Positions 1-64,000 of a stretch of DNA of 64,000 nt are shown piece after piece. The notes beneath the pieces were generated by a model. The model was given only the letters and a program-made list of their open reading frames with translations. It did not search any database and had not been told where the DNA came from. Position numbers and translations under genes: made by a program. Source of the stretch: a virus. How positions within the stretch are numbered: the stretch's first letter is position 1; each line of letters opens with the position of its first letter. The stretch spans positions 62,001 through 126,000 of the IMG/VR virus record IMGVR_UViG_3300023174_000050, one strand, 5' to 3'.

Positions 1-21
1 TAACAACTATAAGGAGAATCT

Positions 22-648
22 ATGAGTTTTGAGTTTGAATTCACAGAAGAAAAATTAAAGAAATGCGTATCGAAAAATAAAAATATTCATGATCTATACG
101 AATCTTTGAATACTGTTTTACCTAAATACGATATAAACACCGTAGATAGAGTTGCGGCATTTCTTGCACAATGCGGACATGAATCTTTAGATTTTACTGT
201 CCTGCAAGAAAATTTAAATTATGGTGCCAAGGGCTTACTGGGACTATTTAAAAAATATTTCCCAAATGAGGCATTGGCAAAAGAATATGAGAGAAAACCT
301 GAAAAAATTGCAAATAAAATTTATGCAAACAGAATGGGGAATGGCCCCGAGTCGTCTGGCGATGGCTGGGCACACCGTGGGCGCGGGGCCATTCAACTTA
401 CAGGTAAATTGAATTACCAAGCATTTGCAAACTCGATAGGGTTAACTTTAGAAGATGCAATACAATATTGTGAAACTATGGATGGTGCTATAGAATCAGC
501 ATGTTGGTTTTGGAATAAAAATAAATTGAACGCAATTGCCGATAAAAATGATATTGTACTATTGACAAAAAAGATCAATGGTGGTACAATAGGTTTAGAA
601 GACCGTAAAAAACATTGGGAACATAATAAAGAAGTTCTCGCAAACTAA
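22..648 (+). CDS. Endolysin, GH19 chitinase-like muramidase
   Basis: Likely cleaves host peptidoglycan at lysis. The 208-aa protein has the GH19 layout: a first catalytic-region glutamate in 'AQCGHESLDF' (around residue 54), then 'NRMGNG', a Gly-rich 'HRGRGAIQLTG' segment (around residues 117-127) and 'GTIGLEDRKKHW' near the C-terminus. There is no signal peptide or membrane segment, so it would need a holin, which is not seen here. A clear AAGGAG at 11-16 sets the start. The stretch around 335-395 is locally much richer in G+C than its surroundings, which fits a conserved or transferred active-site segment. A lysis role is inferred from the family; chitinase activity on real chitin is unlikely. 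Confidence 0.85.
   Translation: MSFEFEFTEEKLKKCVSKNKNIHDLYESLNTVLPKYDINTVDRVAAFLAQCGHESLDFTVLQENLNYGAKGLLGLFKKYFPNEALAKEYERKPEKIANKIYANRMGNGPESSGDGWAHRGRGAIQLTGKLNYQAFANSIGLTLEDAIQYCETMDGAIESACWFWNKNKLNAIADKNDIVLLTKKINGGTIGLEDRKKHWEHNKEVLAN
562..590 (+). promoter_or_regulatory. Sigma-70-type promoter (early)
   Basis: TTGACA (562-567), 17 bp, then TACAAT (585-590) with an upstream TG (582-583, extended -10). It lies inside the 3' end of the endolysin gene, about 75 bp before the MazG-like gene at 664. The same architecture recurs five more times in the window, each ahead of early-type genes. Confidence 0.6.
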
Positions 649-663
649 AAGGAAACTTATATT

Positions 664-1014
664 ATGAGTATGGAAAGTGATGTTAAAACATTTCTCGACG
701 CTTGCGAACAAAAACCAAGCGTCGAGAATATTTTGCTTTATTATGATTTAATTAAGGAAGAATATAAAGAATTTTTAGACGCAGTCATTGCTGAAGATAA
801 TATAGAACAACTTGATGCGTGTATGGATATGATCTGGGTTATACTTGGTTATTGCCATATGAAAGGTTGGAATATTCATGGTGCATGGAATGAAGTTGCA
901 ACATCTAATCTTTGGAAAATTGATGCGAAGACAGGCAAGGTTATTCGACGCGAAGATGGTAAAATTTTAAAGCCAGAAGGTTGGACTCCTCCAGACTTAA
1001 CTAAATTTATATAA
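664..1014 (+). CDS. MazG-like nucleotide pyrophosphohydrolase
   Basis: Predicted to hydrolyse nucleoside triphosphates or a related phosphoribosyl substrate in the phage-infected cell. The 116-aa protein shows the all-alpha NTP-PPase metal motifs: 'EEYKEFLDA' (around residues 32-40) and 'DACMDMIWV' (around residues 51-59), giving the ExxE...D pattern. The C-terminal third, with 'AKTGKVIRREDGKILKPEGW', resembles phage phosphoribosyl-ATP pyrophosphohydrolase-like proteins. It ends in an ATAATG overlap with the next gene, so the two are translationally coupled. A second, shorter MazG-like protein lies at 51465. The substrate cannot be told from sequence. Confidence 0.75.
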   Translation: MSMESDVKTFLDACEQKPSVENILLYYDLIKEEYKEFLDAVIAEDNIEQLDACMDMIWVILGYCHMKGWNIHGAWNEVATSNLWKIDAKTGKVIRREDGKILKPEGWTPPDLTKFI

Positions 1015-1667
1015 TGTTTAATCATGTGGAATGTGTGTTGCCCGCACTAAGTCGAGTTACTTCGGATGACGGTACCCGAGTATATCAAACACCGACAGGC
1101 AAAAAATATCCCTCTGTAACAACAGTAACAGGGTTATTAAAAAAACAAGCAATAATGGAATGGAGAAAACGTGTTGGCGAAGCGGAAGCCAATAAAATCT
1201 CAAGTACGGCTGCACGCCGAGGAACTCGTATTCATACTTTATGCGAAACTCATCTAAACAATATTCCAGTAGAATGTTCAATGTTTGATCTAGATTTATG
1301 GAATTCCGTTAAACCGCATCTGTCAAAAATAAATAATATATACGCGCTGGAAAAAACTCTTTATTCTGACCATTTACAAGTTGCGGGTACTGTGGATTGT
1401 ATTGCAGAATATGAAGGTAAGATGTCTGTTATAGATTTTAAAACATCTAAAAAAATAAAAACTAGAGATGACATTCATGATTATTTTATGCAATGTTCAG
1501 CATATGCAGTCGCATTTGAAGAAATGACAAAAATTCCAGTACCTCAAATAGTTATTATAATAGCAGTAGATGAATCCGAACCTTTAATCTTTATAGAAAA
1601 AAGAAATGCATGGATAGAAGGATTTAAAGATTTAAGATTAGAATATAAGAAATGGAAGGGTATATAA
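1014..1667 (+). CDS. PD-(D/E)XK (RecB/Cas4-like) exonuclease
   Basis: A 217-aa nuclease of the RecB/Cas4-like PD-(D/E)XK group common in T4-like cyanophages. The catalytic core is visible as 'AGTVDCIAEY' (Asp) followed by 'MSVIDFKTSKK' (D-x-K), and then 'QCSAYAVAFEE', the Q-x3-Y motif of RecB-like nucleases. An upstream histidine in 'GTRIHTLCE' would also fit. It probably processes DNA ends in recombination or degrades host DNA. It overlaps the preceding stop by one base and ends in a TAATG overlap with the next gene, so it belongs to the same transcript. The family is clear; the exact role is inferred. Confidence 0.75.
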   Translation: MFNHVECVLPALSRVTSDDGTRVYQTPTGKKYPSVTTVTGLLKKQAIMEWRKRVGEAEANKISSTAARRGTRIHTLCETHLNNIPVECSMFDLDLWNSVKPHLSKINNIYALEKTLYSDHLQVAGTVDCIAEYEGKMSVIDFKTSKKIKTRDDIHDYFMQCSAYAVAFEEMTKIPVPQIVIIIAVDESEPLIFIEKRNAWIEGFKDLRLEYKKWKGI

Positions 1668-2263
1668 TGTCTTTTAGTACAGATTTATATGAGGTAGTCC
1701 GAGGTGTTGTTTCTCCAGAATTATGCGAGCATCTCGATATACAATTTGAATTAGTAAAAAAATTAATGTATTTACAGGGCGGGCAAAGCGAAGAAAATAA
1801 ATTTATGTTTGGTGACGCGCAAGTTACAAATAGTTTTGCATATTACTCAGCTTTATGTTTTGAATCATTGTCATTACAACTACAACCCCTAATGGAAGAG
1901 ATTACAGGCAAATCTTTATATCCAACATATACATATGCAAGGATTTATTATAATGGTGCAGTTATGACTGAGCATACCGATAGACCCAGTTGCGAATATT
2001 CTGCAACTATTAATATTTCTAATGATGAGGAACCATGGGATATCTGGTTTGATAATCTTAAAGGTAATAGATTTCCTATTAAGTTATATCCAGGGGATCT
2101 CATTGTATATAAAGGCGATATATTACCCCATTGGAGAGATGCTTACGAAGGCCAACGACAAACGCAGGCTTTTTTACACTATGTAGATAAAAAAGGTAAA
2201 CATAGAGATTATAAATGGGATCATAGACAATATATAGGATTGCCAGCTAACACAAAAAGGTGA
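1667..2263 (+). CDS. 2OG-Fe(II) oxygenase
   Basis: A 198-aa protein with the double-stranded beta-helix iron triad: His103-x-Asp105 in 'TEHTDRPSCEYSATINI' and a distal His155 in 'ILPHWRDAYEG', followed by Arg164 that would bind 2-oxoglutarate. 'YPGDLIVYKGD' between them is the usual strand before the distal histidine. Start chosen at 1667 because GGAAGGG (1654-1660) is correctly spaced and the ATG overlaps the upstream stop; an in-frame ATG at 1652 would place the start on the SD itself. T4-like marine phages often carry several such oxygenases of unknown substrate. It sits next to the heme oxygenase gene, but a link to bilin chemistry is only a guess. Confidence 0.75.
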   Translation: MSFSTDLYEVVRGVVSPELCEHLDIQFELVKKLMYLQGGQSEENKFMFGDAQVTNSFAYYSALCFESLSLQLQPLMEEITGKSLYPTYTYARIYYNGAVMTEHTDRPSCEYSATINISNDEEPWDIWFDNLKGNRFPIKLYPGDLIVYKGDILPHWRDAYEGQRQTQAFLHYVDKKGKHRDYKWDHRQYIGLPANTKR

Positions 2264-2267
2264 TAAC

Positions 2268-2801
2268 ATGAGTACATTAAAAGAATTAACTGCAGAAAAA
2301 CATACAGAAGCAGAAACACAACCTTTTCTAAAATCTATTTTTGAAGGCAATGTCGATAAAGATAAGTATACCTCATATCTTTATCAATTACTTTATGTAT
2401 ATCAAGTATTAGAATTTTATGGCGACAATCATAAATTATTTGCAGGTATAGAAGATATAAAACGATCAAAACAAATGGAATTAGATTGGATATCTTTGAA
2501 AGGCGAAAAGGGCGAACCTGAACATATATTTCATTCTACTCAAAAGTATGTTAATTATATACATAGCATAAAAGATGATAAAAATAAACTAATGGCCCAT
2601 ATCTATGTTAGACATATGGGGGATTTATTTGGGGGACAAATGCTAGCGAAATTGTTACCTGGACCAAATAATATGTTTAAGTTTAATGATATTCCTAAAT
2701 TAGTAAAAGGTGTAAGAGAAAAGATTGATGTATCTCTTGCAGAAGAAGCTAACATAGCATTTGGTCATAATATTAATATGATAAAGGATTTTAATGATTG
2801 A
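2268..2801 (+). CDS. ho: Heme oxygenase (biliverdin-forming)
   Basis: Opens heme to biliverdin, CO and iron, using reduced ferredoxin as electron donor in this family. At 177 aa it is shorter than cyanobacterial HO1 (about 240 aa). The proximal heme ligand is His12 in 'LTAEKHTEAE', and the distal helix is 'VRHMGDLFGGQMLAK' (around residues 114-128), matching the GDLSGG-type helix of HO enzymes. A GGTG SD lies six bases before the ATG. Its 3' end overlaps the bilin reductase gene by eight bases, so the product biliverdin would be handed to a co-translated partner. No membrane anchor is seen. An auxiliary metabolic gene of the phage. Confidence 0.85.
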   Translation: MSTLKELTAEKHTEAETQPFLKSIFEGNVDKDKYTSYLYQLLYVYQVLEFYGDNHKLFAGIEDIKRSKQMELDWISLKGEKGEPEHIFHSTQKYVNYIHSIKDDKNKLMAHIYVRHMGDLFGGQMLAKLLPGPNNMFKFNDIPKLVKGVREKIDVSLAEEANIAFGHNINMIKDFND

Positions 2802-3465
2802 CGTATTTCCTCAGGCAAATAAACTTGCACAAAGTATAATTGATAAATTTGGACTTTATAAAGTAGAACAAATCGATCCAAGGTATACGCATAACGATGT
2901 AGACTTTACTTGGGATAATTATATTTGGTCAGATAAAAAATTCCGAAGAGCTCACATAGAAATAGTGGATGCATCTGAGACAAAAAAGATGTGGGTTATG
3001 CATATGTGTATTTTCCCTCACTATAATTGCCCAGATCCTATATTTGGGTTTGATATAGTATGCGGCAAAAACAAAATTACTGGGGCATTCCACGATTTTT
3101 CTAAAGTCGGAGATTCTCAAATGTATACATGGTATAATAGAAAAATGGAAACATTGAAGTGGTCCAAAGGCAGAGAATTGCCAGATTGGGCAAAAAGAAT
3201 CTTTAGTCCGCAGATGTTAGCTGCTGGCAATATTCAAACACAAGAAGAATTTGATCAACTTAAGAATACGGTTATTGACAATCTTAACTATTACCTATAT
3301 AATGTAGGAGTACCTTATGCCTCAGCCGACTATTCGGAACAGCATGATTACTATTGTAGGAATCAAAAATTGAATCCCCATACCCCGGCAATGATGGTTA
3401 ACTTTGGAGTAGAAAAACAAACATTTATGGACTTTATGGATGATGTGTTGTTTCAGGAAAAATGA
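2794..3465 (+). CDS. pcyX: Ferredoxin-dependent bilin reductase, PcyX-like
   Basis: Reduces biliverdin to a phycobilin with electrons from ferredoxin. The 223-aa protein aligns by eye with PcyA: 'RRAHIEIV' (Glu56, like PcyA Glu76), 'WVMHMCIFP' (His70, like PcyA His88), 'PIFGFDIVCG' (Asp87, like PcyA Asp105), then 'RELPDWAKRIFS' and a C-terminal 'HDYYCRNQ'. These are the proton-donor residues of the PcyA group. PcyX, known from uncultured marine phages, has this His/Asp pair and was reported to give phycoerythrobilin. The start has AAAGGA (2783-2788) and overlaps the heme oxygenase stop. Calling it PcyX rather than PcyA rests on the phage context and the phage heme oxygenase partner. Confidence 0.8.
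   Translation: MIDVFPQANKLAQSIIDKFGLYKVEQIDPRYTHNDVDFTWDNYIWSDKKFRRAHIEIVDASETKKMWVMHMCIFPHYNCPDPIFGFDIVCGKNKITGAFHDFSKVGDSQMYTWYNRKMETLKWSKGRELPDWAKRIFSPQMLAAGNIQTQEEFDQLKNTVIDNLNYYLYNVGVPYASADYSEQHDYYCRNQKLNPHTPAMMVNFGVEKQTFMDFMDDVLFQEK
3275..3303 (+). promoter_or_regulatory. Consensus sigma-70 promoter before gp33/gp59
   Basis: A full match: TTGACA (3275-3280), 17 bp, TATAAT (3298-3303). It lies in the 3' part of the bilin reductase gene, about 160 bp before gp33, and could start a transcript for gp33, gp59 and the small genes after it. Confidence 0.65.
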
Positions 3466-3728
3466 ACGAAGAATTAGAATACATATTAACAGATAGTTTG
3501 ATTATAACTAAAAAATTTAGATCTCCCAATGAATTTTCCTTATATATTGAGGAACGAGTTATGCGAGAAAGTATTGGATATATGGATGCAATTATACAAT
3601 ATTGCGGAGAGGTCGATATAGATGTGGAATCCATATCTAAATTAATTAATCAGTCTTTAAAAGACAAAGTACAAATAGAAGCAGAAGACGGTAACTATTT
3701 TAAAAAGAGAGGGAAATTACCCCTGTGA
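3462..3728 (+). CDS. gp33: Late transcription co-activator gp33
   Basis: An 88-aa protein matching the marine T4-like gp33 family, which bridges host RNA polymerase and the sliding clamp at late promoters together with gp55 (also in this window, 50792-51421). Visible family features are 'SPNEFSLYIEERV' near residues 21-33, a helical 'YMDAIIQYCGEVDIDVESI' and the 'LKDKVQIEAEDGNYF' stretch, ending in 'KRGKLPL'. It overlaps the bilin reductase stop by four bases (ATGA) and overlaps the start region of gp59. T4 gp33 is 112 aa, so this is a compact form. The call rests on pattern and position between AMGs and gp59. Confidence 0.75.
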   Translation: MNEELEYILTDSLIITKKFRSPNEFSLYIEERVMRESIGYMDAIIQYCGEVDIDVESISKLINQSLKDKVQIEAEDGNYFKKRGKLPL

Positions 3729-3730
3729 TT

Positions 3731-4354
3731 ATGACCGAATACTCAGTGTATAAAATGTACCTAGCATTGAAACTACATTTTACTACCGAAAATTATGATG
3801 TTATAGCTCAACGAGGAAAAGTTAGAGCAAGCAAACAGGCATTTGCCAAACGTAAAGATTTATTCTCAATTAAAAAAGTAGCCAAAACATACTCAGATGA
3901 AGAGGTAGCGAATTTCCTAGTTGCTAATTTTACATCAGGAGATCGTTGGGGTGGCCTATTTGATTCTGAAGCAAGCGAAAGATATGCAGAGTGGAAAAAA
4001 CGCATAGAAAGTTTGACTTATATTTTTACTAATGATTTGAATAATCTAGTTGAAGATTTAGAACAAGATAACAAAATTTTTGAAGATGCTTTTAAAATCA
4101 CAAAAGCACAACACCCATATATAATTAAAGCATTTCTTAGAAAAACGATAACACTGGAAACTTTAGTTATTCTGGAAAAGATAAATCCTTTTTTAGAAAA
4201 ATTTGATCAAGAACTTAATAATGACATTATGTGGCCAGATATATCAAGACTGATGAGAAAATATAAACCGTTTTTACAGTTTGATAAGGAAAAGTATAAT
4301 GCAATACTTAGACGAAGAGTTGGACATGACAAATCAAAAGATACAAAATCTTGA
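3731..4354 (+). CDS. gp59: Helicase loader gp59
   Basis: Loads the gp41 replicative helicase onto gp32-coated forked DNA. The protein has the family start 'YSVYKMYLALKLHFTTENYD', then 'KVRASKQAFAKRKDLF', 'FLVANFTSGDRWGGLF' and 'RIESLTYIFTND', all typical of marine T4-like gp59. Its length of about 207 aa is close to T4 gp59 (217 aa). ATG 3731 is taken as the start; a GTG two codons upstream (3725), overlapping the gp33 stop, is the alternative. The gene sits between gp33 and gp32, as expected for replication and recombination partners, and its 3' end overlaps the next small gene. Confidence 0.85.
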   Translation: MTEYSVYKMYLALKLHFTTENYDVIAQRGKVRASKQAFAKRKDLFSIKKVAKTYSDEEVANFLVANFTSGDRWGGLFDSEASERYAEWKKRIESLTYIFTNDLNNLVEDLEQDNKIFEDAFKITKAQHPYIIKAFLRKTITLETLVILEKINPFLEKFDQELNNDIMWPDISRLMRKYKPFLQFDKEKYNAILRRRVGHDKSKDTKS

Positions 4355-4511
4355 AAAAGAGATTGCGTATACTAGAGAATTATTAGGGCAAACAATAGAA
4401 TCATTAAAGGAAACTCAAAGGTACCTTATGAAGCTAGCATATAATCAAGCGGATGTTACGAAAAAGGTCTCTCATTGGCCGTTTATTGTAGTATCTGAAA
4501 AAGACGAATAA
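4299..4511 (+). CDS. Small coiled-coil protein, unknown function
   Basis: I do not recognise this protein of about 70 aa. From the ATG at 4299 it begins 'MQYLDEELDMTNQKIQNLEK' and its first 50 residues are strongly heptad-like (coiled coil), followed by a 'VSHWPFIVVSEKDE' tail. AAGG (4287-4290) is about eight bases upstream. It overlaps the end of gp59 by 56 bases in another frame. An internal ATG at 4326 is a weaker alternative start. Its place between gp59 and gp32 suggests a role in replication or its control, but nothing in the sequence proves that. Confidence 0.55.
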   Translation: MQYLDEELDMTNQKIQNLEKEIAYTRELLGQTIESLKETQRYLMKLAYNQADVTKKVSHWPFIVVSEKDE

Positions 4512-4535
4512 TATAGGAGTTTATTAAAATTTAAA

Positions 4536-4721
4536 ATGAGTAATAAGAAAAGAAACGATGACTTTGATAGAGAAAAAAAGTTTCGGGCAATTAAGAAGAA
4601 AAATGCTGTTGACAAGCATCGAAATCTTATATATAATATAGCATCATCTAAAAAAACAGATGATGACAATGGCGAGTTAGATTATGATTATGCGACAGTA
4701 CTCAAAATCAAACGACGTTAA
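4536..4721 (+). CDS. Small basic protein, unknown function
   Basis: A 61-aa Lys/Arg-rich protein ('MSNKKRNDDFDREKKFRAIK' at the start, 'TVLKIKRR' at the end) with an acidic patch 'DDDNGELDYDY' in between. No known domain is seen. An AGGAG at 4514-4518 is rather far (17 bases) from the ATG, so the translation signal is weak. It lies alone between the coiled-coil gene and gp32 and contains the consensus promoter for gp32 within its coding sequence. The charge pattern would fit a nucleic-acid binding peptide, which is only a guess. Confidence 0.45.
   Translation: MSNKKRNDDFDREKKFRAIKKKNAVDKHRNLIYNIASSKKTDDDNGELDYDYATVLKIKRR
4609..4637 (+). promoter_or_regulatory. Consensus sigma-70 promoter before gp32
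   Basis: TTGACA (4609-4614), 17 bp, TATAAT (4632-4637), an exact match in both boxes. It lies 128 bp before the gp32 start, inside the small basic gene, and would give gp32 its own strong early transcript ending at the terminator at 5724. Confidence 0.7.
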
Positions 4722-4764
4722 TACAAACATACTTTTTATACACCGCTAATACGAAAGGCACATT

Positions 4765-5703
4765 ATGGCATTCACATCACTATCAGATCTTAGAAAATCC
4801 CGCGGAGGATTTGACTCTTTAATGAAAGAGGTCGAAAAGATCGCAAATCCCCAAGCAGAATCTCGAGGCGCTGATGATCGCTTCTGGTCTCCAGAAGTAG
4901 ATAAAGCAGGCAACGGTTATGCTGTTATTCGATTTTTACCTGCACCTAAAGGCGAAGACTTGCCTTGGGTTAGAGTTTGGAATCATGGATTTCAAGGTCC
5001 AGGCGGTAAATGGTACATCGAAAATTCTTTAACTTCTATAGGTAAAGCAGATCCAGTTTCTGAACACAACACAGAACTATGGAACTCTGGCTCGGAAGCA
5101 AATAAGGAAATTGCTCGTAAACAAAAGCGCAAGCTAAGTTATACAACTAATATTTTAATTGTTAAAGACCCAGCTCATCCAGAGAATGAAGGTAAAGTAT
5201 TTCTTTATAAATTTGGTAAGAAGATCTTCGATAAAATTAAAGACATGGCTGAGCCACAATTCCAAGATGAAAAACCAATTAATGTGTTTGATTTTTGGGA
5301 AGGCGCAAACTTCAAGCTAAAGATTCGTCAGGTTGAAGGTTATCGTAATTATGACAAATCTGAATTTGAGGCTGCTAGCTCCATTTCAGAAAAAGATGAA
5401 GATATTGAAGCTATCTGGAGCAAGCAACATTCTTTGACACAGTTCTTGGATGAGAAACATTTTAAATCTTATGACGAATTGAAGAAAAAATTCGAAATGG
5501 TTATGGGTTTAAGTGGCAATTCTGTACCAGGTAAGCGCGCGGAAGAAATTGATCTAGATAATCAATTACCTACATTAAAAGCAGTTAATTCTACGCCTAT
5601 GCCAAATACAGAAAAGGCGCCTGTTAAAGCGCCAGCTAAAGAAGTAGATTTTGATGATGACGATGAGTCTTTATCCTACTTTGCCAAATTAGCTGAAGAT
5701 TAA
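4765..5703 (+). CDS. gp32: Single-stranded DNA-binding protein gp32
   Basis: Coats ssDNA in replication, recombination and repair. The 312-aa protein shows the gp32 order: a basic N-terminal cooperativity segment ('SLSDLRKSRGGFDSLMKEV'), the OB-fold core ('YAVIRFLPAPKGEDLPWVRV', 'LIVKDPAHPENEGKVFLYKF', 'FWEGANFKLKIRQVEGYRNY'), and an acidic C-terminal tail ('VDFDDDDESLSYFAKLAED') that in T4 binds partner proteins. There is no cysteine anywhere in the protein, so the zinc site of T4 gp32 is absent, as in other marine T4-like gp32 proteins. It is the last gene before a strong terminator and has its own promoter at 4609. Confidence 0.95.
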   Translation: MAFTSLSDLRKSRGGFDSLMKEVEKIANPQAESRGADDRFWSPEVDKAGNGYAVIRFLPAPKGEDLPWVRVWNHGFQGPGGKWYIENSLTSIGKADPVSEHNTELWNSGSEANKEIARKQKRKLSYTTNILIVKDPAHPENEGKVFLYKFGKKIFDKIKDMAEPQFQDEKPINVFDFWEGANFKLKIRQVEGYRNYDKSEFEAASSISEKDEDIEAIWSKQHSLTQFLDEKHFKSYDELKKKFEMVMGLSGNSVPGKRAEEIDLDNQLPTLKAVNSTPMPNTEKAPVKAPAKEVDFDDDDESLSYFAKLAED

Positions 5704-5723
5704 AAATCTTTAGCTCAATTAGA

Positions 5724-5746
5724 CCCCGCCTAGTGCGGGGTTTTTT
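5724..5746 (+). terminator. Rho-independent terminator after gp32
   Basis: CCCCGC (5724-5729), a five-base loop, GCGGGG (5735-5740), then six T. It ends the gp32 transcript and separates it from the convergent tail operon that stops at 5751. On the minus strand the same stem is followed by TCTAATT, so it may also weakly stop that operon. Confidence 0.9.
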
Positions 5747-5750
5747 AATG

Positions 5751-7661
5751 TTATGCAAATATCCTACCGTTATATCTAAAGAAATCATTTATAGCAGTAT
5801 TGGTATTAACAGGCGAACCTGATACAAAAGACATTCCCGAACCAGACCCGGAACTTGCCACAGTAGTATTATTATTTACTATAATCGGTGCAGCTGAAAT
5901 AGCAGTATTTTCTGTTAAAGCAGCATTTTCATTATCAGCAGTTTTTAGAATAGATGCCATTGGCATTGTATTTAAATTTTGAGAAACTTTTTCAGATTTT
6001 GGTTTTATATTTTCTGATTTTGATTCTTCTTTTTTATTTAAATTATAGTTTGGATTTCTTTTAATAAAATCTTGATTTTTTTCCAACCAATCTAATATTT
6101 TACTATTTTTAGATTCTCCTAAATAATTAGGGTCCTTAATATTAATGTCCTTATAACGTTGTTCTGCCCAGTCAGTTATTTCTTTTGGTAGTTTTTCTGC
6201 TCTTTGTACTCTTTGTACTCTTTTATACTCTTCTTCTTCGCCTGCAGCTGCCCCACCTCGACCTCCGCGCGGTTTTTGATTATCTAATTTTTCTTTATTT
6301 GGGACTTCTGTATTAATAGGTTTTCCGGAATTATTCAACGCATCAAGTTTAGTTGTCATTTCTTTTTCGAAAGACACAGAAGATTGTCCTTTTTTATTCA
6401 AGTAATCTAGATATACTGCTTCTACATTCTTTTGCACATTAGGTGTTAATACATTGCCCTTATCATCAGCAAGCGAACCATCGGCTTGTTTTTTATAATC
6501 TTTTCCGTTATAAGGAACAACCTCACCCTCAGGAACTTCTGCATATTTTTGTTTATTAGTTTCTAATCTACCTTCCGCTTGTCTACTGCCCTTTTGTTTT
6601 GCTGCTGCTTCTTTTTCAGCTTTTTCTTTTTTACGCATTCTATCTAAATCTTCTGGATCATCCATTGTAGACAATAATACAGGGGCAGCTAGTAATCCCA
6701 ATGAAGCACCTAATACTCTAGATGCAGCACCCGCTAAAGGTAAAGCGCCCGCCGCAGGAGCTGTACTTGATGGTACACGTTTTGGTGTTGGTTGATTTTT
6801 ATTGCCAGGGAGTTGTACTGGCGAAGTTCCAGGTACTCCTACGGGCATACGAGAATTTGCTTGATTATTATTTAATATTTCTGATAAAGTTTCAACCGCA
6901 TATTCTATATTATCTGTAAATGTTTTTCCTAATTTATCTAGCGGAGGGATTAATCTAGAACTTACTTCTAACCCAATAGATTTTGAGAATTTTACTATAT
7001 CCAAAGGCTCATTATTGTTAACTGTCTTTGTATTTAAAGGAGTTCTTTTATTTGGATTCTCAGAAGCAGGTTTTTCATTTGTTTTAACATCATTATCAGA
7101 ATCATTTGATGTTTTAATTATATTAATATCATCTTGTATTAAAGAAACACTAGTTAATGTTTTATCAGATAATGTTTTTAGGGATTTAAGATTTTCTGTT
7201 AGTTGTTCCTGATACTTATTTGTAACAACCATAGACTCCAGTATATTTTTTATTATATCCCTGTCATCGGTATTTTTAGATTTTTTATCTTTAGCTTTAT
7301 CATTCTTTGTATCGACCGGTTTAGTCGCTTCAGACATTTTTACTGTGTTTGGTTTTTCATTGCTTGTTTGGCTTGCAAAATATTCTCGAATATCACCCAT
7401 CGCTTTGCCAAATACTTCTGCGGAGTAATCTTTAAATTTTTCCAGATAATCATCAGAACTTTTTTTATTCCGTTCGACTCTAGGACTTGGAGTTTGTTTT
7501 TTACTTACCTTCTCATCATTTCTTCGTTGTCTGGTTATTTGATTGGTTAGACTCTGTAAAACTTTAGTTTGATATGATAACGTTTCGCCCTGTTGGTGCA
7601 AGGTTTCGAGTATCAGTCTTTCACTAGCTGACATAGCTTGAGGATTTGTCGGTAAGCTCAT
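5751..7661 (-). CDS. Virion structural protein, tape-measure candidate
   Basis: A 636-aa protein last in the baseplate-hub operon, after gp26 and the gp51-like frame. The first 50 residues are helical ('ERLILETLHQQGETLSYQTK' region), then Lys/Asp/Ser-rich low-complexity sequence, a coiled-coil-like stretch ('LKSLKTLSDKTLTSVSLIQDD'), a hydrophobic Ala/Leu-rich segment near residues 295-330 ('ASRVLGASLGLLAAPVLLS'), and a Gly/Ser-rich C-terminus. Size (T4 gp29 is 590 aa), position and the hydrophobic helix fit a tape measure, but no direct similarity to gp29 can be claimed. The start overlaps the upstream frame's stop (ATGA), so translation is probably coupled. Confidence 0.5.
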   Translation of the reverse strand: MSLPTNPQAMSASERLILETLHQQGETLSYQTKVLQSLTNQITRQRRNDEKVSKKQTPSPRVERNKKSSDDYLEKFKDYSAEVFGKAMGDIREYFASQTSNEKPNTVKMSEATKPVDTKNDKAKDKKSKNTDDRDIIKNILESMVVTNKYQEQLTENLKSLKTLSDKTLTSVSLIQDDINIIKTSNDSDNDVKTNEKPASENPNKRTPLNTKTVNNNEPLDIVKFSKSIGLEVSSRLIPPLDKLGKTFTDNIEYAVETLSEILNNNQANSRMPVGVPGTSPVQLPGNKNQPTPKRVPSSTAPAAGALPLAGAASRVLGASLGLLAAPVLLSTMDDPEDLDRMRKKEKAEKEAAAKQKGSRQAEGRLETNKQKYAEVPEGEVVPYNGKDYKKQADGSLADDKGNVLTPNVQKNVEAVYLDYLNKKGQSSVSFEKEMTTKLDALNNSGKPINTEVPNKEKLDNQKPRGGRGGAAAGEEEEYKRVQRVQRAEKLPKEITDWAEQRYKDINIKDPNYLGESKNSKILDWLEKNQDFIKRNPNYNLNKKEESKSENIKPKSEKVSQNLNTMPMASILKTADNENAALTENTAISAAPIIVNNNTTVASSGSGSGMSFVSGSPVNTNTAINDFFRYNGRIFA

Positions 7662-7861
7662 TCCTGGTTATTCCTTATTTGTCTTTGTTTCTTTCTTTCA
7701 TTTTCTTCATTTATATGATTAATAAGCATTGCCACATAAACATCTCTTTCCCATGGAATCATATTTTCTATTTCTGATAAAGAATAATTATGATTTTTTA
7801 CTAATGAAAAATTTAATTTAAAAAAATTATGAAGCCCCTCATGGGAAAGGGTTATACGAAA
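7658..7861 (-). CDS. gp51-like frame, likely -1 frameshift extension of gp26
   Basis: An open frame running from the gp26 stop region to TGA at 7658-7660. It has no ATG, GTG or TTG before residue Met at 7760-7762, yet the part before that Met is protein-like: 'LSHEGLHNFFKLNFSLVKNH' and then 'YSLSEIENMIPWERDVYVAM'. 'MIPWERDVYVAMLINHI' matches the short conserved protein after gp26 in marine T4-like phages, in the position of T4 gene 51. The frame is -1 relative to gp26, and a slippery A_AAT_TTT heptamer lies at the junction, so the likely product is a gp26 fusion with a tail of about 67 residues. A separate protein from a non-ATG start is the alternative. Confidence 0.6.
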   Translation of the reverse strand, partial: FRITLSHEGLHNFFKLNFSLVKNHNYSLSEIENMIPWERDVYVAMLINHINEENERKKQRQIRNNQE

Positions 7862-8544
7862 AAATTTTGTAGACCTTCCAAATGCATTTCATTATGTTCT
7901 CCGCATACTTCGCAATCTTTTTCTATATGCTGAACTAATTTTGGCATTGTTAAAAAGAAATTTTCTATAAGTTCAAATTGACTTTTAGAAAAAGAATTTA
8001 CAAATTCCGACAATTCTTCTTTAGTATATTCTTCATATATAGCATCTTCAGTATAAATAGATTTTATACAAGAACTTAAAAGATCTACAATTTTATCAGA
8101 TTTAAAATTTTGGTAAATATTAATCATTTCTTCAAATTTTGGATATCTCATTTCGACAATAATTTTATCAGTAATACTAATTTTTGTACTGTGTGCTGGA
8201 TCTTTTTCTACAGCAGCCTTTGTCAAATCTAATTCAAAAGGAATCTTATTATCACAACTATTGCAATCCAATGTTAATTCTACTACTTCAGAAATAGATC
8301 TAGCTCGCAAATTTAAGAATATATATTCTATATCAAAATTGGATAATGTATTCATTTTTAATTTATTGAATGTGCATGCATCAACTAACTCTGTTACAAT
8401 ACGATTAACCTCATCTGCACCTGATTCTAAAGTAGTTAATAATACTTTATATTCTTTAACCAAAAAAGGCCTAAATGTTATTTTTTCGTCGGTTGATGGT
8501 AAAATCAATTCATAAGTCGGTGTTTCTAATATAGGTAAAGTCAT
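7852..8544 (-). CDS. gp26: Baseplate hub subunit gp26
   Basis: A 230-aa protein of the T4 gp26 baseplate family, acting in hub assembly. Family features include the opening 'LPILETPTYELILPSTDEKI', 'TFRPFLVKEYKVLL' and 'YIFLNLRARSISEVVEL'. Two Cys pairs, 'LDCNSCDNKI' (around residue 105) and 'DCEVCGEHNEMH' (near 210), look like a zinc site. It ends 'LEGLQNFFV', and the next frame repeats 'HEGLHNFF', which supports a continuous evolutionary relation between the two frames. The gene follows gp54 with an 11-base gap in the minus operon. A -1 shift near its stop would make a longer form of about 295 aa. Confidence 0.85.
   Translation of the reverse strand: MTLPILETPTYELILPSTDEKITFRPFLVKEYKVLLTTLESGADEVNRIVTELVDACTFNKLKMNTLSNFDIEYIFLNLRARSISEVVELTLDCNSCDNKIPFELDLTKAAVEKDPAHSTKISITDKIIVEMRYPKFEEMINIYQNFKSDKIVDLLSSCIKSIYTEDAIYEEYTKEELSEFVNSFSKSQFELIENFFLTMPKLVQHIEKDCEVCGEHNEMHLEGLQNFFV
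7861..7867 (-). promoter_or_regulatory. Candidate -1 ribosomal frameshift site in gp26
   Basis: Read on the minus strand in the gp26 frame, codons are CAA AAT TTT TTC GTA TAA. The heptamer A_AAT_TTT fits X_XXY_YYZ exactly. Nine bases further on, CCCT (7851-7848) can pair with AGGG (7839-7836), a weak stem. A -1 slip enters the gp51-like frame. Confidence 0.55.
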
Positions 8545-8555
8545 TTTCTAATTCC

Positions 8556-9272
8556 TTAGTTTGGAGTAAATATAAAACCATCAGTTTCAGGATCATATTT
8601 TGATTTAAGTGATGTATTATACCAATCATCTAAATATGATCCTTGAGATTTTCCTGATTTGATACCGAATTCTCCCCGAGGGACAATTTTAGGTTTTGGA
8701 TCAACTGGTGCATGAGGTATACGGTTTGTCAGATCGTGTATTGGAATCCAACGTCTATATGCAAACGTTACGCTTAATTTATGTACTTGATTTTGAGAAC
8801 TTTGATTTAAATCTAATAAAGATGTACTTCTTGGAAATGCATCTTCTAAAAATATTCCATATGTAAAATTATTTCTTTCATCAAGTTGTTCTATCAAAAT
8901 TCTATTGGAGATATATTCCTCTTGTCGATACGCAAAATATTGTATTGGATCAATAATTTTTCCCATCCATGCATCAAAAAATGCTTTTACCTTCATTTCT
9001 CTATCTAGGTTAAAAGTCATTGTCATGCCTTCTCCGCCATAATCGACATTGAATGGTCTTTGATAGTTTGGACCTGTTATCCTTTGTTGTCTAACACCTA
9101 TAATTCGTGCGGGAAAATTTGCAGATTCACAATAAAGACTTAGTCGTTGTCCATGTGTTCTAAAATCCATATATGGTGCAAGGCTAAGAGGAGGCGAAAT
9201 AGTTACCTTAAATCTATTTGGTTTAGCTACACCTTCTTTTTTTACTGTTGCAATAAATTCTTTTAGTGACAT
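8556..9272 (-). CDS. gp54: Baseplate tail-tube initiator gp54
   Basis: A 238-aa protein with the tail-tube fold signature: 'KPNRFKVTISPP' near the N-terminus, 'LYCESANFPARIIG' and 'MTMTFNLDREMKVKAFFDAW', and 'VHKLSVTFAYRRW' as the final strands. In T4, gp54 sits on the baseplate hub cap and starts polymerisation of gp19, to which it is related. The C-terminal 60 residues (Pro-rich, 'PHAPVDPKPKIVPRGEFG') extend beyond the tube fold and may contact gp48. It lies between the gp2-position gene and gp26 in the minus operon, six bases after its upstream neighbour. Confidence 0.8.
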   Translation of the reverse strand: MSLKEFIATVKKEGVAKPNRFKVTISPPLSLAPYMDFRTHGQRLSLYCESANFPARIIGVRQQRITGPNYQRPFNVDYGGEGMTMTFNLDREMKVKAFFDAWMGKIIDPIQYFAYRQEEYISNRILIEQLDERNNFTYGIFLEDAFPRSTSLLDLNQSSQNQVHKLSVTFAYRRWIPIHDLTNRIPHAPVDPKPKIVPRGEFGIKSGKSQGSYLDDWYNTSLKSKYDPETDGFIFTPN

Positions 9273-9278
9273 TTGTTA

Positions 9279-9863
9279 TTACCTGTACTTTAGTTTGGTG
9301 TCTCGCCAAATTTTTTCTTTTGTCGGTTGACTATTACCTGCGGATTTAAATCTTTCAACGGGTAACATTGCTGCGGTTACCCAATCATTAAAATTTATTT
9401 TTAAAAATCTAGATTGTAAATGATGATTTAAATAATGTTTAACACATGCAGTTGCGGGTGCATATCTAGATGAACTATTTAATATTTGCCATGATATTTG
9501 TATTCTCGATTCTTCAGTTATTCTTTTATCTAAAGTTAATTTACTTAATTCACCCAATAATTTAAACCTGGCTAGGTATGGCAAATAATGTAGGTTAATA
9601 CCTAAAAACCCATCCGGTACTGTATTAAACGGCAATACTAAGGGCACAGTATCATAATAGGGCAAAGTCTTTTTATGTTTCGGATCATACATAAAAAGAT
9701 ACATTTCTCCAGGATTTATCCTAGACGTTAATTTTTCATTTCTAAGTAATTGAGTACCTGTTACATTTTTCCCTAGATTTTTCACCTGTTCTCTATACCA
9801 CTGGTATGATTTTTGCGTATCTCCCGCTTTCATATCAATGGTTTGAAATATACTATCCGCCAT
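9279..9863 (-). CDS. Conserved T4-like virion protein (gp2 position)
   Basis: A 194-aa protein with conserved-looking core 'MYLFMYDPKHKKTLPYYDTV' followed by 'GFLGINLHYLPYLARFKLLG', found in marine T4-like phages next to gp4. In T4 the neighbour of gene 4 is gene 2 (DNA end protector), so by position it could be the gp2 equivalent, or another packaging/tail component. There are no membrane segments or catalytic motifs. Its start overlaps the gp4 stop by 11 bases, so both are made together. Function is not certain from the sequence. Confidence 0.5.
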   Translation of the reverse strand: MADSIFQTIDMKAGDTQKSYQWYREQVKNLGKNVTGTQLLRNEKLTSRINPGEMYLFMYDPKHKKTLPYYDTVPLVLPFNTVPDGFLGINLHYLPYLARFKLLGELSKLTLDKRITEESRIQISWQILNSSSRYAPATACVKHYLNHHLQSRFLKINFNDWVTAAMLPVERFKSAGNSQPTKEKIWRDTKLKYR

Positions 9864-10311
9864 TTATAAGTCCTAAATCTTTTTCTGTCAATACCATAAA
9901 TTTCATGTTCCTATCCTGACAAAATTCAAATGCTGCTTTCCATTTGGCTTCATTTACTCCATACTGAAATACCTCATCTATAAATTTTTTAGTTTTTCGT
10001 TCAGGTATGGATGGAGGTTTTGTAAATCTTTCAGGTTTTATTTCTACTAAGTATTTTTGAATTCCGCCGTTTTTATCTTTTATCTTAATATAAAAATCTA
10101 CAAAATATCTATGAACTTTTTTATCCAAAGGTGAGATATAGGGAACAATAACGGTCTCAGATCCCCATTCTTGCACCGAAATATTTTGATCGCACCATTT
10201 CATAAATCGCAATTCCCACAAGGAACGATATACAATATTTCCCACGTCTCCTTTATATTTTGAAGGATTCTTGGTTCTAAACTTGCCCTTATAGGTTTTG
10301 GTATACAACAT
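9853..10311 (-). CDS. gp4: Head completion nuclease gp4
   Basis: Acts on packaged DNA ends or the neck at head completion. The 152-aa protein has a TnsA-like PD-(D/E)XK nuclease core: 'SLWELRFMKWCD' (Glu), 'HRYFVDFYIKIK' (Asp), 'QKYLVEIKPERF' (E-x-K). Length equals T4 gp4 (about 150 aa), and 'MLYTKTYKGKFRTKNPSKYK' is the family start. It is the first gene of the minus operon, 27 bases downstream of a perfect late promoter box on that strand. It overlaps the next gene by 11 bases. Confidence 0.85.
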   Translation of the reverse strand: MLYTKTYKGKFRTKNPSKYKGDVGNIVYRSLWELRFMKWCDQNISVQEWGSETVIVPYISPLDKKVHRYFVDFYIKIKDKNGGIQKYLVEIKPERFTKPPSIPERKTKKFIDEVFQYGVNEAKWKAAFEFCQDRNMKFMVLTEKDLGLINGG

Positions 10312-10315
10312 CTAT

Positions 10316-10323
10316 TATAAATA
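10316..10323 (+). promoter_or_regulatory. Late promoter TATAAATA before gp48
   Basis: An exact T4 late -10 box in the 43-bp gap between gp4 and gp48, 31 bases before the gp48 ATG. It would be read by gp55-programmed polymerase and drive the rightward baseplate genes. It faces the minus-strand late box at 10339-10346. Confidence 0.75.
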
Positions 10324-10338
10324 ATTATGTTCCAACAA

Positions 10339-10346
10339 TATTTATA
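10339..10346 (-). promoter_or_regulatory. Late promoter TATAAATA before gp4
   Basis: The minus strand reads TATAAATA here, 27 bases before the gp4 start. It would drive the leftward tail operon. Predicted start points of this and the plus-strand promoter at 10316 nearly coincide. Confidence 0.75.
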
Positions 10347-10354
10347 AAGAAAAT

Positions 10355-11515
10355 ATGTCAACTACAAGTAAACCGCTGGGTCTTCCTGAGCAATTAAATA
10401 GAGCATCTGTTGAATATAGAAATCAGGATCAAGATAGAGGTTATAGAATTGGCACGTATGAATATCCTGAGGATTTAAGAAACCGCCCGGATTTACAGCA
10501 TTATGTTGCATTTTATATAAATGTGCGAGATAAATCCACACGGGGAAAAAATAAGAATCGTAATGACTATTTTTCTGGAGATGAGGAAGCAGGAAGAATA
10601 GACACCTTGAGAAATAAAGGGGCTCCGTTATCAATAAACAAATTAGAGTCTGGATTAGCAGATGTACTATCGGTAGCAAAAACAGGGGCAGTTGCTGCAG
10701 CATCGTATAACGTTTTCAAAGGATTAAATACGAGATTAAAAAATCCAAGAGATGCAATAATAGGCGGACTCGGCGCAGGAGCATTAACTTTAGGGGCAAT
10801 AGAAGGAGGAGAATCTTTATTAGAATTTATGAGAGGTGGCGGTCCGCTTCCGGCATTTACCCCAGGCAATACTTCAAGACTAAAAGATGTAATAACACTA
10901 CATATATCAGAAAAACCTGTAGTTAAATATCAAACAAATTATACTGATAGAGAACTAGGGACGCTTGCAGGATTACTTGTTCAAGGGTCTGCACAAAATA
11001 CTTATGCGCAAGCGTCAAAAAATCCAGAGTATCAAGCAGCATTACTTGCAAGCCTTGCAAAGATACCCACATTAAAATCTAAAGGAGGATTGATTTCAGA
11101 TTTACTTGAATTAAAATCTCGAACAAAAACAAATCCTTTTAGAGAAGTTTTATTTGAATCTGTAGATTATAGAAGTTTTAATTTTAGTTATAGATTTTTT
11201 CCAAAGAATGAACGCGAAACTAATAAAGTAAAAAACATTATAGAGTTGTTTAAAATCAATATGCTTCCTGAAATAACCTCAGAAAAATTATTTTATATCT
11301 ATCCATCAGAATTTGACATTGAATATTTTTATAAAGATTCGCCAAACCCATATTTACATAAATTTGCAAGATGTGCTTTAGTTAATATGGAAGTGGATTA
11401 TGGCGGAGACCAATTTGTCACTTTTCAAGATGGTTCCCCTGTAGAAATAGGATTAACGCTAACCTTTAGAGAATTAGAACAACTAACATCTGAAAGGGCG
11501 AAGAATGGCTACTAA
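10355..11515 (+). CDS. gp48: Baseplate tail-tube cap gp48
   Basis: A 386-aa baseplate protein on which the tail tube is built. The C-terminal half carries the family pattern: 'FESVDYRSFNFSYRFFPKNE', then 'LFYIYPSEFDIEYFY', 'HKFARCALVNMEVDYGGDQF' and 'GLTLTFRELEQLT'. The middle, around residues 110-165, is Gly/Ala-rich ('AIIGGLGAGALTLGAIEGG'), resembling a glycine-zipper insertion between the two halves. T4 gp48 is 364 aa, so the size is normal. First gene of the rightward structural operon, with a late promoter 31 bases upstream; its end overlaps gp53 by 11 bases. Confidence 0.8.
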   Translation: MSTTSKPLGLPEQLNRASVEYRNQDQDRGYRIGTYEYPEDLRNRPDLQHYVAFYINVRDKSTRGKNKNRNDYFSGDEEAGRIDTLRNKGAPLSINKLESGLADVLSVAKTGAVAAASYNVFKGLNTRLKNPRDAIIGGLGAGALTLGAIEGGESLLEFMRGGGPLPAFTPGNTSRLKDVITLHISEKPVVKYQTNYTDRELGTLAGLLVQGSAQNTYAQASKNPEYQAALLASLAKIPTLKSKGGLISDLLELKSRTKTNPFREVLFESVDYRSFNFSYRFFPKNERETNKVKNIIELFKINMLPEITSEKLFYIYPSEFDIEYFYKDSPNPYLHKFARCALVNMEVDYGGDQFVTFQDGSPVEIGLTLTFRELEQLTSERAKNGY

Positions 11516-12113
11516 TCTTTTTGAATCTTTTCCAAGAATAAACTATACATTAGATGATGGGGAAACAATACAAGTTGTTGTAGATATTTTTAAACGCGCA
11601 GTTTTATCTAAAGAGTTTCAAGAAAACAATTCATATTTTGAAAAGTATGAGATATTAGATGGAGAAACTCCTGAGAATGTAGCATTTAGATTTTACGGGA
11701 CACAAGATTTATATTGGTTAATATTATTGACGAATAATATAGTTGATCCTAGATATGAATGGCCATTATCAGAACAAAATTTAATAAAATTTGTTGAAAG
11801 TAAATATGGTACAGCTAAAGATATATTTACAACTAACAGGGCAATTAATCCAAAAGGATATCAAATAGAAACTTTTTTTATACTATTGGAAGATTCAACA
11901 CATAAAAAACCAATACGATTACTTGTGGAAGATGATGTTAATACGGGAATTAATACACCGTTGGCATATAGAGAATCTGAAATAACTACAGATTTTCAAA
12001 GTAATTATGAAGTAGAACAAAACAAAAATGAATCCCGCAGAACAATAAAAGTGCTAAAATCCAATATTGTGCAAGACGTAGTCGCTAATTATCTTTCAAG
12101 TATAAGTCAATAA
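11505..12113 (+). CDS. gp53: Baseplate wedge gp53
   Basis: A 202-aa baseplate wedge component that joins wedges around the hub in T4. The family pattern is 'NLFESFPRINYTLDDGE' at the start, 'YFEKYEILDGETPENVAFRF' and 'YGTQDLYWLILLTNNIVDPR', which includes the LysM-like hinge typical of gp53. T4 gp53 is 196 aa. It overlaps gp48 at its start and gp27 at its stop (TAATG), which indicates coupled translation with the hub genes. Confidence 0.85.
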   Translation: MATNLFESFPRINYTLDDGETIQVVVDIFKRAVLSKEFQENNSYFEKYEILDGETPENVAFRFYGTQDLYWLILLTNNIVDPRYEWPLSEQNLIKFVESKYGTAKDIFTTNRAINPKGYQIETFFILLEDSTHKKPIRLLVEDDVNTGINTPLAYRESEITTDFQSNYEVEQNKNESRRTIKVLKSNIVQDVVANYLSSISQ

Positions 12114-13456
12114 TGTCCGAAGAATTATTACAAATACCTGGACAGGTAATTATAAATGAAATTATTTTAATTTCAGGAAAGGGTGTTGCTTTAGGTATAA
12201 CAGATTATCTTGTGGAATTAAATTTATATGAAAGTATATTTAATCCTGTTGTAACAGGATCTATACTATTGTCCGATAGTACAAATTTGATATCTTTATT
12301 TCCTTTAATTGGAGAAGAATTTTTAAAGGTAGATATTAAAACTCCTAGTTTGGATGACTCACAAAGCATTTATAAAACTTTTAGAATTAATTCTATTCTA
12401 AATAAAACTTATGCGAAAGACGGTAGTACTTTAATATATGAGTTAGGATTAACTTCAGTAGAAGCATTTCAAGATTCTATTAATCCAATATTTAAATCCT
12501 TTGAAGGTACTCCTGGGGAAATAATACAAAAAATATATACAGACTATTTACAGGTTGATAGAAATATTTCTGTTAACACTATTAATAATCAAAATAAAAC
12601 TCCTTTAACTATTTTAGAATATCCAACAAACTTTATAAAATTTGTTAGTCCCGGTTGGACCCCGATACAATGTATAAATTGGATTGCTAGCAAATCTTTA
12701 CCATCTAATAAAAAAGCAGCAAATTACTTATTTTGGGAAACAACCAAAGGATTCTTTTTTGGAAGTACAGAAAAAATATTTTCAAGAATAAATTCTGCAT
12801 TTGCAGGAACATATGTTTATTCTGAAACATATATTAATACTCTTGGTATAGATGAAAAATCTTTAGGTATGTATGCTATTAGATCTTTAAAAATAGATCA
12901 AACAATGGATCAATTGGACAATACTAGAATGGGATATCTTGCAAGTACATTGTATGATATAGACTTATATAATAAAAACTATAACATGGTTAAATATGAT
13001 CACGCATTAGAATTTTCAAACTATTCCCATTTAAATGGGGATACTCCCATGTTCGATAAAACTACATTAAGAAATCCATTGTCATATATAGAATTTAATT
13101 ATAGCAGCCCAAAACTACATAATTCTGCAGAAAATAATTTTGATCAAATGCCTAAATTTATGTTTGGGAATAGAAGATCCAATATGTTAGAATTAAACAA
13201 TTTTAAAATGGAAATAACTATTCCGGGAAGAACAGATTTAGAAGTTGGTAATATTGTAGGAATAACTTTTCCAAAATCTCCAGGTGCTCCATTGACCAAA
13301 GAATCTAAAAGTGATAGTAAACACGATGAGTTATATTCTGGAAATTATTTAGTAACAAATCTTGCGCATAAAATTAATCCAAAAACACATTATATTACTA
13401 TGAATGTTCTAAAAGACTCCTTTAATACTAAATCATATAATAAGGCCGGTAAATGA
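12113..13456 (+). CDS. gp27: Baseplate hub gp27-like
   Basis: A 447-aa protein that should form the trimeric hub adaptor between the baseplate and the gp5 spike. It starts 'SEELLQIPGQVIINEIILIS' and has the 'YLVELNLYESIFNPVVTGSI' strand pair typical of gp27-like tube domains, later 'PGWTPIQCINWIASKS' and a final beta region ending 'YITMNVLKDSFNTKSYNKAG'. Position directly before gp5, with an ATGA overlap, supports the call; T4 gp27 is 391 aa. The sequence is much diverged from T4, so the call rests on marine phage pattern and context. Confidence 0.7.
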   Translation: MSEELLQIPGQVIINEIILISGKGVALGITDYLVELNLYESIFNPVVTGSILLSDSTNLISLFPLIGEEFLKVDIKTPSLDDSQSIYKTFRINSILNKTYAKDGSTLIYELGLTSVEAFQDSINPIFKSFEGTPGEIIQKIYTDYLQVDRNISVNTINNQNKTPLTILEYPTNFIKFVSPGWTPIQCINWIASKSLPSNKKAANYLFWETTKGFFFGSTEKIFSRINSAFAGTYVYSETYINTLGIDEKSLGMYAIRSLKIDQTMDQLDNTRMGYLASTLYDIDLYNKNYNMVKYDHALEFSNYSHLNGDTPMFDKTTLRNPLSYIEFNYSSPKLHNSAENNFDQMPKFMFGNRRSNMLELNNFKMEITIPGRTDLEVGNIVGITFPKSPGAPLTKESKSDSKHDELYSGNYLVTNLAHKINPKTHYITMNVLKDSFNTKSYNKAGK

Positions 13457-16023
13457 TATTAGGAAATAAATTTGTATGGTGGACCGGGGTTGTAGAAGAT
13501 AGGGAAGACCCGGAAAAACTAGGTCGGTGTCGAGTAAGAATATTTGGATATCATACCGATGATACCTCATTATTACCGACCTCAGATTTACCATGGGCAA
13601 TACCAATTCAATCAACTACATCTGCAGCAACATCTGGAGTTGGCCATACCCCTGTTGGTATTGTTCCTGGTGCATGGGTAGTTGGATGGTTTTTAGATGG
13701 AGAGGAAGCCCAACGACCATTGATAATAGGAACGATTGCAGGAAAACCTGATCCATCCGTTTCTGCAATATCTAAACAAAATCAAGATAAAAAACTTTCG
13801 GGAGTAGTAAAGGCCCCCGACGGATCGTATTTGGTAAATCAAAATAACGAATATGTTTTAACAAAAAATCAAAACTTAGATTTAAAAGATAGATTAGGTC
13901 CGTTAAAACCCTCAGACATAGATACTATGTTATCAGTAATATCCTCAGCAACATCTGGAGGTAGTTATACTAAGGAAAGTTCTGATGGCAATCTTGGCAA
14001 ATATCAATTTAGTATTAATACCTTAGTTGATCTAGGATATGTTAAAAGATGTCCAGAGGATATAGTAACAACTGCTTGGACCAGTGATAATACTAATTGG
14101 ACCGGTAAGGATGGTATAACTAGTAAAGCAAAATTTTTAGAAAATACAGGCGTACAGGAAAACGCGGCATTGATATTTACTGAAAATAACTACAAGTCTT
14201 TACTCGCAATGGGAAAAATAACTGAGACAGATGATCCTAAAAATATAGCTAGTCTTTTGGGTACAGCTTTAGTTATGGGTACCAATAATGCAGACAAATT
14301 AAATAAAAAAGATAATGACGGAAAACTTGCAAAAGATTATTTTGTAGCTGTAAATTCTGCATTAGGCGGAAATAATGAAAATTTTAATTATAATTTGGAT
14401 GATGCTGGTAATTACTTATCCAGCACACTAAATACAAATACAAGCGGCGGTGCTTTAAATAATTCAGAATTAAAGTTACAGTCTGGATTCAAAGATCCCA
14501 ATAAACAATATCCAAAAGCAGAATATACCGGATTAAGCGATATCAATAAGTTAGCAATTGGAGACACCTCTCATAAAATATTTAAAGTTAAGAAAAATAA
14601 AAAAATAGACAATATACCTTTAGCTAGTAGCAAACAAACATGGAATGAACCTTCTCCCGCGTATGGCGCAGGATATCCATATAATCAGGTAATTGAAACT
14701 GAAGCAGGGCATGTGATTGAATTAGATAATACACCCGGAGCAGAAAGAATACAAGTATTTCATAAATCTGGTTCATATATTGAAATAGATGTAAATGGCT
14801 CAATGGTTAGAAAAACGGTGGGTGAAAATTATGAGATTACTGATAGAAATAACTTTGTATATGTCAAAGGTGCGCATAGCTTAACTGTAGAGGGACAAAC
14901 AAATATACTGGTTAAAAGTGACGCAAAAATACAGGTTGATGGAGATCTATCGGTTACCAGCCATGGCAGTACTATGGTACAAACTGCTCGTACTGCAACT
15001 ATAATTGCAGAAGATTTAGTTGTAACAGCTGCAAAAAGTCTTACATTAACCTCAGAAGGCTCCGTTAATATACAAGGTAAAAACATAAATTTATATGCTA
15101 AGGATGGCTCCATTACCGAAGTTGCAACCAAAGATATTTCATTAGAAACAGGAAGAGCTAGTACTTTGAGTTTGAATGGAGGATCGGCCACCCTTATAGA
15201 AGGTGCAGTTGTAAAAACAAAAATGGGGGCAAATGATGTTGTACCAATTAATCGCCCGCTATTAGATAGACCAGCAGCAAAATCTCCAGACAAAACAGGT
15301 ATACCGGTATTACCTAGAGAAGTTATTTCTAAAGCAAATTATTATTTTGACGCAGGAGAATCTGGGGCAGATACCTATATTAATACTCTGCAATCGCAAG
15401 GAATTATAAATCCAAATATAGTATCAAAAATAGATAATGCTGCAGGAGCACCAATAGTAAGATATACTAAGGTTACTGCAGTTGATGATGAGGAAATTAA
15501 AAGTTTTAATTACTTTCCAAGATCTTTTATTTTATCAAACAAGGAAAATCGAATTTTTACGTTAGGTGATTTATTACAGGATGGAGGATTGGTTGCTCAA
15601 CGGGGATTAACTGAGCAACAAATTGTGTATAATTTAAAACAATTAGTTATTAATTGTTTGGATCCAATAAAAGCAAAATATCCTGATATGAAAATTAACA
15701 GCGGATTTAGACCAATATCTGCAACGGTGACCGGCAGTAATCCCGAAAAGAGTGACCATGGATTGGGAGCGGCGGTAGATATTAAATTTACAAATACTAA
15801 ATTTAAAGATTATAAAGATGTTGCGGAATGGATAGTTAAAAATGTCCCACACAAACAAGTTATACTTGAATATTATTTTGAATCAGGTAGTAATAAACTA
15901 GTATCTTCTTGGATACACATTGCTCTATTAGTTTCTAATAACACAGTAGCAAATTCCGCCGCACCAGTACAAACTTTTGCAAATCATCAATCTGTTTCTA
16001 AAACTTTGGTAAATTTAGCATAA
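13453..16023 (+). CDS. gp5: Baseplate spike gp5 with C-terminal M15-like peptidase
   Basis: An 856-aa cell-puncturing spike. Residues 1-95 are the OB domain ('FVWWTGVVEDREDPEKLGRC', 'VGWFLDGEEAQRPLIIGTIA'). Residues about 150-300 look like a transglycosylase-type domain ('GKYQFSINTLVDLGY'), but the usual Glu of 'ESGG' is Thr here ('ATSGGSY'). Residues about 420-600 form a VgrG/gp5-like beta helix ('GHVIELDNTPGAERIQVFHK', repeated V/I strands). The C-terminus has an M15 zinc triad: His769 and Asp776 in 'SDHGLGAAVD', His822 in 'WIHIAL'. So cell-wall cutting is probably done by a peptidase rather than the T4-style lysozyme. Overlaps gp27 by four bases. Confidence 0.8.
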   Translation: MILGNKFVWWTGVVEDREDPEKLGRCRVRIFGYHTDDTSLLPTSDLPWAIPIQSTTSAATSGVGHTPVGIVPGAWVVGWFLDGEEAQRPLIIGTIAGKPDPSVSAISKQNQDKKLSGVVKAPDGSYLVNQNNEYVLTKNQNLDLKDRLGPLKPSDIDTMLSVISSATSGGSYTKESSDGNLGKYQFSINTLVDLGYVKRCPEDIVTTAWTSDNTNWTGKDGITSKAKFLENTGVQENAALIFTENNYKSLLAMGKITETDDPKNIASLLGTALVMGTNNADKLNKKDNDGKLAKDYFVAVNSALGGNNENFNYNLDDAGNYLSSTLNTNTSGGALNNSELKLQSGFKDPNKQYPKAEYTGLSDINKLAIGDTSHKIFKVKKNKKIDNIPLASSKQTWNEPSPAYGAGYPYNQVIETEAGHVIELDNTPGAERIQVFHKSGSYIEIDVNGSMVRKTVGENYEITDRNNFVYVKGAHSLTVEGQTNILVKSDAKIQVDGDLSVTSHGSTMVQTARTATIIAEDLVVTAAKSLTLTSEGSVNIQGKNINLYAKDGSITEVATKDISLETGRASTLSLNGGSATLIEGAVVKTKMGANDVVPINRPLLDRPAAKSPDKTGIPVLPREVISKANYYFDAGESGADTYINTLQSQGIINPNIVSKIDNAAGAPIVRYTKVTAVDDEEIKSFNYFPRSFILSNKENRIFTLGDLLQDGGLVAQRGLTEQQIVYNLKQLVINCLDPIKAKYPDMKINSGFRPISATVTGSNPEKSDHGLGAAVDIKFTNTKFKDYKDVAEWIVKNVPHKQVILEYYFESGSNKLVSSWIHIALLVSNNTVANSAAPVQTFANHQSVSKTLVNLA

Positions 16024-16035
16024 TAAATATCTAAT

Positions 16036-16434
16036 ATGGCAACCAGCAAAACTCTCAAACAATATGTAGATTTAGATCTTTCATTTAAGGTAAATCCCTT
16101 TACCAGAGATCTGTATCTAAAAACAGATGAAGATGCAGTAAAAACTGCACTAAGGAATTTATTAAAGACTAAAAATTTTGAAAGACCTTTTCATCCAGAA
16201 ATAGGAACACAAATTCATTCTTTAATGTTTGAAAATTTTACATCTGCTGTAAAAATTGCAATGGAAAGAACAATAAAAGAATCCATAGAAAAATTTGAAC
16301 CTAGAGTTAGACTAATAAATCTAGTTGTAGATGAAACAGAAGATGCAAATGAATTAGTAGTCAATATTATTTTTGCCTTAAAGAATACTAACAACCCTAT
16401 AACAATAACAACATTCATAAGTAGAGTACGATAA
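16036..16434 (+). CDS. gp25: Baseplate wedge gp25
   Basis: A 132-aa protein of the gp25/GPW lysozyme-like family that initiates the sheath on the baseplate. The family stretch 'FKVNPFTRDLYLKTDEDAV' followed by 'LLKTKNFERPFHPEIGTQIH' and 'LMFENFT' is clear, including the 'RPFHPEIGT' signature. T4 gp25 is also 132 aa. It stands 12 bases after gp5 and its stop overlaps the start of gp6, matching the T4-like order gp25-gp6. An AATAAATA sequence lies just before it (16022-16029), which may be a weak late box. Confidence 0.9.
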   Translation: MATSKTLKQYVDLDLSFKVNPFTRDLYLKTDEDAVKTALRNLLKTKNFERPFHPEIGTQIHSLMFENFTSAVKIAMERTIKESIEKFEPRVRLINLVVDETEDANELVVNIIFALKNTNNPITITTFISRVR

Positions 16435-18287
16435 TGGCAAACTACCGAATAGCAGAATTGGATTTTGATGCAATTAAAATCAATTTAAAATCTTTTCTAA
16501 CAAACTATAGAGATAAAGACAACAATTTAATCTTTAAAGATTATGATTTTGATGCGTCTAGTTTATCGATTCTTTTAGATTTGCTTTCATACAATACACA
16601 TTATAACGCATATTTGGCAAACATGGTTGCTAACGAAATGTTTTTAGATTCTGCGGTTAAAAGAGAATCTGCAGTATCTATTGCAAAACATATGGGGTAT
16701 ACTCCATTATCTTTTAGAAGCGCAAAAGCTAAAGTGACATTTACTGTGTTGAACCCTATTGATTTGCCAACGTCATTAACATTAAGAAGATATTCCCCTT
16801 TTACAACTAATATTAATGGTACCGAATATACATTTGTGAATTTAGATCCGGTAATAATATCTCCGATTGATGGTTCCTATACATTTACAAATGTAGAAAT
16901 AGTTGAAGGAGAACCATTAACATATTCCTATAGAGTAGATTTGTCTGGGCCATCCGAAAAATATACAATACCAAATAATAATATAGATACATCTACGATA
17001 CGAGTAACAGTTCAAAATTCGTATACAGATTTAACAACAGAACAATATACACTTTCAGAAAATTTAAGTGCCGTATTGCCTACCTCTAAAGTATTTTTTC
17101 TCGAACAAAATCCAAGCGGACTGTATGAAATATTTTTTGGTGATGGCATTTTAGGAAAAAAATTAACATCCGGAAATATTGTAAGAATAGAATATTTAGT
17201 AAGCCATGGCGATGAGTGTAATGTTTCATCAGGAATAACGCAGAATTTTTCTTTAGGTACAACAATAGGCGGAGTAAGTTTAGACTCCAGTATAGTAGCT
17301 TCTTCAAATTCAACCGGCGGAGGCGCAGGTGACACTATAGATGAAATAAAATTTAAGGCCCCTAGATTTTTATCATCTTTCAATAGAGCAGTCACTGCAA
17401 ATGATTATAAAGCATTAATAGAAGCAAATTTCCCATTAGTCGAATCCATTTCGGTATGGGGAGGTGAAGAAAATAATCCACCAATGTATGGTAAAGTTAT
17501 TATATCTTTAAAACCGTATGAAGGTTATTCTATTAGTGATACTGTAAAAACTAGTATAATAAAAGACATTTTATCTAGTAAAAAAGTTATGTCTATTATA
17601 CCCGAATTTGTAGATCCAAATTATTTGTATATATCAATAGATGCCAGAATAAAATTCTCCTCAAAAAATTCGAAGTATAATTCTCAAGATATAGAATTAT
17701 TAGTTGTAAATACTATTGAAAATTACTTTAGAAAAGAATTACAAAAATTTAATAAGAATTTTATTTATTCTAAATTATCTAAGTCTATAGATTCAATAGA
17801 TTCTTCTATTATAGGTAACGTAATTAGTTTAAAAATTCAAAAAAGAATTTCTCCAGTTGTAGGCGCAGAAAATGGTTTTTCTGGAAATAATGTTATAAAA
17901 TTTGAAAATAAATTAGTTTCAGGAAGTATTAAATCTACAGCATTTTATTATAATACGAATACAGCAAATACAAATATAAATTCAGTTTATATACAAGATA
18001 ATTTGACTACTGCATCTACTAGTTCTTTAGATTTAATAGATTTTTACTCTGGCACGAAATTGGTTAGCGGCATTGGTACTGTAAATTATACTACAGGGGA
18101 AGTATCATTTCCAAGTTTAATTCCTGCAGGATATATAGAAAATTCTCCAGATATAAGGATATCTGCAAAAATAGAAGAGATGGATATTCAATCTACAAAT
18201 AATCTAATTCTGATAATTGATGATACTAAATTGGATACACTTTCTAAAAGAACTTCGGGATTAACTGTAACAGTAATATCGGAATAA
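16434..18287 (+). CDS. gp6: Baseplate wedge gp6
   Basis: A 617-aa wedge protein that forms the dimeric inner ring of the baseplate. The N-terminus shows the conserved 'DFDASSLSILLDLLSYNTHY' and 'YLANMVANEMFLDSAVKRES' segments and 'AKHMGYTPLSFRSAKAKV', the J/gp6 family hallmark. Later 'FEIFFGDGILGKKL'-type strand ('YEIFFGDGILGKKLTSGNI') and 'RAVTANDYKALIEANFPLV' are also typical. T4 gp6 is 660 aa. It directly follows gp25 with overlapping stop/start. Confidence 0.9.
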   Translation: MANYRIAELDFDAIKINLKSFLTNYRDKDNNLIFKDYDFDASSLSILLDLLSYNTHYNAYLANMVANEMFLDSAVKRESAVSIAKHMGYTPLSFRSAKAKVTFTVLNPIDLPTSLTLRRYSPFTTNINGTEYTFVNLDPVIISPIDGSYTFTNVEIVEGEPLTYSYRVDLSGPSEKYTIPNNNIDTSTIRVTVQNSYTDLTTEQYTLSENLSAVLPTSKVFFLEQNPSGLYEIFFGDGILGKKLTSGNIVRIEYLVSHGDECNVSSGITQNFSLGTTIGGVSLDSSIVASSNSTGGGAGDTIDEIKFKAPRFLSSFNRAVTANDYKALIEANFPLVESISVWGGEENNPPMYGKVIISLKPYEGYSISDTVKTSIIKDILSSKKVMSIIPEFVDPNYLYISIDARIKFSSKNSKYNSQDIELLVVNTIENYFRKELQKFNKNFIYSKLSKSIDSIDSSIIGNVISLKIQKRISPVVGAENGFSGNNVIKFENKLVSGSIKSTAFYYNTNTANTNINSVYIQDNLTTASTSSLDLIDFYSGTKLVSGIGTVNYTTGEVSFPSLIPAGYIENSPDIRISAKIEEMDIQSTNNLILIIDDTKLDTLSKRTSGLTVTVISE

Positions 18288-18291
18288 ACTA

Positions 18292-19683
18292 ATGTATAAT
18301 ACTTTAACCGATGATTTAGCACTACTTGGGCCATTAAAAATATATGGAGAATCCAAACCCGGACAAGTAAATGGAAACTTACGAGGTTGGTTCTATCCTT
18401 TGTATGTAACAAGAAAAGAAGCCATAGAAGCAGATTTAGAAAAAGGTGGCCTAGGTATTTACAATGTAATTACTTTTTATGACATAGCCGGAGAGTTCTA
18501 TGTTGCAAATAGTTATGGAAAATATGGCGAATTAAAGGATCCTTTAATTTATACTTTGCATACGGGTGACGGTGCAGAAAATCCTTTTGAAAAAATACAA
18601 AACAGACTTTCTATATTAATAGAAAATCAATTACCAGAATTTGTACAAACTGAATATGGAATGTTTATTACTTTTATAAAAGCATACTATGAATTCTTAG
18701 AACAAACTACGCAGGCGCAGGAATTATTGCAAAACATATCCAAGTATGCAGATATAGATGAGACTTCAGAATTGCTAATAAACAAATTCTTTTTAAACTA
18801 TGCAACAGATGTAACAAAAACTTCAATATCAGATAATAAGTTTTTAATTAAAAAAATTAGAGAGATATATAGCAGAAAAGGTACCGAAGAATCTTTTAGA
18901 ATATTATTTAATATTTTATATAAAGAAACTATAGAATTCTTTTATCCTTATAATATTGTATTAAAACCATCATCTGGTAAATGGTATTTACCAAAGACAT
19001 TAAAGGTCAAACAAACTGATAATTTGCAGAATGTATTTGAATTTGAGAATACTGAAATTCAGGGAGCGGTTTCTAAAGCAACAGCTGTAGTAAATAAAGT
19101 ACAAAAAATTAATCTTGGAAATAATGATGTTTATGAATTTATTTTGGATCCGCATAGTATAAAAAATTATTTTCTAAAAAATGAAAAAATAATTGCAACA
19201 AAATCTGTACTTTTAAATAACGTTGTTGATAAATCAAACTTGTCAGTAATAACATATCCAGTGTTATCTAAAATTGATATAATCGATGGTAAATTGGGAT
19301 ATGAAAAAGGAACACCAATAAAATCTATTATAGATAACAGCGGTGTAGGATTATATGCTGCAGCAAAAATTACTGGTGTAAATCAGTATGGTACTATAAC
19401 AAATATAGAAATAGAAAATTCGGGAATAGGGTATAGTAGCAATACTATTATAGTAATTGACCCACCTACACAAATTTTACGAGGAAAATATAGTATAACA
19501 AATGGTATTGTTACAATAGAGTTTCCAACCAATCACGCTATAAAGAAAAATACAATTTTAAAGATAGAATATTTGTCATCGGGTATTTCCGACCCAAGCC
19601 CAATAAAGGGAACATCGCATAAAACCAAAGTTTTATCTGTGCCAAATGTTAGATCTATAAGATTTAAGTATCCGGGATATTAA
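18292..19683 (+). CDS. Baseplate wedge protein, gp7-like N-terminal half
   Basis: A 463-aa protein between gp6 and gp8, where T4 has gp7. The best-conserved part is 'IENQLPEFVQTEYGMFITFI' followed by 'KAYYEFLEQT' and 'YSRKGTEESFRILFNILYKE', then 'YNIVLKPSSGKWYLPKTLKV', a pattern known from long marine T4-like wedge/structural proteins. Residues about 355-395 hold one copy of the 'NSGIGYSSNTIIVI' beta repeat that is also seen in gp8 and gp18. It is much shorter than T4 gp7 (1032 aa). The following gene has a C-terminus that in relatives appears joined to this kind of protein, so the two may be a split gp7 equivalent. Confidence 0.55.
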   Translation: MYNTLTDDLALLGPLKIYGESKPGQVNGNLRGWFYPLYVTRKEAIEADLEKGGLGIYNVITFYDIAGEFYVANSYGKYGELKDPLIYTLHTGDGAENPFEKIQNRLSILIENQLPEFVQTEYGMFITFIKAYYEFLEQTTQAQELLQNISKYADIDETSELLINKFFLNYATDVTKTSISDNKFLIKKIREIYSRKGTEESFRILFNILYKETIEFFYPYNIVLKPSSGKWYLPKTLKVKQTDNLQNVFEFENTEIQGAVSKATAVVNKVQKINLGNNDVYEFILDPHSIKNYFLKNEKIIATKSVLLNNVVDKSNLSVITYPVLSKIDIIDGKLGYEKGTPIKSIIDNSGVGLYAAAKITGVNQYGTITNIEIENSGIGYSSNTIIVIDPPTQILRGKYSITNGIVTIEFPTNHAIKKNTILKIEYLSSGISDPSPIKGTSHKTKVLSVPNVRSIRFKYPGY

Positions 19684-21207
19684 ATGGCATATACACTAAG
19701 TTATAATAGATCTTCAGTATCAGAAGGTTCCTCAGTAATAATTACTTTGAGTAATACAGGTTTGCCTGACGGAACATTAGTACCATTTATTGTTAGTGGT
19801 ACTAATATAACACCTTATGATTTTATTGGATTAAATTCTCTATCTGGTAATTTTTTAATAAAAAAGAATACTGGTAGTGTTGTCCTATATCCTTCAAACG
19901 ATTTAACTACCGAAGGATTGGAAACAATTATATTAAGATTATCCGGAACAGGGAGATCCGAAAATATAGCAATTAATCTTGTAGACACCTCCCCCCAAAC
20001 TAATAACATTGCAGAATTTAGTATAGTACCAAATCGCCCTTTTATTTTGGAGGGAGAAACTTTTGTATTTACTATTACTGGGCTAAATGTCCCAATAGGA
20101 ACCGTGGTACCCTATCAAATTTTTGGAATTCAAAATACAGACGTGTATAATGTACCAATGTCGGGGGAATTAATTTTTGCTGCAAATAGTACATATGATA
20201 CTACTGCAAATATTACTCTAACCGCAATACAAGATTTTTTAACAGACGGTACTGAAAATATAGCACTTTTATTGTATCCAACTATAGCATATACTTTAGC
20301 AGTTAATGGTACAACCTATTTAATAGATAGTTCTACAGAATTATCCGGATATTATTCTATAGAAACAAATAAACTTAAAGTAATAGAAAATGACACTATA
20401 ACTTTTTTCGTAATTGGTAAAAATATTCAGGCAGGAGCAAATGTAAAGTATGCATTAAAGTCATGGACTAATCCAAATATAGATTCGGAATTTGAGATTC
20501 CCTCAGAATTAACTTTGGATGATTTTGAAAATTTAACTTCACTTGAAGGAAACTTTCCTCCATTGCATGCAAATGATGCCACAAGTAATATTGCAAGTGT
20601 TACTTTTAAAATAAAAGATGATTTTATTTTTGAACCAAGCGAATATTTTTACATGGAAATTACCACACCCGAAGGATATAAAACTAGTTCTGCCGTAGTT
20701 GAAATTGTTGATTCTGGTAATAGTTATTTAAGAACTAGTAATACGTTTACTGGTAACGTAAATGTGTCTTTTGTGGACAAAGCAATATTGTCAGCAAACA
20801 TAGGAGCAATATCCAATAAACCTGGATTTTGGATAGATTCAACTGGACAAGTGTCCGAAACCATGGTTTTACAGGGTAAAACATTTGATGACACCATAAC
20901 ATCTCCAGTTTTTTATCAACCATTTTCTTATGTTATTCGTTCAAAATTATCAATAGATACCTGGGAAAATACTGTAAAAAGTATTTTACATCCTGCAGGG
21001 TTTGTGTTATTTAGCGAAATAAATAATGAGACAGATCCGAATTCTCCCAATTATGCAAATGTGAACGTGTATGTTGAGGACACCGAAATTTATACGTATT
21101 CTACAGTTACAATAGATTCATTGTCATTAAATATATCCAACGTATTTTTAAGTAATGCTGTAGAAAGATTATCCGCAGATGCTACATTCTTCCCTTTTAA
21201 TATTTGA
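19684..21207 (+). CDS. Structural protein with Calx-beta/Ig-like repeats
   Basis: A 507-aa protein with three repeats of about 100 residues. Each has an 'EGxxxxFTIxxxNxPxGTxVPY'-like unit: residues 10-50 'SVSEGSSVIITLSNTGLPDG', residues about 113-150 'FILEGETFVFTITGLNVPIG', residues about 230-260 'KVIENDTITFFVIGKNIQAG'. These look like Calx-beta/Ig-type surface domains. The C-terminus ('FYQPFSYVIRSKLSIDTWEN', 'ILHPAGFVLFSE') is a baseplate/wedge-type ending seen in longer marine phage proteins. The start follows the previous stop after no gap and no clear SD is visible, so coupling to the upstream gene is likely. Probably an outer wedge or short fibre component. Confidence 0.55.
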   Translation: MAYTLSYNRSSVSEGSSVIITLSNTGLPDGTLVPFIVSGTNITPYDFIGLNSLSGNFLIKKNTGSVVLYPSNDLTTEGLETIILRLSGTGRSENIAINLVDTSPQTNNIAEFSIVPNRPFILEGETFVFTITGLNVPIGTVVPYQIFGIQNTDVYNVPMSGELIFAANSTYDTTANITLTAIQDFLTDGTENIALLLYPTIAYTLAVNGTTYLIDSSTELSGYYSIETNKLKVIENDTITFFVIGKNIQAGANVKYALKSWTNPNIDSEFEIPSELTLDDFENLTSLEGNFPPLHANDATSNIASVTFKIKDDFIFEPSEYFYMEITTPEGYKTSSAVVEIVDSGNSYLRTSNTFTGNVNVSFVDKAILSANIGAISNKPGFWIDSTGQVSETMVLQGKTFDDTITSPVFYQPFSYVIRSKLSIDTWENTVKSILHPAGFVLFSEINNETDPNSPNYANVNVYVEDTEIYTYSTVTIDSLSLNISNVFLSNAVERLSADATFFPFNI

Positions 21208-21238
21208 AATTTTTAAACCATTCATCAATAAATAAAAA

Positions 21239-22531
21239 ATGCCGAAAATAATAACTAGTAAATTAAAAATAGATAATGCAAAAAATTTCATTGATAGATT
21301 CAATGATACTAATAATACTTTGTATTTCTTTTTAGGCAAACCTAGTGCATGGCCCGACGAAACCGCCCCGTTAACTTTAAACGATTATTCCCACGATATT
21401 AATAAAGTTTGGGATGAAATGATTAGTTTGAAACGAGTACTTCCTACTAGTATAGCAAATGTGGTAAGAAGAATAAATTGGGAAAAAAATACAATTTATG
21501 TTCCATATGATGATCAAGATATTGATTTATTTTCAAAAGAATTCTATGTATTAAATTCAGAAAATAATGTATATAAATGTATATCAAATGCTAATGGTTT
21601 GGTGTCGTTAGTTGAGCCCACAGGAACAAGTACAGATATTACCACATTTTCGGATGGATATCGTTGGAAGTATTTATATTCTATTGGCATAGGAGATTCA
21701 TTAAAATTTTTAACAAGTAAATGGATGCCTGTATTTAAAAATACTATTGTGGCAAATGCTGCTATAGGCGGTGCAATAGAACACGTAAAAATAATAAATT
21801 CTGGCGCAAATTATCCCAGAACAACTATAATTAATATATTAGGCGACGGAATAAATGCATCGTTGGTTCCTAAACTAAATTTGGGAGTTATATATGATTT
21901 CTTTTATATTAATGTGGGCAATGATTATCGATATGCAACCGCAAGCGTAGATGATACTAGCAATGTGGGAAGTTACGCAAATATTAGACCTATAGTAAGT
22001 CCATATAAAGGACATGGGTTTGATCCAATTGAAGAATTGAATGCCAATAAAATTATGATAAATGTTAAAACTGATTATAATGAAGGGTTTGGAGATTTTC
22101 CGGGACAGTTCTCATATAGGACATTTGGAATTTTAAATAATCCAAAAAGATTAGATGGCAGTTTTGCAAGTAATACCACACTAAGTGCATTACCAGGAAT
22201 ATATGTAAGATCCTGCTCCAACGTATTTTCACAGTATGAGTATATAGAAGGCAGTGTTAGTTCAGCAAATGCGTTTGTAATTACATCCAACATTAATAGT
22301 GGCAATGGATATGCAAAATTTATTCAAACATTTGATAAAACAAATTTTAATAATTTTATACCCGGTGAAGTTGTTATTGGAAAAACTTCAGGAACGACTG
22401 CGATAGTATCAAATTTATTATATCCCGAAGTATTAAAAAATGAAGGATCTATTTTTTATATAGAAAATAGAACTCCAATAACAAGATCAAAAGATCAAAC
22501 AGACAATTTACATTTAGTAATAGAGTTTTAA
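21239..22531 (+). CDS. gp8: Baseplate wedge gp8
   Basis: A 430-aa wedge protein. Family features are 'NTLYFFLGKPSAWPDETAP' near the N-terminus, 'WDEMISLKRVLPTSIANVVR', 'DGYRWKYLYSIGIGDSLKFL' and the C-terminal 'YIENRTPITRSKDQTDNLHL', which matches the T4 gp8 ending. T4 gp8 is 334 aa; the extra length includes a 'IINSGANYPRTTIINILGDG' beta repeat around residues 185-205, related to the repeats in gp18. An AATAAATA precedes the start by five bases, too close for a promoter of this gene. Confidence 0.85.
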   Translation: MPKIITSKLKIDNAKNFIDRFNDTNNTLYFFLGKPSAWPDETAPLTLNDYSHDINKVWDEMISLKRVLPTSIANVVRRINWEKNTIYVPYDDQDIDLFSKEFYVLNSENNVYKCISNANGLVSLVEPTGTSTDITTFSDGYRWKYLYSIGIGDSLKFLTSKWMPVFKNTIVANAAIGGAIEHVKIINSGANYPRTTIINILGDGINASLVPKLNLGVIYDFFYINVGNDYRYATASVDDTSNVGSYANIRPIVSPYKGHGFDPIEELNANKIMINVKTDYNEGFGDFPGQFSYRTFGILNNPKRLDGSFASNTTLSALPGIYVRSCSNVFSQYEYIEGSVSSANAFVITSNINSGNGYAKFIQTFDKTNFNNFIPGEVVIGKTSGTTAIVSNLLYPEVLKNEGSIFYIENRTPITRSKDQTDNLHLVIEF

Positions 22532-22540
22532 GGAAAAAAA

Positions 22541-25500
22541 ATGGCAACATCAACAAGTGTTTCTCCGTATTTTGATGATTATTCTGAGGATAAGAATTTT
22601 TATCGAGTATTATATAAACCCGGAGTTGCAATACAATCAAGAGAACTTAATCAATCTCAAACAATATTACAAAATCAAATTAAACGCGTAGGTGATTATC
22701 TATTTAATAACGGACAACGTATTAAAGGTTCAAATCCAAGTGTAAATCTTGATGCGAGAACGGTTCGCCTAACTGGTAAAAATACAAATGGACAAAATAT
22801 AGTCCTTGATAATTTTTTAGGAAAATATGTTACTAGTTTAAATACTGATATCATAGGGTATGTGGAATTTGTTTTTGAAAGAGATGATCCTCAAATTGGA
22901 GATTTGCCTTGTATAGTTATTAGTTTGAAAAAATTTAATGATACCAATAACGGATTCTTTTTTGAATTAGATACATTATATTTTCACGATACTCTAACTC
23001 AGGCATTAAACAAAACCACAACATTATTAACCGCAGTTACAGAACAAAATATTATTAAAAATATTACTTCTACTGCAACACAATATTCCAAAACTATAAT
23101 TTTTTCATCCGCAACTACTCTGGTTGAAGTTGGAGATTTATTAGTTCACCCTACACTAAATAAAGCAATATATGTAACTAAAATTATAAATGCAACTACT
23201 GTAAATATTAATGAGGCCCCTGGGGTAAATATAACTGCAGAAAATATTCAGTTTATTAAAAAATCATCTTGTCCAACATCTATTGTTACTCAACCAAATA
23301 CGTATTTTTACAATGATGGATTTTTACTAAGGTCAGATACACAAAGTGTTGTTCCTGATAAAAATACTGCATTTCCAAGTAAAGTAATTGGTTTCTATGT
23401 AACAGAACAAATAATTACCAGCGAAGATGATCCTTCATTATTAGATCCTGCAATAGGAAGTTCTAATTATTTTGCAACAGGTGCAGATAGATTAAAAATA
23501 AGTTTATCATTAACATCTTTTGATGTCAATGAAGATTACAAAGCAACGACAACTGATACTATAATTCCTTTATTAACATTTAATAGAGGGGATATAGAAA
23601 TTGTATCTGAAAATAATATTTCGGGCGAACTAAGAAAAGAACTTGAAGATAGAACTTATGATCAATCTGGCAACTATGTAGTTAATCCTTTTATAGTAAC
23701 TCCATCCGCAGATATGACTGATGATGAATATCTTCGTTTTAATGTTTCTTCAGGAAAAGCATATATTGGCGGAAAAGAAGTAGCAACAATATCAACCACA
23801 CAATTACTTGTACTTAGACCAACAACTACGGATACCAGACTAGGATACAATATTACAACTACGCAAGGTAACTATATTCAAGTTACAGATGTAAATGACT
23901 ATGGTAATAGCACAGTTATTCCTTTACCAGAAACAATAACACAAGGTGAAATGTTTTTAGAAATGCACAATGTTACAAATCCTACTTCTAATACAACACA
24001 AGTGGGAACCCTTGCATTTAAATCTTTGGAGTATGATAGTTCTTTGGGTGCCAATTCCAAAACACAATTTAAATTATTATATCACTATTATTCTCAGATT
24101 GTGGATGCACCTGCAAGTTGGGCAGCATGGTCTACAAAATATGGAATTTCGGAAGCGGATGGTCGATTTATTGCAGATACATTCTATAGTTCTCCCAGTG
24201 CAAATACTCTATTAGGAAATTATGGTCCAGCGGCTACACCATGTTACGCATTGTATAGAGAGCCAGATACCGGAGGAGTAGCCTTTTGGTATAACACGTG
24301 GAATACTTTGGATGGTCGAGATATTGCATTAACAAAGAAAAGATTTGCTGAAGGTGTATTAGCATTTGATACTACAAATTCTGATCGTGCAAGAATGCTA
24401 TCGAGTACAAAATCTTTCTTATCGGTATCTAACGGCAGTCCATTTATAGATGGTTTAACCAATGCCAAAAAGGTTAAAAGTTTAATTGGAGTACGAAACT
24501 CTTTAACAAATCATTATACTGCTGCAACATATACTGCTCCGTTCTTTTATGCAAATGTTGCCGAACAAAGTATATCTTCAACCGGAGATTTACTAATTAA
24601 AGATCCTAGACCATCGGATCTTTTAGTTTTTCCTATATCAAAAGATAATATAAAAAATCTTGATAAAATTAATACTACTTACTATAGGTCAATAAGAAAT
24701 GCAGTCTTTTCTGGGGGCGTATATACTAAATCATTATCCTCTCCAGAGACTTTCGCATTAGGCGATGGAACTGTTGTTGCAAGTACTGCAAGAAAAAATT
24801 TTACAGTAATTATAAAATCTGGTGCAACAGCAAATACAAAACTCGGAGTAGCAAATTTGGAAAGAGGTTCTGTTACGATCTCATCGGATTCATCCACAGC
24901 ATCTATAAATTTAAACGATGCAGGTTATTCTGGCGTTGCAGATATATTATATCTTGTAGAAAGTAATAATGTACCACCAAGAACTAAAACTTTAGTAAAA
25001 GATGCTTCAACATTTGTAAATATAACTCAACCAGATTTGGCATATAGTTTATATATTTCCGATATTGCTCGGTTTGGGGGCATTTACAAACGAGGTGATG
25101 TTTTAAATTTAACGGGTGTTTGGAATGCAAATACTTATTACACATATAATCAACAAGTTATTAAAAACGGAGCAGTATATACTGCAATAGCCCCTGCGCA
25201 GGGAATTGATGTTAGTTTTGCCAATGTTTGGTCACGGGTTAGTCAATTATCAGGAAATATACTTATTCTTAATGATGGCCAAAAGGACAGTTGGTATGAC
25301 CATGGATATGTAAAATACGCCGGACCCACTTCGGGAGTGCCAGGAAATGTATTAGTTATTTTTGATTATTTTAATCATTCGGGTGAGGGCCCTATTACTG
25401 TAAATTCATATCCTGCAAACTACTATAGAAGTATAGGCCAATATAAATCAGTGGTTGATGCAAAAGAATATACATTAAGAGATTGCTTAGATTTTAGACC

Positions 25501-27022
25501 AAAAAGAACTAATGGGTCTGTTTACTTAAATTTTGATACTGCAATATTTCCATCCACAGATGTAAACACTGAAGCAGATGTAACATATTATTTGCCTAGA
25601 ATAGATAAATTATATCTTTCCAAAGACTCGGTAAATTTTGAAACTCCTTATGATAAATTTTTTATTACAAATGGGAGTGAATCCAACGCCCCAGGTACAT
25701 CACCGTTAGTTGCGGATAAAACTAAATTGGCAATAGCTACTATACAATTACCTCCATTTGCAGAAAGTGCATTTAGTTGTTCGATTGTATACGAAAATAA
25801 TACTAGATTTACTATGGCAGACATAGGCAAAATCCAGCAAACAACATTAAGATTGGATAAAGCAGTAAAAGTCCATAGTATAGAAATTGCAAATCTCAAG
25901 GCAATCATTCAAAATGATGCCGGGGATACGTTATTAAAATCTGGTATACTTGTAGATAATTTTCAAGATTTTTCCAAAACAGATATTTTATCTGGAGGAT
26001 TTTTCTGCGCAATAAACACAAAACAAGGAATATGCTATCCAATGTTTTCGGCATATAATGTAGATTTAAATATAACATCTCAAACAAATGTCAATATTGC
26101 AAATGATATAATTACTGCAAAATATGTTGAGGAAGTTCTAGTGTCCCAAGTGGAAGCAAATGGGACTGTCAATCCCAATCCTGGCGGAATTAATGATCGT
26201 AGAGGAAGAGCAGAATTATCTCAACAAAATTCATACAAGGTCAACTTATTACAAACTGGGTTGCAGCTTTATGGTACTTATCTATTGGGGCAGGGAATAG
26301 TTGCAGCAGGTACTGCGTTAATTGGGGGTGCCTCCGTAAGCGAGGCTTGGTCACTAGCGGTTAATGCAGTAACCGGATCGGCTTTGAGCCCTGCATCTTT
26401 AGTTGGATATGCGGTTGATGCATATAATTTTGCAACATCTGGCACAGTTGGTGCCACAATTTCCGCAGGTTTTGATACTGTAGTGAGTTGGATATCAGGC
26501 ACCTCTACATCCACCGCGTTAAGCGGATCTACAACGTGGGCTACCGCCGAGGGGGTAGCAGTTGCAGAAGGTGGTAGTTATTTTGCCACCTTTGCCGCCA
26601 ATAACCCCACCCTCTATGCCGCTGTACCATATATTGCAGCAATTATAGCAATTGATACAATTACTGGAGGACATATAGTTCATGATGTGGTTAGAGAAGT
26701 TGGCAATGCAGTAGATAGTGTTGGTAAGGTAGTAAGTAATGTAGCAGGTGCAGTTGGCGATTTTGTGAATAATCCAATCGGGTCAGTTAAGAAATTATTT
26801 TCTGATATTAGAACAAAAGAAAAAATTAAATTTATAAAACAAATAAAAACCGGATTGAATCTATATTCATTTGAATACAAATCAGAATTTAAAAATCATC
26901 CATTGGCAGGTCATGGTAGATATGAGGGCTTTATGGCACACGAAGTTGAACAATTATATCCAAATGCTGTAGAAATAAACGATGGGTATAAAACAATTAA
27001 TTATTCACTAATAGGAATTTAA
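22541..27022 (+). CDS. Giant tail/baseplate protein: DUF4815 plus S74 chaperone
   Basis: A 1493-aa virion protein, among the largest in the window. The N-terminus 'PYFDDYSEDKNFYRVLYKPG' with 'AIQSRELNQSQTILQNQIKR' is the DUF4815 start known from marine T4-like phages. Around residues 540-610 there is a DUF4214-like insertion ('YALYREPDTGGVAFWYN'). Near residues 858-895 'WNANTYYTYNQQVIKNGAVY' resembles a CBM5/12 carbohydrate-binding module. A Gly/Ala-rich stretch (about 1240-1400) precedes a C-terminal S74 intramolecular chaperone ('FSDIRTKEKIKFIKQI', 'YEGFMAHEVEQLYPNAVEI'), which trimerises and cuts itself off. It is probably a receptor-facing fibre or wedge fibre. Confidence 0.7.
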   Translation: MATSTSVSPYFDDYSEDKNFYRVLYKPGVAIQSRELNQSQTILQNQIKRVGDYLFNNGQRIKGSNPSVNLDARTVRLTGKNTNGQNIVLDNFLGKYVTSLNTDIIGYVEFVFERDDPQIGDLPCIVISLKKFNDTNNGFFFELDTLYFHDTLTQALNKTTTLLTAVTEQNIIKNITSTATQYSKTIIFSSATTLVEVGDLLVHPTLNKAIYVTKIINATTVNINEAPGVNITAENIQFIKKSSCPTSIVTQPNTYFYNDGFLLRSDTQSVVPDKNTAFPSKVIGFYVTEQIITSEDDPSLLDPAIGSSNYFATGADRLKISLSLTSFDVNEDYKATTTDTIIPLLTFNRGDIEIVSENNISGELRKELEDRTYDQSGNYVVNPFIVTPSADMTDDEYLRFNVSSGKAYIGGKEVATISTTQLLVLRPTTTDTRLGYNITTTQGNYIQVTDVNDYGNSTVIPLPETITQGEMFLEMHNVTNPTSNTTQVGTLAFKSLEYDSSLGANSKTQFKLLYHYYSQIVDAPASWAAWSTKYGISEADGRFIADTFYSSPSANTLLGNYGPAATPCYALYREPDTGGVAFWYNTWNTLDGRDIALTKKRFAEGVLAFDTTNSDRARMLSSTKSFLSVSNGSPFIDGLTNAKKVKSLIGVRNSLTNHYTAATYTAPFFYANVAEQSISSTGDLLIKDPRPSDLLVFPISKDNIKNLDKINTTYYRSIRNAVFSGGVYTKSLSSPETFALGDGTVVASTARKNFTVIIKSGATANTKLGVANLERGSVTISSDSSTASINLNDAGYSGVADILYLVESNNVPPRTKTLVKDASTFVNITQPDLAYSLYISDIARFGGIYKRGDVLNLTGVWNANTYYTYNQQVIKNGAVYTAIAPAQGIDVSFANVWSRVSQLSGNILILNDGQKDSWYDHGYVKYAGPTSGVPGNVLVIFDYFNHSGEGPITVNSYPANYYRSIGQYKSVVDAKEYTLRDCLDFRPKRTNGSVYLNFDTAIFPSTDVNTEADVTYYLPRIDKLYLSKDSVNFETPYDKFFITNGSESNAPGTSPLVADKTKLAIATIQLPPFAESAFSCSIVYENNTRFTMADIGKIQQTTLRLDKAVKVHSIEIANLKAIIQNDAGDTLLKSGILVDNFQDFSKTDILSGGFFCAINTKQGICYPMFSAYNVDLNITSQTNVNIANDIITAKYVEEVLVSQVEANGTVNPNPGGINDRRGRAELSQQNSYKVNLLQTGLQLYGTYLLGQGIVAAGTALIGGASVSEAWSLAVNAVTGSALSPASLVGYAVDAYNFATSGTVGATISAGFDTVVSWISGTSTSTALSGSTTWATAEGVAVAEGGSYFATFAANNPTLYAAVPYIAAIIAIDTITGGHIVHDVVREVGNAVDSVGKVVSNVAGAVGDFVNNPIGSVKKLFSDIRTKEKIKFIKQIKTGLNLYSFEYKSEFKNHPLAGHGRYEGFMAHEVEQLYPNAVEINDGYKTINYSLIGI

Positions 27023-27024
27023 AA

Positions 27025-28746
27025 ATGGCAACAGCAGATACAGGCAATTCACAAGCATCAACTACAGATAATGCAATCTATGCAGGAGATCAATTACTAC
27101 AATTCCAAGTATCAGAAATGCCCGCTGGCACTAGAATATATGTGTATTGTAATGGGTTAGATATAACTTCTTTGTGTGCACCTATAACGTCGGGCGCTGC
27201 AATAGGAGACCCAATAGTAACAAATCAATTGGGGCAAACGGGAGGATATTTGTATATACCAAGTAACGATGGTAAATATAAATTTTTAACAGGTGAAATA
27301 TTATTGACATTTTCGGATAGCTCTACAGGAGTACAAAATTCAAAATATATTTCTGAAGCTATATTATATAATCATGGGATGAATTTAGTTAATACTGAAG
27401 AAGGTGGCACCGTTTCTTTAAGAAAAACAATAAAATTTAGAACAAATCCTTTGGGAAATGCGTTAGATATTAATACTTCTCAGTTAAGATTGGACCCATG
27501 TTCTCAAACATTTTTTGTAGAATCAACTAAATACCCTTTAGGCGTATACGTGACCGGTATTACATTATACGTTTTTGCAAAAGATCCATTATATCCTTTG
27601 GCAATAGAATTAAGACCAATGGACGGCGGCAAACCTTCGACTAAGGAATATATGGAAGGTAGCTATGTACTAAAAAATCCTTCAGATATACAAGTATATG
27701 ATACTGCGACAAATAATGCTGCACCCACAGATTTTACATTTAGACATCCAATATATTTGAAGCCCGGAGAATATGCTTTTTGCGTATTAACAAAATCTGG
27801 AAAATATCAGCTATTGGCAGCCTCAACGGATGCCGGCAAAACAGTAAAACAACCGTTTGCCGGAAGACTATTCAAGCCACAAAACACTGGAGAATGGGTT
27901 GAATCTTCTACTGAAGATTTGGCATTTGTTGTTAGAAAAGCAGCGTTTGAAACTGGGACTGTGACAATGGAGGCAAAAAATATAGCTATAAATGGCGGAT
28001 TAGAATATAATAGGTTTAGATTGTTATCTACTGCTATAGATTTTTCAGATACTGCCAGTGTCACTTATAATATAAAAACTAAAGATACCGGATCTAATTT
28101 GGTGAATGATCCTGTACAAATTTTACCAGGACTAAATGCAGATCTAGCAGGTAGACAAACTGTACAAAATGCAGGAGATATTGCTCTTCAAATTCAACTG
28201 ACAACAAAGGATAGAAATATTACTCCTATGTTGGATAAACAACTCATTCAAGCTCAAATATTTAGAACTGCAATAGATGAGTATAGCAAAACCATTTCTG
28301 ATAGTGAATTAAAATCAACAAATGGAAATGCGTTATCTAGATATATTAGCAAACCAGTCTCTCTTGCGGACGGGTTTGATTCTACGGGATTAGAAGTTAA
28401 ATTAAGTATTAGCAGACAAATAGGTACAGATGTAGATGTATTTTGTCGTGTATTATCGAGAAATGATAACAGTGTAACTAATGGTATATATGATAGACCA
28501 TGGTTACTTATGCCTCTTGTTTTACCAAAAGCAAAAACTTATTCAGGAACCGAAGAAATATATCAAGAAGAAACTTATAGAATAATTGAACCATTGTTGT
28601 CATATACTGCAACCTCACCAACCGGAACAGCAATTACTGGAACTTTTGACGATTTTGCATTTTATCAAATTAAGGTAGTATTCTATTCTAGTAATCCAGT
28701 CTATTTACCAAGACTCAGATCCATATCTGCAATATCAGTAATTTAA
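27025..28746 (+). CDS. Baseplate wedge/fibre protein, gp10-like
   Basis: A 573-aa structural protein two bases after the S74 protein. It has the marine T4-like pattern 'LDPCSQTFFVESTKYPLGVY', 'GITLYVFAKDPLYPLAIELR' and 'KPGEYAFCVLTKSGKYQLL', and a C-terminal 'FDDFAFYQIKVVFYSSNPVY' that resembles wedge/connector proteins annotated gp9 or gp10 in cyanophages. Almost all beta in appearance. It probably joins fibres to the baseplate rim. No catalytic motif is visible, and I cannot separate gp9 from gp10 identity. Confidence 0.55.
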   Translation: MATADTGNSQASTTDNAIYAGDQLLQFQVSEMPAGTRIYVYCNGLDITSLCAPITSGAAIGDPIVTNQLGQTGGYLYIPSNDGKYKFLTGEILLTFSDSSTGVQNSKYISEAILYNHGMNLVNTEEGGTVSLRKTIKFRTNPLGNALDINTSQLRLDPCSQTFFVESTKYPLGVYVTGITLYVFAKDPLYPLAIELRPMDGGKPSTKEYMEGSYVLKNPSDIQVYDTATNNAAPTDFTFRHPIYLKPGEYAFCVLTKSGKYQLLAASTDAGKTVKQPFAGRLFKPQNTGEWVESSTEDLAFVVRKAAFETGTVTMEAKNIAINGGLEYNRFRLLSTAIDFSDTASVTYNIKTKDTGSNLVNDPVQILPGLNADLAGRQTVQNAGDIALQIQLTTKDRNITPMLDKQLIQAQIFRTAIDEYSKTISDSELKSTNGNALSRYISKPVSLADGFDSTGLEVKLSISRQIGTDVDVFCRVLSRNDNSVTNGIYDRPWLLMPLVLPKAKTYSGTEEIYQEETYRIIEPLLSYTATSPTGTAITGTFDDFAFYQIKVVFYSSNPVYLPRLRSISAISVI

Positions 28747-28747
28747 T

Positions 28748-28954
28748 ATGGAACAATTTTATGCACCCATTAAGGAAGATCCCGGATATGTTAAGGATAT
28801 AAGATCCAACGCATTATTGAATACAGATCTATCTGCATTACATGAATATAAACAAAAAAGAAAACAAGCAAAACTTATAACCTCTATGCAAGAAGAAATA
28901 AATATGTTAAAAGAAGAGCTTGAAAAAATTAAAACCCATCTTAAGATAAGTTAA
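28748..28954 (+). CDS. Small coiled-coil tail protein
   Basis: A 68-aa protein in the fibre cluster. The first half ('FYAPIKEDPGYVKDIRSNAL', 'LNTDLSALHEYKQKRKQAK') and a coiled-coil second half ('MQEEINMLKEELEKIKTHL') match a short protein that regularly accompanies cyanophage baseplate fibre genes. Its function is unknown; a chaperone or connector peptide would fit. It follows the upstream stop by one base and precedes the fibre gene by four bases. Confidence 0.6.
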   Translation: MEQFYAPIKEDPGYVKDIRSNALLNTDLSALHEYKQKRKQAKLITSMQEEINMLKEELEKIKTHLKIS

Positions 28955-28958
28955 CGCC

Positions 28959-30578
28959 ATGCCAAATATTAGAAATCTAGCCAATATAAATGTCGGATCA
29001 TCTCCAAATGCAGGGGACGGTGATGTATTACGAGAAGCATTTGTTAAGGTTAATAACAATATAAATGCAATATACAACAATGGTCAGTATAAGGCATTTA
29101 TTCCCGATAATAAAGATTTTCCGGGATACACTTGGGATGGAGATAATGATACTGGGATATATAGACCAGGTACAGGGCAAATAGGAGTAACATTAAATGG
29201 CACTCCTCATTTATTAATGAATGAAAGTGGATCCATACAATGGTTAGGTAACGAACTATCTACTCAAGATTATGTCAATCAACAAATTGCTCAATATACC
29301 GGCGGAGTTTATGGAGCAAATATTGTAGTCACAACAGGATCTGGTAATATTGCAGTTACCGTAAATGGTATACCTGTAGTTGCTACATTACCTACAGTAG
29401 GAAACTATGAAGGCAGAATTGCATATTATACCGGAGACATTTGGACATATTCTAGGTATCCTGTTGGTAATGGTGCAGGACTTAATGCAGATGCTGCCAT
29501 AGCAAGGGCTGCGGGATCAGACAGCAGGTGGGTTAGATTTAGAGGTGACCAAGCAATAACTATAGGATTGGTTCGTCCAGCAGCTGCGGCAGAGGGCACT
29601 ACATTTTATGAAACTGCTAATGCAAAAATATATGTTTACTTGGCTGGCCAATGGCAAACTCTATCAGGATTGATATCATCGAATTCACCTAAAGGACTAG
29701 ATGTTGCAATTAGTTTACCCTCAGTAGGTGATCCAAATAATTATACAGGTAGAACAATAGTAGTCGGCACATCTACATATATCTTTATATCTGGTGCATG
29801 GCAACTATTAGGTAACTATATTGGAGCTACCAGTAGCGCAAACACAGGATCCGGTATAAGTTTCGGAGCAACTTTACCGTTAACTGCAAATGTGGGTGAG
29901 CTATTTAGAAAAACAGGAAATAGTTCAGGATTATACATTTACGATACTGGTAATTGGTTTACATTACCTCAATATACTGCAAATGCTGGAACTGCAAGCA
30001 TAAGAACTTTAGCTGCTTTGCCCGCAGACGTTACTTATTATAATGCTGGAGATTTAATTATTGTAGGTGGTAAAACTTATATTTTAAATACCACTAAAAC
30101 TTCATGGGGATTATTTTCACCCGGGGCAAATACTACAGTACAAAATATAGTTTTAAATGCAGCACAAGTGGGGACTAGAGAATTAGCAAATTCTTCACTA
30201 ACACTAAATAAATTTATTGCCAATACTATTGCAGGTAGTATTTTAGTATCAAATACTATCACCACACGAGAATTATCAAATAACTCTGTCACCGCAATAA
30301 AACTTGCAGATAATGTTATTACATCCAATAAAATTCAAGCAGGTGTTATTACAGACAGAGAAATCGCAGGAAATTCCATAAGCGGTAGTAAAATAATTGC
30401 AGGATCCATTACATCCAGAGAGTTAGGAACTAGCAGTATATCTGCAAGTTCTATTTCCGCAAATTCTCTTTCTCAAATATCTCAAAATGCAGGAACTATT
30501 ACATCTGGGATTTTTAGATCTGCAGATGGCAAAATGATTATAGATTTGAATAGTAAATTTATTAGAATTGAAATATAA
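28959..30578 (+). CDS. Tail fibre protein with C-terminal decapeptide-like repeats
   Basis: A 539-aa fibre protein. The N-terminus 'MPNIRNLANINVGSSPNAGD' with 'VLREAFVKVNNNINAIY' is a common attachment domain of T4-like marine tail fibres. 'GIYRPGTGQIGVTLNGTPHL' follows, then three 'YETANAKIYVYLAGQWQTL'-like modules ('TFYET', 'GRTIVVGTSTYIFISGAWQL', 'LFRKTGNSSGLYIYDTGNW'). The last quarter is a run of short I/L/V-rich repeats ('ITSNKIQAGVITDREIAGNS') expected to form a trimeric beta-helix. There is no lectin domain, so a separate adhesin would be the tip, perhaps the next proteins. Confidence 0.65.
   Translation: MPNIRNLANINVGSSPNAGDGDVLREAFVKVNNNINAIYNNGQYKAFIPDNKDFPGYTWDGDNDTGIYRPGTGQIGVTLNGTPHLLMNESGSIQWLGNELSTQDYVNQQIAQYTGGVYGANIVVTTGSGNIAVTVNGIPVVATLPTVGNYEGRIAYYTGDIWTYSRYPVGNGAGLNADAAIARAAGSDSRWVRFRGDQAITIGLVRPAAAAEGTTFYETANAKIYVYLAGQWQTLSGLISSNSPKGLDVAISLPSVGDPNNYTGRTIVVGTSTYIFISGAWQLLGNYIGATSSANTGSGISFGATLPLTANVGELFRKTGNSSGLYIYDTGNWFTLPQYTANAGTASIRTLAALPADVTYYNAGDLIIVGGKTYILNTTKTSWGLFSPGANTTVQNIVLNAAQVGTRELANSSLTLNKFIANTIAGSILVSNTITTRELSNNSVTAIKLADNVITSNKIQAGVITDREIAGNSISGSKIIAGSITSRELGTSSISASSISANSLSQISQNAGTITSGIFRSADGKMIIDLNSKFIRIEI
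30169..30480 (+). repeat. Short beta-helix repeats in the tail fibre gene
   Basis: Tandem ten-residue-like units of the form 'I-T-x-x-x-I/L-x-x-x-x' (for example 'VITSNKIQAG', 'VITDREIAGN', 'SISGSKIIAG', 'SITSRELGTS'). At DNA level the units are similar but not identical, so slippage is old. They should build the fibre shaft. Confidence 0.6.
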
Positions 30579-30581
30579 TTT

Positions 30582-31052
30582 ATGACTACAAATGTTTTAT
30601 GGGCAGGTAATATTGCAGGTGCACCTGTTGTAACTATTTTCAATAATCCTCCTGAAGAAAAAGGAAATAATAAACCGGTATATAATAGATTTGATAATTT
30701 AGATAAAATTTATTTTGATTCCAGATTTAATTATATTAATTTGGTTTGGCAGTCGGATTTAACTTTTGCCTTTAGTAATGTCACAATAGGAAATTCGGGA
30801 CAGAAAACAACAACTATAGGATATCATAATTTGGGGTACACACCCGCAGGAATTTTGATAGATAGCGACACCAGGGAAATAGTAACAAACAACTATATAC
30901 AAATAGTGAATTTGGATTCTTCTAGAAAAATATCTTTACTAATAGATTCTGTAAGATTTTATCTCAAAGAAGATTACGAAAGTCCCAGTGCAGATTTACC
31001 AGCACTAACCAAACGATATACAATACTTGGGTTTAATACCCCCGCAAATTAA
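30582..31052 (+). CDS. Tail fibre cluster protein, unknown
   Basis: A 156-aa beta-rich protein I do not recognise. It starts 'MTTNVLWAGNIAGAPVVTIF' and contains 'TTIGYHNLGYTPAGILIDSD', a segment also common in phage structural proteins with a 'HGLGYTP' strand-turn. It sits four bases after the tail fibre gene and nine before the next protein, so it is part of the adhesion operon. It could be a fibre tip, chaperone or attachment domain. Confidence 0.5.
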   Translation: MTTNVLWAGNIAGAPVVTIFNNPPEEKGNNKPVYNRFDNLDKIYFDSRFNYINLVWQSDLTFAFSNVTIGNSGQKTTTIGYHNLGYTPAGILIDSDTREIVTNNYIQIVNLDSSRKISLLIDSVRFYLKEDYESPSADLPALTKRYTILGFNTPAN

Positions 31053-31060
31053 TTAAAACC

Positions 31061-32203
31061 ATGGCAAACGTATATCTTTTAAATCTTTCAGAAAATTTAG
31101 TAACGTTAGGTAACGTATTCACTTCTGCACGATCTCATTTAATAAAAGATGAGATACAACCATCTAGTACTTCGGTTTTTGTTACAAAAATTTTAGCTTC
31201 GCCATCATTAAGAGTATATCAAGAAACTGATGAGGGGTTGTTATATAGTTCATATAATGATATAAACATTAGACAAGCATTAGGATCCGATGCGCCAGTC
31301 AATGGACCGTTTATTGAAAATTATTCATATGCTGGAGATTTAAATTTAGATAATTTTGTAAATTTATTACTAATAAACAAGCCTCCACTAAGAACAGGAT
31401 TTTTTAAATTCTCAGTTATTGGTATAACTTTTACTGGAATAATACGACAATTAACGCAGTATGATCATTATGATTGGACCAAAAATGCAGGCAAATATTC
31501 ATATACATTAATGCCTAATACTTTAGGATATGCAATAGAAATAAGTAAAAATTCACTATATACTGCAATTACAAATTCTGATGGCACATTTACATATAAT
31601 CCTACTGCCCTAAATTTGGCATTACGAAATTTAAAAGGTGACGAAGAAATAACTTCTACTGCATCTTCAGATGATCCAAATACGTATCTACAGAGTATAC
31701 CTGGAGCAAATGCTAAAATATCAGGTTCTTTGCCTATAAATTTATTTTATATTCCGCCAGAATATGCATTACGTTATATTGCTAGTTATGGTGATTTAAT
31801 TGACGCGTATGGTACAGATTATGCCAAAGGACAAGACCATTATGCAAGATATGGAGCACTTGAAGGTAGAATAATTTCTTTTAATCCGTTGGCATATCTA
31901 AACAAATATTCCGATTTGAGACGACAATTTGGTTATGACACTTATTCTGCAACAATACATTATATCACAACAGGATACTACGAGGGAAGAACAACAGATA
32001 ATTCAAGTGCATCAAATCCTTTATTGGGAGGATTAACTGATTCTAGAACTTCTACAGTTTTAACGGGAAACACTATTATTTGGCCATCCGGACCTACCAT
32101 GAGGGGAGAAGGCAGTTCTTTTGTATATAACTATAATGGCACAACATATTTTAAAAATAGTATACTAGAATTTACTAGTAATTTAATTTACCTAAGAGTT
32201 TAA
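31061..32203 (+). CDS. Putative adhesin with Y-x-x-G-x-x-EGR repeats
   Basis: A 380-aa protein of the fibre cluster. Around residues 225-310 there are two repeats with conserved end: 'DHYARYGALEGRIISFNPLA' preceded by 'YIASYGDLIDAYG', and 'YITTGYYEGRTTD' preceded by 'YLNKYSDLRRQFGYD'. This 'YIxSYxDLIxAFG...HYxxxGxxEGR' pattern is found in some bacterial secreted and phage tail proteins. The N-terminal 200 residues are beta-rich with no match I know. The C-terminus 'YNYNGTTYFKNSILEFTSNL' looks like a trimerising strand. A role in host binding is inferred. Confidence 0.5.
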   Translation: MANVYLLNLSENLVTLGNVFTSARSHLIKDEIQPSSTSVFVTKILASPSLRVYQETDEGLLYSSYNDINIRQALGSDAPVNGPFIENYSYAGDLNLDNFVNLLLINKPPLRTGFFKFSVIGITFTGIIRQLTQYDHYDWTKNAGKYSYTLMPNTLGYAIEISKNSLYTAITNSDGTFTYNPTALNLALRNLKGDEEITSTASSDDPNTYLQSIPGANAKISGSLPINLFYIPPEYALRYIASYGDLIDAYGTDYAKGQDHYARYGALEGRIISFNPLAYLNKYSDLRRQFGYDTYSATIHYITTGYYEGRTTDNSSASNPLLGGLTDSRTSTVLTGNTIIWPSGPTMRGEGSSFVYNYNGTTYFKNSILEFTSNLIYLRV

Positions 32204-32205
32204 TA

Positions 32206-32700
32206 ATGGGAATATCCTTAACTAAAACAGATCCTTTTACAATAAAAGATGACAAAGGAAATACTAGATTTTCCCTAAACGGAAGAATGCCGCATATTAT
32301 ACATAATTTATCTGGCAATGTTACAATACCCACAGTTTTAATAAATCAATTTACAGGTGAAGAAATTGTTAATAGAACTGACGTATTGGCAATAATTGCA
32401 AATACTTATATATCATCGGATTCTGCCAATAATTTTATTTTACCTTTAGTATCCATAACCGGGGGTATAGCAAATACGAATAGTAAAATTATGCCAGCAA
32501 TCGGTTCTACTTTACTTAGAAAAATACAGGGAGAGTTTTCCTCAGAATTTTTAGGTGGAACAATATTAGATTTTATTGCAGATAATGGAAATTTAAAAAT
32601 AGTATGTAATCACTTTTTTAACAGGACAAACAATCCAACAGTTGTTGGAGACGACATTATAAGTATATCTTATAGGGTTTACTACGGAAGATTTAATTAA
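32206..32700 (+). CDS. Tail cluster protein, unknown
   Basis: A 164-aa protein, not recognised. It begins 'MGISLTKTDPFTIKDDKGNT' and ends 'DIISISYRVYYGRFN', with a hydrophobic beta-type middle. It has no cysteine clusters, catalytic motifs or membrane segments. Spacing of two bases from the gene before and 12 after places it in the same structural transcript. Probably a small virion component or fibre accessory. Confidence 0.45.
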   Translation: MGISLTKTDPFTIKDDKGNTRFSLNGRMPHIIHNLSGNVTIPTVLINQFTGEEIVNRTDVLAIIANTYISSDSANNFILPLVSITGGIANTNSKIMPAIGSTLLRKIQGEFSSEFLGGTILDFIADNGNLKIVCNHFFNRTNNPTVVGDDIISISYRVYYGRFN

Positions 32701-32712
32701 TAAATAACAAAT

Positions 32713-33042
32713 ATGGCAACCTATAAAAACTTATCTTTAGATCAAGGATCCTCTTTTACTGAATCTATTCAGTATTTAGATAGTTCTAAAACCCCTATAT
32801 CTTTGGTTGGATATACTGTAAAAAGTCAAATGAGAAAATCTTATTATTCTGCAAATGCCATAACTTTTGATACCATTTTAACTAACGGCGCGACAGGAAA
32901 TATAACTATATCTTTAAACTTTAATGCGACTGCAAACATTATACCGGGTAGATATGTGTACGATGTGAAAGCAAATACTGCAAATACTGCAATCAAAATA
33001 CAAGAAGGTATAATCACGGTTAATCCAGGAGTAACCAAATAA
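32713..33042 (+). CDS. Ig-like virion protein
   Basis: A 109-aa beta-sandwich-type protein ('YKNLSLDQGSSFTESIQYLD', 'SLVGYTVKSQMRKSYYS', 'IPGRYVYDVKANTANTAIKI', 'EGIITVNPGVTK'). This layout, with 'D-G-x-x-F-x-x-x-I-x-Y' and 'G-Y-x-x-x-x-Q-x-R-K', is frequent just before gp13 in marine T4-like phages and resembles an Ig or BppU-like N-terminal domain. Its stop overlaps the gp13 start, linking it to the neck genes. An AATAAATA element sits at 32698-32705. Confidence 0.55.
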   Translation: MATYKNLSLDQGSSFTESIQYLDSSKTPISLVGYTVKSQMRKSYYSANAITFDTILTNGATGNITISLNFNATANIIPGRYVYDVKANTANTAIKIQEGIITVNPGVTK

Positions 33043-33785
33043 TGGCACAAGTAACAACCAGAGAACAATTAAAAGATTATTGCTTACGCAGATTAGGTTC
33101 ACCTGTCATTGAAATTAATGTGGACGACGATCAAGTTGAAGATCGTATAGATGATGCTTTTCAATTCTATAGAGAATATCATTATGATGCAGTAGAAATG
33201 GTTTATTTGAAGTACCAATTCACTCAACAAGATATAACAAACCAATATATACCTGTTCCTGATACTGTAGTAGGTGTAAATCGAATCCTACCGTTTAGTA
33301 ATAAATCTGATGGTACTAATATTTTCAGTATTAGATATCAAATTCTATTAAATGATCTATATAGTTTGATGTCGACTCAAATCATTTATTACTACCAAGT
33401 TAAACAAGAATTAGAATTAATTAATCAAGTACTTGTAGGGGTTAAACCGATAAGATTCAATAGACACATGAATCGTCTATACATAGATATGGACTGGACT
33501 GCTGATGCTGCAGTCGGCGATTACATTATTGTAGAATGTTATAGAATATTAGATCCCGAAACATATAGAGACGTATACAACGATATGTTTCTAAAGAGAT
33601 ATTGCACATCATTAATTAAGCGTCAATGGGGTGAGAACTTAAAGAAGTTTAACGGCGTTCAATTACCCGGCGGAGTAACAATTAATGCAGATCAGATATA
33701 TCAAGATGCATTAACTGAGATAACACAAATTGAATCTGAGATGCAATCAAGATTTGAATTACCAGTAGATTTCTTTACAGGATAA
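33042..33785 (+). CDS. gp13: Neck protein gp13
   Basis: A 247-aa neck protein, part of the connector ring below the portal. Family pattern: 'TTREQLKDYCLRRLGSPVIE', 'INVDDDQVEDRIDDAFQFYR', 'EYHYDAVEMVYLKYQFTQQD', later 'DMFLKRYCTSLIKRQWGENL' and 'FNGVQLPGGVTINADQIYQD'. T4 gp13 is 309 aa, so this is shorter but matches marine forms. It overlaps the Ig-like gene at its start and is followed by a 71-bp gap before gp14 that holds no clear signal. Confidence 0.9.
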   Translation: MAQVTTREQLKDYCLRRLGSPVIEINVDDDQVEDRIDDAFQFYREYHYDAVEMVYLKYQFTQQDITNQYIPVPDTVVGVNRILPFSNKSDGTNIFSIRYQILLNDLYSLMSTQIIYYYQVKQELELINQVLVGVKPIRFNRHMNRLYIDMDWTADAAVGDYIIVECYRILDPETYRDVYNDMFLKRYCTSLIKRQWGENLKKFNGVQLPGGVTINADQIYQDALTEITQIESEMQSRFELPVDFFTG

Positions 33786-33856
33786 AACTTAAGTACTTTA
33801 TTAACCGGGGTACATAGACAATGATAACATCGTGTCAATAGAAAGTCAATACAATT

Positions 33857-34612
33857 ATGGTTACTGTTAACCCTTATTTTCAATCTGGTAAGTCGATAGG
33901 TAGATCTTCTGAGCAGAGCTTATATGAGGATTTGATTATCGAATCCATGAAGATTTATGGCTTTGAAGTCTATTACTTGCCACGTAAATCTAACAGTTTG
34001 GATTCTATTTTAACTGAGGATCCGCTAAACACTTTTGATTACGCTTTTTCAATTGAAATGTATATGGAAAATACTATGGGGTTTTTAGGTGACGGGGAAT
34101 TAATGTCCAAATTTGGTTTAGAAATACGAGACTCTGCAAATTTTATAGTAGCAAGAAAACGATGGACAGAGGATATTGGTTCCCAAAATGTAACCATATT
34201 GCCGAGACCAGCAGAAGGCGATATAATATACTTTCCAAAAACTAAATCATTTTTTGAAATACGAAAAGTAGAAGGGCATGATCCTTTCTACCAAGTTGGT
34301 AAATTATATGTTTACAAAATGATGTGTGAACTTTATCAGTTTGCCAATGAAAGATTTAACACTGGGGTAGATGAAATTGATAGTATAACTGCAGAAGCTA
34401 CATTAGATATAGATGCTCATCAGTTATTGCAAGAAACAGGGGAGGCACTATTGTCAGAATCTAACGCATTGACTCCGATTGTATTGGAAGATTATAATTT
34501 AAGTTTGGATGGTCATTATCAAATTGGTGCAGATAATGAAGCTTTTGAAGCAGAAGTAAATGACGTATTAGATTTTTCTGAAAGAAACCCGTTTGGTGAG
34601 GTATTTCAATAA
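33857..34612 (+). CDS. gp14: Neck protein gp14
   Basis: A 251-aa head-to-tail connector. Features include 'VTVNPYFQSGKSIGRSSEQS', 'YEDLIIESMKIYGFEVYYLP' and 'DYAFSIEMYMENTMGFLGDG', 'MSKFGLEIRDSANFIVARKR', all typical of gp14. T4 gp14 is 256 aa. Its stop overlaps gp15 by one base. It should act with gp13 and gp15 to seal the filled head and attach the tail. Confidence 0.9.
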   Translation: MVTVNPYFQSGKSIGRSSEQSLYEDLIIESMKIYGFEVYYLPRKSNSLDSILTEDPLNTFDYAFSIEMYMENTMGFLGDGELMSKFGLEIRDSANFIVARKRWTEDIGSQNVTILPRPAEGDIIYFPKTKSFFEIRKVEGHDPFYQVGKLYVYKMMCELYQFANERFNTGVDEIDSITAEATLDIDAHQLLQETGEALLSESNALTPIVLEDYNLSLDGHYQIGADNEAFEAEVNDVLDFSERNPFGEVFQ

Positions 34613-35367
34613 TGTTGGATAACAGATTTTATTGGGGCACTATAAGGAAATCTATTGTAGCTTTTGGTAATATGTTTAATAATATTACCATACAAAGAAC
34701 AAATGCAGATGGAGAAGTAGTTCAACTACAAAGAGTACCTTTATCATATTCACCTAAACAAAAATTCTTAGCAAAAATAAGACAACAGCCTAGTGTAGAT
34801 TCTACAAATTTTCAAGTCATTCTTCCTAGAATGGGATTTGAAATGGTAGCGTTAGATTATGATGCCAATAGAAAAATTAGTCCAATGCAACAAAGCAGGA
34901 CAATTAATAGTACTATATCTGCCTCTGCTCAATATGCGCCAACTCCGTATAATGTAAGTATATTACTTTACATCTATGCGAAAAATCAAGATGATGGATT
35001 ACAAATAATAGAACAGATATTGCCCTATTTTAATCCCGATTATAATTTATCAATGAAAGCCATTCCTGAATTAGATATTAAAAACGATCTTCCTATTCTT
35101 TTAAATTCTATTGGGTTTCAGGATGATTACGAAGGCGACATGACAACCCGTCGTGCTATTATATGGACTCTTAGTTTTGTTATGAAACTTAATTTTTATG
35201 GTCCAATTAATAAACAGGGAATTGTTAATAAAGTTATTACTAATACATTCAGAGATTCCGCATTAACCAATCAGCTACAAAAAATATCTGTCCAAGGAAC
35301 TGGAGATTTGGCAAATACTATACCTACCGGGAATGTGCAATATGTTGATTCTTTTGAAGATTTTTAA
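34612..35367 (+). CDS. gp15: Tail terminator gp15
   Basis: A 251-aa proximal tail sheath stabiliser that caps the tail and joins it to the neck. Conserved stretches: 'LDNRFYWGTIRKSIVAFGNM', 'FLAKIRQQPSVDSTNFQVIL', 'PRMGFEMVALDYDANRKISP' and 'PYNVSILLYIYAKNQDDGLQ'. T4 gp15 is 272 aa. Start is the ATG directly overlapping the gp14 stop. The position before gp16/gp17 is standard. Confidence 0.9.
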   Translation: MLDNRFYWGTIRKSIVAFGNMFNNITIQRTNADGEVVQLQRVPLSYSPKQKFLAKIRQQPSVDSTNFQVILPRMGFEMVALDYDANRKISPMQQSRTINSTISASAQYAPTPYNVSILLYIYAKNQDDGLQIIEQILPYFNPDYNLSMKAIPELDIKNDLPILLNSIGFQDDYEGDMTTRRAIIWTLSFVMKLNFYGPINKQGIVNKVITNTFRDSALTNQLQKISVQGTGDLANTIPTGNVQYVDSFEDF

Positions 35368-35368
35368 A

Positions 35369-35806
35369 ATGAAAAATATGGAAAAATTGGATGAGTTGTT
35401 TAATATAGATCCTATGAAGGTTGATCCTACCACGGGCGAAATACTTGCCATTTCTGAAGCAATAAACAAAACTAAAGAAATGGATCAAGAAGACGACTAT
35501 CAATTGGCTCGTTCTACTATGAGAAAACTTTTAATGAAGGGTGAATCGACTTTGGACGAATTAATAAATTTATCTAAAAGTTCTGAACATCCAAGAACTT
35601 ATGAAGTTGCTGGGCAGTTTATGAAAACTATGTCTGACGTGTCCAAAGACCTTCTTGGATTACAAAAACAAGTTAAAGATTTAAAAGCAGATGATGCAGT
35701 AAAAATTGGTACACAAAATAATGTAGTGTTTAATGGCACAACTGCCGAGCTTTTTAAGATGTTAAAAAACGGCCCTGTTGAAGATGGAAAAATAATTGAG
35801 CAGTAA
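35369..35806 (+). CDS. gp16: Small terminase subunit gp16
   Basis: A protein of about 145 aa that should recognise DNA and regulate packaging by gp17. The N-terminus 'MEKLDELFNIDPMKVDPTTG' and the helical middle 'DDYQLARSTMRKLLMKGEST' are typical of marine T4-like gp16; 'HPRTYEVAGQFMKTMSDVSK' follows, with a C-terminal tail. T4 gp16 is 164 aa. The start is taken at ATG 35369, one base after the gp15 stop; an ATG at 35378 is also possible since no strong SD is visible. An in-frame upstream ATG at 35333 lies inside gp15 and is unlikely. Confidence 0.8.
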   Translation: MKNMEKLDELFNIDPMKVDPTTGEILAISEAINKTKEMDQEDDYQLARSTMRKLLMKGESTLDELINLSKSSEHPRTYEVAGQFMKTMSDVSKDLLGLQKQVKDLKADDAVKIGTQNNVVFNGTTAELFKMLKNGPVEDGKIIEQ

Positions 35807-37469
35807 ACAAATATCCTATAACGGTAACCCCAATCTAAAACAGATTGGCACTCCTGTATCTTATACTTTAGATCAGATGAGAGAAATACAAAAATGTATT
35901 CTCAATCCTATCTATTTTATTGAAGAATATTGTCAGATTGTTTCTTTGGATAAAGGTTTAGTTCCGTTTAAATTATACGATTGTCAAAAAGAAAAAGTTC
36001 AAACCATTCTAAATAATCGTAAAGTTATTTTGATGGAAGGTAGACAACAAGGTAAAACAATTACTGCTGCTGCTTGTATACTTTGGTACACCCTGTTTCA
36101 AGAAAATAAAACAGTTGCTATTCTAGCAAATAAATCTTCAGCTGCTCGCGAAGTTCTTTCTAGATATGAATTGATGTACGAAATGCTTCCCATGTGGATG
36201 CAACAAGGTGTTAAGACATTCAACAAGGGCGACATCGAACTTGAAAATGGATCTAAAGTATTTACTGCGGCAACAAGTACTTCCGGTATTCGAGGTAAAT
36301 CTGTAAACTGGTTATATATTGACGAGGCAGCAATTATCCCCAATAATGTTGCAGAGCAATTCTTTACATCTGTTTATCCTACAATTTCTGCAGGTACCAC
36401 CACAAAGATTTTACTTACATCCACTCCACTGGGTTATAACCATTTTTGGAAATTTTGGAATGAAGCAGAACAGGGACTAAACGGATTTGTTCCAATGTTT
36501 ATTCCGTATGATAAAATTCCCGGCAGAGATCAAAAATGGGCGGACGAACAACAAGCCATGTTGGGCGAACTTAAATTTAACCAAGAGGTTTTATGTAGGT
36601 TCCTGGGATCATCTAACACACTTATCAATCCTGATACTATTGGTAGAATGTCTGTTAAACCGTATATCTATAGTAACGAAGGATTGGACATATTTGTAGA
36701 ACCTGAAGAAGATCACGTATATATGCTAGTTGCTGATACGTCTAGGGGTGTTGGGGGAGATTATTCGGCATTTACAGTCATAGATATAACCGCATACCCG
36801 TATTCTATTGTTGCAAAATACAGAAGTAATAAAATTAGCCCCCTTCTTTTTCCGAATATAATATATAAGGTAGCGAAAGATTACCACAGAGCCTATTGTT
36901 TGGTGGAGATCAACGATAATGGTCAGCAAGTAGCAGATACACTATATATGGATTTAGAATACGAAAACGTATTCTTTGTGGGAAGTAACAGTAAAAGTGG
37001 GCAATATTTGTCCGGAGGATTTTCGCCAGGGGCAACATTGGGCGTTAGAACTACCAAGCAAGTAAAACGCTTAGGATGTACATCTTTTAAAAGTTTAGTC
37101 GAGGGCACTAAACTACTAATTCACGATCCAGATATAATTAATGAAATTTCTACATTTATTGAAGTTCGCGGTACCCATAAAGCAGATGAGGGATACTTTG
37201 ACGATTTGGTAATGACTCTGGTGCTATTTTCTTGGGCAACGAACGAACCCTTCTTTAAAGATTTAACAGATTCGAATTTACGAAAAGCTCTATATGAGGA
37301 GCAATTTAAACAGATTGAAGAAAATCTCACTCCGTTTGGTATAATTGATAACGGCATTCCTGAAGAAGAAAGACCTCAAATTATGACCGATGCTATTTGG
37401 TTTAATGCATATTCTAAATCCCCTGGGGAAATTGATGATGCTCAAAGAAAATTTCTTGAAAATGTCTAA
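35796..37469 (+). CDS. gp17: Large terminase gp17 (ATPase-nuclease)
   Basis: The packaging motor. Residues about 82-89 are the Walker A motif ('GRQQGKTI'), 'WLYIDEAAII' near residue 170 is Walker B with the catalytic Glu, 'LLTSTPLG' is the coupling motif, and the RNase-H-like nuclease begins with 'VADTSRGVGGDYSAF' (Asp around residue 313) and ends with 'DEGYFDDLVMTLVL' (Asp pair). Length is 557 aa versus 610 in T4. The start is TTG at 35796, overlapping the gp16 stop; the next Met is at residue 28 or so and would cut conserved sequence, so the rare start codon seems real. Confidence 0.95.
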   Translation: MSSKQISYNGNPNLKQIGTPVSYTLDQMREIQKCILNPIYFIEEYCQIVSLDKGLVPFKLYDCQKEKVQTILNNRKVILMEGRQQGKTITAAACILWYTLFQENKTVAILANKSSAAREVLSRYELMYEMLPMWMQQGVKTFNKGDIELENGSKVFTAATSTSGIRGKSVNWLYIDEAAIIPNNVAEQFFTSVYPTISAGTTTKILLTSTPLGYNHFWKFWNEAEQGLNGFVPMFIPYDKIPGRDQKWADEQQAMLGELKFNQEVLCRFLGSSNTLINPDTIGRMSVKPYIYSNEGLDIFVEPEEDHVYMLVADTSRGVGGDYSAFTVIDITAYPYSIVAKYRSNKISPLLFPNIIYKVAKDYHRAYCLVEINDNGQQVADTLYMDLEYENVFFVGSNSKSGQYLSGGFSPGATLGVRTTKQVKRLGCTSFKSLVEGTKLLIHDPDIINEISTFIEVRGTHKADEGYFDDLVMTLVLFSWATNEPFFKDLTDSNLRKALYEEQFKQIEENLTPFGIIDNGIPEEERPQIMTDAIWFNAYSKSPGEIDDAQRKFLENV

Positions 37470-37480
37470 AAGATGAGAAT

Positions 37481-37488
37481 TATAAATA
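37481..37488 (+). promoter_or_regulatory. Late promoter TATAAATA before gp18
   Basis: Exact late box in the 71-bp gap between gp17 and gp18, 52 bases before the gp18 start. AAGGAG before the ATG gives a strong ribosome site, as expected for an abundant sheath protein. Confidence 0.75.
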
Positions 37489-37540
37489 AATAGAAATCAT
37501 AATATAGAACAACATCTATAAAATTATCAAGGAGAAGAAG

Positions 37541-40237
37541 ATGGCATTTCAGCTTTCACCTGGGGTTGCAGTAACCGAAGAAGATAGAACAACGATAATT
37601 CCTTCGGTGGCAACTACTTCTGGCGGGTTTGCCGGGGCATTTCAATGGGGACCTGTTGAAGAAGTAACAACCGTAGATACAGAAATTAATTTGGTTAGTT
37701 TGTTTGGAAAACCAAATGATACTACAGCGGGTTATTTCTTTACTGCAGCAAACTTTTTATCATATGGCAATAATTTAAAATTAGTCCGTACTGTGGATGC
37801 AGCAACAGCTAAAAATGCAGTTTCCATTCCATCTGGAAGAGTTGCATCAATTCAAGTTGGTACTCAGGCAAATCTTTATGTAGGTAATGTAGGAGCCCAT
37901 CGTATAGATGTTAGTATTTCTGCACCTCAAATACCTGGCGGAACGCAAGCAGTTGCTAACGTATATCTATCAAGATTTGGCAATGTGCGACAATTAAATT
38001 TACTTACTGCTGGTTATGGATACAACACTGCACCTACTGTTTCTATAAACAATGGAGATTATATTGTACAAGCAACAGCAACTGCGATATTAGGTTCGGG
38101 CGAAGTATCCAATATTTATGTAATAAATGCAGGTAATAATTATACAACTTCATCAAATATAGAAATACAAAATCAATTTTCTACAGGCGCAAGAGCAAAT
38201 CTAAATGTACATTTTAAACTATTAGATCTTTACACTATTGTAAATGGTGGCAATAATTATAGTAGTCTTTCAAATGTTGAATTCTCAGGAAATATTGTTC
38301 CTGGAGGAAATCATGCTCAGGCAAACTTGGTATTGACAGGGAACGTAATAACAGGATTTGTAATTACAAATAGTGGCAATGGTTATATCGGTGCTCCCAA
38401 TGTTATTATTAATAGAAATACTGCAAATGCAAATGCAGGAAACGCAATTGTCACTGCAAATATTGGTTATGGGTATATAAATAGGGTATCCATAATTAAT
38501 CCCGGTTTAGGTGGTTACGCATTTGTACCAAATGTTATTATTAATAGAAATAATACTTTGCCGGTTTTAGATACAACTTCTGCTACATTCCAGGCTCGTA
38601 TTAAAGCAGGTGTTGGTAGTTTAACACTTACAAATCCCGGCGCATCATATCTTGTAGGTGATACACCTATAGTCTTGTTTACTCCAGCAACTGACGATGT
38701 CCAATTTGTTTCAAATACATCAGCAACTGCTAATGTAATTCTTGGATTCCCAATTAACAATGTTGTTGTTGAACAATCTGGTTCTGGATATACTTCAACA
38801 CCAAATGTATTAATTTCTGATAATTTTTCCTCTACACCTGCAACTGCGACATTGCTATTGACACCTCCCTTAATTAAAAATCGAGATAACTATGATACTA
38901 ATTATAGTTCGGGTGGATTCCAATTCGGAGAATTTGCAGCAAAATATCCCGGCGTATTAGGCAACTCAATTAGAGTGTCTATGGCAGATAGTAATACTTT
39001 TGCTACATGGCAATATAGATCTCAATTTGATTCTGCTCCATCAACTTCTTCGTATGTTTCTACTAGAGGCGGTTCTAATGATGAAATACACGTTATAGTT
39101 CTCGATGCAACTGGAGAGTTAACTGGAGTTTTAGGTTCTGTATTAGAAAAATACTCATATTTGTCTAAAGCATCTGACGCAAAGAATACTGATGGTTCTA
39201 CAAATTACTATAAAAATGTAATTAATAATCAATCCAATTATCTTTGGGTAATTGACCATCCGTCGGTTGGCACAGATTGGGGAACTGATTCTAAAAATAA
39301 TACTTTTGTATCATTAAGTTCAAATGTTACTTCCACATTAAGTGGCGGGGCATCTGGAGATAGTATTTCTACAGCAAACGTTTTGTCTGGATATAGTTTA
39401 TTCTCCAATGATGAATTATACGATGTAAGTTTAATCCCAATGGGTCCAACAACAGCAGTTTCTGCAGTTAATACTGTAATAGGTATTGCCGAGTCCAGAA
39501 GAGATGCTGTTGTATTTGCATCGCCCCAATATACAGATGTTGTAAACACTACAGGGCAGGCAGATAAAATTGTTTCATATAGAAATAATTTAACAGCTTC
39601 TTCATACGCAGTTTTAGATTCTGGTTGGAAATATCAATATGATCGTTACAATGATAAGTATAGATATGTTCCTTTAAATGGAGATATTGCTGGGCTTGCT
39701 GCAAGAACAGATTATGTGGCAGATCCTTGGTTCTCTCCTGCAGGATATAATAGAGGTGTAATTAAGAATTTAGTTAAACTTGCATATTCACCTACTAAGA
39801 CAGATAGAGATACTTTATACAAAAATGGTATTAATCCTGTAGTAACATTCCCAGGACAGGGAACTTTACTGTTTGGAGATAAGACATTATTGGCAAGACC
39901 AAGCGCATTTGATCGTATCAATGTTCGTAGATTGTTTATTGTTCTTGAAAAATCTATTGCAACAGCATCCAAATTCCAATTATTTGAATTTAACGATGCC
40001 TTCACGCGAGGACAATTTAAAAATATTGTTGAACCATTCTTGAGAGATGTTCAAGGTCGTCGTGGTATTACAGACTTTAGAGTAATTTGCGATGAAACAA
40101 ATAATACGCCCGGGGTAATAGATCGCAATGAGTTTGTTGCAGATATATACATCAAACCATCGAGAGCTATCAACTTTATTCAGCTAAACTTCATAGCTAC
40201 AAGAAGTGGTATAGCTTTTGAAGAAGTTGGCGCCTAA
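37541..40237 (+). CDS. gp18: Tail sheath protein gp18 with repeat insertion
   Basis: An 898-aa contractile sheath protein; T4 gp18 is 659 aa. The N-terminus 'FQLSPGVAVTEEDRTTIIPS' with 'GFAGAFQWGPVEE' and the C-terminus ('FDRINVRRLFIVLEKSIATA', 'FEFNDAFTRGQFKNIVEPFL', 'DVQGRRGITDFRVICDETNN') are clear gp18. Residues about 153-426 hold an insertion of seven 'NxGxGYxxxPxVxI' beta repeats. The insertion falls in the outer-domain part of the protein, so it probably decorates the tail surface. A late promoter and strong SD lie upstream. Confidence 0.9.
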   Translation: MAFQLSPGVAVTEEDRTTIIPSVATTSGGFAGAFQWGPVEEVTTVDTEINLVSLFGKPNDTTAGYFFTAANFLSYGNNLKLVRTVDAATAKNAVSIPSGRVASIQVGTQANLYVGNVGAHRIDVSISAPQIPGGTQAVANVYLSRFGNVRQLNLLTAGYGYNTAPTVSINNGDYIVQATATAILGSGEVSNIYVINAGNNYTTSSNIEIQNQFSTGARANLNVHFKLLDLYTIVNGGNNYSSLSNVEFSGNIVPGGNHAQANLVLTGNVITGFVITNSGNGYIGAPNVIINRNTANANAGNAIVTANIGYGYINRVSIINPGLGGYAFVPNVIINRNNTLPVLDTTSATFQARIKAGVGSLTLTNPGASYLVGDTPIVLFTPATDDVQFVSNTSATANVILGFPINNVVVEQSGSGYTSTPNVLISDNFSSTPATATLLLTPPLIKNRDNYDTNYSSGGFQFGEFAAKYPGVLGNSIRVSMADSNTFATWQYRSQFDSAPSTSSYVSTRGGSNDEIHVIVLDATGELTGVLGSVLEKYSYLSKASDAKNTDGSTNYYKNVINNQSNYLWVIDHPSVGTDWGTDSKNNTFVSLSSNVTSTLSGGASGDSISTANVLSGYSLFSNDELYDVSLIPMGPTTAVSAVNTVIGIAESRRDAVVFASPQYTDVVNTTGQADKIVSYRNNLTASSYAVLDSGWKYQYDRYNDKYRYVPLNGDIAGLAARTDYVADPWFSPAGYNRGVIKNLVKLAYSPTKTDRDTLYKNGINPVVTFPGQGTLLFGDKTLLARPSAFDRINVRRLFIVLEKSIATASKFQLFEFNDAFTRGQFKNIVEPFLRDVQGRRGITDFRVICDETNNTPGVIDRNEFVADIYIKPSRAINFIQLNFIATRSGIAFEEVGA
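37997..38818 (+). repeat. Seven GY/PxVxI protein repeats inside gp18
   Basis: Seven degenerate units of about 35-45 residues: 'LLTAGYGYNTAPTVSI', 'VINAGNNYTTSSNIEI', 'IVNGGNNYSSLSNVEF', 'ITNSGNGYIGAPNVII', 'IINPGLGGYAFVPNVII', 'LTNPGASYLVGDTPIVLF', 'VEQSGSGYTSTPNVLI'. Single relatives occur in gp8 and in the gp7-like protein. Confidence 0.75.
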
Positions 40238-40250
40238 TAGGAGAAAATAG

Positions 40251-40856
40251 ATGGCAACAGAAACTCAAAAATTTAATATTAATAATTTTAAGGCTGCAAT
40301 AGGTGCGGGCGGGGCCCGCCCTAATCAGTTTGAAGTTACTATAACTTATCCTAGTGTTTTGCCCACCACTGGTAATCCAGGATTGCAGGGATCGTTTTTA
40401 ATTACTACTGCAGAATTACCGGGATCGACACAAGGAGTTACTCCGGTATATTACAGAGGAAGATTAATTAAGTTGGCGGGAGATAAAGAATTTGCTCCAT
40501 TCAACATGACTGTAATAAATGATTCTGCATTTACAATTAGAAAAGCTTTAGAAGATTGGATGGCAGCAATAGAAGGTCGAGGTACTAAATCTGGATTAAC
40601 AGTACCGTCAACTTATATGGGAACTATAACCATTAAGCAGTTGGAACGTAATGGCGGTGTATTACGACAATATAAAATTGTAGACGCATTTCCCGTGGAA
40701 GTAGGTCCAGTACAACTAGACTTTGGCTCCAATGATCAAATATCCACATTTGGTGCAACATTTCAATATCAAACTTTTGAAATACTTAATGAGCCAGCTA
40801 ATATAGTAGCACCTATTTTATCAGACGTGATTAACAACAACAGCATAACTAGATAA
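40251..40856 (+). CDS. gp19: Tail tube protein gp19
   Basis: A 201-aa tail tube subunit. 'RPNQFEVTITYPSV' and 'FLITTAELPGSTQGVTPVYY' open the tube fold, 'DSAFTIRKALEDWMAAIEG' is the conserved helix, and 'STFGATFQYQTFEILNEPAN' the last strand. T4 gp19 is 163 aa. It stands 13 bases after gp18 with a GGAG SD, the normal order sheath-tube-portal. A GC-rich perfect inverted repeat (40307-40321) lies within its early codons. Confidence 0.9.
   Translation: MATETQKFNINNFKAAIGAGGARPNQFEVTITYPSVLPTTGNPGLQGSFLITTAELPGSTQGVTPVYYRGRLIKLAGDKEFAPFNMTVINDSAFTIRKALEDWMAAIEGRGTKSGLTVPSTYMGTITIKQLERNGGVLRQYKIVDAFPVEVGPVQLDFGSNDQISTFGATFQYQTFEILNEPANIVAPILSDVINNNSITR
40307..40321. repeat. GC-rich inverted repeat in early gp19 codons
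   Basis: GGGCGGG (307-313 of the 40 kb block), one base, CCCGCCC: a perfect 7-bp stem in an AT-rich gene, encoding part of 'GAGGARPNQF'. It would form a tight RNA hairpin about 57 bases after the start codon. Confidence 0.7.
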
Positions 40857-40883
40857 TTAGTTATTATTGAAGAGGTTTAAATT

Positions 40884-42449
40884 ATGGCAGCAGTCAAATT
40901 ATTTGGCTTTACTTTTGGTCGTGATGACGAAGATGATCAACCGATTACTAAGAATAAGCAGGGATTTGCCACACCAATACTAGATGATGGCGCATCTACT
41001 GTTCAGGCAGGTGGTTACTTTGGCACGTATGTTGATTTAGATGCAACTACTAAATCTGAATATGAATTAATTACTCGTTATAGAGAAGCGGCATTATATC
41101 CTGATACCACTTCTGCTATAGATGAAATACTTACTGAGGCAATTGCTGCAGTAGACGATGAACCTGTTGTAAGAATAAATTTGGATATGTTAGATATACC
41201 TGATGATATTAAAGATACTATAGAAAATGAATTTGAGAATATACTTAAACTATTAGATTTTGATAGTAAAGGATATGATATTTTTAGAAGATGGTATGTT
41301 GATGGAAGATTATATTTTCAAAAGATAATTGATACTAAAAATCCAAGAAGAGGAATTTTAGAACTTATACAAATAGATCCTAGAAAAATTAAGAAATTAC
41401 GTGAAGTTAAGAAGGAAAAGGATAAGGAAACAGGCGTTGACCTTATTAAATCCGTAGAAGAATTTTTTGTATATAATGATAAAGGATTAACTTATAATCC
41501 AACATATTCTACTACTGCTCATCAGGGCATTAGAATAAACACAGATGCAATTTGCTTCGTTCCATCTGGTCTATTGGATTATGATAAGAATATAGTAATT
41601 GGTCATTTACACAGGGCAATTAAACCTGTTAACCAATTAAAGATGATGGAAGATGCTTTAGTTATTTACAGAATAGCAAGAGCACCCGAAAGACGAATAT
41701 TTTATATTGATGTTGGCAATTTGCCTAAATTGAAAGCTGAGCAATATCTAAAAGATATTATGGCTCGCTATAGAAATAAAATAGTTTATGATTCTAATAC
41801 TGGCGAAATTAGAGATGATAGAAAAATGATGTCAACTCTAGAAGATTTTTGGTTGCCAAGAAGAGAAGGTGGTCGAGGTACAGAAATTACTACATTACCT
41901 GGCGGTGAAAATTTAGGTCAGATAGAGGATATTAATTATTTTCAGACAAAGTTATATCAAGCATTAAATGTTCCTTTGTCAAGAATGCAACCTCAAACTG
42001 GTATCTCATTTGGTAGGGCGACGGAGATAACTAGAGATGAATTAAAATTTGCTAAGTTTGTTAGTAGATTACGAAAGAAATTTAATGAAATATTTAGTGA
42101 TTTATTAAAAACACAGTTAGTATTAAAAGGTGTTTTAACCGAAAAAGATTGGGATGAGATCTATAGTAAAATACAGTATAGATATACCCAAGATCAGTAT
42201 TTTGAAGAAATGAAAAATGCTGAAAATATGCGAAACAGAATTGATTTGTTAATGCAGATACAACCGTTTGTGGGTGCATACTATAGTCAAGATTATGTTA
42301 TGAAAAATGTATTAAGAATGTCTGAAAAAGAAATTACGGATATGAAGGCTCAAATAGAATCTGAACCTTCACCTCCACAGATAGGAATGCCGGGTATGCC
42401 CCCAGGTCAGTTGCCCCCTGATCAAAATATAAATAATAATGCTCAATAG
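40884..42449 (+). CDS. gp20: Portal protein gp20
   Basis: The 521-aa portal, forming the dodecameric ring through which DNA enters. Family stretches are 'KSEYELITRYREAALYPDTT', 'SAIDEILTEAIAAVDDEPVV', 'YVDGRLYFQKIIDTKNPRRG', 'HLHRAIKPVNQLKMMEDALV', 'IYRIARAPERRIFYIDVGNL' and 'LNVPLSRMQPQTG'. T4 gp20 is 524 aa. The C-terminus is Pro/Met/Gly-rich ('GMPGMPPGQLPPDQNINNN'). It is followed directly by a small core protein gene, as in relatives. Confidence 0.95.
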   Translation: MAAVKLFGFTFGRDDEDDQPITKNKQGFATPILDDGASTVQAGGYFGTYVDLDATTKSEYELITRYREAALYPDTTSAIDEILTEAIAAVDDEPVVRINLDMLDIPDDIKDTIENEFENILKLLDFDSKGYDIFRRWYVDGRLYFQKIIDTKNPRRGILELIQIDPRKIKKLREVKKEKDKETGVDLIKSVEEFFVYNDKGLTYNPTYSTTAHQGIRINTDAICFVPSGLLDYDKNIVIGHLHRAIKPVNQLKMMEDALVIYRIARAPERRIFYIDVGNLPKLKAEQYLKDIMARYRNKIVYDSNTGEIRDDRKMMSTLEDFWLPRREGGRGTEITTLPGGENLGQIEDINYFQTKLYQALNVPLSRMQPQTGISFGRATEITRDELKFAKFVSRLRKKFNEIFSDLLKTQLVLKGVLTEKDWDEIYSKIQYRYTQDQYFEEMKNAENMRNRIDLLMQIQPFVGAYYSQDYVMKNVLRMSEKEITDMKAQIESEPSPPQIGMPGMPPGQLPPDQNINNNAQ

Positions 42450-42454
42450 GAGAA

Positions 42455-42628
42455 ATGATGGAATCAACAGTTATACACCATATGGTAGATAGTATTATCA
42501 ATAATCAACAGAATGATGCTTTGGCAACATTTAATGAGATTATGGCAAATAAAATAACTGATGCTTTAGATGCAAAGAAAACAGAAATAGCTTCAACAAT
42601 AGGCAGAGAAGAACATGAAGAAATTTAA
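42455..42628 (+). CDS. Small prohead core protein (gp67/68-like)
   Basis: A 57-aa protein between portal and protease, which starts 'MMESTVIHHMVDSIINNQQN' and continues 'DALATFNEIMANKITDALDA', ending 'KKTEIASTIGREEHEEI'. The 'AxxxFNxxMxxKxxDALxxKKxEIA' pattern recurs in small proteins next to gp20/gp21 in marine T4-like phages, annotated as prohead core. It has AGGAG (42449-42453) immediately before tandem ATGs; the second, 42458, has the better spacing. Its 3' end overlaps the next gene by 14 bases. Likely a scaffold component removed by gp21. Confidence 0.65.
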   Translation: MMESTVIHHMVDSIINNQQNDALATFNEIMANKITDALDAKKTEIASTIGREEHEEI

Positions 42629-43211
42629 AGAACTCAGAGAGAGTTATTTAGAAGAAAAGCTAAAGGCATCCGATCCTGCAGGAACATACATACACGATTT
42701 TGTACATTCCGACAATCCTAAATTTGCAGGTAAATCAAAAGTTAAACGCATTCAAATGGCGCTTGCTGCATCTTATGCTGCCAAAGGCAAATCAAGAAAT
42801 GAAGAAGTTGATGAAGCAGCAAATGCTGCACAACAGGCTGCTATTGCCATTGCCATGAAAAAAGCTGGTAAGAAACCAAAAAATGAAGAAGTTGAAAATG
42901 TGGAAGAAGGCATGATGGCCACAGCTAAGAAGGTTGTTAAAACTGTTGGCAAAGCTCTTACTGGTGGTTCAGATACAGATCAATTAAAGAATTTGCAAAA
43001 GAAAATGGGTATGCCCCAAACAGGCAAGAAACCTCAAATGAAGGAAGACTTAGAAATTTTAGATGAAGAGAAACCTGGACTATATGCAAATATTCACGCA
43101 AAACAAAGACGTATTGCTGCAGGTAGCGGAGAACATATGAGAAAACCTGGTAGCAAAGGTGCACCCACTGCAAGCGCATTCAAAGATGCAGCAAAGACAG
43201 CAAAGAAATAA
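42615..43211 (+). CDS. Conserved head-module protein, Lys/Ala-rich
   Basis: A 198-aa basic protein common in marine T4-like phages. It has 'SDPAGTYIHDFVHSDNPKFA' then 'KSKVKRIQMALAASYAAKGK' near the N-terminus, an Ala/Lys/Glu-rich middle, and the strongly conserved C-terminus 'KPGLYANIHAKQRRIAAGSG', 'HMRKPGSKGAPTASAFKDAA'. It may be a DNA-binding or core protein packed in the head: the charge fits, and its place among gp20, core, gp21 and gp22 supports a prohead role. Exact function unknown. Confidence 0.6.
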   Translation: MKKFKELRESYLEEKLKASDPAGTYIHDFVHSDNPKFAGKSKVKRIQMALAASYAAKGKSRNEEVDEAANAAQQAAIAIAMKKAGKKPKNEEVENVEEGMMATAKKVVKTVGKALTGGSDTDQLKNLQKKMGMPQTGKKPQMKEDLEILDEEKPGLYANIHAKQRRIAAGSGEHMRKPGSKGAPTASAFKDAAKTAKK

Positions 43212-43220
43212 GAGACCAAC

Positions 43221-43652
43221 ATGGCAGCAACACAGTCAATATTACAAAACGTAAGACAACAAACTGTTGTTAAAGTTATTTCGGATGGTTCACCTGGACA
43301 ATCTAATGTTAATTTATTAGACTTAAAACGACCAGATGAAACATTTTTAGGTTATCCATTGTGCAATGTTAATATACAAACAGTAATATTTTCTTCATCT
43401 GATTCCTCATCGTCACCGATTGTTATTTCGAGAGGTATATCTGCATACAGTGCATCAAATGTAATGTATTTACATGGTTCGGGTAGTATGAATTTTGCGC
43501 AAGAAACAGGATTTCATGATAAAACATTAAATGCATCTAATGTAACGGTTAATATGCCTGCATTGTCAGTATTGTATCTTATTTTAGGAAAATCATCAGG
43601 ATATTTAGAACCAGATTTCCAGGGCAATATATTCGTACAAAGGATGAATTAA
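43221..43652 (+). CDS. Head-module virion protein, unknown
   Basis: A 143-aa beta-rich protein ('ATQSILQNVRQQTVVKVISD', 'FLGYPLCNVNIQTVIFSSSD', 'LHGSGSMNFAQETGFHDKTL'). Similar proteins stand before gp21 in marine T4-like phages and are thought to be virion components, possibly capsid decoration. It begins ten bases after the Lys/Ala-rich gene and ends one base before gp21. No motif for catalysis or membrane insertion. Confidence 0.5.
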   Translation: MAATQSILQNVRQQTVVKVISDGSPGQSNVNLLDLKRPDETFLGYPLCNVNIQTVIFSSSDSSSSPIVISRGISAYSASNVMYLHGSGSMNFAQETGFHDKTLNASNVTVNMPALSVLYLILGKSSGYLEPDFQGNIFVQRMN

Positions 43653-43653
43653 T

Positions 43654-44304
43654 ATGAGATTAATAAAAGAAGTAGCACAGGATATAAATTACCTTGTAGA
43701 AGCAAAGGAAGGCGGTGGTAAAAATATTTTTATTGAAGGCATATTTGCTCAATCTGATACTGCAAACAAAAACAATCGTTCGTATGGTAAAAGCATCATG
43801 GAGCGGGAAGTTAATAAGTATCAAGATCTAATAGGACAAAAACGCTCATTAGGTGAGCTTGGTCACCCGGAGAATCCTTCTATCAACCTACATCAGGTTT
43901 CCCACCTAATCACAAATCTTCGTATGGAAGGTAAAGATGTTTATGGTAAAGCAAAAATACTAGAAACCCCTATGGGTAATATTGCAAGAAATTTAATAGA
44001 AAATGAAATTCGTTTGGGCGTATCGACCAGAGGTCTAGGATCGTTAAAAATGAATTCAAATGGAATTAACGAAGTGCAAGATGACTTTCATTTGGCTACC
44101 GTTGATATTGTTGCTGACCCATCCGCCCCGGATGCCTTTGTGCAAGGTATTATGGAATCGGCGGAGTGGATATTAGAGAATGGTATGTGGAAAGCAATAC
44201 AGGTTGAAACTGCACAGAAACAAATTCGCAAAACTTCTGCTAAAAACTTAGACGAAGTTAAGTTAAAAATATTTGAACAATTTGTTAATCAATTGTCTAG
44301 ATAA
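43654..44304 (+). CDS. gp21: Prohead core protease gp21
   Basis: A 216-aa serine protease that matures the prohead by cutting scaffold and capsid proteins. The catalytic histidine is in 'SLGELGHPENPSINLHQVSH' (His71) and the nucleophile in 'RLGVSTRGLGSL' (Ser124); 'YGKAKILETPMGNIARNLIE' and 'ATVDIVADPSAPDAFVQGIM' are family segments. T4 gp21 is 212 aa. It lies directly before gp22, its main substrate. Confidence 0.95.
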   Translation: MRLIKEVAQDINYLVEAKEGGGKNIFIEGIFAQSDTANKNNRSYGKSIMEREVNKYQDLIGQKRSLGELGHPENPSINLHQVSHLITNLRMEGKDVYGKAKILETPMGNIARNLIENEIRLGVSTRGLGSLKMNSNGINEVQDDFHLATVDIVADPSAPDAFVQGIMESAEWILENGMWKAIQVETAQKQIRKTSAKNLDEVKLKIFEQFVNQLSR

Positions 44305-44311
44305 CTAAACT

Positions 44312-44319
44312 TATAAATA
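44312..44319 (+). promoter_or_regulatory. Late promoter TATAAATA before gp22
   Basis: Exact late box in the gap after gp21, 33 bases before the gp22 start; TAGGAG precedes the ATG. It allows separate high expression of the scaffold. Confidence 0.75.
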
Positions 44320-44352
44320 TCAATTGAGAACATTCATTTAGGAGACACTATA

Positions 44353-45534
44353 ATGTCAGTAGAAAGTAAAGTTAAGGAATTGCTAGAACGCGTAACTGCA
44401 AAGGCCTCTTCTTTAGATGAGGCCATGGATCAACCAAAACAAGGCGATTCAAAAGAATCATCTGGCGCTGGTCCAATGGTTCCAACTAAGGCTAAAGATT
44501 CCACAATTAAAGCTGCCAACTCTGGCGATAGTAGTCAGCCAAGACAAGGCGATTCAGAAGATGCTAGCTTTGATACACGTCAACAAAATGACGTTAATCA
44601 AGGAGCAATCACGGCCAAGGGTATATCTAAAAATGATATTCATATGAAAGGCCCTGTAGGTGCGGCACCTAATTTCACAACAACTAAAGATCTAAGTCAG
44701 ATTCCTCACAATACAGGTGTTGTATTCCAAGAAGAAGCTGAAGAAGACGAGAATCTAGAAGTTGTTGCTGAAGAAGAAATCGAAGACGAAACAACAGAAA
44801 CAGTTGTTGAACCTATTGATCTATCACCTATATTTGGTGAAGATTTATCTGAAGATTTTAGAGGTAAAGCTACTGCTATTTTTGAAGCAGCAGTTATTGC
44901 CCGTGTAAATAACGAAATGGAAAAAGTTTCTGTAGCATTGGAAGAAAAATATGCTGAGGAATTTGTAGGATATAAAGAAAGCATTGTAGAAAAGATTGAT
45001 GCTTATCTCAATTATGTGGTTGAGAATTATTTGGAAGAAAATAAATTGGCTGTCGAAAATGGTCTTCGCTCAGAAATTGCTGAAGACTTTATGTCAGGTT
45101 TAAAAGCTCTATTCAAGGAACACTACATTGATGTGCCTGAAGAAAAATATGATGTAGTAGGTGAATTACAAACTAAAGTATCAGAGTTAGAAGACGGTTT
45201 AAATACTCAGTTGGAAAACAATATTAGTTTAAATACTGAAGTAACAGATCTAAGAAAACGCCTTATTATTAAGGAAATGTCTAAAGATCTAGCGGATACT
45301 GAAGCTAACAAATTAGCAAAACTTCTAGAAGGTGTAGAATTCGATAGTACAGATCTTTATAAAGAAAAAGTATCTGTTATTAAAGAAAATTACTTTCCTC
45401 GCAACGCTGTAGTATCAAAAGAAAAAGCAAAGCAGGCTCTAGTAGAAGAGGTATCACCGACTGAAACTTATTCAGGCAATGATGTTGTTTCATCTTATGC
45501 ACAGGCATTATCGAGAACAATCAAAAGACAATAA
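44353..45534 (+). CDS. gp22: Prohead scaffold gp22
   Basis: A 393-aa acidic, helical scaffold, the major prohead core protein. The C-terminal half has the gp22 pattern: 'DLSEDFRGKATAIFEAAVIA', 'RVNNEMEKVSVALEEKYAEE', 'VEKIDAYLNYVVENYLEENK', 'GLRSEIAEDFMSGLKALFKE'. The N-terminal 110 residues hold two related segments ('DQPKQGDSKESSGAG' and 'SQPRQGDSEDASFD'), a duplicated disordered region. T4 gp22 is 269 aa, so this form is longer. Expected to be digested by gp21 after assembly. Confidence 0.9.
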   Translation: MSVESKVKELLERVTAKASSLDEAMDQPKQGDSKESSGAGPMVPTKAKDSTIKAANSGDSSQPRQGDSEDASFDTRQQNDVNQGAITAKGISKNDIHMKGPVGAAPNFTTTKDLSQIPHNTGVVFQEEAEEDENLEVVAEEEIEDETTETVVEPIDLSPIFGEDLSEDFRGKATAIFEAAVIARVNNEMEKVSVALEEKYAEEFVGYKESIVEKIDAYLNYVVENYLEENKLAVENGLRSEIAEDFMSGLKALFKEHYIDVPEEKYDVVGELQTKVSELEDGLNTQLENNISLNTEVTDLRKRLIIKEMSKDLADTEANKLAKLLEGVEFDSTDLYKEKVSVIKENYFPRNAVVSKEKAKQALVEEVSPTETYSGNDVVSSYAQALSRTIKRQ

Positions 45535-45536
45535 CT

Positions 45537-45544
45537 TATAAATA
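45537..45544 (+). promoter_or_regulatory. Late promoter TATAAATA before gp23
   Basis: Exact late box starting two bases after the gp22 stop, 40 bases before the capsid gene; AAGGAG provides the SD. A second near-copy (ACTTATAAGT) follows. Confidence 0.8.
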
Positions 45545-45584
45545 CTTATAAGTTATTCAAATAGTTAACACAAGGAGAAACTAA

Positions 45585-46862
45585 ATGTTTTTATCAGAAA
45601 ATATCCAAAAGAAATGGGAAGCAATTCTTGACCACCCAGATCTTCCACAAATCAAAGACAACTATAAGCGTCAAGTTACAGCTGTATTGTTAGAGAATCA
45701 AGAAAAATCTTTACGTGAAGAACGTCAAGCATTGTTCGAGACTCCAGCAAACAACATTATGGCTACAAGCGGTATCGACAAGTATGACCCAATTCTTATT
45801 GGTCTAGTACGTCGTGCTATGCCTAACCTAATGGCATATGACATTTGCGGTGTTCAACCAATGACAGGACCAACAGGCTTGATTTTTGCAATGAAATCAA
45901 ACTACGGTTCAGACAGAACTCTTGCAGGTCGTACAGAAGCATTATACAATGAAGCAAATACTTCATTCTCAAGCTCAGGCCAAGACGCAACAGGTAACAA
46001 CCCAGTATTTGGTACATACAACACTGGCAATGCTACAATGACAGCTTCAATGGAAGCTCAAAGCGACTTTGCAGAAATGTCCTTCTCTATCGACAAGACA
46101 ACAGTTACTGCTAAGTCAAGAGCATTGAAAGCAGAATATACTGTTGAATTAGCACAGGATTTGAAAGCAATTCATGGTCTTGACGCAGAAGCAGAATTGT
46201 CCAACATTCTATCACAAGAATTCATGTTTGAAATCAATCGTGAAGTTGTTAGAACAATTTATAAAGTTGCAAAAGCAGGTTCACCAGCAACAGCAACAGC
46301 AGGTACATTTGACCTAGACGTTGACTCCAATGGTCGTTGGTCTGTAGAACGCTTCAAGGGTCTTCTATTCAATATCGAACGCGATGCTAATCACATTGCA
46401 CAAGATACTCGTAGAGGCAAAGGTAACTTCATCGTTTGCTCTGCAGACGTTGCAAGTGCATTAGCTATGTCTGGTGTTCTAGACTATACTCCAGCTCTTT
46501 CTACAAACTTAAATGTGGACGACACAGGCAATACATTCGCAGGTGTTCTAAATGGTCGCTTCCGTGTTTATATTGATCCATATTCTGCAAACCTAGGAGC
46601 TGCTAATCAGTTCTACATGGTTGGTTATAAGGGTTCTAGCCCATATGACGCAGGTATGTTCTATTGCCCATATGTTCCTCTACAAATGGTTCGCGCAATC
46701 GATCCTAACAGCTTCCAGCCAAAGATTGGCTTTAAGACACGTTACGGTTTGATTGCTAACCCATATGTAACAGGTAGCAACGGTTATACACCAGATGCAG
46801 ATTCATTCACAGCATCACGTAACCAATACTATCGTAAGACTAAGGTTATTAACCTAATGTAA
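45585..46862 (+). CDS. gp23: Major capsid protein gp23
   Basis: The 425-aa precursor of the capsid shell. Landmarks: 'LPQIKDNYKRQVTAVLLENQ', 'DPILIGLVRRAMPNLMAYDI', 'CGVQPMTGPTGLIFAMKSNY', 'TVELAQDLKAIHGLDAEAEL' and 'FYCPYVPLQMVRAIDPNSFQ', all standard gp23. A gp21 cleavage region is expected near residues 50-60. Third codon positions carry more C than in neighbours, as for a very highly expressed gene. It is flanked by a late promoter and a strong terminator. Confidence 0.97.
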   Translation: MFLSENIQKKWEAILDHPDLPQIKDNYKRQVTAVLLENQEKSLREERQALFETPANNIMATSGIDKYDPILIGLVRRAMPNLMAYDICGVQPMTGPTGLIFAMKSNYGSDRTLAGRTEALYNEANTSFSSSGQDATGNNPVFGTYNTGNATMTASMEAQSDFAEMSFSIDKTTVTAKSRALKAEYTVELAQDLKAIHGLDAEAELSNILSQEFMFEINREVVRTIYKVAKAGSPATATAGTFDLDVDSNGRWSVERFKGLLFNIERDANHIAQDTRRGKGNFIVCSADVASALAMSGVLDYTPALSTNLNVDDTGNTFAGVLNGRFRVYIDPYSANLGAANQFYMVGYKGSSPYDAGMFYCPYVPLQMVRAIDPNSFQPKIGFKTRYGLIANPYVTGSNGYTPDADSFTASRNQYYRKTKVINLM

Positions 46863-46887
46863 TCAACCGACAATAAGATCGGACTTT

Positions 46888-46913
46888 AAGGGGGAAGAAA
46901 TTCCCCCTTTTTT
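46888..46913 (+). terminator. Terminator after gp23 with GAAA tetraloop
   Basis: AAGGGGGAA, loop GAAA, TTCCCCCTT followed by T residues: a 9-bp perfect stem capped by a stable GNRA tetraloop. It ends the capsid transcript 26 bases after the gp23 stop. Confidence 0.9.
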
Positions 46914-46927
46914 GTCTTTGCACAGGC

Positions 46928-46935
46928 TATAAATA
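46928..46935 (+). promoter_or_regulatory. Late promoter TATAAATA after gp23
   Basis: Exact late box 15 bases beyond the gp23 terminator and 20 bases before the start of the tube-fold tail gene, with GAAAGGGA as SD. It restarts late transcription after the terminator. Confidence 0.7.
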
Positions 46936-46955
46936 TATAAGAGAAAGGGAACATT

Positions 46956-47543
46956 ATGGCATATACGGCAAACATCAATACTATACAAAACAATTTTTAT
47001 AATTCGTTACCTAAAACGTATGACTATCTAAGACCTAACGCATTTAGGTTTAGTATAAAAGATATGCCCAATGTTTCCTTTACTTGTCAATCCGCAAATA
47101 TTCCTGATTTACAATTAGGATATGCAGTTCAACCTACTCCCTTTGTGGACATTCCCACTATTGGTGACAAATTAAACTTTGGAGAATTAAGTCTTAGATT
47201 TTTAATTTCCGAAGATATGTCAAATTATATGGAAATGTATAGATGGTTGGTGGCTCTAGGATTCCCTAAAGACTATAACCAATTCTCAACATTCACAAAA
47301 AGTAGGCCGAGTAGGTTTCCATTTGTCACACGAACCGATGGAAAAGAAGAAATTTTGGCATACTCGGATGCAACTTTAACGATTTTAGACTCGACAAATA
47401 CAGCTAAAGTAAATATAATATTTAAAAATCTGTTCCCTATATCATTGCAAGCTCTTGATTTTGATATAGCGTCAGCCAGTGTAGAATATTTCACAGCGAT
47501 CGCATCGTTCAAATATACTATTTTCGAAGTAGAACCCTTATAA
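46956..47543 (+). CDS. Tail completion protein (gp3-like), tube fold
   Basis: A 195-aa protein with a tail-tube-type fold: 'RPNAFRFSIKDMPNVSFTCQ', 'SANIPDLQLGYAVQPTPFVD', 'LSLRFLISEDMSNYMEMYRW' and the ending 'ASFKYTIFEVEPL'. Such a protein follows gp23 in marine T4-like phages and is usually called gp3, the tail tube terminator/sheath stabiliser. It is related in pattern to gp19 and gp54 in this window. The precise name is less certain than the fold. It has its own late promoter. Confidence 0.6.
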   Translation: MAYTANINTIQNNFYNSLPKTYDYLRPNAFRFSIKDMPNVSFTCQSANIPDLQLGYAVQPTPFVDIPTIGDKLNFGELSLRFLISEDMSNYMEMYRWLVALGFPKDYNQFSTFTKSRPSRFPFVTRTDGKEEILAYSDATLTILDSTNTAKVNIIFKNLFPISLQALDFDIASASVEYFTAIASFKYTIFEVEPL

Positions 47544-47560
47544 TATAACTTGGAGTTATT

Positions 47561-48460
47561 ATGAATCAACCAAAAAAGAAAATTACCCCTATGGCTTTGC
47601 CTAAGGTTCCTTCATTACCAAAGGTACCTAATGCAGGCGGCACCCCTCCTGCAGATCCAAATCAAAATAAATTGGAAGTTAGATTAGAGGATTTGCGTAA
47701 AGAAAGAATCTTTATTGCAACTCCTTGCTATGGTGGACAATTAACTGAAGCATATTTCAGATCAACAATTAGATTACTTACATTCTGCAATCAACATCAA
47801 ATCCCAGTTGCATTTGGTACGATTGCAAATGAATCTTTGGTAACACGAGCACGTAATGTTCTTGTTGCTTATTTCCTACAGAGCGATTTTACACGGTTAA
47901 TGTTTATTGATGCAGACATTGAATTTCAAGTAGAAGATGTTATTAAACTAATTGCACATAATAAAGATGTTGCAGTTGGTGCATACCCTAAGAAGGGTGT
48001 AAATTGGCAACGTATTCGTGAAAGTGTTAGATTAAAAGATGATGCATATAACGATCAGCAAATTGCATCCTTTGGTAGCGATTATGCGATTAATTTTAAA
48101 TTTATCAATCGTGATGCAAAACAAATTGCCATTGAAAATGGTTTAATTCGACTTCATGATGGAGCTACAGGTTTTATGATGATTAAGCGTGAAGTAATTG
48201 ATAAGATGATTACTGCATATCCTGATCTAAAATATAACAACGATTTAAATACTCCGCCAGAATTGAATCCGCATTTCTATGCGTTCTTTGATACAATGAT
48301 TGATCCCAAGGATCGACGTTATTTGTCTGAGGACTATACCTTTAGTCGTAGATGGCAAGATATTGGTGGAGAAATTTGGCTTGACCCTTCAATCTCTTTA
48401 AACCATTATGGTTCGTTTAATTTCCAAGGTAATCCTCAACAAATTATTCAAGTCGGTTAA
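47561..48460 (+). CDS. Glycosyltransferase, GT-A type
   Basis: A 299-aa transferase with a GT-A core: 'RIFIATPCYGGQLTEAYFRS' (nucleotide-sugar loop), 'ESLVTRARNVLVAYFLQSDF' and 'RLMFIDADIEFQ' carrying the D-x-D metal motif, then 'GATGFMMIKREVIDKM' and 'SEDYTFSRRWQDIGGEIWLD' as acceptor-side segments. The first 40 residues are Pro/Lys-rich and probably disordered. It sits between the tail completion gene and uvsY, a place where marine T4-like phages often carry such an enzyme. The sugar and acceptor (capsid protein, DNA base or lipid) are unknown. Confidence 0.75.
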   Translation: MNQPKKKITPMALPKVPSLPKVPNAGGTPPADPNQNKLEVRLEDLRKERIFIATPCYGGQLTEAYFRSTIRLLTFCNQHQIPVAFGTIANESLVTRARNVLVAYFLQSDFTRLMFIDADIEFQVEDVIKLIAHNKDVAVGAYPKKGVNWQRIRESVRLKDDAYNDQQIASFGSDYAINFKFINRDAKQIAIENGLIRLHDGATGFMMIKREVIDKMITAYPDLKYNNDLNTPPELNPHFYAFFDTMIDPKDRRYLSEDYTFSRRWQDIGGEIWLDPSISLNHYGSFNFQGNPQQIIQVG

Positions 48461-48476
48461 TTAAAGGTTTTATATT

Positions 48477-48917
48477 ATGAAATTGACTGAGTTACAAGAT
48501 ACTTGGCAAGAAGATTGTAAGATCAATGAATTAAATTTGGGACAGGAGTCTTTAAAAACTCCTAACCTTCATGCTAAATATTTGACCATGCTATCCTCAG
48601 CTAGACTCAATCTTCGTAAAGCCGAATCAAGTTATCTTAATTGTCGTCGCTTAAAGTATCGATATTACAGGGGTGAGATGACTCAAACAGAACTTGAGCA
48701 AGAGGGTTGGGATCAGTGGCAGGGAAATAAACCATTAAAAAATGAAATGGATGAATTCTTAACTGTTGATTCTGATCTTGTATCTTATCAGGATAAAGTT
48801 GAATATTTTAAAACAGTACTATATCATTTAGAACAAATTATCCGTTCAATTAATAGTAGAGGCTGGGATATAAAAAATGCTATTGAATGGCAAAAATTTA
48901 CCAACGGTATGATGTAA
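48477..48917 (+). CDS. uvsY: Recombination mediator UvsY
   Basis: A 146-aa protein that loads the UvsX recombinase onto gp32-coated ssDNA. Family stretches: 'LTELQDTWQEDCKINELNLG', 'ESLKTPNLHAKYLTMLSSAR', 'YLNCRRLKYRYYRGEMTQTE' and 'SINSRGWDIKNAIEWQKFTN'. T4 UvsY is 137 aa. It overlaps uvsW by one base (TAATG). Confidence 0.9.
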   Translation: MKLTELQDTWQEDCKINELNLGQESLKTPNLHAKYLTMLSSARLNLRKAESSYLNCRRLKYRYYRGEMTQTELEQEGWDQWQGNKPLKNEMDEFLTVDSDLVSYQDKVEYFKTVLYHLEQIIRSINSRGWDIKNAIEWQKFTNGMM

Positions 48918-50398
48918 TGTCAGATATACAATTATCTAAAAAAGATGAAGTTTACCTTAAGGTAAAGTGTGAACCTTCATTGGGGCAAGAATTAAATGAT
49001 CATTTTTCGTTTGATGTTCCCGGTGCCAAGTTTCATCCTTTATACAAGTCTCGTATGTGGGATGGTAAAGTTCGTCTGTATTCTTTGTTTACGCAGGAAT
49101 TATACGTTGGATTAAAAAGTTATCTCGAAAGATTCTGCGAGGAAAGAGATTATACTATAGATTATTCTAATTATGTGGAAGAGGCAGATGCTGCAACTTA
49201 TGATATAGTTAGAAAATTTTGCGAAGATCTTAATATTGGTTCAAATGGTAAACCTCTTGCGATTCGAGATTATCAGATTGATGCAGTATTTCAATCTATA
49301 AAAGATTCAAGAAGATTATTATTATCTCCTACTGGTTCAGGAAAATCTCTTATCATTTATTGTCTAATTCGTTGGCATGAAAGATACGATAGACGACAAT
49401 TAATCTTAGTACCAACCACTTCCCTTGTAGAACAAATGTATTCCGATTTTCAAGATTATTCTTGTTTAAATGGTTGGAAGGCATCGGAACATTGTCATCG
49501 CATTTACGGTGGCCATGAAAAATCAAATGAGTATGATGTTATTATTAGTACATGGCAATCATTATATAAATTACCGAAAACTTTTTTTGCAAATTTTAAA
49601 ACCATATATGGCGATGAGGCACATAATTTTAAAGCAAAATCGTTAACAAGTATTTTAAATAAGTGCACATCTTCTCCTTTTAGGATCGGAACTACAGGTA
49701 CATTGGATGGAACTAAAACTCATAAATTAGTATTGGAAGGTTTGTTTGGTTCAGTATATAAAGTTACTACAACAAAGAAACTTATTTCGGATAACACATT
49801 GGCAGATCTTGAAATTTATAATATAATATTAGAATACAATGATGAGATGCGAAAAGGGTTAAAGGGCAAAACATATCAAGATGAAATGGATTTTATAGTT
49901 CAGTATGAACCACGAAATAAATTTATAAGAAATTTGGCAATCAAACAAGAAGGTAATACTTTAGTGTTATTTCAGTATGTGGAAAAACACGGAAAAATAT
50001 TGTTTGATCTAATACAAGAAAAAGCGAAAAATAGAAAAGTATTTTTTGTGTTTGGAGGTACAGATACAGATCAACGAGAAGATATTCGTCGCATTACTGA
50101 GTTAGAAAAAGATGCAATTATTGTTGCTAGTTATGGAACCTTCTCCACAGGAATAAATATTAAAAATCTGCATAATATTATTTTTGCATCCCCTTCAAAG
50201 TCTAGAATTAGAAATTTACAATCCATTGGTAGAGGATTGAGAACCAGTGAAACTAAAAAAAGTTGCAATTTATATGATATCGCAGATGATTTAACATGGA
50301 AAAGTAAAAAGAACTATACGTTACTTCATATGATTGAAAGAATTAAAATTTATAACGATGAGCATTTCAACTATAAATTAGTAAAGGTACAAATATGA
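48917..50398 (+). CDS. uvsW: DNA/RNA helicase UvsW
   Basis: An SF2 helicase that unwinds branched DNA and R-loops, shifting replication from origin to recombination mode. Motif I is 'LLLSPTGSGKSLIIY', motif II 'IYGDEAHNF', motif III 'RIGTTGT', and motif VI 'QSIGRGLRTSE'. The N-terminal accessory domain is present ('KFHPLYKSRMWDGKVRLYSL'). About 493 aa from the ATG at 48917, which overlaps the uvsY stop; an in-frame start 30 bases upstream lies inside uvsY and was not used. T4 UvsW is 503 aa. Confidence 0.92.
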   Translation: MSDIQLSKKDEVYLKVKCEPSLGQELNDHFSFDVPGAKFHPLYKSRMWDGKVRLYSLFTQELYVGLKSYLERFCEERDYTIDYSNYVEEADAATYDIVRKFCEDLNIGSNGKPLAIRDYQIDAVFQSIKDSRRLLLSPTGSGKSLIIYCLIRWHERYDRRQLILVPTTSLVEQMYSDFQDYSCLNGWKASEHCHRIYGGHEKSNEYDVIISTWQSLYKLPKTFFANFKTIYGDEAHNFKAKSLTSILNKCTSSPFRIGTTGTLDGTKTHKLVLEGLFGSVYKVTTTKKLISDNTLADLEIYNIILEYNDEMRKGLKGKTYQDEMDFIVQYEPRNKFIRNLAIKQEGNTLVLFQYVEKHGKILFDLIQEKAKNRKVFFVFGGTDTDQREDIRRITELEKDAIIVASYGTFSTGINIKNLHNIIFASPSKSRIRNLQSIGRGLRTSETKKSCNLYDIADDLTWKSKKNYTLLHMIERIKIYNDEHFNYKLVKVQI

Positions 50399-50871
50399 TG
50401 GACAATCTTTACTACAAATATATAAAACTAGTATCAGGGGATGGTATAATTTGTACTACCTTTGATAACTATGAAAATTTATATGATTTAAAAACCATAA
50501 AGGTATCAACCCCTGTGGTATTAAATCCTATTCGCATCCCTAGGGGAGATGTTTTAGTAGAATCTTACATAATGTATCCTTGGTTTAGTTTTTCAGAAGA
50601 AACAGAATATACATTACCCACAACGCAAATTTTATTTGCAGTGAATATTAAAGAAACTTTAAAGAAAAATTATTTAACTTATCTTTCTAATAGAGAAGAT
50701 GAGGGTGAAGATGAACTTATAGACGATGATGAATTTGAAGAAGATGAAGAACTTTTTAATGCACTTTTAAATACCCTAGGAGATGAAATACATGAAGACA
50801 AAGAAAACCAAGAATCCGGAGACGGATCTAATATTGAAAGAGTTGGAAGAACTACAAGAAGACTCCACTAA
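50395..50871 (+). CDS. Conserved T4-like protein between uvsW and gp55
   Basis: A 158-aa protein found beside gp55 in marine T4-like phages. The N-terminal 95 residues are beta-type ('KYIKLVSGDGIICTTFDNYE', 'PVVLNPIRIPRGDVLVESYI', 'MYPWFSFSEETEYTLPTTQI'), a layout that resembles an Sm/Hfq-like barrel, though I cannot confirm it. Residues about 105-150 are strongly acidic. It overlaps the uvsW stop (ATGA) and its 3' 80 bases are shared with the start of gp55 in another frame. A role in RNA or transcription control is possible but unproven. Confidence 0.55.
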   Translation: MMDNLYYKYIKLVSGDGIICTTFDNYENLYDLKTIKVSTPVVLNPIRIPRGDVLVESYIMYPWFSFSEETEYTLPTTQILFAVNIKETLKKNYLTYLSNREDEGEDELIDDDEFEEDEELFNALLNTLGDEIHEDKENQESGDGSNIERVGRTTRRLH

Positions 50872-51421
50872 AACTAAACAACCCGCGCATTACGTAGATA
50901 ACAAAAAATTCTTAGCTGCTCTTATAGATTATAAAGCAAGTATAGATGCGGCTCGCGCAGAAGAAAAACCTACCCCACAGGTACCCAAATATATCGGCGA
51001 ATGCTTTATAAAAATTGCTACTCATTTATCGTATAAATCTAATTTTATAAATTATACTTTTAAAGATGATATGATTTCAGATGGAATTGAAAATTGTCTA
51101 ACTGCAGCTACAAAATTTGATCCAGCCAAATCATCAAATCCATTTGCATACTACACTCAAATTATTTACTTTGCCTTTATTCGCAGAATACAAAAAGAGA
51201 AAAAACATCAGGCAACCAAATACAAAATTATTGAGAATTTAGATTTAGATTCCATTATTCAAAATAGTGATGATTCGGATGCAAGTAGACAACTTGTAGA
51301 CTATTTGAAAAAACAATTGGACAATATTGATCCTGAGAAACGGGAAACTCCCTCAGAAACCAAAACAAGAAAAAGAAAATTAACAGAAAAAGATCAAACT
51401 ATTGTTGACTTCATGAACTAA
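50792..51421 (+). CDS. gp55: Late sigma factor gp55
   Basis: The sigma-like factor that directs host RNA polymerase to TATAAATA late promoters, with gp33 as co-activator. Landmarks are 'PAHYVDNKKFLAALIDYKAS', 'YIGECFIKIATHLSYKSNFI', 'ISDGIENCLTAATKFDPAKS' and 'PFAYYTQIIYFAFIRRIQKE', the region-2-like core. T4 gp55 is 185 aa. Start chosen at ATG 50792: the AGGAG at 50778-50782 abuts the upstream in-frame ATG (50783) but is well spaced for this one. It overlaps the preceding gene by 80 bases. Confidence 0.92.
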   Translation: MKTKKTKNPETDLILKELEELQEDSTKTKQPAHYVDNKKFLAALIDYKASIDAARAEEKPTPQVPKYIGECFIKIATHLSYKSNFINYTFKDDMISDGIENCLTAATKFDPAKSSNPFAYYTQIIYFAFIRRIQKEKKHQATKYKIIENLDLDSIIQNSDDSDASRQLVDYLKKQLDNIDPEKRETPSETKTRKRKLTEKDQTIVDFMN

Positions 51422-51433
51422 AGACTATATAAT
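51405..51433 (+). promoter_or_regulatory. Sigma-70-type promoter after gp55
   Basis: TTGACT (51405-51410), 17 bp, TATAAT (51428-51433), 31 bases before the MazG gene. The first eight bases (TTGACTTC) are identical to those of the promoter at 63683. It would drive the MazG-QueE-FolE-DpdA block. Confidence 0.7.
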
Positions 51434-51464
51434 AGACCATATTAACAACTAAATACTTTATATT

Positions 51465-51743
51465 ATGAATGATTCTAAAAAAGAAGTCATGCTTATTCTT
51501 CAAGAAGAATGCGCAGAAGTGACACAGGCAATCTCAAAATGTTTACGTTTTGGAATAGATGGTGAATATAATGGTGCTACTAATCGAGAAAGATTGACTG
51601 AGGAAATCGGTGATCTTATAGCAATGATTGAACTATGCTACGATAACGACATTGTAGATTACTTACAAGTCAAAGAAGCACAGCATAGAAAATTTGATAA
51701 ATTAAAAAAATGGTCTACAATATATGAAACTGAAAATATCTGA
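51465..51743 (+). CDS. mazG: MazG-like pyrophosphohydrolase (short)
   Basis: A 92-aa all-alpha NTP pyrophosphohydrolase half-domain. The metal motifs are 'LQEECAEVTQAISK' (ExxE at residues about 13-17) and 'TEEIGDLIAMIELC' (ExxD). Marine T4-like phages widely carry MazG, thought to adjust nucleotide or alarmone pools in the host. First gene after the promoter at 51405; its stop region overlaps queE by 20 bases. Confidence 0.85.
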   Translation: MNDSKKEVMLILQEECAEVTQAISKCLRFGIDGEYNGATNRERLTEEIGDLIAMIELCYDNDIVDYLQVKEAQHRKFDKLKKWSTIYETENI

Positions 51744-52569
51744 ATTATTTTATAGTATACAAGGTGAGGGTCGCTTTATGGGCGTCCCTTCTATCTTTTT
51801 AAGAACCTTTGGTTGCAATTTTACTTGCGGTGGTTTTGGAATGCCAAAGGGACAAATGAGTGAAGAAAGGTCAAAAATAAATGCAACATCTTTTAAGAAT
51901 TATCGGGATCTTCCTTTGGTCGATACTGGGTGCGATAGCTACGCTAGTTGGGATGTCAATTTTAAGCATCTTAGTCCCGTTATGGACATTCAAAGTATCG
52001 TTACAAGAATATTAGCAGAGTTACCGCACAAAGAATGGAAAGATGAGCATCTAGTAATTACTGGGGGCGAACCTTTATTAGGATGGCAAAAAGCATATCC
52101 CGATTTATTGGAATATAAAGGAATGCGAGATCTTGCCGAGCTTACTTTTGAAACTAATGGTACTCAAATGTTAAGTGCAGATTTTGAGGAATATTTATTT
52201 CAAGATTGGACTAGATTTGGTCGCAGATATAGTAATCTAACATTTTCGGTTTCTCCTAAATTATCTGTATCTGGGGAGAAATGGGAAGACGCAATTAAAC
52301 CAGATGTTGTGTCTCAATATCAAAGTGTAGGATATACCTATTTGAAATTTGTAGTAGCAACAAAAGAAGATGCAGAAGAAGCAGAGCAAGCAGTAAATGA
52401 ATATCGTAAAAAAGGTTTTGGCGGTCCTGTTTATCTTATGCCTCTTGGTGGCACCGAGCAGTTGTACTCTCTTAATAATCGGGCGGTGGCAGAATTGGCA
52501 TTGCGAAAAGGTTGGAGGTATTCCGATAGATTACAGATCCCATTGTTTAAGAATGCCTGGGGAACATAA
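51724..52569 (+). CDS. queE: 7-carboxy-7-deazaguanine synthase QueE
   Basis: A radical-SAM enzyme that converts 6-carboxy-tetrahydropterin into 7-carboxy-7-deazaguanine. 'YSIQGEGRFMGVPSIFLRT' is the QueE start, 'GCNFTC' gives Cys31 and Cys35, and the third cysteine appears only after a 34-residue insertion, in 'DTGCDSYASWD' (Cys70), where normal QueE reads C-D-T-x-Y-A-W-D. 'LVITGGEPLL' is the SAM-binding GGEP motif. At 281 aa it is longer than cellular QueE (about 220). The insertion is typical of T4-like phage forms. The gene overlaps mazG and precedes folE by 64 bases. Confidence 0.85.
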   Translation: MKLKISELFYSIQGEGRFMGVPSIFLRTFGCNFTCGGFGMPKGQMSEERSKINATSFKNYRDLPLVDTGCDSYASWDVNFKHLSPVMDIQSIVTRILAELPHKEWKDEHLVITGGEPLLGWQKAYPDLLEYKGMRDLAELTFETNGTQMLSADFEEYLFQDWTRFGRRYSNLTFSVSPKLSVSGEKWEDAIKPDVVSQYQSVGYTYLKFVVATKEDAEEAEQAVNEYRKKGFGGPVYLMPLGGTEQLYSLNNRAVAELALRKGWRYSDRLQIPLFKNAWGT

Positions 52570-52633
52570 ATACTAATGCTACACAAAGGTAGCGAATTTC
52601 AATCATCACATCCGCGTAAGGAAGGATTCAAAA

Positions 52634-53314
52634 ATGTCATACAACAAAACAAAAACTGACCCTGAACTTGGTCTAAAGGTTCACGAACATCTTGTCAAAA
52701 TGGGTGTTGAAACGCCATATGAAGATAATGATATAGATCGCAAAATTAAAATTGAACTTATAGAAAAAGCTTTTAGTACAATTATGCGAACACTCGGATT
52801 GAATTTATCTGATGATAGTTTAATGGAAACTCCTAATCGTGTTGCTAAGATGTATGTTAACGAAATCTTTTGGGGTTTAGATTACGATGCTTTTCCAAAA
52901 TGTACAACCGTCGATAACAAGATGAAGTATAATGAAATGGTATGCGAGCGTAATATTAATGTACAATCCAATTGCGAGCATCACTTCGTAGTTATTGATG
53001 GGCTTGCTACTGTGGCATATGTTCCTAAAGATAAAGTTTTAGGTCTTTCTAAAATTAATCGTATTGTAGAATATTTTAGTAAGCGTCCTCAGATTCAGGA
53101 AAGATTGACTGAACAAGTATTTCATACATTACAATATATTCTTGATACAGAGGATGTTGCTGTTATGATTGATGCACAACACTATTGCGTTAAGAGCCGA
53201 GGAGTTGAAGATACTGGTAGTTCTACAGTTACAGTAAGATTAGGCGGTGGATTTAAAAATGATCCTGCTGCTAGAAATGAATTTTTAAGTATTGCAAGAA
53301 TGGGTAAAAAATGA
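52634..53314 (+). CDS. folE: GTP cyclohydrolase I FolE
   Basis: Makes 7,8-dihydroneopterin triphosphate from GTP, the first step toward 7-deazaguanine (and folate). Zinc ligands are Cys114 and His117 in 'SNCEHHFVV' and Cys185 in 'AQHYCVKSRGVED'; 'ETPNRVAKMY', 'GLSKINRIVEYFSKRPQIQE' and 'RLTEQV' complete the family pattern. Length of 226 aa equals cellular FolE. Upstream gap (52570-52633) holds a CATAAATA late-like box and a GGAAGGA SD. Together with queE and the queD-like gene it supplies the modified base precursor. Confidence 0.93.
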   Translation: MSYNKTKTDPELGLKVHEHLVKMGVETPYEDNDIDRKIKIELIEKAFSTIMRTLGLNLSDDSLMETPNRVAKMYVNEIFWGLDYDAFPKCTTVDNKMKYNEMVCERNINVQSNCEHHFVVIDGLATVAYVPKDKVLGLSKINRIVEYFSKRPQIQERLTEQVFHTLQYILDTEDVAVMIDAQHYCVKSRGVEDTGSSTVTVRLGGGFKNDPAARNEFLSIARMGKK

Positions 53315-53820
53315 CAGTTAATATAATGGTTGACTTAGAGACAATGTCAACAAGATCACATGCAGCCATTTGTTCAATTGGTGCAGTAAAATTTGAAGGT
53401 AAAGAAATACTTGATACTTTTTATTGCACTGTGGATATTAAAACTTGTAAAGATGCAGGAATGCATATTTCAAAAGATACCGTTAAGTGGTGGTCAGAAC
53501 AAAATAAAGAAGCACTACGAGAACTTACTCGTAACAATATTCCTTTGGATGAGGCATTAACAAGTTTTGAGGAATGGTTCGGTCCTAAGAGTTTGCCTGT
53601 ATGGGGCAATGGTGCAGTGTTTGATAATACTATTTTAGCCAATGCATATTTTAACACTGATAGAGAACCACCTTGGAAATGTTGGGATGATCGTTGCTAT
53701 AGAACAGTTAAGGCATTATTCCATTGGGTGCCTGCAGATGCAAGAGAAGGTGTTTATCATAATGCCTTAGATGATGCAATGCACCAAACTAAACATCTAA
53801 TTAAAATATTAGGTGAATAA
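53311..53820 (+). CDS. DEDD 3'-5' exonuclease (DexA/Rv2179c-like)
   Basis: A 169-aa exonuclease. 'IMVDLETMSTRSHAAICSIG' gives the D-x-E motif (Asp8, Glu10), 'LPVWGNGAVFDNTIL' the second Asp, and 'YHNALDDAMHQTKHLI' the His/Asp pair, so all DEDD metal ligands are present. The layout is the small Rv2179c-type exoribonuclease/DexA fold. It overlaps folE and the following glycosyltransferase, so it is co-translated with the modification genes, but it may simply work in nucleic-acid turnover. Confidence 0.8.
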   Translation: MTVNIMVDLETMSTRSHAAICSIGAVKFEGKEILDTFYCTVDIKTCKDAGMHISKDTVKWWSEQNKEALRELTRNNIPLDEALTSFEEWFGPKSLPVWGNGAVFDNTILANAYFNTDREPPWKCWDDRCYRTVKALFHWVPADAREGVYHNALDDAMHQTKHLIKILGE

Positions 53821-55187
53821 TGAAAACTTATCATAAGCGTATTGCCTTTTGTTTAAGTGATCAACATACTATTCCTCATGGTGGTCTAGGGCAATTTGCC
53901 AAATCCTTTATTGAGAATTTTGTTCCGCTTGGATATAAAGTAGATATTATATCTGATAAACCTACATCCAATATTGACTTCAAAGCGTATCTAGAAAGTC
54001 AAGGTGCAAATTTTGTTTATCCTTCGGATGTTCGACCATATAGTACACATACCAAAACATTCATGTTTGAGGATTCCTATAACTTTGAAAAGATGAGTAA
54101 TTTTAGAGATGCTATGATGAAAGCTCTAAACACAAATCTATATGATATTATTATTTGTAATACATTAGAATCCTTTCCGGGGATTTATGCTTTAAACATT
54201 CACAAATCAATTCAAGTTATTTACTATACTCACAATGAAAGTATGGTGTTCTTAGATGATAGAACATGGAAGAATGAATTTACAGAATCATTTAATGAAT
54301 TGTTCAATGCATTAATGAAGGTCAAAGGTATAACCATTGGTACACAAACTCTAAGAAATAATTACGAACTTCAAGCACATGGTATTACTAACTCATATGA
54401 ACTTCCTATTCCAATGACTGAAAAAAGTTTATTGGTCGAACATAATAAACCAAGAGAGGGTGTTTTATGGATTGGTCGTTGGGAACCAAGAAAGAATCCC
54501 GAGGAGTTTATTCGTGTAATTAAAGAAACAGGATTGCCTGCAAAAGTAATTACTAATACTAATGGTGCCAAAAAATTTGAAGAAGCCCTAAAAGCAATAG
54601 GTGCTAAATATGAAATAAGGATAGGTGTATATGGTCAGGAAAAAGTTGACTTTATAACAAGTGCTCGAGTTGCATATAATCCTGCAATTAGAGAAAGTTT
54701 TGGATTAGCATTTTATGAATGTATGGGTCATTTACCTACTGTTGCTATAACAGGTATGTCCTGGTTAGATAACTTTGGCAGACACTGGTATTTTTGTGAG
54801 GATAAGAAAAATATCCCATCTTTAATAACTAAACTATATGAAGATTTTGAAAAGTCTGAAGTTTGGTATAGTAAAAATCCATTACATAATATTATTACAC
54901 AACATGAAATGGGTATACAAGCATGGATAGATATTTTTAATTCGTTCAAACCGGTCGAATCAAATTCTATCAGAGCAACGATTAATGAATATTCGGAAAT
55001 TGAATATTCCGAGTTTATTAAAATACTAAATAGGAAAGATTTGTCTATAGATGATGTTAAATCTGTATTGACAAATAAGTACAAATATAATATAATTTAT
55101 ACTGATACGAGCACATACCTATCAAAAGATCCAAACTTTGTACCTAAAGAAAAAGAAACAACTAATTTAGAAAGTCTATTCGCATGA
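53820..55187 (+). CDS. GT-B glycosyltransferase with clamp-motif-like C-terminus
   Basis: A 455-aa GT4-type transferase. The N-terminal Rossmann half has 'HGGLGQFAKSFIENFVPLGY'; the donor half has 'VLWIGRWEPRKNPEEFIRVI' and 'NPAIRESFGLAFYECMGHLP' (the E-x7-E type donor motif). Residues about 380-445 form an added helical tail, ending in 'NLESLFA'. The next gene, dpdA, ends 'SLEDLFA'. Such L-x-x-L-F peptides resemble sliding-clamp-binding tails, and T4 alpha-glucosyltransferase is known to contact the clamp gp45. DNA glycosylation is therefore a reasonable hypothesis. Its start overlaps the exonuclease stop (TAATGA). Confidence 0.75.
   Translation: MKTYHKRIAFCLSDQHTIPHGGLGQFAKSFIENFVPLGYKVDIISDKPTSNIDFKAYLESQGANFVYPSDVRPYSTHTKTFMFEDSYNFEKMSNFRDAMMKALNTNLYDIIICNTLESFPGIYALNIHKSIQVIYYTHNESMVFLDDRTWKNEFTESFNELFNALMKVKGITIGTQTLRNNYELQAHGITNSYELPIPMTEKSLLVEHNKPREGVLWIGRWEPRKNPEEFIRVIKETGLPAKVITNTNGAKKFEEALKAIGAKYEIRIGVYGQEKVDFITSARVAYNPAIRESFGLAFYECMGHLPTVAITGMSWLDNFGRHWYFCEDKKNIPSLITKLYEDFEKSEVWYSKNPLHNIITQHEMGIQAWIDIFNSFKPVESNSIRATINEYSEIEYSEFIKILNRKDLSIDDVKSVLTNKYKYNIIYTDTSTYLSKDPNFVPKEKETTNLESLFA
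55068..55096 (+). promoter_or_regulatory. Consensus sigma-70 promoter before dpdA
   Basis: TTGACA (55068-55073), 17 bp, TATAAT (55091-55096), exact in both boxes. It lies in the last codons of the glycosyltransferase, 87 bases before the dpdA start, and could give dpdA extra early transcription. Confidence 0.65.
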
Positions 55188-56473
55188 GCAAAATTTTAGA
55201 ATATGTTATATCTGGTCCTGCATATTTGCGATTAGGTGCAGAACAATGTAATGACCCCGAAACCTTGCAGATGATTCTAGACTTAATTAATAAGACAGTA
55301 CATAAAAAGAACAACCATGAATTTTCTTTATTATATAATGGTTTTACAGAAAAGAATTTCGGTAAAAAATTACAAAAATTTAGACCTGCTATTAAAAATA
55401 TTCATGCTGACTCTGGTGGTTTGCAGATTATTACGCGCGGTCTCCAAAATACGCCTGAGACTCGTAATAAGGTTTATGAGAATCAAGGTGGTTTTGCTGA
55501 TATAGGAATGGCATTTGATGAGATTCCCGTTAAGTCTACTTCTGCAAGTGGCACATCTGCAAAGATTGATACCAAGCGTAGATATGTTGATACGGAAAAT
55601 TTTGAGTCGTATGCGAGAGCAACAGGCAAGAATGTTAAAGATCAAATTTTAAAATTTGATTCTATGAAAAGTAATTGTAGACCCTTTGCTATTTTACAGG
55701 GTTCAGGTGCAGACACTTATGCCAAATGGGCAGAATGTATGTTGGATGAGATTCCAAAAGAACTACATTCTCGCATTGGCGGTGTGGCTATGGGATCAGC
55801 TGCGTTAGGTATGGGGCCACTTGAAGATGTTAAACGAGCATTTTATGTTAATGCTGTTCCATTTGAGAGACCATTTCATTTGCACGTATTGGGAGTTGGG
55901 GCACTTAAACGTATTTTACCTTATCTATTATTTAGTCAAACTGGTCTATATGAAGGCGTAGATATTTCGTATGACTCTACTACACATTCTATGTCATTAG
56001 ATAATGGATTATTTTATTTCTCACACTGCAAGAAAAATAGTCCAAGTGATTATGGCGGTTCTTCTGTTAAGATGGGAAGAGAATATTCTAACATCTATAG
56101 AACAGTAACTGAAGAAATTAATAACGTATGCGGAACAGACTATACTCCAGAACAATATCATAAACTAATGAATATTGCAGTAGGCGAGTATATTGAAAAG
56201 GGTGGAAAATTTATAGATGTGATGAAAGCGCGTCTATCTTTTATTCTAACTAATGTTCATAATTTTACAATGGATGTTTCTGAACTAATGAATTCTAAGG
56301 AAAACTTCTTAAGATTCTGCAGAGATAAAAATTGTGAGAATGAATATTCTACATTATTTGACGTAAAAACCACAGAGGATTTTCTATACTGGGAAAAGCA
56401 TGTTGGTAAATTTATGGATTCGGAGCCAGTCAATTCTGTAGCTCCATCATCACTAGAGGACTTATTTGCATGA
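55184..56473 (+). CDS. dpdA: DNA-guanine transglycosylase DpdA (TGT-like)
   Basis: Predicted to swap guanine in DNA for a 7-deazaguanine. The 429-aa protein has the TGT barrel pattern: 'NIHADSGGLQIITRG' (Asp76, the general-base position), 'IGMAFDEIPV' (second Asp), 'FAILQGSG' (Gln), 'IGGVAMGSAALGMG' (Gly loop), and 'YEGVDISYDSTTH' with the likely nucleophile Asp260 or Asp264. I see no bacterial-TGT C-x-C-x-x-C zinc motif. The C-terminus 'SLEDLFA' mirrors that of the upstream glycosyltransferase. It overlaps that gene (ATGA) and the following T-fold gene. QueE, FolE and QueD-like genes nearby support DNA rather than tRNA modification. Confidence 0.8.
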   Translation: MSKILEYVISGPAYLRLGAEQCNDPETLQMILDLINKTVHKKNNHEFSLLYNGFTEKNFGKKLQKFRPAIKNIHADSGGLQIITRGLQNTPETRNKVYENQGGFADIGMAFDEIPVKSTSASGTSAKIDTKRRYVDTENFESYARATGKNVKDQILKFDSMKSNCRPFAILQGSGADTYAKWAECMLDEIPKELHSRIGGVAMGSAALGMGPLEDVKRAFYVNAVPFERPFHLHVLGVGALKRILPYLLFSQTGLYEGVDISYDSTTHSMSLDNGLFYFSHCKKNSPSDYGGSSVKMGREYSNIYRTVTEEINNVCGTDYTPEQYHKLMNIAVGEYIEKGGKFIDVMKARLSFILTNVHNFTMDVSELMNSKENFLRFCRDKNCENEYSTLFDVKTTEDFLYWEKHVGKFMDSEPVNSVAPSSLEDLFA

Positions 56474-56862
56474 GTATGTTTACATTAAATAAAAGTTATA
56501 TCTGGGTAACCTTTCGTAAAGAAGGTATCCATAAGTATCCTGCTGCCGCAACTGATCCAAAGTTGGCTACAGGCGATTGGTTGGATGTTTCCTTTTTAGG
56601 TACGCCTCATAGGCATATTTTTCATTTTAAAGTTGAAATGCAAGTGTTTCATGATAACAGAGATGTGGAATTTATTCAGGCAAAGCGTATTATGGAACGA
56701 TGGTATTCTGATGGCACATTACAATTAGATCATAAATCATGCGAAATGATGGCAAGAGAATTGTATGCCAAATGTCTTGAGCAATGGCCCTCAAGATGTT
56801 ATACTATAGAAGTATCAGAAGATGGTGAGAATGGTTGTAGACTTGTTTTTGAGGAAAGATAA
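56470..56862 (+). CDS. T-fold (QueD/PTPS-like) conserved phage protein
   Basis: A 130-aa protein widespread in marine T4-like phages, usually left as hypothetical. The residues look like a 6-pyruvoyl-tetrahydropterin synthase/QueD fold: H-x-H at 47-49 in 'GTPHRHIFHFKVEMQVF', 'LQLDHKSCEMM' (Asp-His at residues 87-88) and 'IEVSEDGENG' near residues 113-122, in the place of the catalytic Glu strand. The catalytic Cys before H-x-H is missing, so the reaction may differ from QueD. It overlaps dpdA (ATGA) and the next glycosyltransferase, placing it inside the deazaguanine block. Confidence 0.6.
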   Translation: MSMFTLNKSYIWVTFRKEGIHKYPAAATDPKLATGDWLDVSFLGTPHRHIFHFKVEMQVFHDNRDVEFIQAKRIMERWYSDGTLQLDHKSCEMMARELYAKCLEQWPSRCYTIEVSEDGENGCRLVFEER

Positions 56863-58043
56863 TGGGTAAATTATATTATATGGGTTTAGAGCCCTATGAA
56901 GGTAGATACACACTACAGTTGCAGCAATGGAACGAGGCAGCATTTAAGCGTCGTGGTATTGATTATGAAATTATTCATGGTGATACTTTAGATGATACTA
57001 AAGCTATTGTTACAGGACAAGTTCTTGATGCACATGGTCGCAGTTATTATTCTTTAACACAGATGGCGAATCTTGTTAAGAAAATGAAGGCAGGAGAAAT
57101 TACTTGGGAGGATAAAATTTTCTTTGAAGATATGTTTACTCCCGGTATTGAGGCATTGCCATATATTATGGATCAGGTTGAATGGCAATATAAACCTCAG
57201 GTATATGTTAGATGCCTTGCACAATCTATTGATCCCGACGATTTTCTCCATGTACATGGAATGAATAGATGGATGTCTTTATATGAGAAGATGACTATTG
57301 AGTTTGCAACTGTTCTTGCTTCCAATGAAGAAATGGTTGCCCATATGAAAATAGCAGGATGGGAAGTTCCAATTTATAATATTTCAGGATTGGCATTTGA
57401 CAAAAATGAAGTTCAAAGTCGTGTTGCAGAAATTAAACCATTCATTAATCGTAAAAAGCGAGTGGTGTTTGCTGCAAGATTTGATCAAGAAAAACAACCC
57501 GGTTTCTTTATGGATTTGGTAGAAGAATATGGTCAAGAACATAGAGATGTGGAATTTGCTGTTTTATCGGGTGGACCTTTACGTAGCAATGCGGAGCATT
57601 ATTTGGAAAGAGCAAGAGAATTAGAAAAGACTGCTAATTTTAAAATATACGAAAATCTTAAAAAGAATGAATACTATGAATTGCTTGCCGATTCTAGAGT
57701 ATTATTTAATTGTGCTTTGCAGGATTGGGTAAGTAATACAGCATCGGAAGCAGATTCACTGGGTACAAATTGTTTATATCCTGCGTATCGTTCTTTCCCC
57801 GAGACATTTGCTAATGATAATGAATGTTTATATATTCCTTGGTCTATGGAAGATGCTAAAGAAAAATTAGATAAACTATTAGTTACTCCTAGAAAAAATA
57901 TGGGTAAGTTATCAGACTGGACATCTGGTACTATTGATAGATGTCTAGATATTATGTTTCCGGATGCAGAGTTTGATTTAAGCTATCAGTGGTATAGAGG
58001 TGCAAATGATTATAGAAACTACACAAAAGAATCCAAATACTAA
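56862..58043 (+). CDS. Second GT-B glycosyltransferase
   Basis: A 393-aa GT-B transferase. 'VVFAARFDQEKQPGFFMDLV' is the start of the donor domain, followed by 'FAVLSGGPLRSNAEHYLERA' and 'VLFNCALQDWVSNTASEADS', where Glu at the ADS segment takes the donor-binding place. The N-terminal half ('MGLEPYEGRYTLQLQQWNEA') begins unusually directly with acceptor-type sequence. It is co-transcribed with dpdA and the epimerase, and overlaps the epimerase gene by 38 bases. It has no clamp-like tail ('TKESKY' end). Sugar and acceptor unknown. Confidence 0.7.
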   Translation: MGKLYYMGLEPYEGRYTLQLQQWNEAAFKRRGIDYEIIHGDTLDDTKAIVTGQVLDAHGRSYYSLTQMANLVKKMKAGEITWEDKIFFEDMFTPGIEALPYIMDQVEWQYKPQVYVRCLAQSIDPDDFLHVHGMNRWMSLYEKMTIEFATVLASNEEMVAHMKIAGWEVPIYNISGLAFDKNEVQSRVAEIKPFINRKKRVVFAARFDQEKQPGFFMDLVEEYGQEHRDVEFAVLSGGPLRSNAEHYLERARELEKTANFKIYENLKKNEYYELLADSRVLFNCALQDWVSNTASEADSLGTNCLYPAYRSFPETFANDNECLYIPWSMEDAKEKLDKLLVTPRKNMGKLSDWTSGTIDRCLDIMFPDAEFDLSYQWYRGANDYRNYTKESKY

Positions 58044-59046
58044 AGTTATCGTAACAGGTGCCGCCGGTTATATCGGTGGCGCTATTTGTATCGAACTTAA
58101 AAAACAGGGTTATACTGTTATTGGAGTTGATCGAAGAAAGCTACCAAAGCATCTTGAAAAGTATGTAGATACTTTTGTCAATGAATGTTTTACTCACCCG
58201 TTTTCCTTAGAACATCTTGAGAGTAATCCCATTGCAGTTATACATTGCGCAGGAACAAGTTTAGTTGGTCCAAGTATAGAAAATCCTTCGGAATATTATG
58301 ATAACAATGTAGCTAAAACTCTAAAGTATTTAGATTATATTCGTCGTTGGTCATCTATTACCAAATTTATTTTTAGTAGTAGCGCATCTGTTTATGGATC
58401 ACCTGATACCGCAGTTATATTTGAAGGAACAAGAACAGAACCCATTTCTCCATATGGTGAATCTAAATTAATGACAGAGAAAATGTTACATTGGTTTGAA
58501 AAGGCATATGGATTAAATTATGTGTCGTTTAGATACTTCAATGCCTGTGGTGCAGTTGAAGGTGGGCTACATGGACAAGAACCAGGGGCAACGCATATCC
58601 TTGCTAGATTATTTGAAGCTGCAATGTCAAAAGAAGATTTTACTCTGAATGGTGTAAATTTTCCTACACCTGATGGAACGTGTGTCAGAGATTATATTCA
58701 TGTTACTGATATTGCCAAAGCACATATCTTGGCTATTGAGGAAAATATCAAAGGGATATATAATATAGGATCAATAAAAGGTTATTCTAATTTAGAAATT
58801 TTTACGAAGGTTGAAAATTATCTAATAGATGAAGAGTTATTACATGATGGTATTATAATGCATGTCGAAAAAGCACGCGAAGGTGATCCCGCAATGTTAG
58901 TTGCAAATTCTGATAGATTACAAAAAGAATCTTCGTGGAAACCTGAAAGAAATATTGATACAATTATAGATGATCTACATGCATGGTATCTTTCGCCTGC
59001 ATATGAGAAACTACAAAAGAGGTCTCCGGCATTCACCCCTCTCTAA
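58006..59046 (+). CDS. NAD-dependent sugar epimerase, GalE-like
   Basis: A 346-aa short-chain epimerase that would interconvert UDP-sugars (for example UDP-glucose and UDP-galactose). 'VIVTGAAGYIGGAICIEL' holds the G-x-x-G-x-x-G NAD motif, 'SSSASVYGSPD' the catalytic Ser, 'SPYGESKLMTEKML' the Y-x3-K pair, and 'RYFNACGAVEGGLHGQEPGA' the GalE substrate region. Start at ATG 58006 with AGAGG 57996-58000 upstream; a GTG at 58000 is the alternative. It overlaps the preceding transferase, so donor and transferase are made together. Confidence 0.85.
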   Translation: MIIETTQKNPNTKVIVTGAAGYIGGAICIELKKQGYTVIGVDRRKLPKHLEKYVDTFVNECFTHPFSLEHLESNPIAVIHCAGTSLVGPSIENPSEYYDNNVAKTLKYLDYIRRWSSITKFIFSSSASVYGSPDTAVIFEGTRTEPISPYGESKLMTEKMLHWFEKAYGLNYVSFRYFNACGAVEGGLHGQEPGATHILARLFEAAMSKEDFTLNGVNFPTPDGTCVRDYIHVTDIAKAHILAIEENIKGIYNIGSIKGYSNLEIFTKVENYLIDEELLHDGIIMHVEKAREGDPAMLVANSDRLQKESSWKPERNIDTIIDDLHAWYLSPAYEKLQKRSPAFTPL

Positions 59047-59086
59047 ATATTCTGCATGTCATCAAACTTACTCAAGGAGGCAAGAG

Positions 59087-59563
59087 ATGACAAAATTTAT
59101 CTCAACAAAAACTTATAAACAAATAGGACCCGTAGCATATAGACAATGGAGAGCAGATAGTCACTGCAATCTAATTCATGGTTATGCTTTATCTTTTCAT
59201 TTCGAATTCGAATGTGATACTTTAGATGCTCGCAACTGGTGTATGGACTTTGGAGGATTAAAAGATCTAAAACATAATCTAGAAGATTGGTTCGACCATA
59301 CATTACTTGTAGCAGAAGATGATCCTAAACGTGAAGAATTACTACACTTAGGTAAAATTGGTCTTGCTAAAATTACAGAAGTTGAAAAGACAGGATGTGA
59401 AGGCATTGCAGATTTTTTATATGAATATGTAAATACAATTTATTTACCAATGTATGGTAAAACAGAAGCTGAAAGAATCTGGTGCTGCAAGGTTGAAGTA
59501 CGAGAAACAGATTCTAATATGGCAATGCGCGTAGGTCACAGGGAAGATAATGAATTCCAATGA
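59087..59563 (+). CDS. queD: 6-carboxy-tetrahydropterin synthase-like QueD
   Basis: Forms the pterin substrate of QueE from the FolE product. The 158-aa protein has 'ADSHCNLIHGYALSFHFEFE' (His26, Cys27, His31; the usual third zinc His is Tyr33), 'WCMDFGGLKDLKHNLEDWFD' with Asp70-His71, and 'CCKVEVRETDSNMAM' with the catalytic Glu strand. This HGY form is a known branch of the PTPS family. Start is ATG 59087 with a strong AAGGAGG SD; the longer frame upstream is not protein-like. It is followed by an overlapping DUF2452 gene. Confidence 0.8.
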   Translation: MTKFISTKTYKQIGPVAYRQWRADSHCNLIHGYALSFHFEFECDTLDARNWCMDFGGLKDLKHNLEDWFDHTLLVAEDDPKREELLHLGKIGLAKITEVEKTGCEGIADFLYEYVNTIYLPMYGKTEAERIWCCKVEVRETDSNMAMRVGHREDNEFQ

Positions 59564-60038
59564 TAAATCTAATTTACTAAAAGGTCGCAATAGTGTCGAT
59601 GCTAATCTTAGCGGAACCGTTGTTGCATTTTTTAATCGTAATATAAGTGAATATCCTACAGAACAGGGTGCATTTTTTGCACCCGTTGTTGTAGAAAAAG
59701 AAAAAGATATTTCACTCAATATTGCTAAACAACACGCCAAGCAAGAATATGATAGAATCATGGAAATGGTTCGTGTTCTAGAAGAACAGGCAAAACAATT
59801 AGTTAGTAGATTAGACGCAACTGAAGTAGTCCATAAAACAACTTTTTCCTTTACTCCTGTGCACGGCAGGGTATATCATATTTACCACAATGACCACAAT
59901 CAAACAAATCAAATGAGTTTAATTGGTCCGACCGAATGGTGTGCCGGTCCAGGAGAACATTTAAAATTTGTAGTATCTGTTCGTAAAAAAGGTGATTCAA
60001 CTTGGGAATATATAGATGAAGATAGCGTTAGTAACTGA
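59550..60038 (+). CDS. DUF2452-like conserved protein
   Basis: A 162-aa protein of the DUF2452 type, common near gp46/gp47 in marine T4-like phages. Typical stretches: 'NPYPTEQGAFFAPVVVEKEK'-like segment ('EYPTEQGAFFAPVVVEKEKD'), a helical 'QHAKQEYDRIMEMVRVLEEQ', and 'FTPVHGRVYHIYHNDHNQTN' with 'LSLIGPTEWCAGPGEHLKF'-type end. Function unknown. It overlaps queD by 14 bases and gp47 by 23 bases, so its expression is coupled to the recombination nuclease. Confidence 0.75.
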   Translation: MNSNDKSNLLKGRNSVDANLSGTVVAFFNRNISEYPTEQGAFFAPVVVEKEKDISLNIAKQHAKQEYDRIMEMVRVLEEQAKQLVSRLDATEVVHKTTFSFTPVHGRVYHIYHNDHNQTNQMSLIGPTEWCAGPGEHLKFVVSVRKKGDSTWEYIDEDSVSN

Positions 60039-61080
60039 CACCCACTTTGGGGCAAGGTCGGATTCTTTACAATTTGATTTATATTTTAAAAAATTTTATA
60101 ATGATATATTTTTCCCCGAATTAGATAAACGGGGAATTAAAGATGTAATACATTTGGGTGATTGTTTTGATCGCAGAAAATATATCAATTTTAATTCTTT
60201 AAAATCTTGCAAAGAATATTTCTTTGAACAATTAAATGTTCGCGGAATTCATATGGACATGATTGTTGGCAATCATGATACATTCTATAAAAATACAAAT
60301 GATGTAAATTCTCCAGAATTATTGCTAGGGGAATATCCCAACTTAACCACATATGATAAAGCTGAAATTGTTAGTTATGACGGATTAAAGATTTTATTAA
60401 TGCCATGGATATGCGCTGATAATTGGGAGCACTCATCTAAACTAATACAAAGCAATATATCAGAAGTTTGCTTTGGGCATTTAGAACTTGCGGGTTTTGT
60501 GATGTTCAAAGGTCAAGATACCCATATAGATCATTCTGGGTTAGATCCTACAATCTTTAAAAATTATAAACTAGTATGCTCAGGACATTTTCATCATAAA
60601 CATGGCAAAGGTAATGTAGAATATTTAGGCAATCCATATCAATTATTCTGGAATGATTTTGAGGATGATCGAGGATTTCATATATTTGATACTAATACAT
60701 TGCAGTTGGAGTTTATAAAAAATCCTTATACTATATTTGAAAAATATTATTACGATGATGAAAAAGAAGATCCATTAACAGTTGATCCTTCTAGATTCAA
60801 TTCAAAACTAATCAAAATTATTGTAGTAAATAAAAAGGACTTTTATAAATTCGACAAATTTATAGAGGCAATTTACAAGGAAAATCCTATTGAAGTAAAA
60901 ATCATTGAGGACTTTTCCGAATTTGAAACTGAGGCATTAGATGAAACTATTGACTTAGAAGATACTATGACATTATTATCAAACTATGTCGATGGTATAG
61001 AAACTGATGCGGATAAAGAAAGACTAAAGAGTATATTAAAAACTCTTTATGTCGAAGCACAACACTATGAGGAAGTATGA
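60016..61080 (+). CDS. gp47: Recombination nuclease subunit gp47
   Basis: Mre11-like metallophosphatase that forms the end-processing complex with gp46. Metal motifs: 'LVTDTHFGARSD' (D-x-H), 'VIHLGDCFDRR' (GD), 'MIVGNHDTFYKN' (GNHD) and 'LVCSGHFHHKHG' (GHxH). Length 354 aa against 339 in T4. The start lies within the DUF2452 3' end, and the stop overlaps gp46 (ATGA), which ensures equal amounts of the two subunits. Confidence 0.95.
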   Translation: MKIALVTDTHFGARSDSLQFDLYFKKFYNDIFFPELDKRGIKDVIHLGDCFDRRKYINFNSLKSCKEYFFEQLNVRGIHMDMIVGNHDTFYKNTNDVNSPELLLGEYPNLTTYDKAEIVSYDGLKILLMPWICADNWEHSSKLIQSNISEVCFGHLELAGFVMFKGQDTHIDHSGLDPTIFKNYKLVCSGHFHHKHGKGNVEYLGNPYQLFWNDFEDDRGFHIFDTNTLQLEFIKNPYTIFEKYYYDDEKEDPLTVDPSRFNSKLIKIIVVNKKDFYKFDKFIEAIYKENPIEVKIIEDFSEFETEALDETIDLEDTMTLLSNYVDGIETDADKERLKSILKTLYVEAQHYEEV

Positions 61081-62795
61081 TAAGATTTACGAATGTTAGA
61101 TGGAAAAATTTCTTATCCACTGGTGCGCAATTCACAGAAGTAAAATTAGATAAAACAACTACTACACTTATCGTAGGTGAAAATGGTGCAGGTAAAAGTA
61201 CCATTCTTGATGCTATTTGTTTTTGTTTATTCAATAAACCTTTTAGGAATATTAATAAACCTCAGTTGATGAATAGTATCAATGGTAAAAATTTACAGGT
61301 GGAATTAGAGTTTTCCATTGGACCAAAGGATTATAAAATTGTTCGAGGCATTAAGCCTGGTATATTTGAAATCTATGTAAACGGCTCGTTATTAAATCAA
61401 GATGCTGCATCAAAAGATTACCAAAAATATCTTGAGGATGCTATTCTAAAATTAAACTATAAATCATTTACTCAGATTGTTATTCTTGGCAGTGCATCTT
61501 TTACACCGTTTATGCAGTTGCCGTTAAGTCACAGAAGAGAAATTATTGAAGACATTTTAGATATCCAAATTTTTACTGTGATGAATTCTGTTCTTAAAGA
61601 TAAAAATATTGAAATCAAAACTAAAATAACAGACATTGATACTAAAATTGAACTTGGCAAAAACAAAGTTAAATTGCAACAGCAATACATTACAACATTA
61701 GAGAATGACAAACAAAGGAAGGTAGAGGATGTCCAAAAGCGAATACTTGAATCGACTGAAGAAATATCACAGCTTACATTGTTGGTCGACGCTGAAAAAG
61801 AATCGGAAGGAAATCTTAAATCCTCGATACAAGACTCCCCTGAGAAACGTAACCGATATACGGAAATGGGAACTTTACTTAGAAAACTTACCGAGCGAAT
61901 TAAGACACAGGAAAGCAGTATTCAATTTTACCACGAACATGACCTTTGTCCGACATGCAACCAAGATTTGGATGCAAATCTCAAACACTCAGCAATCTCA
62001 CTTCATACACATAAACTCGAGGAAGTACAAGCAGCAATACAAGCCCTTACCGTTCAACTTAATGATACCGAAACTAGACTTAATGAGATTGCTGATATCG
62101 AATCGAAAATCTCTGAACATCAGGGCAATATCATACAACTCAATTCAAGAATCATTGCCGGGCAAAGTTACATTCATAAACTCCAGAGCGAATTGGCAAG
62201 AGACACTACAGATACAACAAACCTGGAAGATGAAAAGAGGAAGCTCAAAACTCTGGCAAAAGAAGTCGTCGCGCATGCAGATGATAAAACGAAGCTTAAT
62301 GAAGATAAACATTACCTCGATATCGCATCCGTACTTCTTAAGGACACCGGCATTAAGACTAAGATCATCCGTCAGTATCTGCCCGTAATTAATAAACTTG
62401 TAAACAAGTATTTACAGGCAATGGATTTCTTTTGTCACTTTGAATTGGATGAAACATTTAATGAATCAATTAAATCTAGACATCGAGATGAATTCTCATA
62501 CGCATCATTTAGTGAGGGTGAGAAACAACGTATTGATTTAGCATTGTTATTTACATGGAGAACAATTGCCAAGATGAAGAATTGTGCTAGCACAAATCTC
62601 TTGTTACTTGATGAGGTTTTTGATTCTTCTTTAGATGCTAACGGTACAGATTACGTGATGAACTTAATAAATACGTTAGGCGAAGAGACTAATGTATTTG
62701 TTATTAGTCACAAGGGAGATCTTCTTTTTGATAAATTTAGAAGTATTATAAAATTTGAGAAGTATCAAAACTTTTCTAGAATACAAGGAAATTGA
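61077..62795 (+). CDS. gp46: Recombination ATPase gp46
   Basis: SMC/Rad50-like ATPase partner of gp47. Walker A is 'IVGENGAGKSTILDAI', the zinc hook 'LCPTCNQDL' (Cys291, Cys294) interrupts long coiled coils, 'SFSEGEKQRIDLALLF' is the ABC signature and 'LLLLDEVFDSSLD' Walker B. Length 572 aa (T4: 560). The coiled-coil part, roughly 61730-62400, uses visibly more C/G at third positions than both ends and leaves a second frame open for 219 codons, which may mark recombination with another phage. Confidence 0.95.
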   Translation: MIRFTNVRWKNFLSTGAQFTEVKLDKTTTTLIVGENGAGKSTILDAICFCLFNKPFRNINKPQLMNSINGKNLQVELEFSIGPKDYKIVRGIKPGIFEIYVNGSLLNQDAASKDYQKYLEDAILKLNYKSFTQIVILGSASFTPFMQLPLSHRREIIEDILDIQIFTVMNSVLKDKNIEIKTKITDIDTKIELGKNKVKLQQQYITTLENDKQRKVEDVQKRILESTEEISQLTLLVDAEKESEGNLKSSIQDSPEKRNRYTEMGTLLRKLTERIKTQESSIQFYHEHDLCPTCNQDLDANLKHSAISLHTHKLEEVQAAIQALTVQLNDTETRLNEIADIESKISEHQGNIIQLNSRIIAGQSYIHKLQSELARDTTDTTNLEDEKRKLKTLAKEVVAHADDKTKLNEDKHYLDIASVLLKDTGIKTKIIRQYLPVINKLVNKYLQAMDFFCHFELDETFNESIKSRHRDEFSYASFSEGEKQRIDLALLFTWRTIAKMKNCASTNLLLLDEVFDSSLDANGTDYVMNLINTLGEETNVFVISHKGDLLFDKFRSIIKFEKYQNFSRIQGN

Positions 62796-62796
62796 A

Positions 62797-63390
62797 ATGG
62801 CAAATGAATGGCAATTACAGACGCACCAAGTTAACGCATATTGTTATTACTCGGGCATATTTGACGATGATATGATTAATAGCATTGTAGAACTTGGGGA
62901 CAAACTGGAAAAAGGGCCTGCTCTTGTTGGCGGGGATTTTGAGAAAGCTGGCGGTACAAATGAAAAAATTCGAAAAACAGAAATTGGCTGGATTCCTACC
63001 ACCGAAGAAAACGCTTGGCTATTTAGAAAATTGACAGACGTTATTCTTCAAGCAAATACGCAATGGTTTGGATTTGATCTTAATCATATAGAAAATTTGC
63101 AATACTCAGTATATAACAAGGGCGACTTCTATGAAAAGCATGTTGACCATCACTTTCAAGGTGCAGGTCAATATCCTAGAAAATTAAGTTTTACCTTACA
63201 ATTAACAGATCCTGCAGAATATAAGGGCGGGGAAACAATGCTAATTACTGCACAGGACCCTTTTGCTATTCCTAAAGAAAAGGGAACTTTAACATTCTTT
63301 CCATCTTATACTTTACACGAAGTTAAACCTATTACAAAAGGAACTCGTAAAGCATTAGTAGGATGGATACATGGACCAAGGTGGAAATAA
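62797..63390 (+). CDS. 2OG-Fe(II) oxygenase, PKHD-type
   Basis: A 197-aa oxygenase often found after gp46 in marine T4-like phages. Iron ligands are His115-x-Asp117 in 'DFYEKHVDHHFQ' and His174 in 'TFFPSYTLHEVKPI', with Arg184 in 'KGTRKALVGWIHGP' for 2-oxoglutarate. 'RKLSFTLQLTDPAEYKGGET' is the usual core. Start at ATG 62797, one base after the gp46 stop region, with AAGGAA well spaced; the longer frame begins inside gp46. Its substrate (protein, DNA or small molecule) is unknown. Confidence 0.8.
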   Translation: MANEWQLQTHQVNAYCYYSGIFDDDMINSIVELGDKLEKGPALVGGDFEKAGGTNEKIRKTEIGWIPTTEENAWLFRKLTDVILQANTQWFGFDLNHIENLQYSVYNKGDFYEKHVDHHFQGAGQYPRKLSFTLQLTDPAEYKGGETMLITAQDPFAIPKEKGTLTFFPSYTLHEVKPITKGTRKALVGWIHGPRWK

Positions 63391-63391
63391 A

Positions 63392-63667
63392 ATGGCAACC
63401 AAAATACCATTAGAGTATTTGGACTTAAGTAATGATTTTGGATTTACAGCAGTACATGAAAATGATGTTTTAGATCCTGTCATTACTGAAGTTTCAGCAA
63501 AAGCAGATACCGAAATCAAACAGAAATTATCTTCTATTGAAAAATTGGTTTTGCCTCTTTTGGTTAACTTAATGAAGAACCCGGAAAAAGACTACATACA
63601 TTGGCCAAATAGAGTTCCGTTGATTGAAAAACAAATTGAAAAGATACTTGCAATCACCCGTAGTTAA
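63392..63667 (+). CDS. Conserved small T4-like protein
   Basis: A protein of 91 aa that begins 'MATKIPLEYLDLSNDFGFTA', a start seen in small conserved proteins of marine T4-like phages next to the oxygenase. It is helical ('IKQKLSSIEKLVLPLLVNLM') and ends 'PLIEKQIEKILAITRS'. Start chosen at 63392, just after the upstream stop; seven codons further upstream lie inside the oxygenase. Function unknown. Confidence 0.65.
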   Translation: MATKIPLEYLDLSNDFGFTAVHENDVLDPVITEVSAKADTEIKQKLSSIEKLVLPLLVNLMKNPEKDYIHWPNRVPLIEKQIEKILAITRS

Positions 63668-63682
63668 TGGCTAAACTGGGGC

Positions 63683-63711
63683 TTGACTTCTGATCCTAAA
63701 GGTGTTATAAT
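63683..63711 (+). promoter_or_regulatory. Sigma-70-type promoter before the metallopeptidase
   Basis: TTGACT (63683-63688), 17 bp, TATAAT (63706-63711), with TG at 63703-63704 (extended -10). It lies in the only true gap of this region, 24 bases before the next start codon, so the call is strong. Confidence 0.8.
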
Positions 63712-63734
63712 AATGAAAACCGAAGGAGAAAAGA

Positions 63735-64000
63735 ATGTTAGCTCAATCCAAATCTATTCTAGCAAAGCTTCTCGCAACTGAGAACATCACAGTCGAGCAT
63801 CGCAAGATCTCGACTGCGTACTTTGATACTGCGAATCGAGTTATGGCACTTCCTATTTGGAAGGATATGTCATCCGAATTATATGACCTTCTACTAGGTC
63901 ATGAAACAGGGCATGCGCTGTTCACACCAAATGAAGGCTGGCATGACAACCTTAAAGACAAAACACAAAAAGGCTTCAAAACATTTTTGAACGTAATTGA
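63735..64000 (+). CDS. HExxH metallopeptidase-like protein (5' part only)
   Basis: The first 88 codons of a gene that runs off the window. 'LLLGHETGHALFTPNEGWHD' holds a zinc-protease motif (His56, Glu57, His60). The region before it ('MLAQSKSILAKLLATENITV', 'HRKISTAYFDTANRVMALPI') matches the start of a large conserved protein in marine T4-like phages. The AAGGAG at 63723-63728 and the promoter above support the start. Substrate and the C-terminal domains cannot be seen. Confidence 0.7.
   Translation, partial: MLAQSKSILAKLLATENITVEHRKISTAYFDTANRVMALPIWKDMSSELYDLLLGHETGHALFTPNEGWHDNLKDKTQKGFKTFLNVI

What the first reader, a model, noticed from the sequence alone, without database searches (positions are those of the whole stretch)
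7658..8544. Likely programmed -1 frameshift joining gp26 to a gp51-like frame
The heptamer A_AAT_TTT (7867-7861, minus strand) is in the gp26 frame three codons before its stop. A -1 slip enters a frame of about 67 codons that has no early start codon but encodes a conserved-looking protein in the gene 51 position. The two frames even share an 'EGLxNFF' segment. Other tailed phages make tail assembly chaperones (lambda G/GT) this way. I know of no described gp26-gp51 shift in T4-like phages.
Basis: partly seen in the sequence, partly recalled or inferred. Interest (0 to 1): 0.78.

Follow-up and report, generated by a model that had tools for sequence, protein, structure and literature searches.

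The report
Frameshift making long tail-assembly chaperone
In this aquatic T4-like phage the ribosome almost certainly slips back one base near the end of gene 26, making a second, longer protein that ends in a gp51-like domain, the lambda G/GT trick for tail building; the signal is strikingly conserved, but frameshifting of this kind in T4-like phages has already been published.

Summary
On the minus strand gene 26 (8544-7852, PF12322) is overlapped by a -1 frame, open to 7658 and without a start codon before its conserved core, that encodes a gp51-like domain (phrog_634, E 2.5e-27). Relatives make a programmed -1 frameshift very likely. In 402 of 403 related loci the gp51-like frame is -1 to gp26, and all 217 distinct junctions carry T_TTT_TTN in frame. 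A Shine-Dalgarno-like stretch lies about 9 nt upstream, selected at codon level. A hairpin follows in many relatives; the window's own is weak. Half the relatives have no start codon in the second frame, and no candidate start has a Shine-Dalgarno. T4's separate gp51 aligns across the junction of the fused profile. Most likely function: short and long tail assembly chaperones, as in lambda G/GT. The novelty claim fails: Vladimirov, Gautam and Davidson (Virology 2022) identified tail assembly chaperones of T4-like phages, and later papers cite poly-T slippery sites in them. This is a new member of a known kind. No shift product was measured.

The parts
7852..8544 (-). gene 26-like ORF, 230 aa: short form, TAC-N
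   Evidence: PF12322 T4_baseplate E 5.9e-58; phrog_150 baseplate hub E 1.8e-61
7658..7888 (-). -1 frame encoding the gp51-like C-terminal domain (TAC-C), no own start codon before the conserved core; stop overlaps the next gene's ATG
   Evidence: phrog_634 baseplate hub assembly catalyst E 2.5e-27; stop-to-stop ORF; start scan
7858..7864 (-). slippery heptamer T_TTT_TTC (conserved)
   Evidence: T_TTT_TTN in 217/217 distinct junctions; background 43/51,262 codons; first Phe codon TTT in 216/216
   Evidence: present in 38/217 junctions
7874..7879 (-). GGAAGG, Shine-Dalgarno-like stretch 9 nt upstream of the heptamer (putative stimulator)
   Evidence: mean anti-SD pairing energy near -6.4 against background 0.3 +/- 1.1 over 217 junctions; GAG and GGG codons enriched there
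7836..7851 (-). weak 5-bp hairpin 6 nt downstream of the heptamer (putative stimulator)
   Evidence: -7.1 kcal/mol, z -1.11 for the window itself; downstream structure strong in the family as a whole, mean z -1.78
7661..8544 (-). predicted long product (TAC-NC), 295 aa, read with a -1 shift at 7864-7858: ...LEGLQNFF|RITLSHEGLHNFF...
   Evidence: reading; family profile of such fusions aligns over the junction with T4 gp51
8556..9272 (-). upstream neighbour, tail tube family protein
   Evidence: phrog_45 tail tube E 9.2e-30
5751..7661 (-). downstream neighbour, 636 aa, in the tape-measure position (no significant family match)
   Evidence: best tail match phrog_4498 tape measure E 0.57, not significant; a nearby downstream ORF is annotated putative tape measure in HTVC008M

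Best explanation
Ribosomes translating gene 26 normally stop at 7854-7852 and make the 230-aa short protein. A fraction slip back one base on U_UUU_UUC just before the stop, helped by a Shine-Dalgarno-like sequence about 9 nt upstream and perhaps by a downstream hairpin, and read on in the -1 frame to make a 295-aa protein whose last 66 residues are the gp51-like domain. The two products most likely act as TAC-N and TAC-NC, the tail assembly chaperones that coat and deliver the tape measure protein during tail assembly. Shown here: the frames, the conserved site, codon-level selection, missing starts, and protein-level conservation of the shifted frame right after the slip. Inferred: that the shift occurs, its rate, and the chaperone role.
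For: Frame relation -1 in 402/403 loci. In-frame T_TTT_TTN in 217/217 distinct junctions although the preceding residue varies (S, N, D, A, always ending in T) and the second Phe can be Leu. First slip Phe is TTT 216/216, while other conserved Phe columns use TTC in 5-59% of Phe codons; the second is TTC in 172/197 against 27% background. SD-like pairing peaks just upstream, with GAG in 138 of 185 Glu codons against 27% background and GGG in 63 of 216 against 11%. Downstream structure over all 217: mean z -1.78 against about 0 elsewhere; covarying pair UA/AU/GC in the P-SSM2-like group. No ATG/GTG/TTG before the core in 110/217; none of 141 candidate starts has an SD. Residues right after the slip, before any possible start, are conserved with synonymous changes, e.g. 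His 213/217 as CAT/CAC. T4 gp51 aligns over profile positions 23-280 of the fusion, across the junction. Published precedent.
Against: No translation product, ribosome profile or peptide was measured. The window's own hairpin is weak (z -1.11) and its clade shows no compensatory changes. About 43% of junctions have an ATG within eight codons after the slip, so separate or coupled initiation in those phages is not excluded. Two more distant relatives (SH19, D507) keep a TAC-C-like -1 frame but lack the T6 run.
Confidence: 0.93

Rival explanations
1. The gp51-like frame is a separate gene, started by reinitiation after the gp26 stop or at a non-canonical start codon (ATA, ATT).
For: Many cyanophage records annotate gp51 as its own CDS with an ATG a few bases after the gp26 stop; an ATG within eight codons after the slip is present in 94/217.
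Against: 110/217 have no start codon, including the window; no candidate has an SD; the ATG position alternates with Leu codons (M 87, L 123), as expected of an ordinary residue; codons before it are conserved; it does not explain invariant T_TTT_TTN.
Confidence: 0.04
2. RNA polymerase slips on the T run (transcriptional slippage), giving a mixed mRNA population.
For: The site is a homopolymer run, and any base change in it would disturb slippage too.
Against: Six T are short for transcriptional slippage (own knowledge: usually 8-9 or more); the codon phase of the run, the SD-like stretch at ribosomal spacing and the hairpins fit ribosomes better.
Confidence: 0.02
3. Sequencing error or decayed gene: the two frames were one ORF.
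For: A single-base change in this run does occur between records, e.g. IME-SM1 against Mendera.
Against: Same frame relation in 402/403 independent contigs and in isolate genomes, with both frames under constraint.
Confidence: 0.01

Closest known systems
TAC genes of T4-like phages (Vladimirov, Gautam, Davidson 2022, Virology 566:9-15)
   Same: Same genes (26 and 51 homologues), short and long forms; citing papers state poly-T slippery sequences in TAC-N genes of T4-like phages and separate short and long genes in some.
   Different: The paper is not held, so whether this aquatic clade, the SD-like element or the hairpins were described there is unknown. From memory its abstract says frameshifting is conserved in several T4-like groups, while T4 itself uses separate genes 26 and 51.
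Lambda G/GT (-1 frameshift tail assembly chaperones)
   Same: -1 shift near the end of the short ORF, short C-terminal extension, position between tail tube and presumed tape measure genes.
   Different: No sequence similarity tested; different slippery site (lambda GGGAAAG, own knowledge).
T4 gp26 and gp51
   Same: Both are homologous to the fusion profile; T4 gp51 spans the junction.
   Different: In T4 and AnYang the two are separate genes on opposite strands, and gp51 is full length.
E. coli dnaX -1 frameshift signal
   Same: SD-like element upstream of a homopolymeric heptamer and a hairpin downstream (comparison from own knowledge).
   Different: Unrelated gene; the window's hairpin is much weaker.

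Membership tests
Tail assembly chaperone pair TAC-N/TAC-NC made by -1 frameshift | second ORF in the -1 frame overlapping the 3' end of the first | tested here: met
   402/403 loci; window
Tail assembly chaperone pair TAC-N/TAC-NC made by -1 frameshift | conserved slippery heptamer in the overlap | tested here: met
   217/217 T_TTT_TTN
Tail assembly chaperone pair TAC-N/TAC-NC made by -1 frameshift | located between tail tube and tape measure genes | tested here: inconclusive
   tail tube family upstream; downstream 636-aa ORF has no significant tape measure match
Tail assembly chaperone pair TAC-N/TAC-NC made by -1 frameshift | TAC-N fold like solved tail assembly chaperones | tested here: inconclusive
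   model pLDDT 87.9; HK97 chaperone 2ob9 appears only at E 1.3, prob 0.14-0.16
Tail assembly chaperone pair TAC-N/TAC-NC made by -1 frameshift | long product made at a fixed ratio and binding tape measure protein | not testable with these tools
   needs experiment
T4 gp26/gp51 family | homology of both domains to T4 gp26 and gp51 | tested here: met
   PF12322; phrog_634; T4 gp26 and gp51 match the fusion profile
Programmed -1 frameshift with stimulators | upstream SD-like element | tested here: met
Programmed -1 frameshift with stimulators | downstream RNA structure | tested here: inconclusive
   family as a whole yes; window's own hairpin weak, no covariation in its clade

The most novel reading that the evidence does not exclude
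T4-like phages outside the T4 branch share a three-part frameshift signal, with an SD-like codon pair (Glu-Gly as GAG GGN), an invariant T_TTT_TTN and a downstream hairpin that differs between clades, and the T4 branch replaced it by a full-length gp51 gene; the composite signal itself may not have been described.
Probability: 0.35. Interest if true: 0.42.

Novelty: new member of a known kind. Interest (0 to 1): 0.33.

Why it matters
Many cyanophage and other T4-like records annotate gp51 as a truncated separate gene or leave it out; it should be read as a frameshift extension of gp26. The clear signal gives a ready test system for tail assembly chaperone ratios in abundant aquatic phages, and supports reading T4 gp51 as the long chaperone form.

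Tried and rejected
A_AAT_TTT as the sole slip site: clade-specific. The shared EGLxNFF segment as a meaningful repeat: not conserved. A -2 or +1 shift in Menderavirus, suggested by IME-SM1: the Mendera record has T_TTT_TTC and a normal -1 frame, and the IME-SM1 record is one T shorter. Covariation in the window's own clade: none found. Sequence search of gp26 against PDB: nothing significant. Fold search: the HK97 chaperone appears only as an insignificant hit. Similarity of the downstream ORF to the HTVC008M tape measure: none by BLASTP. Rfam: no match in the window. The Vladimirov paper could not be read.

Full report
What is there. The window lies in a 190,131-base virus record of IMG/VR. 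On the minus strand, gene 26 (8544-7852, 230 aa) matches PF12322 and phrog_150. A second frame, -1 to it, is open from 7888 to 7658 and matches phrog_634, the gp51 family, at E 2.5e-27; it also matches the end of the gp26 profile phrog_150 (positions 230-276), which hints that some family members are already fused. The second frame has no ATG, GTG or TTG before the Met inside ENMIPWE. Its stop overlaps the ATG of the next gene.

Comparison. Six scans of IMG/VR plus named phage records gave 403 loci with both domains. The gp51-like frame is -1 to gp26 in 402; in the exception, L148, gp26 itself is broken. After removing junctions that are at least 92% alike, 217 remained (the window is represented by its 97% relative L081). 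Every one carries T_TTT_TTN in the gp26 frame, usually one codon before the stop: 173 TTC, 25 TTT, 16 TTA, 3 TTG. Elsewhere in gp26 this pattern occurs at 43 of 51,262 codon positions. The residue before it varies (Ser, Asn, Asp, Ala) but its codon always ends in T. Its first Phe is TTT in 216 of 216 aligned genes, unlike other conserved Phe columns, and the second is mostly TTC although TTT is the usual codon. The selection is therefore on the nucleotides, not the residues. A shift at either heptamer gives the same protein.

Stimulators. The Leu-Glu-Gly codons upstream show codon-level bias: Glu is GAG in 138 of 185 against 27% background, and Gly is GGG in 63 of 216 against 11%. Pairing with the anti-SD reaches about -6.4 kcal/mol there against 0.3 +/- 1.1 elsewhere. 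The spacing to the heptamer is 8-10 nt in most; in the window it is GGAAGG, 9 nt away. Downstream of the heptamer the RNA is more structured than shuffled sequence over all 217 junctions, with mean z -1.78, while other positions are near 0. In the P-SSM2-like group a 10-bp hairpin covaries at one pair, UA, AU and GC (some members were chosen for pairing). In the unselected P-SSM2 relatives only two cells changed on both sides. In the window's clade the hairpin is weak and shows no double changes. I count the hairpin as likely in the family and unproven in this phage.

Starts. 110 of 217 have no start codon at all ahead of the conserved core. Of 141 candidate starts none has an SD. The ATG that annotators use sits at a position that is Met in 87 and Leu in 123, so it looks like an ordinary residue. 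The codons between the slip and that position encode a conserved peptide, FFRIxLSH, with synonymous variation, which makes sense only if the frame is entered from gp26. S-CAM1 and S-CAM4 records leave the domain unannotated.

T4. In T4 and in the Dhakavirus AnYang, genes 26 and 51 are separate and on opposite strands. T4 gp51 (249 aa) aligns with the profile of the fusions from position 23 to 280 of 297, across the junction; the gp51 proteins of AnYang and Lazarus do the same. T4 gp51 is thus, by homology, the long form as a gene of its own. The T4 tail review lists gp26 and gp51 as hub assembly chaperones, with gp51 absent from the virion (PMC3004832).

Known or new. [quoted passage not shown] The paper is not held. 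PRFect (PMC10885494) cites it for separate short and long genes in some T4-like phages, and PMC12846349 cites it for poly-T slippery sequences in TAC-N genes of T4-like phages. From memory its abstract says frameshifting is conserved in several T4-like groups. The finding is thus a new member of a known kind. What may go beyond that paper, and could not be checked, is the universal T_TTT_TTN over 217 junctions, the SD-like codons and the clade-specific hairpins.

Limits. Nothing here measures translation. The tape-measure identity of the next gene and the chaperone fold of gp26 were not confirmed. Ackermannviridae phage SH19 and Vibrio phage D507 have a TAC-C-like -1 frame with ATT TTC or CTT TTC in place of the T6 run, so the signal differs in those lineages.

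Noticed in passing
L169 3210-3240 (IME-SM1) and L420 around 1050-1062 (Mendera): The IME-SM1 record has five T where Mendera has six at the slippery run, so IME-SM1 gp26 is annotated as a 280-aa protein; probably a sequencing error or a variant at the shift site.
   Followed up: yes
L168 3241-3402 and L167 3223-3399: Ackermannviridae phage SH19 and Vibrio phage D507 have a gp51-like -1 frame after gp26, unannotated in SH19 and at most partly covered by a short hypothetical ORF in D507, without the T6 run; the slip site there differs (ATT TTC, CTT TTC).
   Followed up: partly
L414 1225-1410 and L416 1213-1392: S-CAM1 and S-CAM4 GenBank records leave the gp51-like domain unannotated between gp26 and the next gene.
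   Followed up: yes
window 5751-7661 minus: The 636-aa ORF in the tape-measure position matches no family significantly; its length is close to that of T4 gp29 (590 aa).
   Followed up: partly
window 4765-11515: Neighbouring T4-like core genes: single-strand DNA binding protein (plus), tail tube family protein, DNA end protector, head closure (minus), tail tube cap (plus).
   Followed up: partly
L148 1488-2190: One contig in which gp26 changes frame internally and the gp51-like match falls in the same frame as its gp26 piece; looks like an assembly error.
   Followed up: no

Follow-up and report, generated by a model that had tools for sequence, protein, structure and literature searches.

The closest described systems concern clamp-binding tails on the one side and DNA deazaguanines on the other. 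In T4, the C-terminal tails of gp43, gp55 and gp33 are interchangeable ligands of gp45, and the gp43 tail is a gp45 ligand in both T4 and RB69 (PMC2988020). The T4 alpha-glucosyltransferase pulls down gp45 (the beta-glucosyltransferase does not), and the alpha/beta glucose ratio of T4 does not depend chiefly on clamp binding (PMC13216743). The DNA of Vibrio phage nt-1, which is related to KVP40, contains dPreQ0, dADG and dG+, the modification being sparse (dPreQ0 amounts to about 0.1% of G), and the nt-1 DpdA2 has been linked to the DNA deazaguanine (PMC6884629).

The locus described here lies in a 64-kb window (the whole stretch of DNA analysed, to which all coordinates refer) of a 190,131-base virus record, and encodes a glycosyltransferase (GT1) and a DpdA with the same kind of C-terminal tail. 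It differs from the T4 case in that two DNA-base-modifying enzymes bear the tail besides the polymerase, their binding to gp45 being predicted. GT1 and the T4 alpha-glucosyltransferase are alike in being phage glycosyltransferases of DNA with a link to the sliding clamp (PMC13216743), a link that is presumed for GT1; the T4 enzyme acts on hydroxymethylcytosine, whereas no T4-type hydroxymethylase was found in the phage that carries GT1. DpdA is homologous to the DpdA2 transglycosylase of KVP40 and nt-1, which likewise stands beside deazaguanine genes, but in KVP40 DpdA2 has no clamp tail, QueC is present and GT1 is not found beside DpdA2. The most similar arrangement is that of the isolate Synechococcus phage BUCT-ZZ01, whose host is the laboratory strain Synechococcus elongatus PCC 7942 and in which GT1, DpdA, a small protein and a second glycosyltransferase occur in the same order and both tails are present; it differs in that FF replaces LF in polymerase, GT1 and DpdA, and its products are annotated as hypothetical proteins only. 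The virus is a cyanophage-like T4-type phage, and the polymerase-like tails suggest that both enzymes ride the clamp and modify new DNA during copying.

Gene content of the locus

The following features were identified in the window:

51724..52569, + strand: QueE-like radical SAM 7-carboxy-7-deazaguanine synthase (counterpart in the BUCT-ZZ01 cluster annotated QueE)
52634..53314, + strand: FolE, GTP cyclohydrolase I (PF01227, E=1.1e-61)
53311..53820, + strand: DexA-like exonuclease, immediately upstream of GT1 (PF16473, E=1.6e-46)
53820..55187, + strand: GT1, GT4-like retaining glycosyltransferase of GT-B fold, 455 aa (PF00534, sub-threshold, E=1.6e-4)
55164..55184, + strand: C-terminal clamp-type tail of GT1, NLESLFA (its L, E, L and F do not vary among the 32 distinct relatives)
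55184..56473, + strand: DpdA, DpdA2-like DNA guanine transglycosylase, 429 aa (phrog_10773, E=1.6e-96)
56450..56470, + strand: C-terminal clamp-type tail of DpdA, SLEDLFA (its L, E, L and F do not vary among the 37 distinct close relatives)
56470..56862, + strand: small conserved protein phrog_17812, adjoining DpdA (E=1.3e-32)
56862..58043, + strand: GT2, second GT4-type glycosyltransferase, without clamp tail (PF00534, E=1.4e-6)
58000..59046, + strand: NAD-dependent nucleotide-sugar epimerase, start codon uncertain (PF01370, E=1.7e-52)
59069..59563, + strand: QueD-like 6-carboxytetrahydropterin synthase, start set by alignment (PF01242, E=6e-16; phrog_2389, E=1.5e-39)

The AlphaFold model of GT1 is a confident GT-B fold (pLDDT 87.5), its top Foldseek match is the retaining GT4 enzyme MshA (3c4q, E=5e-13), and the EX7E glutamates E292 and E300 are invariant. 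Residues 441-455 are modelled with low confidence, as a linker followed by a short helix (450-454), which is what a docking peptide should look like. DpdA is about 30% identical to KVP40 DpdA2 (tblastn E about 1e-45), which together with its relatives is annotated as queuine tRNA-ribosyltransferase. The residues D76-S-G-G-L-Q (the TGT-type motif) and D264 are invariant, and profile searches of Pfam, NCBIfam and PDB sequences returned no match for DpdA.

The QueE-like protein, for which there was no Pfam match, starts with FYSIQGEG and ends with PLFKN[EA]WGT, and a protein of the same kind occupies the same place in the BUCT-ZZ01 cluster. GT2 is kept in the operon and is 65% identical in BUCT-ZZ01. 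The phrog_17812 small protein occurs in BUCT-ZZ01, ACP17, X1, Paride and clade B (see below), beside DpdA in every cluster phage read; its C-terminal part has a weak likeness to QueD (39 columns aligned by hhalign, E=3e-4), and it may act on the deazaguanine as a T-fold enzyme. The gene of a 2OG-Fe(II) oxygenase (62755-63390, phrog_61, E=1e-38) follows the modification cluster at a distance of a few kilobases.

QueC (PF06508) was not found in this phage, BUCT-ZZ01 or ACP17, whereas it was detected in KVP40, pf16 and Moby. Candidates for the inserted base are 7-carboxy-7-deazaguanine, one of its derivatives, and preQ0 completed by a host QueC. The T4-type dCMP hydroxymethylase (PF00303) was not found in this phage, in BUCT-ZZ01 or in the clade A records tested, T4 gp42 being detected as a positive control, and an enzyme of this family was present in two of the three clade B records tested. 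Because FolE, QueD and QueE are present and PF00303 was not found, 7-deazaguanine is the only modified-base route visible in this phage, and it is the likely sugar acceptor of GT1.

The shared tail and its rarity in the genome

The genes of GT1 (53820-55187) and DpdA (55184-56473) overlap by 4 bases and encode unrelated proteins (GT-B fold versus DpdA2-like transglycosylase). GT1 ends ...KEKETTNLESLFA and DpdA ends ...SVAPSSLEDLFA, so that the first-pass annotation was right in reporting like endings on two unrelated proteins (final residues NLESLFA and SLEDLFA). It had also named the phage DNA polymerase as a further possible bearer of the tail, and the phage's own gp43 (an 829-aa, T4-type DNA polymerase; phrog_262, E=0) indeed ends TLEGLFG, to be compared with SLDFLFG in T4 gp43. 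The nearest polymerases to this gp43 are those of cyanophages (Synechococcus phage Sf-CH5, 49%). The phage also has genes for the clamp gp45 (phrog_223, E=8e-65) and for the loader subunits gp44 and gp62.

The whole 190-kb phage was scanned for C termini of the form L[DE]x[LF]F plus 0-2 further residues, using a greedy non-overlapping set of 253 ORFs of at least 60 aa. Four of these matched (GT1, DpdA, gp43 and a hydrophobic ORF of 142 aa ending LKLEKLF), and 0.05 chance matches were expected from shuffling of the last 60 residues of the ORFs. In the loci of relatives, a looser tail pattern occurred in 11 of 1507 dereplicated other ORFs, and all 11 were a polymerase, a second type of DpdA, a protein replacing GT1, or gp55. 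A chance likeness was ruled out by the shuffles and by these ORF counts, and a general C-terminal bias by the absence of the tail in the other BUCT-ZZ01 cluster proteins and in nearly all other ORFs of the phage. This phage's late sigma factor, gp55 (50783-51421), ends TIVDFMN, a much weaker tail than SLDFLY of T4 gp55, and its relatives end NPIIDITD or SFIDTMF.

Conservation of the tail in relatives

Relatives were collected from IMG/VR (80 GT1 loci and 60 DpdA loci), the close ones being referred to as clade A. In clade A, GT1 ends [STNG]LE[SDA]LFx in every complete sequence and DpdA ends [ST]LE[DEN]LFx in every sequence, and the polymerases of 16 further records end [TS]LEGLF[GSAE]. The L, E, L and F of the tail are each written with 2-4 codons (among 32 distinct GT1 and 37 distinct DpdA sequences), and the GT1 linker just upstream is variable, with an entropy of up to 2.95 bits; the DpdA linker is less variable. 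Since the tail residues are invariant while their codons change and the GT1 linker varies, selection acts on the tail as protein, and we regard the shared tail as real and under selection. The overlapping genes of GT1 and DpdA are co-conserved in the clade A records.

The expectation that homologues would keep the tail was borne out in part. It is present in 37/37 distinct close relatives of DpdA and in four of the six distinct isolate groups, but is missing from KVP40 DpdA2 and degenerate in pf16 DpdA2. The tail is consequently not needed for base exchange, and tethering is an added feature, perhaps serving dense modification. The sparse modification of nt-1 agrees with the tail as an aid to dense modification, a correspondence that fits but proves nothing. 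Remote relatives of GT1 in Erwinia jumbo phages and X1 (27-28% identity) have no tail, and no DpdA was seen beside them in the stretches read.

Tail forms across lineages

The form of the tail varies with the lineage, and the polymerase varies with it. In the isolate BUCT-ZZ01, the polymerase ends STLDDFFS, GT1 SLEDFFND and DpdA SLDSFFD, with FF for LF in all three. Polymerase and DpdA end SLDDLFE and TLDELFE in ACP17, SLESLFG and SLEELFG in X1, and SLEDLFGW and SLDDLFG in Moby.

A more distant group, clade B, has a GT1 that is 45-49% identical and a polymerase that is about 25-30% identical, together with FolE, QueD and QueE-like genes, the small protein, GT2 and an epimerase. No DpdA2 match was found in clade B phages. 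They encode a protein of 490-546 aa with DSGGFQ, probably a very divergent DpdA, which hhalign places on the DpdA2 profile over 288 columns (E=1e-5, probability 82%). The clade B polymerases end TFDDLFSFG or similarly, GT1 ends GFDLFSFT, VFDDLFEFQ, LFEF or LFEGL, and the divergent DpdA either has KFNELFEF(V) as its ending or carries this motif with an acidic extension behind it. The latter, non-terminal form was seen in several clade B phages (L088:3341-4888, L083:3-1607 and L061:3228-4868). Like tails inside one family partly reflect common descent, yet parallel forms occur in unrelated families.

In Pseudomonas phage Paride (L199:3692-11323), the divergent DpdA adjoins the polymerase, and after it come a GT2-like protein, the small protein and a QueE-like gene. 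The Paride polymerase has the ending HFDSLFGW; in the Paride DpdA, SFNSLFDV stands internally, before an acidic extension.

Replacement of GT1 by a protein that keeps the tail

In seven contigs (L122, L123, L124, L126, L127, L130 and L149), the place of GT1 between DexA and DpdA is taken by a 300-aa protein that has no BLAST similarity to GT1 and ends SSLESLFL. Relatives of this protein in the phages Phosso (E=1e-9) and DSL-LC06 (6e-8) are annotated as glycosyltransferases, and the Phosso protein, which ends TQLSDLFDFG (the Phosso polymerase ends TTFNDLFTF), has a weak match to the TET-associated glycosyltransferase family (PF20691, E=0.026). The AlphaFold model of the 300-aa protein is poor (pLDDT 46.5), and for this reason its identity as a glycosyltransferase-like protein is tentative.

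At the level of sequence, the match to gp43, the synonymous codon changes, the lineage-specific forms and the survival of the tail through the replacement of GT1 give good support to the first-pass reading of the ending as a clamp tail. Its precedent, the T4 alpha-glucosyltransferase, stands as regards the gp45 pull-down (PMC13216743) and fails as regards the tail, for the T4 enzyme ends SSFCFKEQFDIITK, where a SLDxLF-type tail is absent.

Proposed mechanism and alternatives

In the pathway that we infer (clamp binding, order of action, acceptor, sugar, linkage and action at the moving fork alike), FolE, QueD and QueE would lead to 7-carboxy-7-deazaguanine, a recognisable phage QueC step being absent. 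GT1 and DpdA would each dock on gp45 by a short linear motif of the gp43-tail kind, LE(S/D)LF, carried on a flexible linker; the docked DpdA would replace guanine in new DNA by the deazaguanine, and the docked GT1, as a retaining GT-B enzyme, would put a sugar on the inserted base, both reactions following behind the fork. We judge it highly probable that both enzymes dock on the clamp. A glycosylated 7-deazaguanine as the product is reasonably probable, and is plausible because the pathway is present, a T4-type hydroxymethylase was not found and the operon is conserved. That DpdA and GT1 dock on gp45 via a polymerase-type peptide and exchange and then glycosylate a base in new DNA is the best explanation, to which we give fair though not high confidence. 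An even chance is given to the fuller picture of a clamp-organised line, with both enzymes on the same gp45 ring behind the fork, a glycosylated 7-deazaguanine new to DNA, and a tail that is a portable module kept through enzyme exchange.

If the docking is right, GT1 might still place its sugar on another DNA base while DpdA works separately on the same clamp. The retention of GT1 in clade B beside a DpdA of another type and the PF00303 enzyme in two of the three clade B records tested speak for this, whereas PF00303 was not found in this phage, BUCT-ZZ01 or the tested clade A records (T4 gp42 being detected as control) and the overlapping genes of GT1 and DpdA are co-conserved in clade A; we consider it unlikely. 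It is distinctly improbable that GT1 glycosylates a small molecule, e.g., a pterin of the FolE/QueD branch, and that the tail only localises GT1 or serves otherwise. A cyanobacterial tetrahydrobiopterin glucosyltransferase is indeed among the fold matches of GT1 (9v0l, E=1.7e-9, rank 32) and FolE and QueD are encoded close by, but many other GT4 enzymes are better fold matches, and an enzyme of soluble substrates would have no reason to carry a polymerase tail, nor the tail to survive an enzyme swap.

The partner of the tail might also be another than gp45, such as the beta clamp of the host or a different protein of the replisome, since the Phosso protein carries QLSDLF and the motif also resembles bacterial beta-clamp peptides. 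This is improbable, as gp45 and a loader are phage-encoded, and the tail is shared with gp43, whose tail is the gp45 ligand in T4 and RB69 (PMC2988020). A coincidence of two short C-terminal peptides is hardly credible: the LKLEKLF end of the 142-aa hydrophobic ORF shows that single matches do arise, but the genome expectation is 0.05 matches and the tail is conserved despite codon change, and coincidence is considered refuted by this codon-level conservation, the matching changes in BUCT-ZZ01 and the replacement of GT1 by a protein that keeps the tail.

In the open-access literature, of which the coverage is incomplete, we found no reports of a clamp-docked DpdA or of a glycosylated 7-deazaguanine in DNA; taken singly, there are precedents for clamp-binding tails, for DpdA and for clamp-linked DNA glycosyltransferases, and it is their combination that appears to be new. 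Docking of DpdA and GT1 on gp45, if true, would explain how a base-exchange enzyme gains efficient access to newly made phage DNA and would predict a sugar-bearing purine in phage DNA, likely useful against restriction. A tail shared with the polymerase could serve as a simple rule for spotting, in T4-type phages, enzymes that act on DNA and whose function is unknown, and with the isolates BUCT-ZZ01, Moby, ACP17, X1 and Paride the claim is directly testable.

Interrupted genes

The polymerase gene of one relative (record G021, L168-L170) is interrupted, the query matching piecewise with a TAA between the pieces, and that of Paride is also split, around an annotated homing endonuclease. In two loci (L133:3684-4592 and L144:8999-10000), the genes of GT1 and DpdA, which overlap elsewhere, are separated by an ORF on the opposite strand; to the eye, the end of this ORF (GSFSEEHRKKISNSHKKR) resembles a homing-endonuclease DNA-binding motif.
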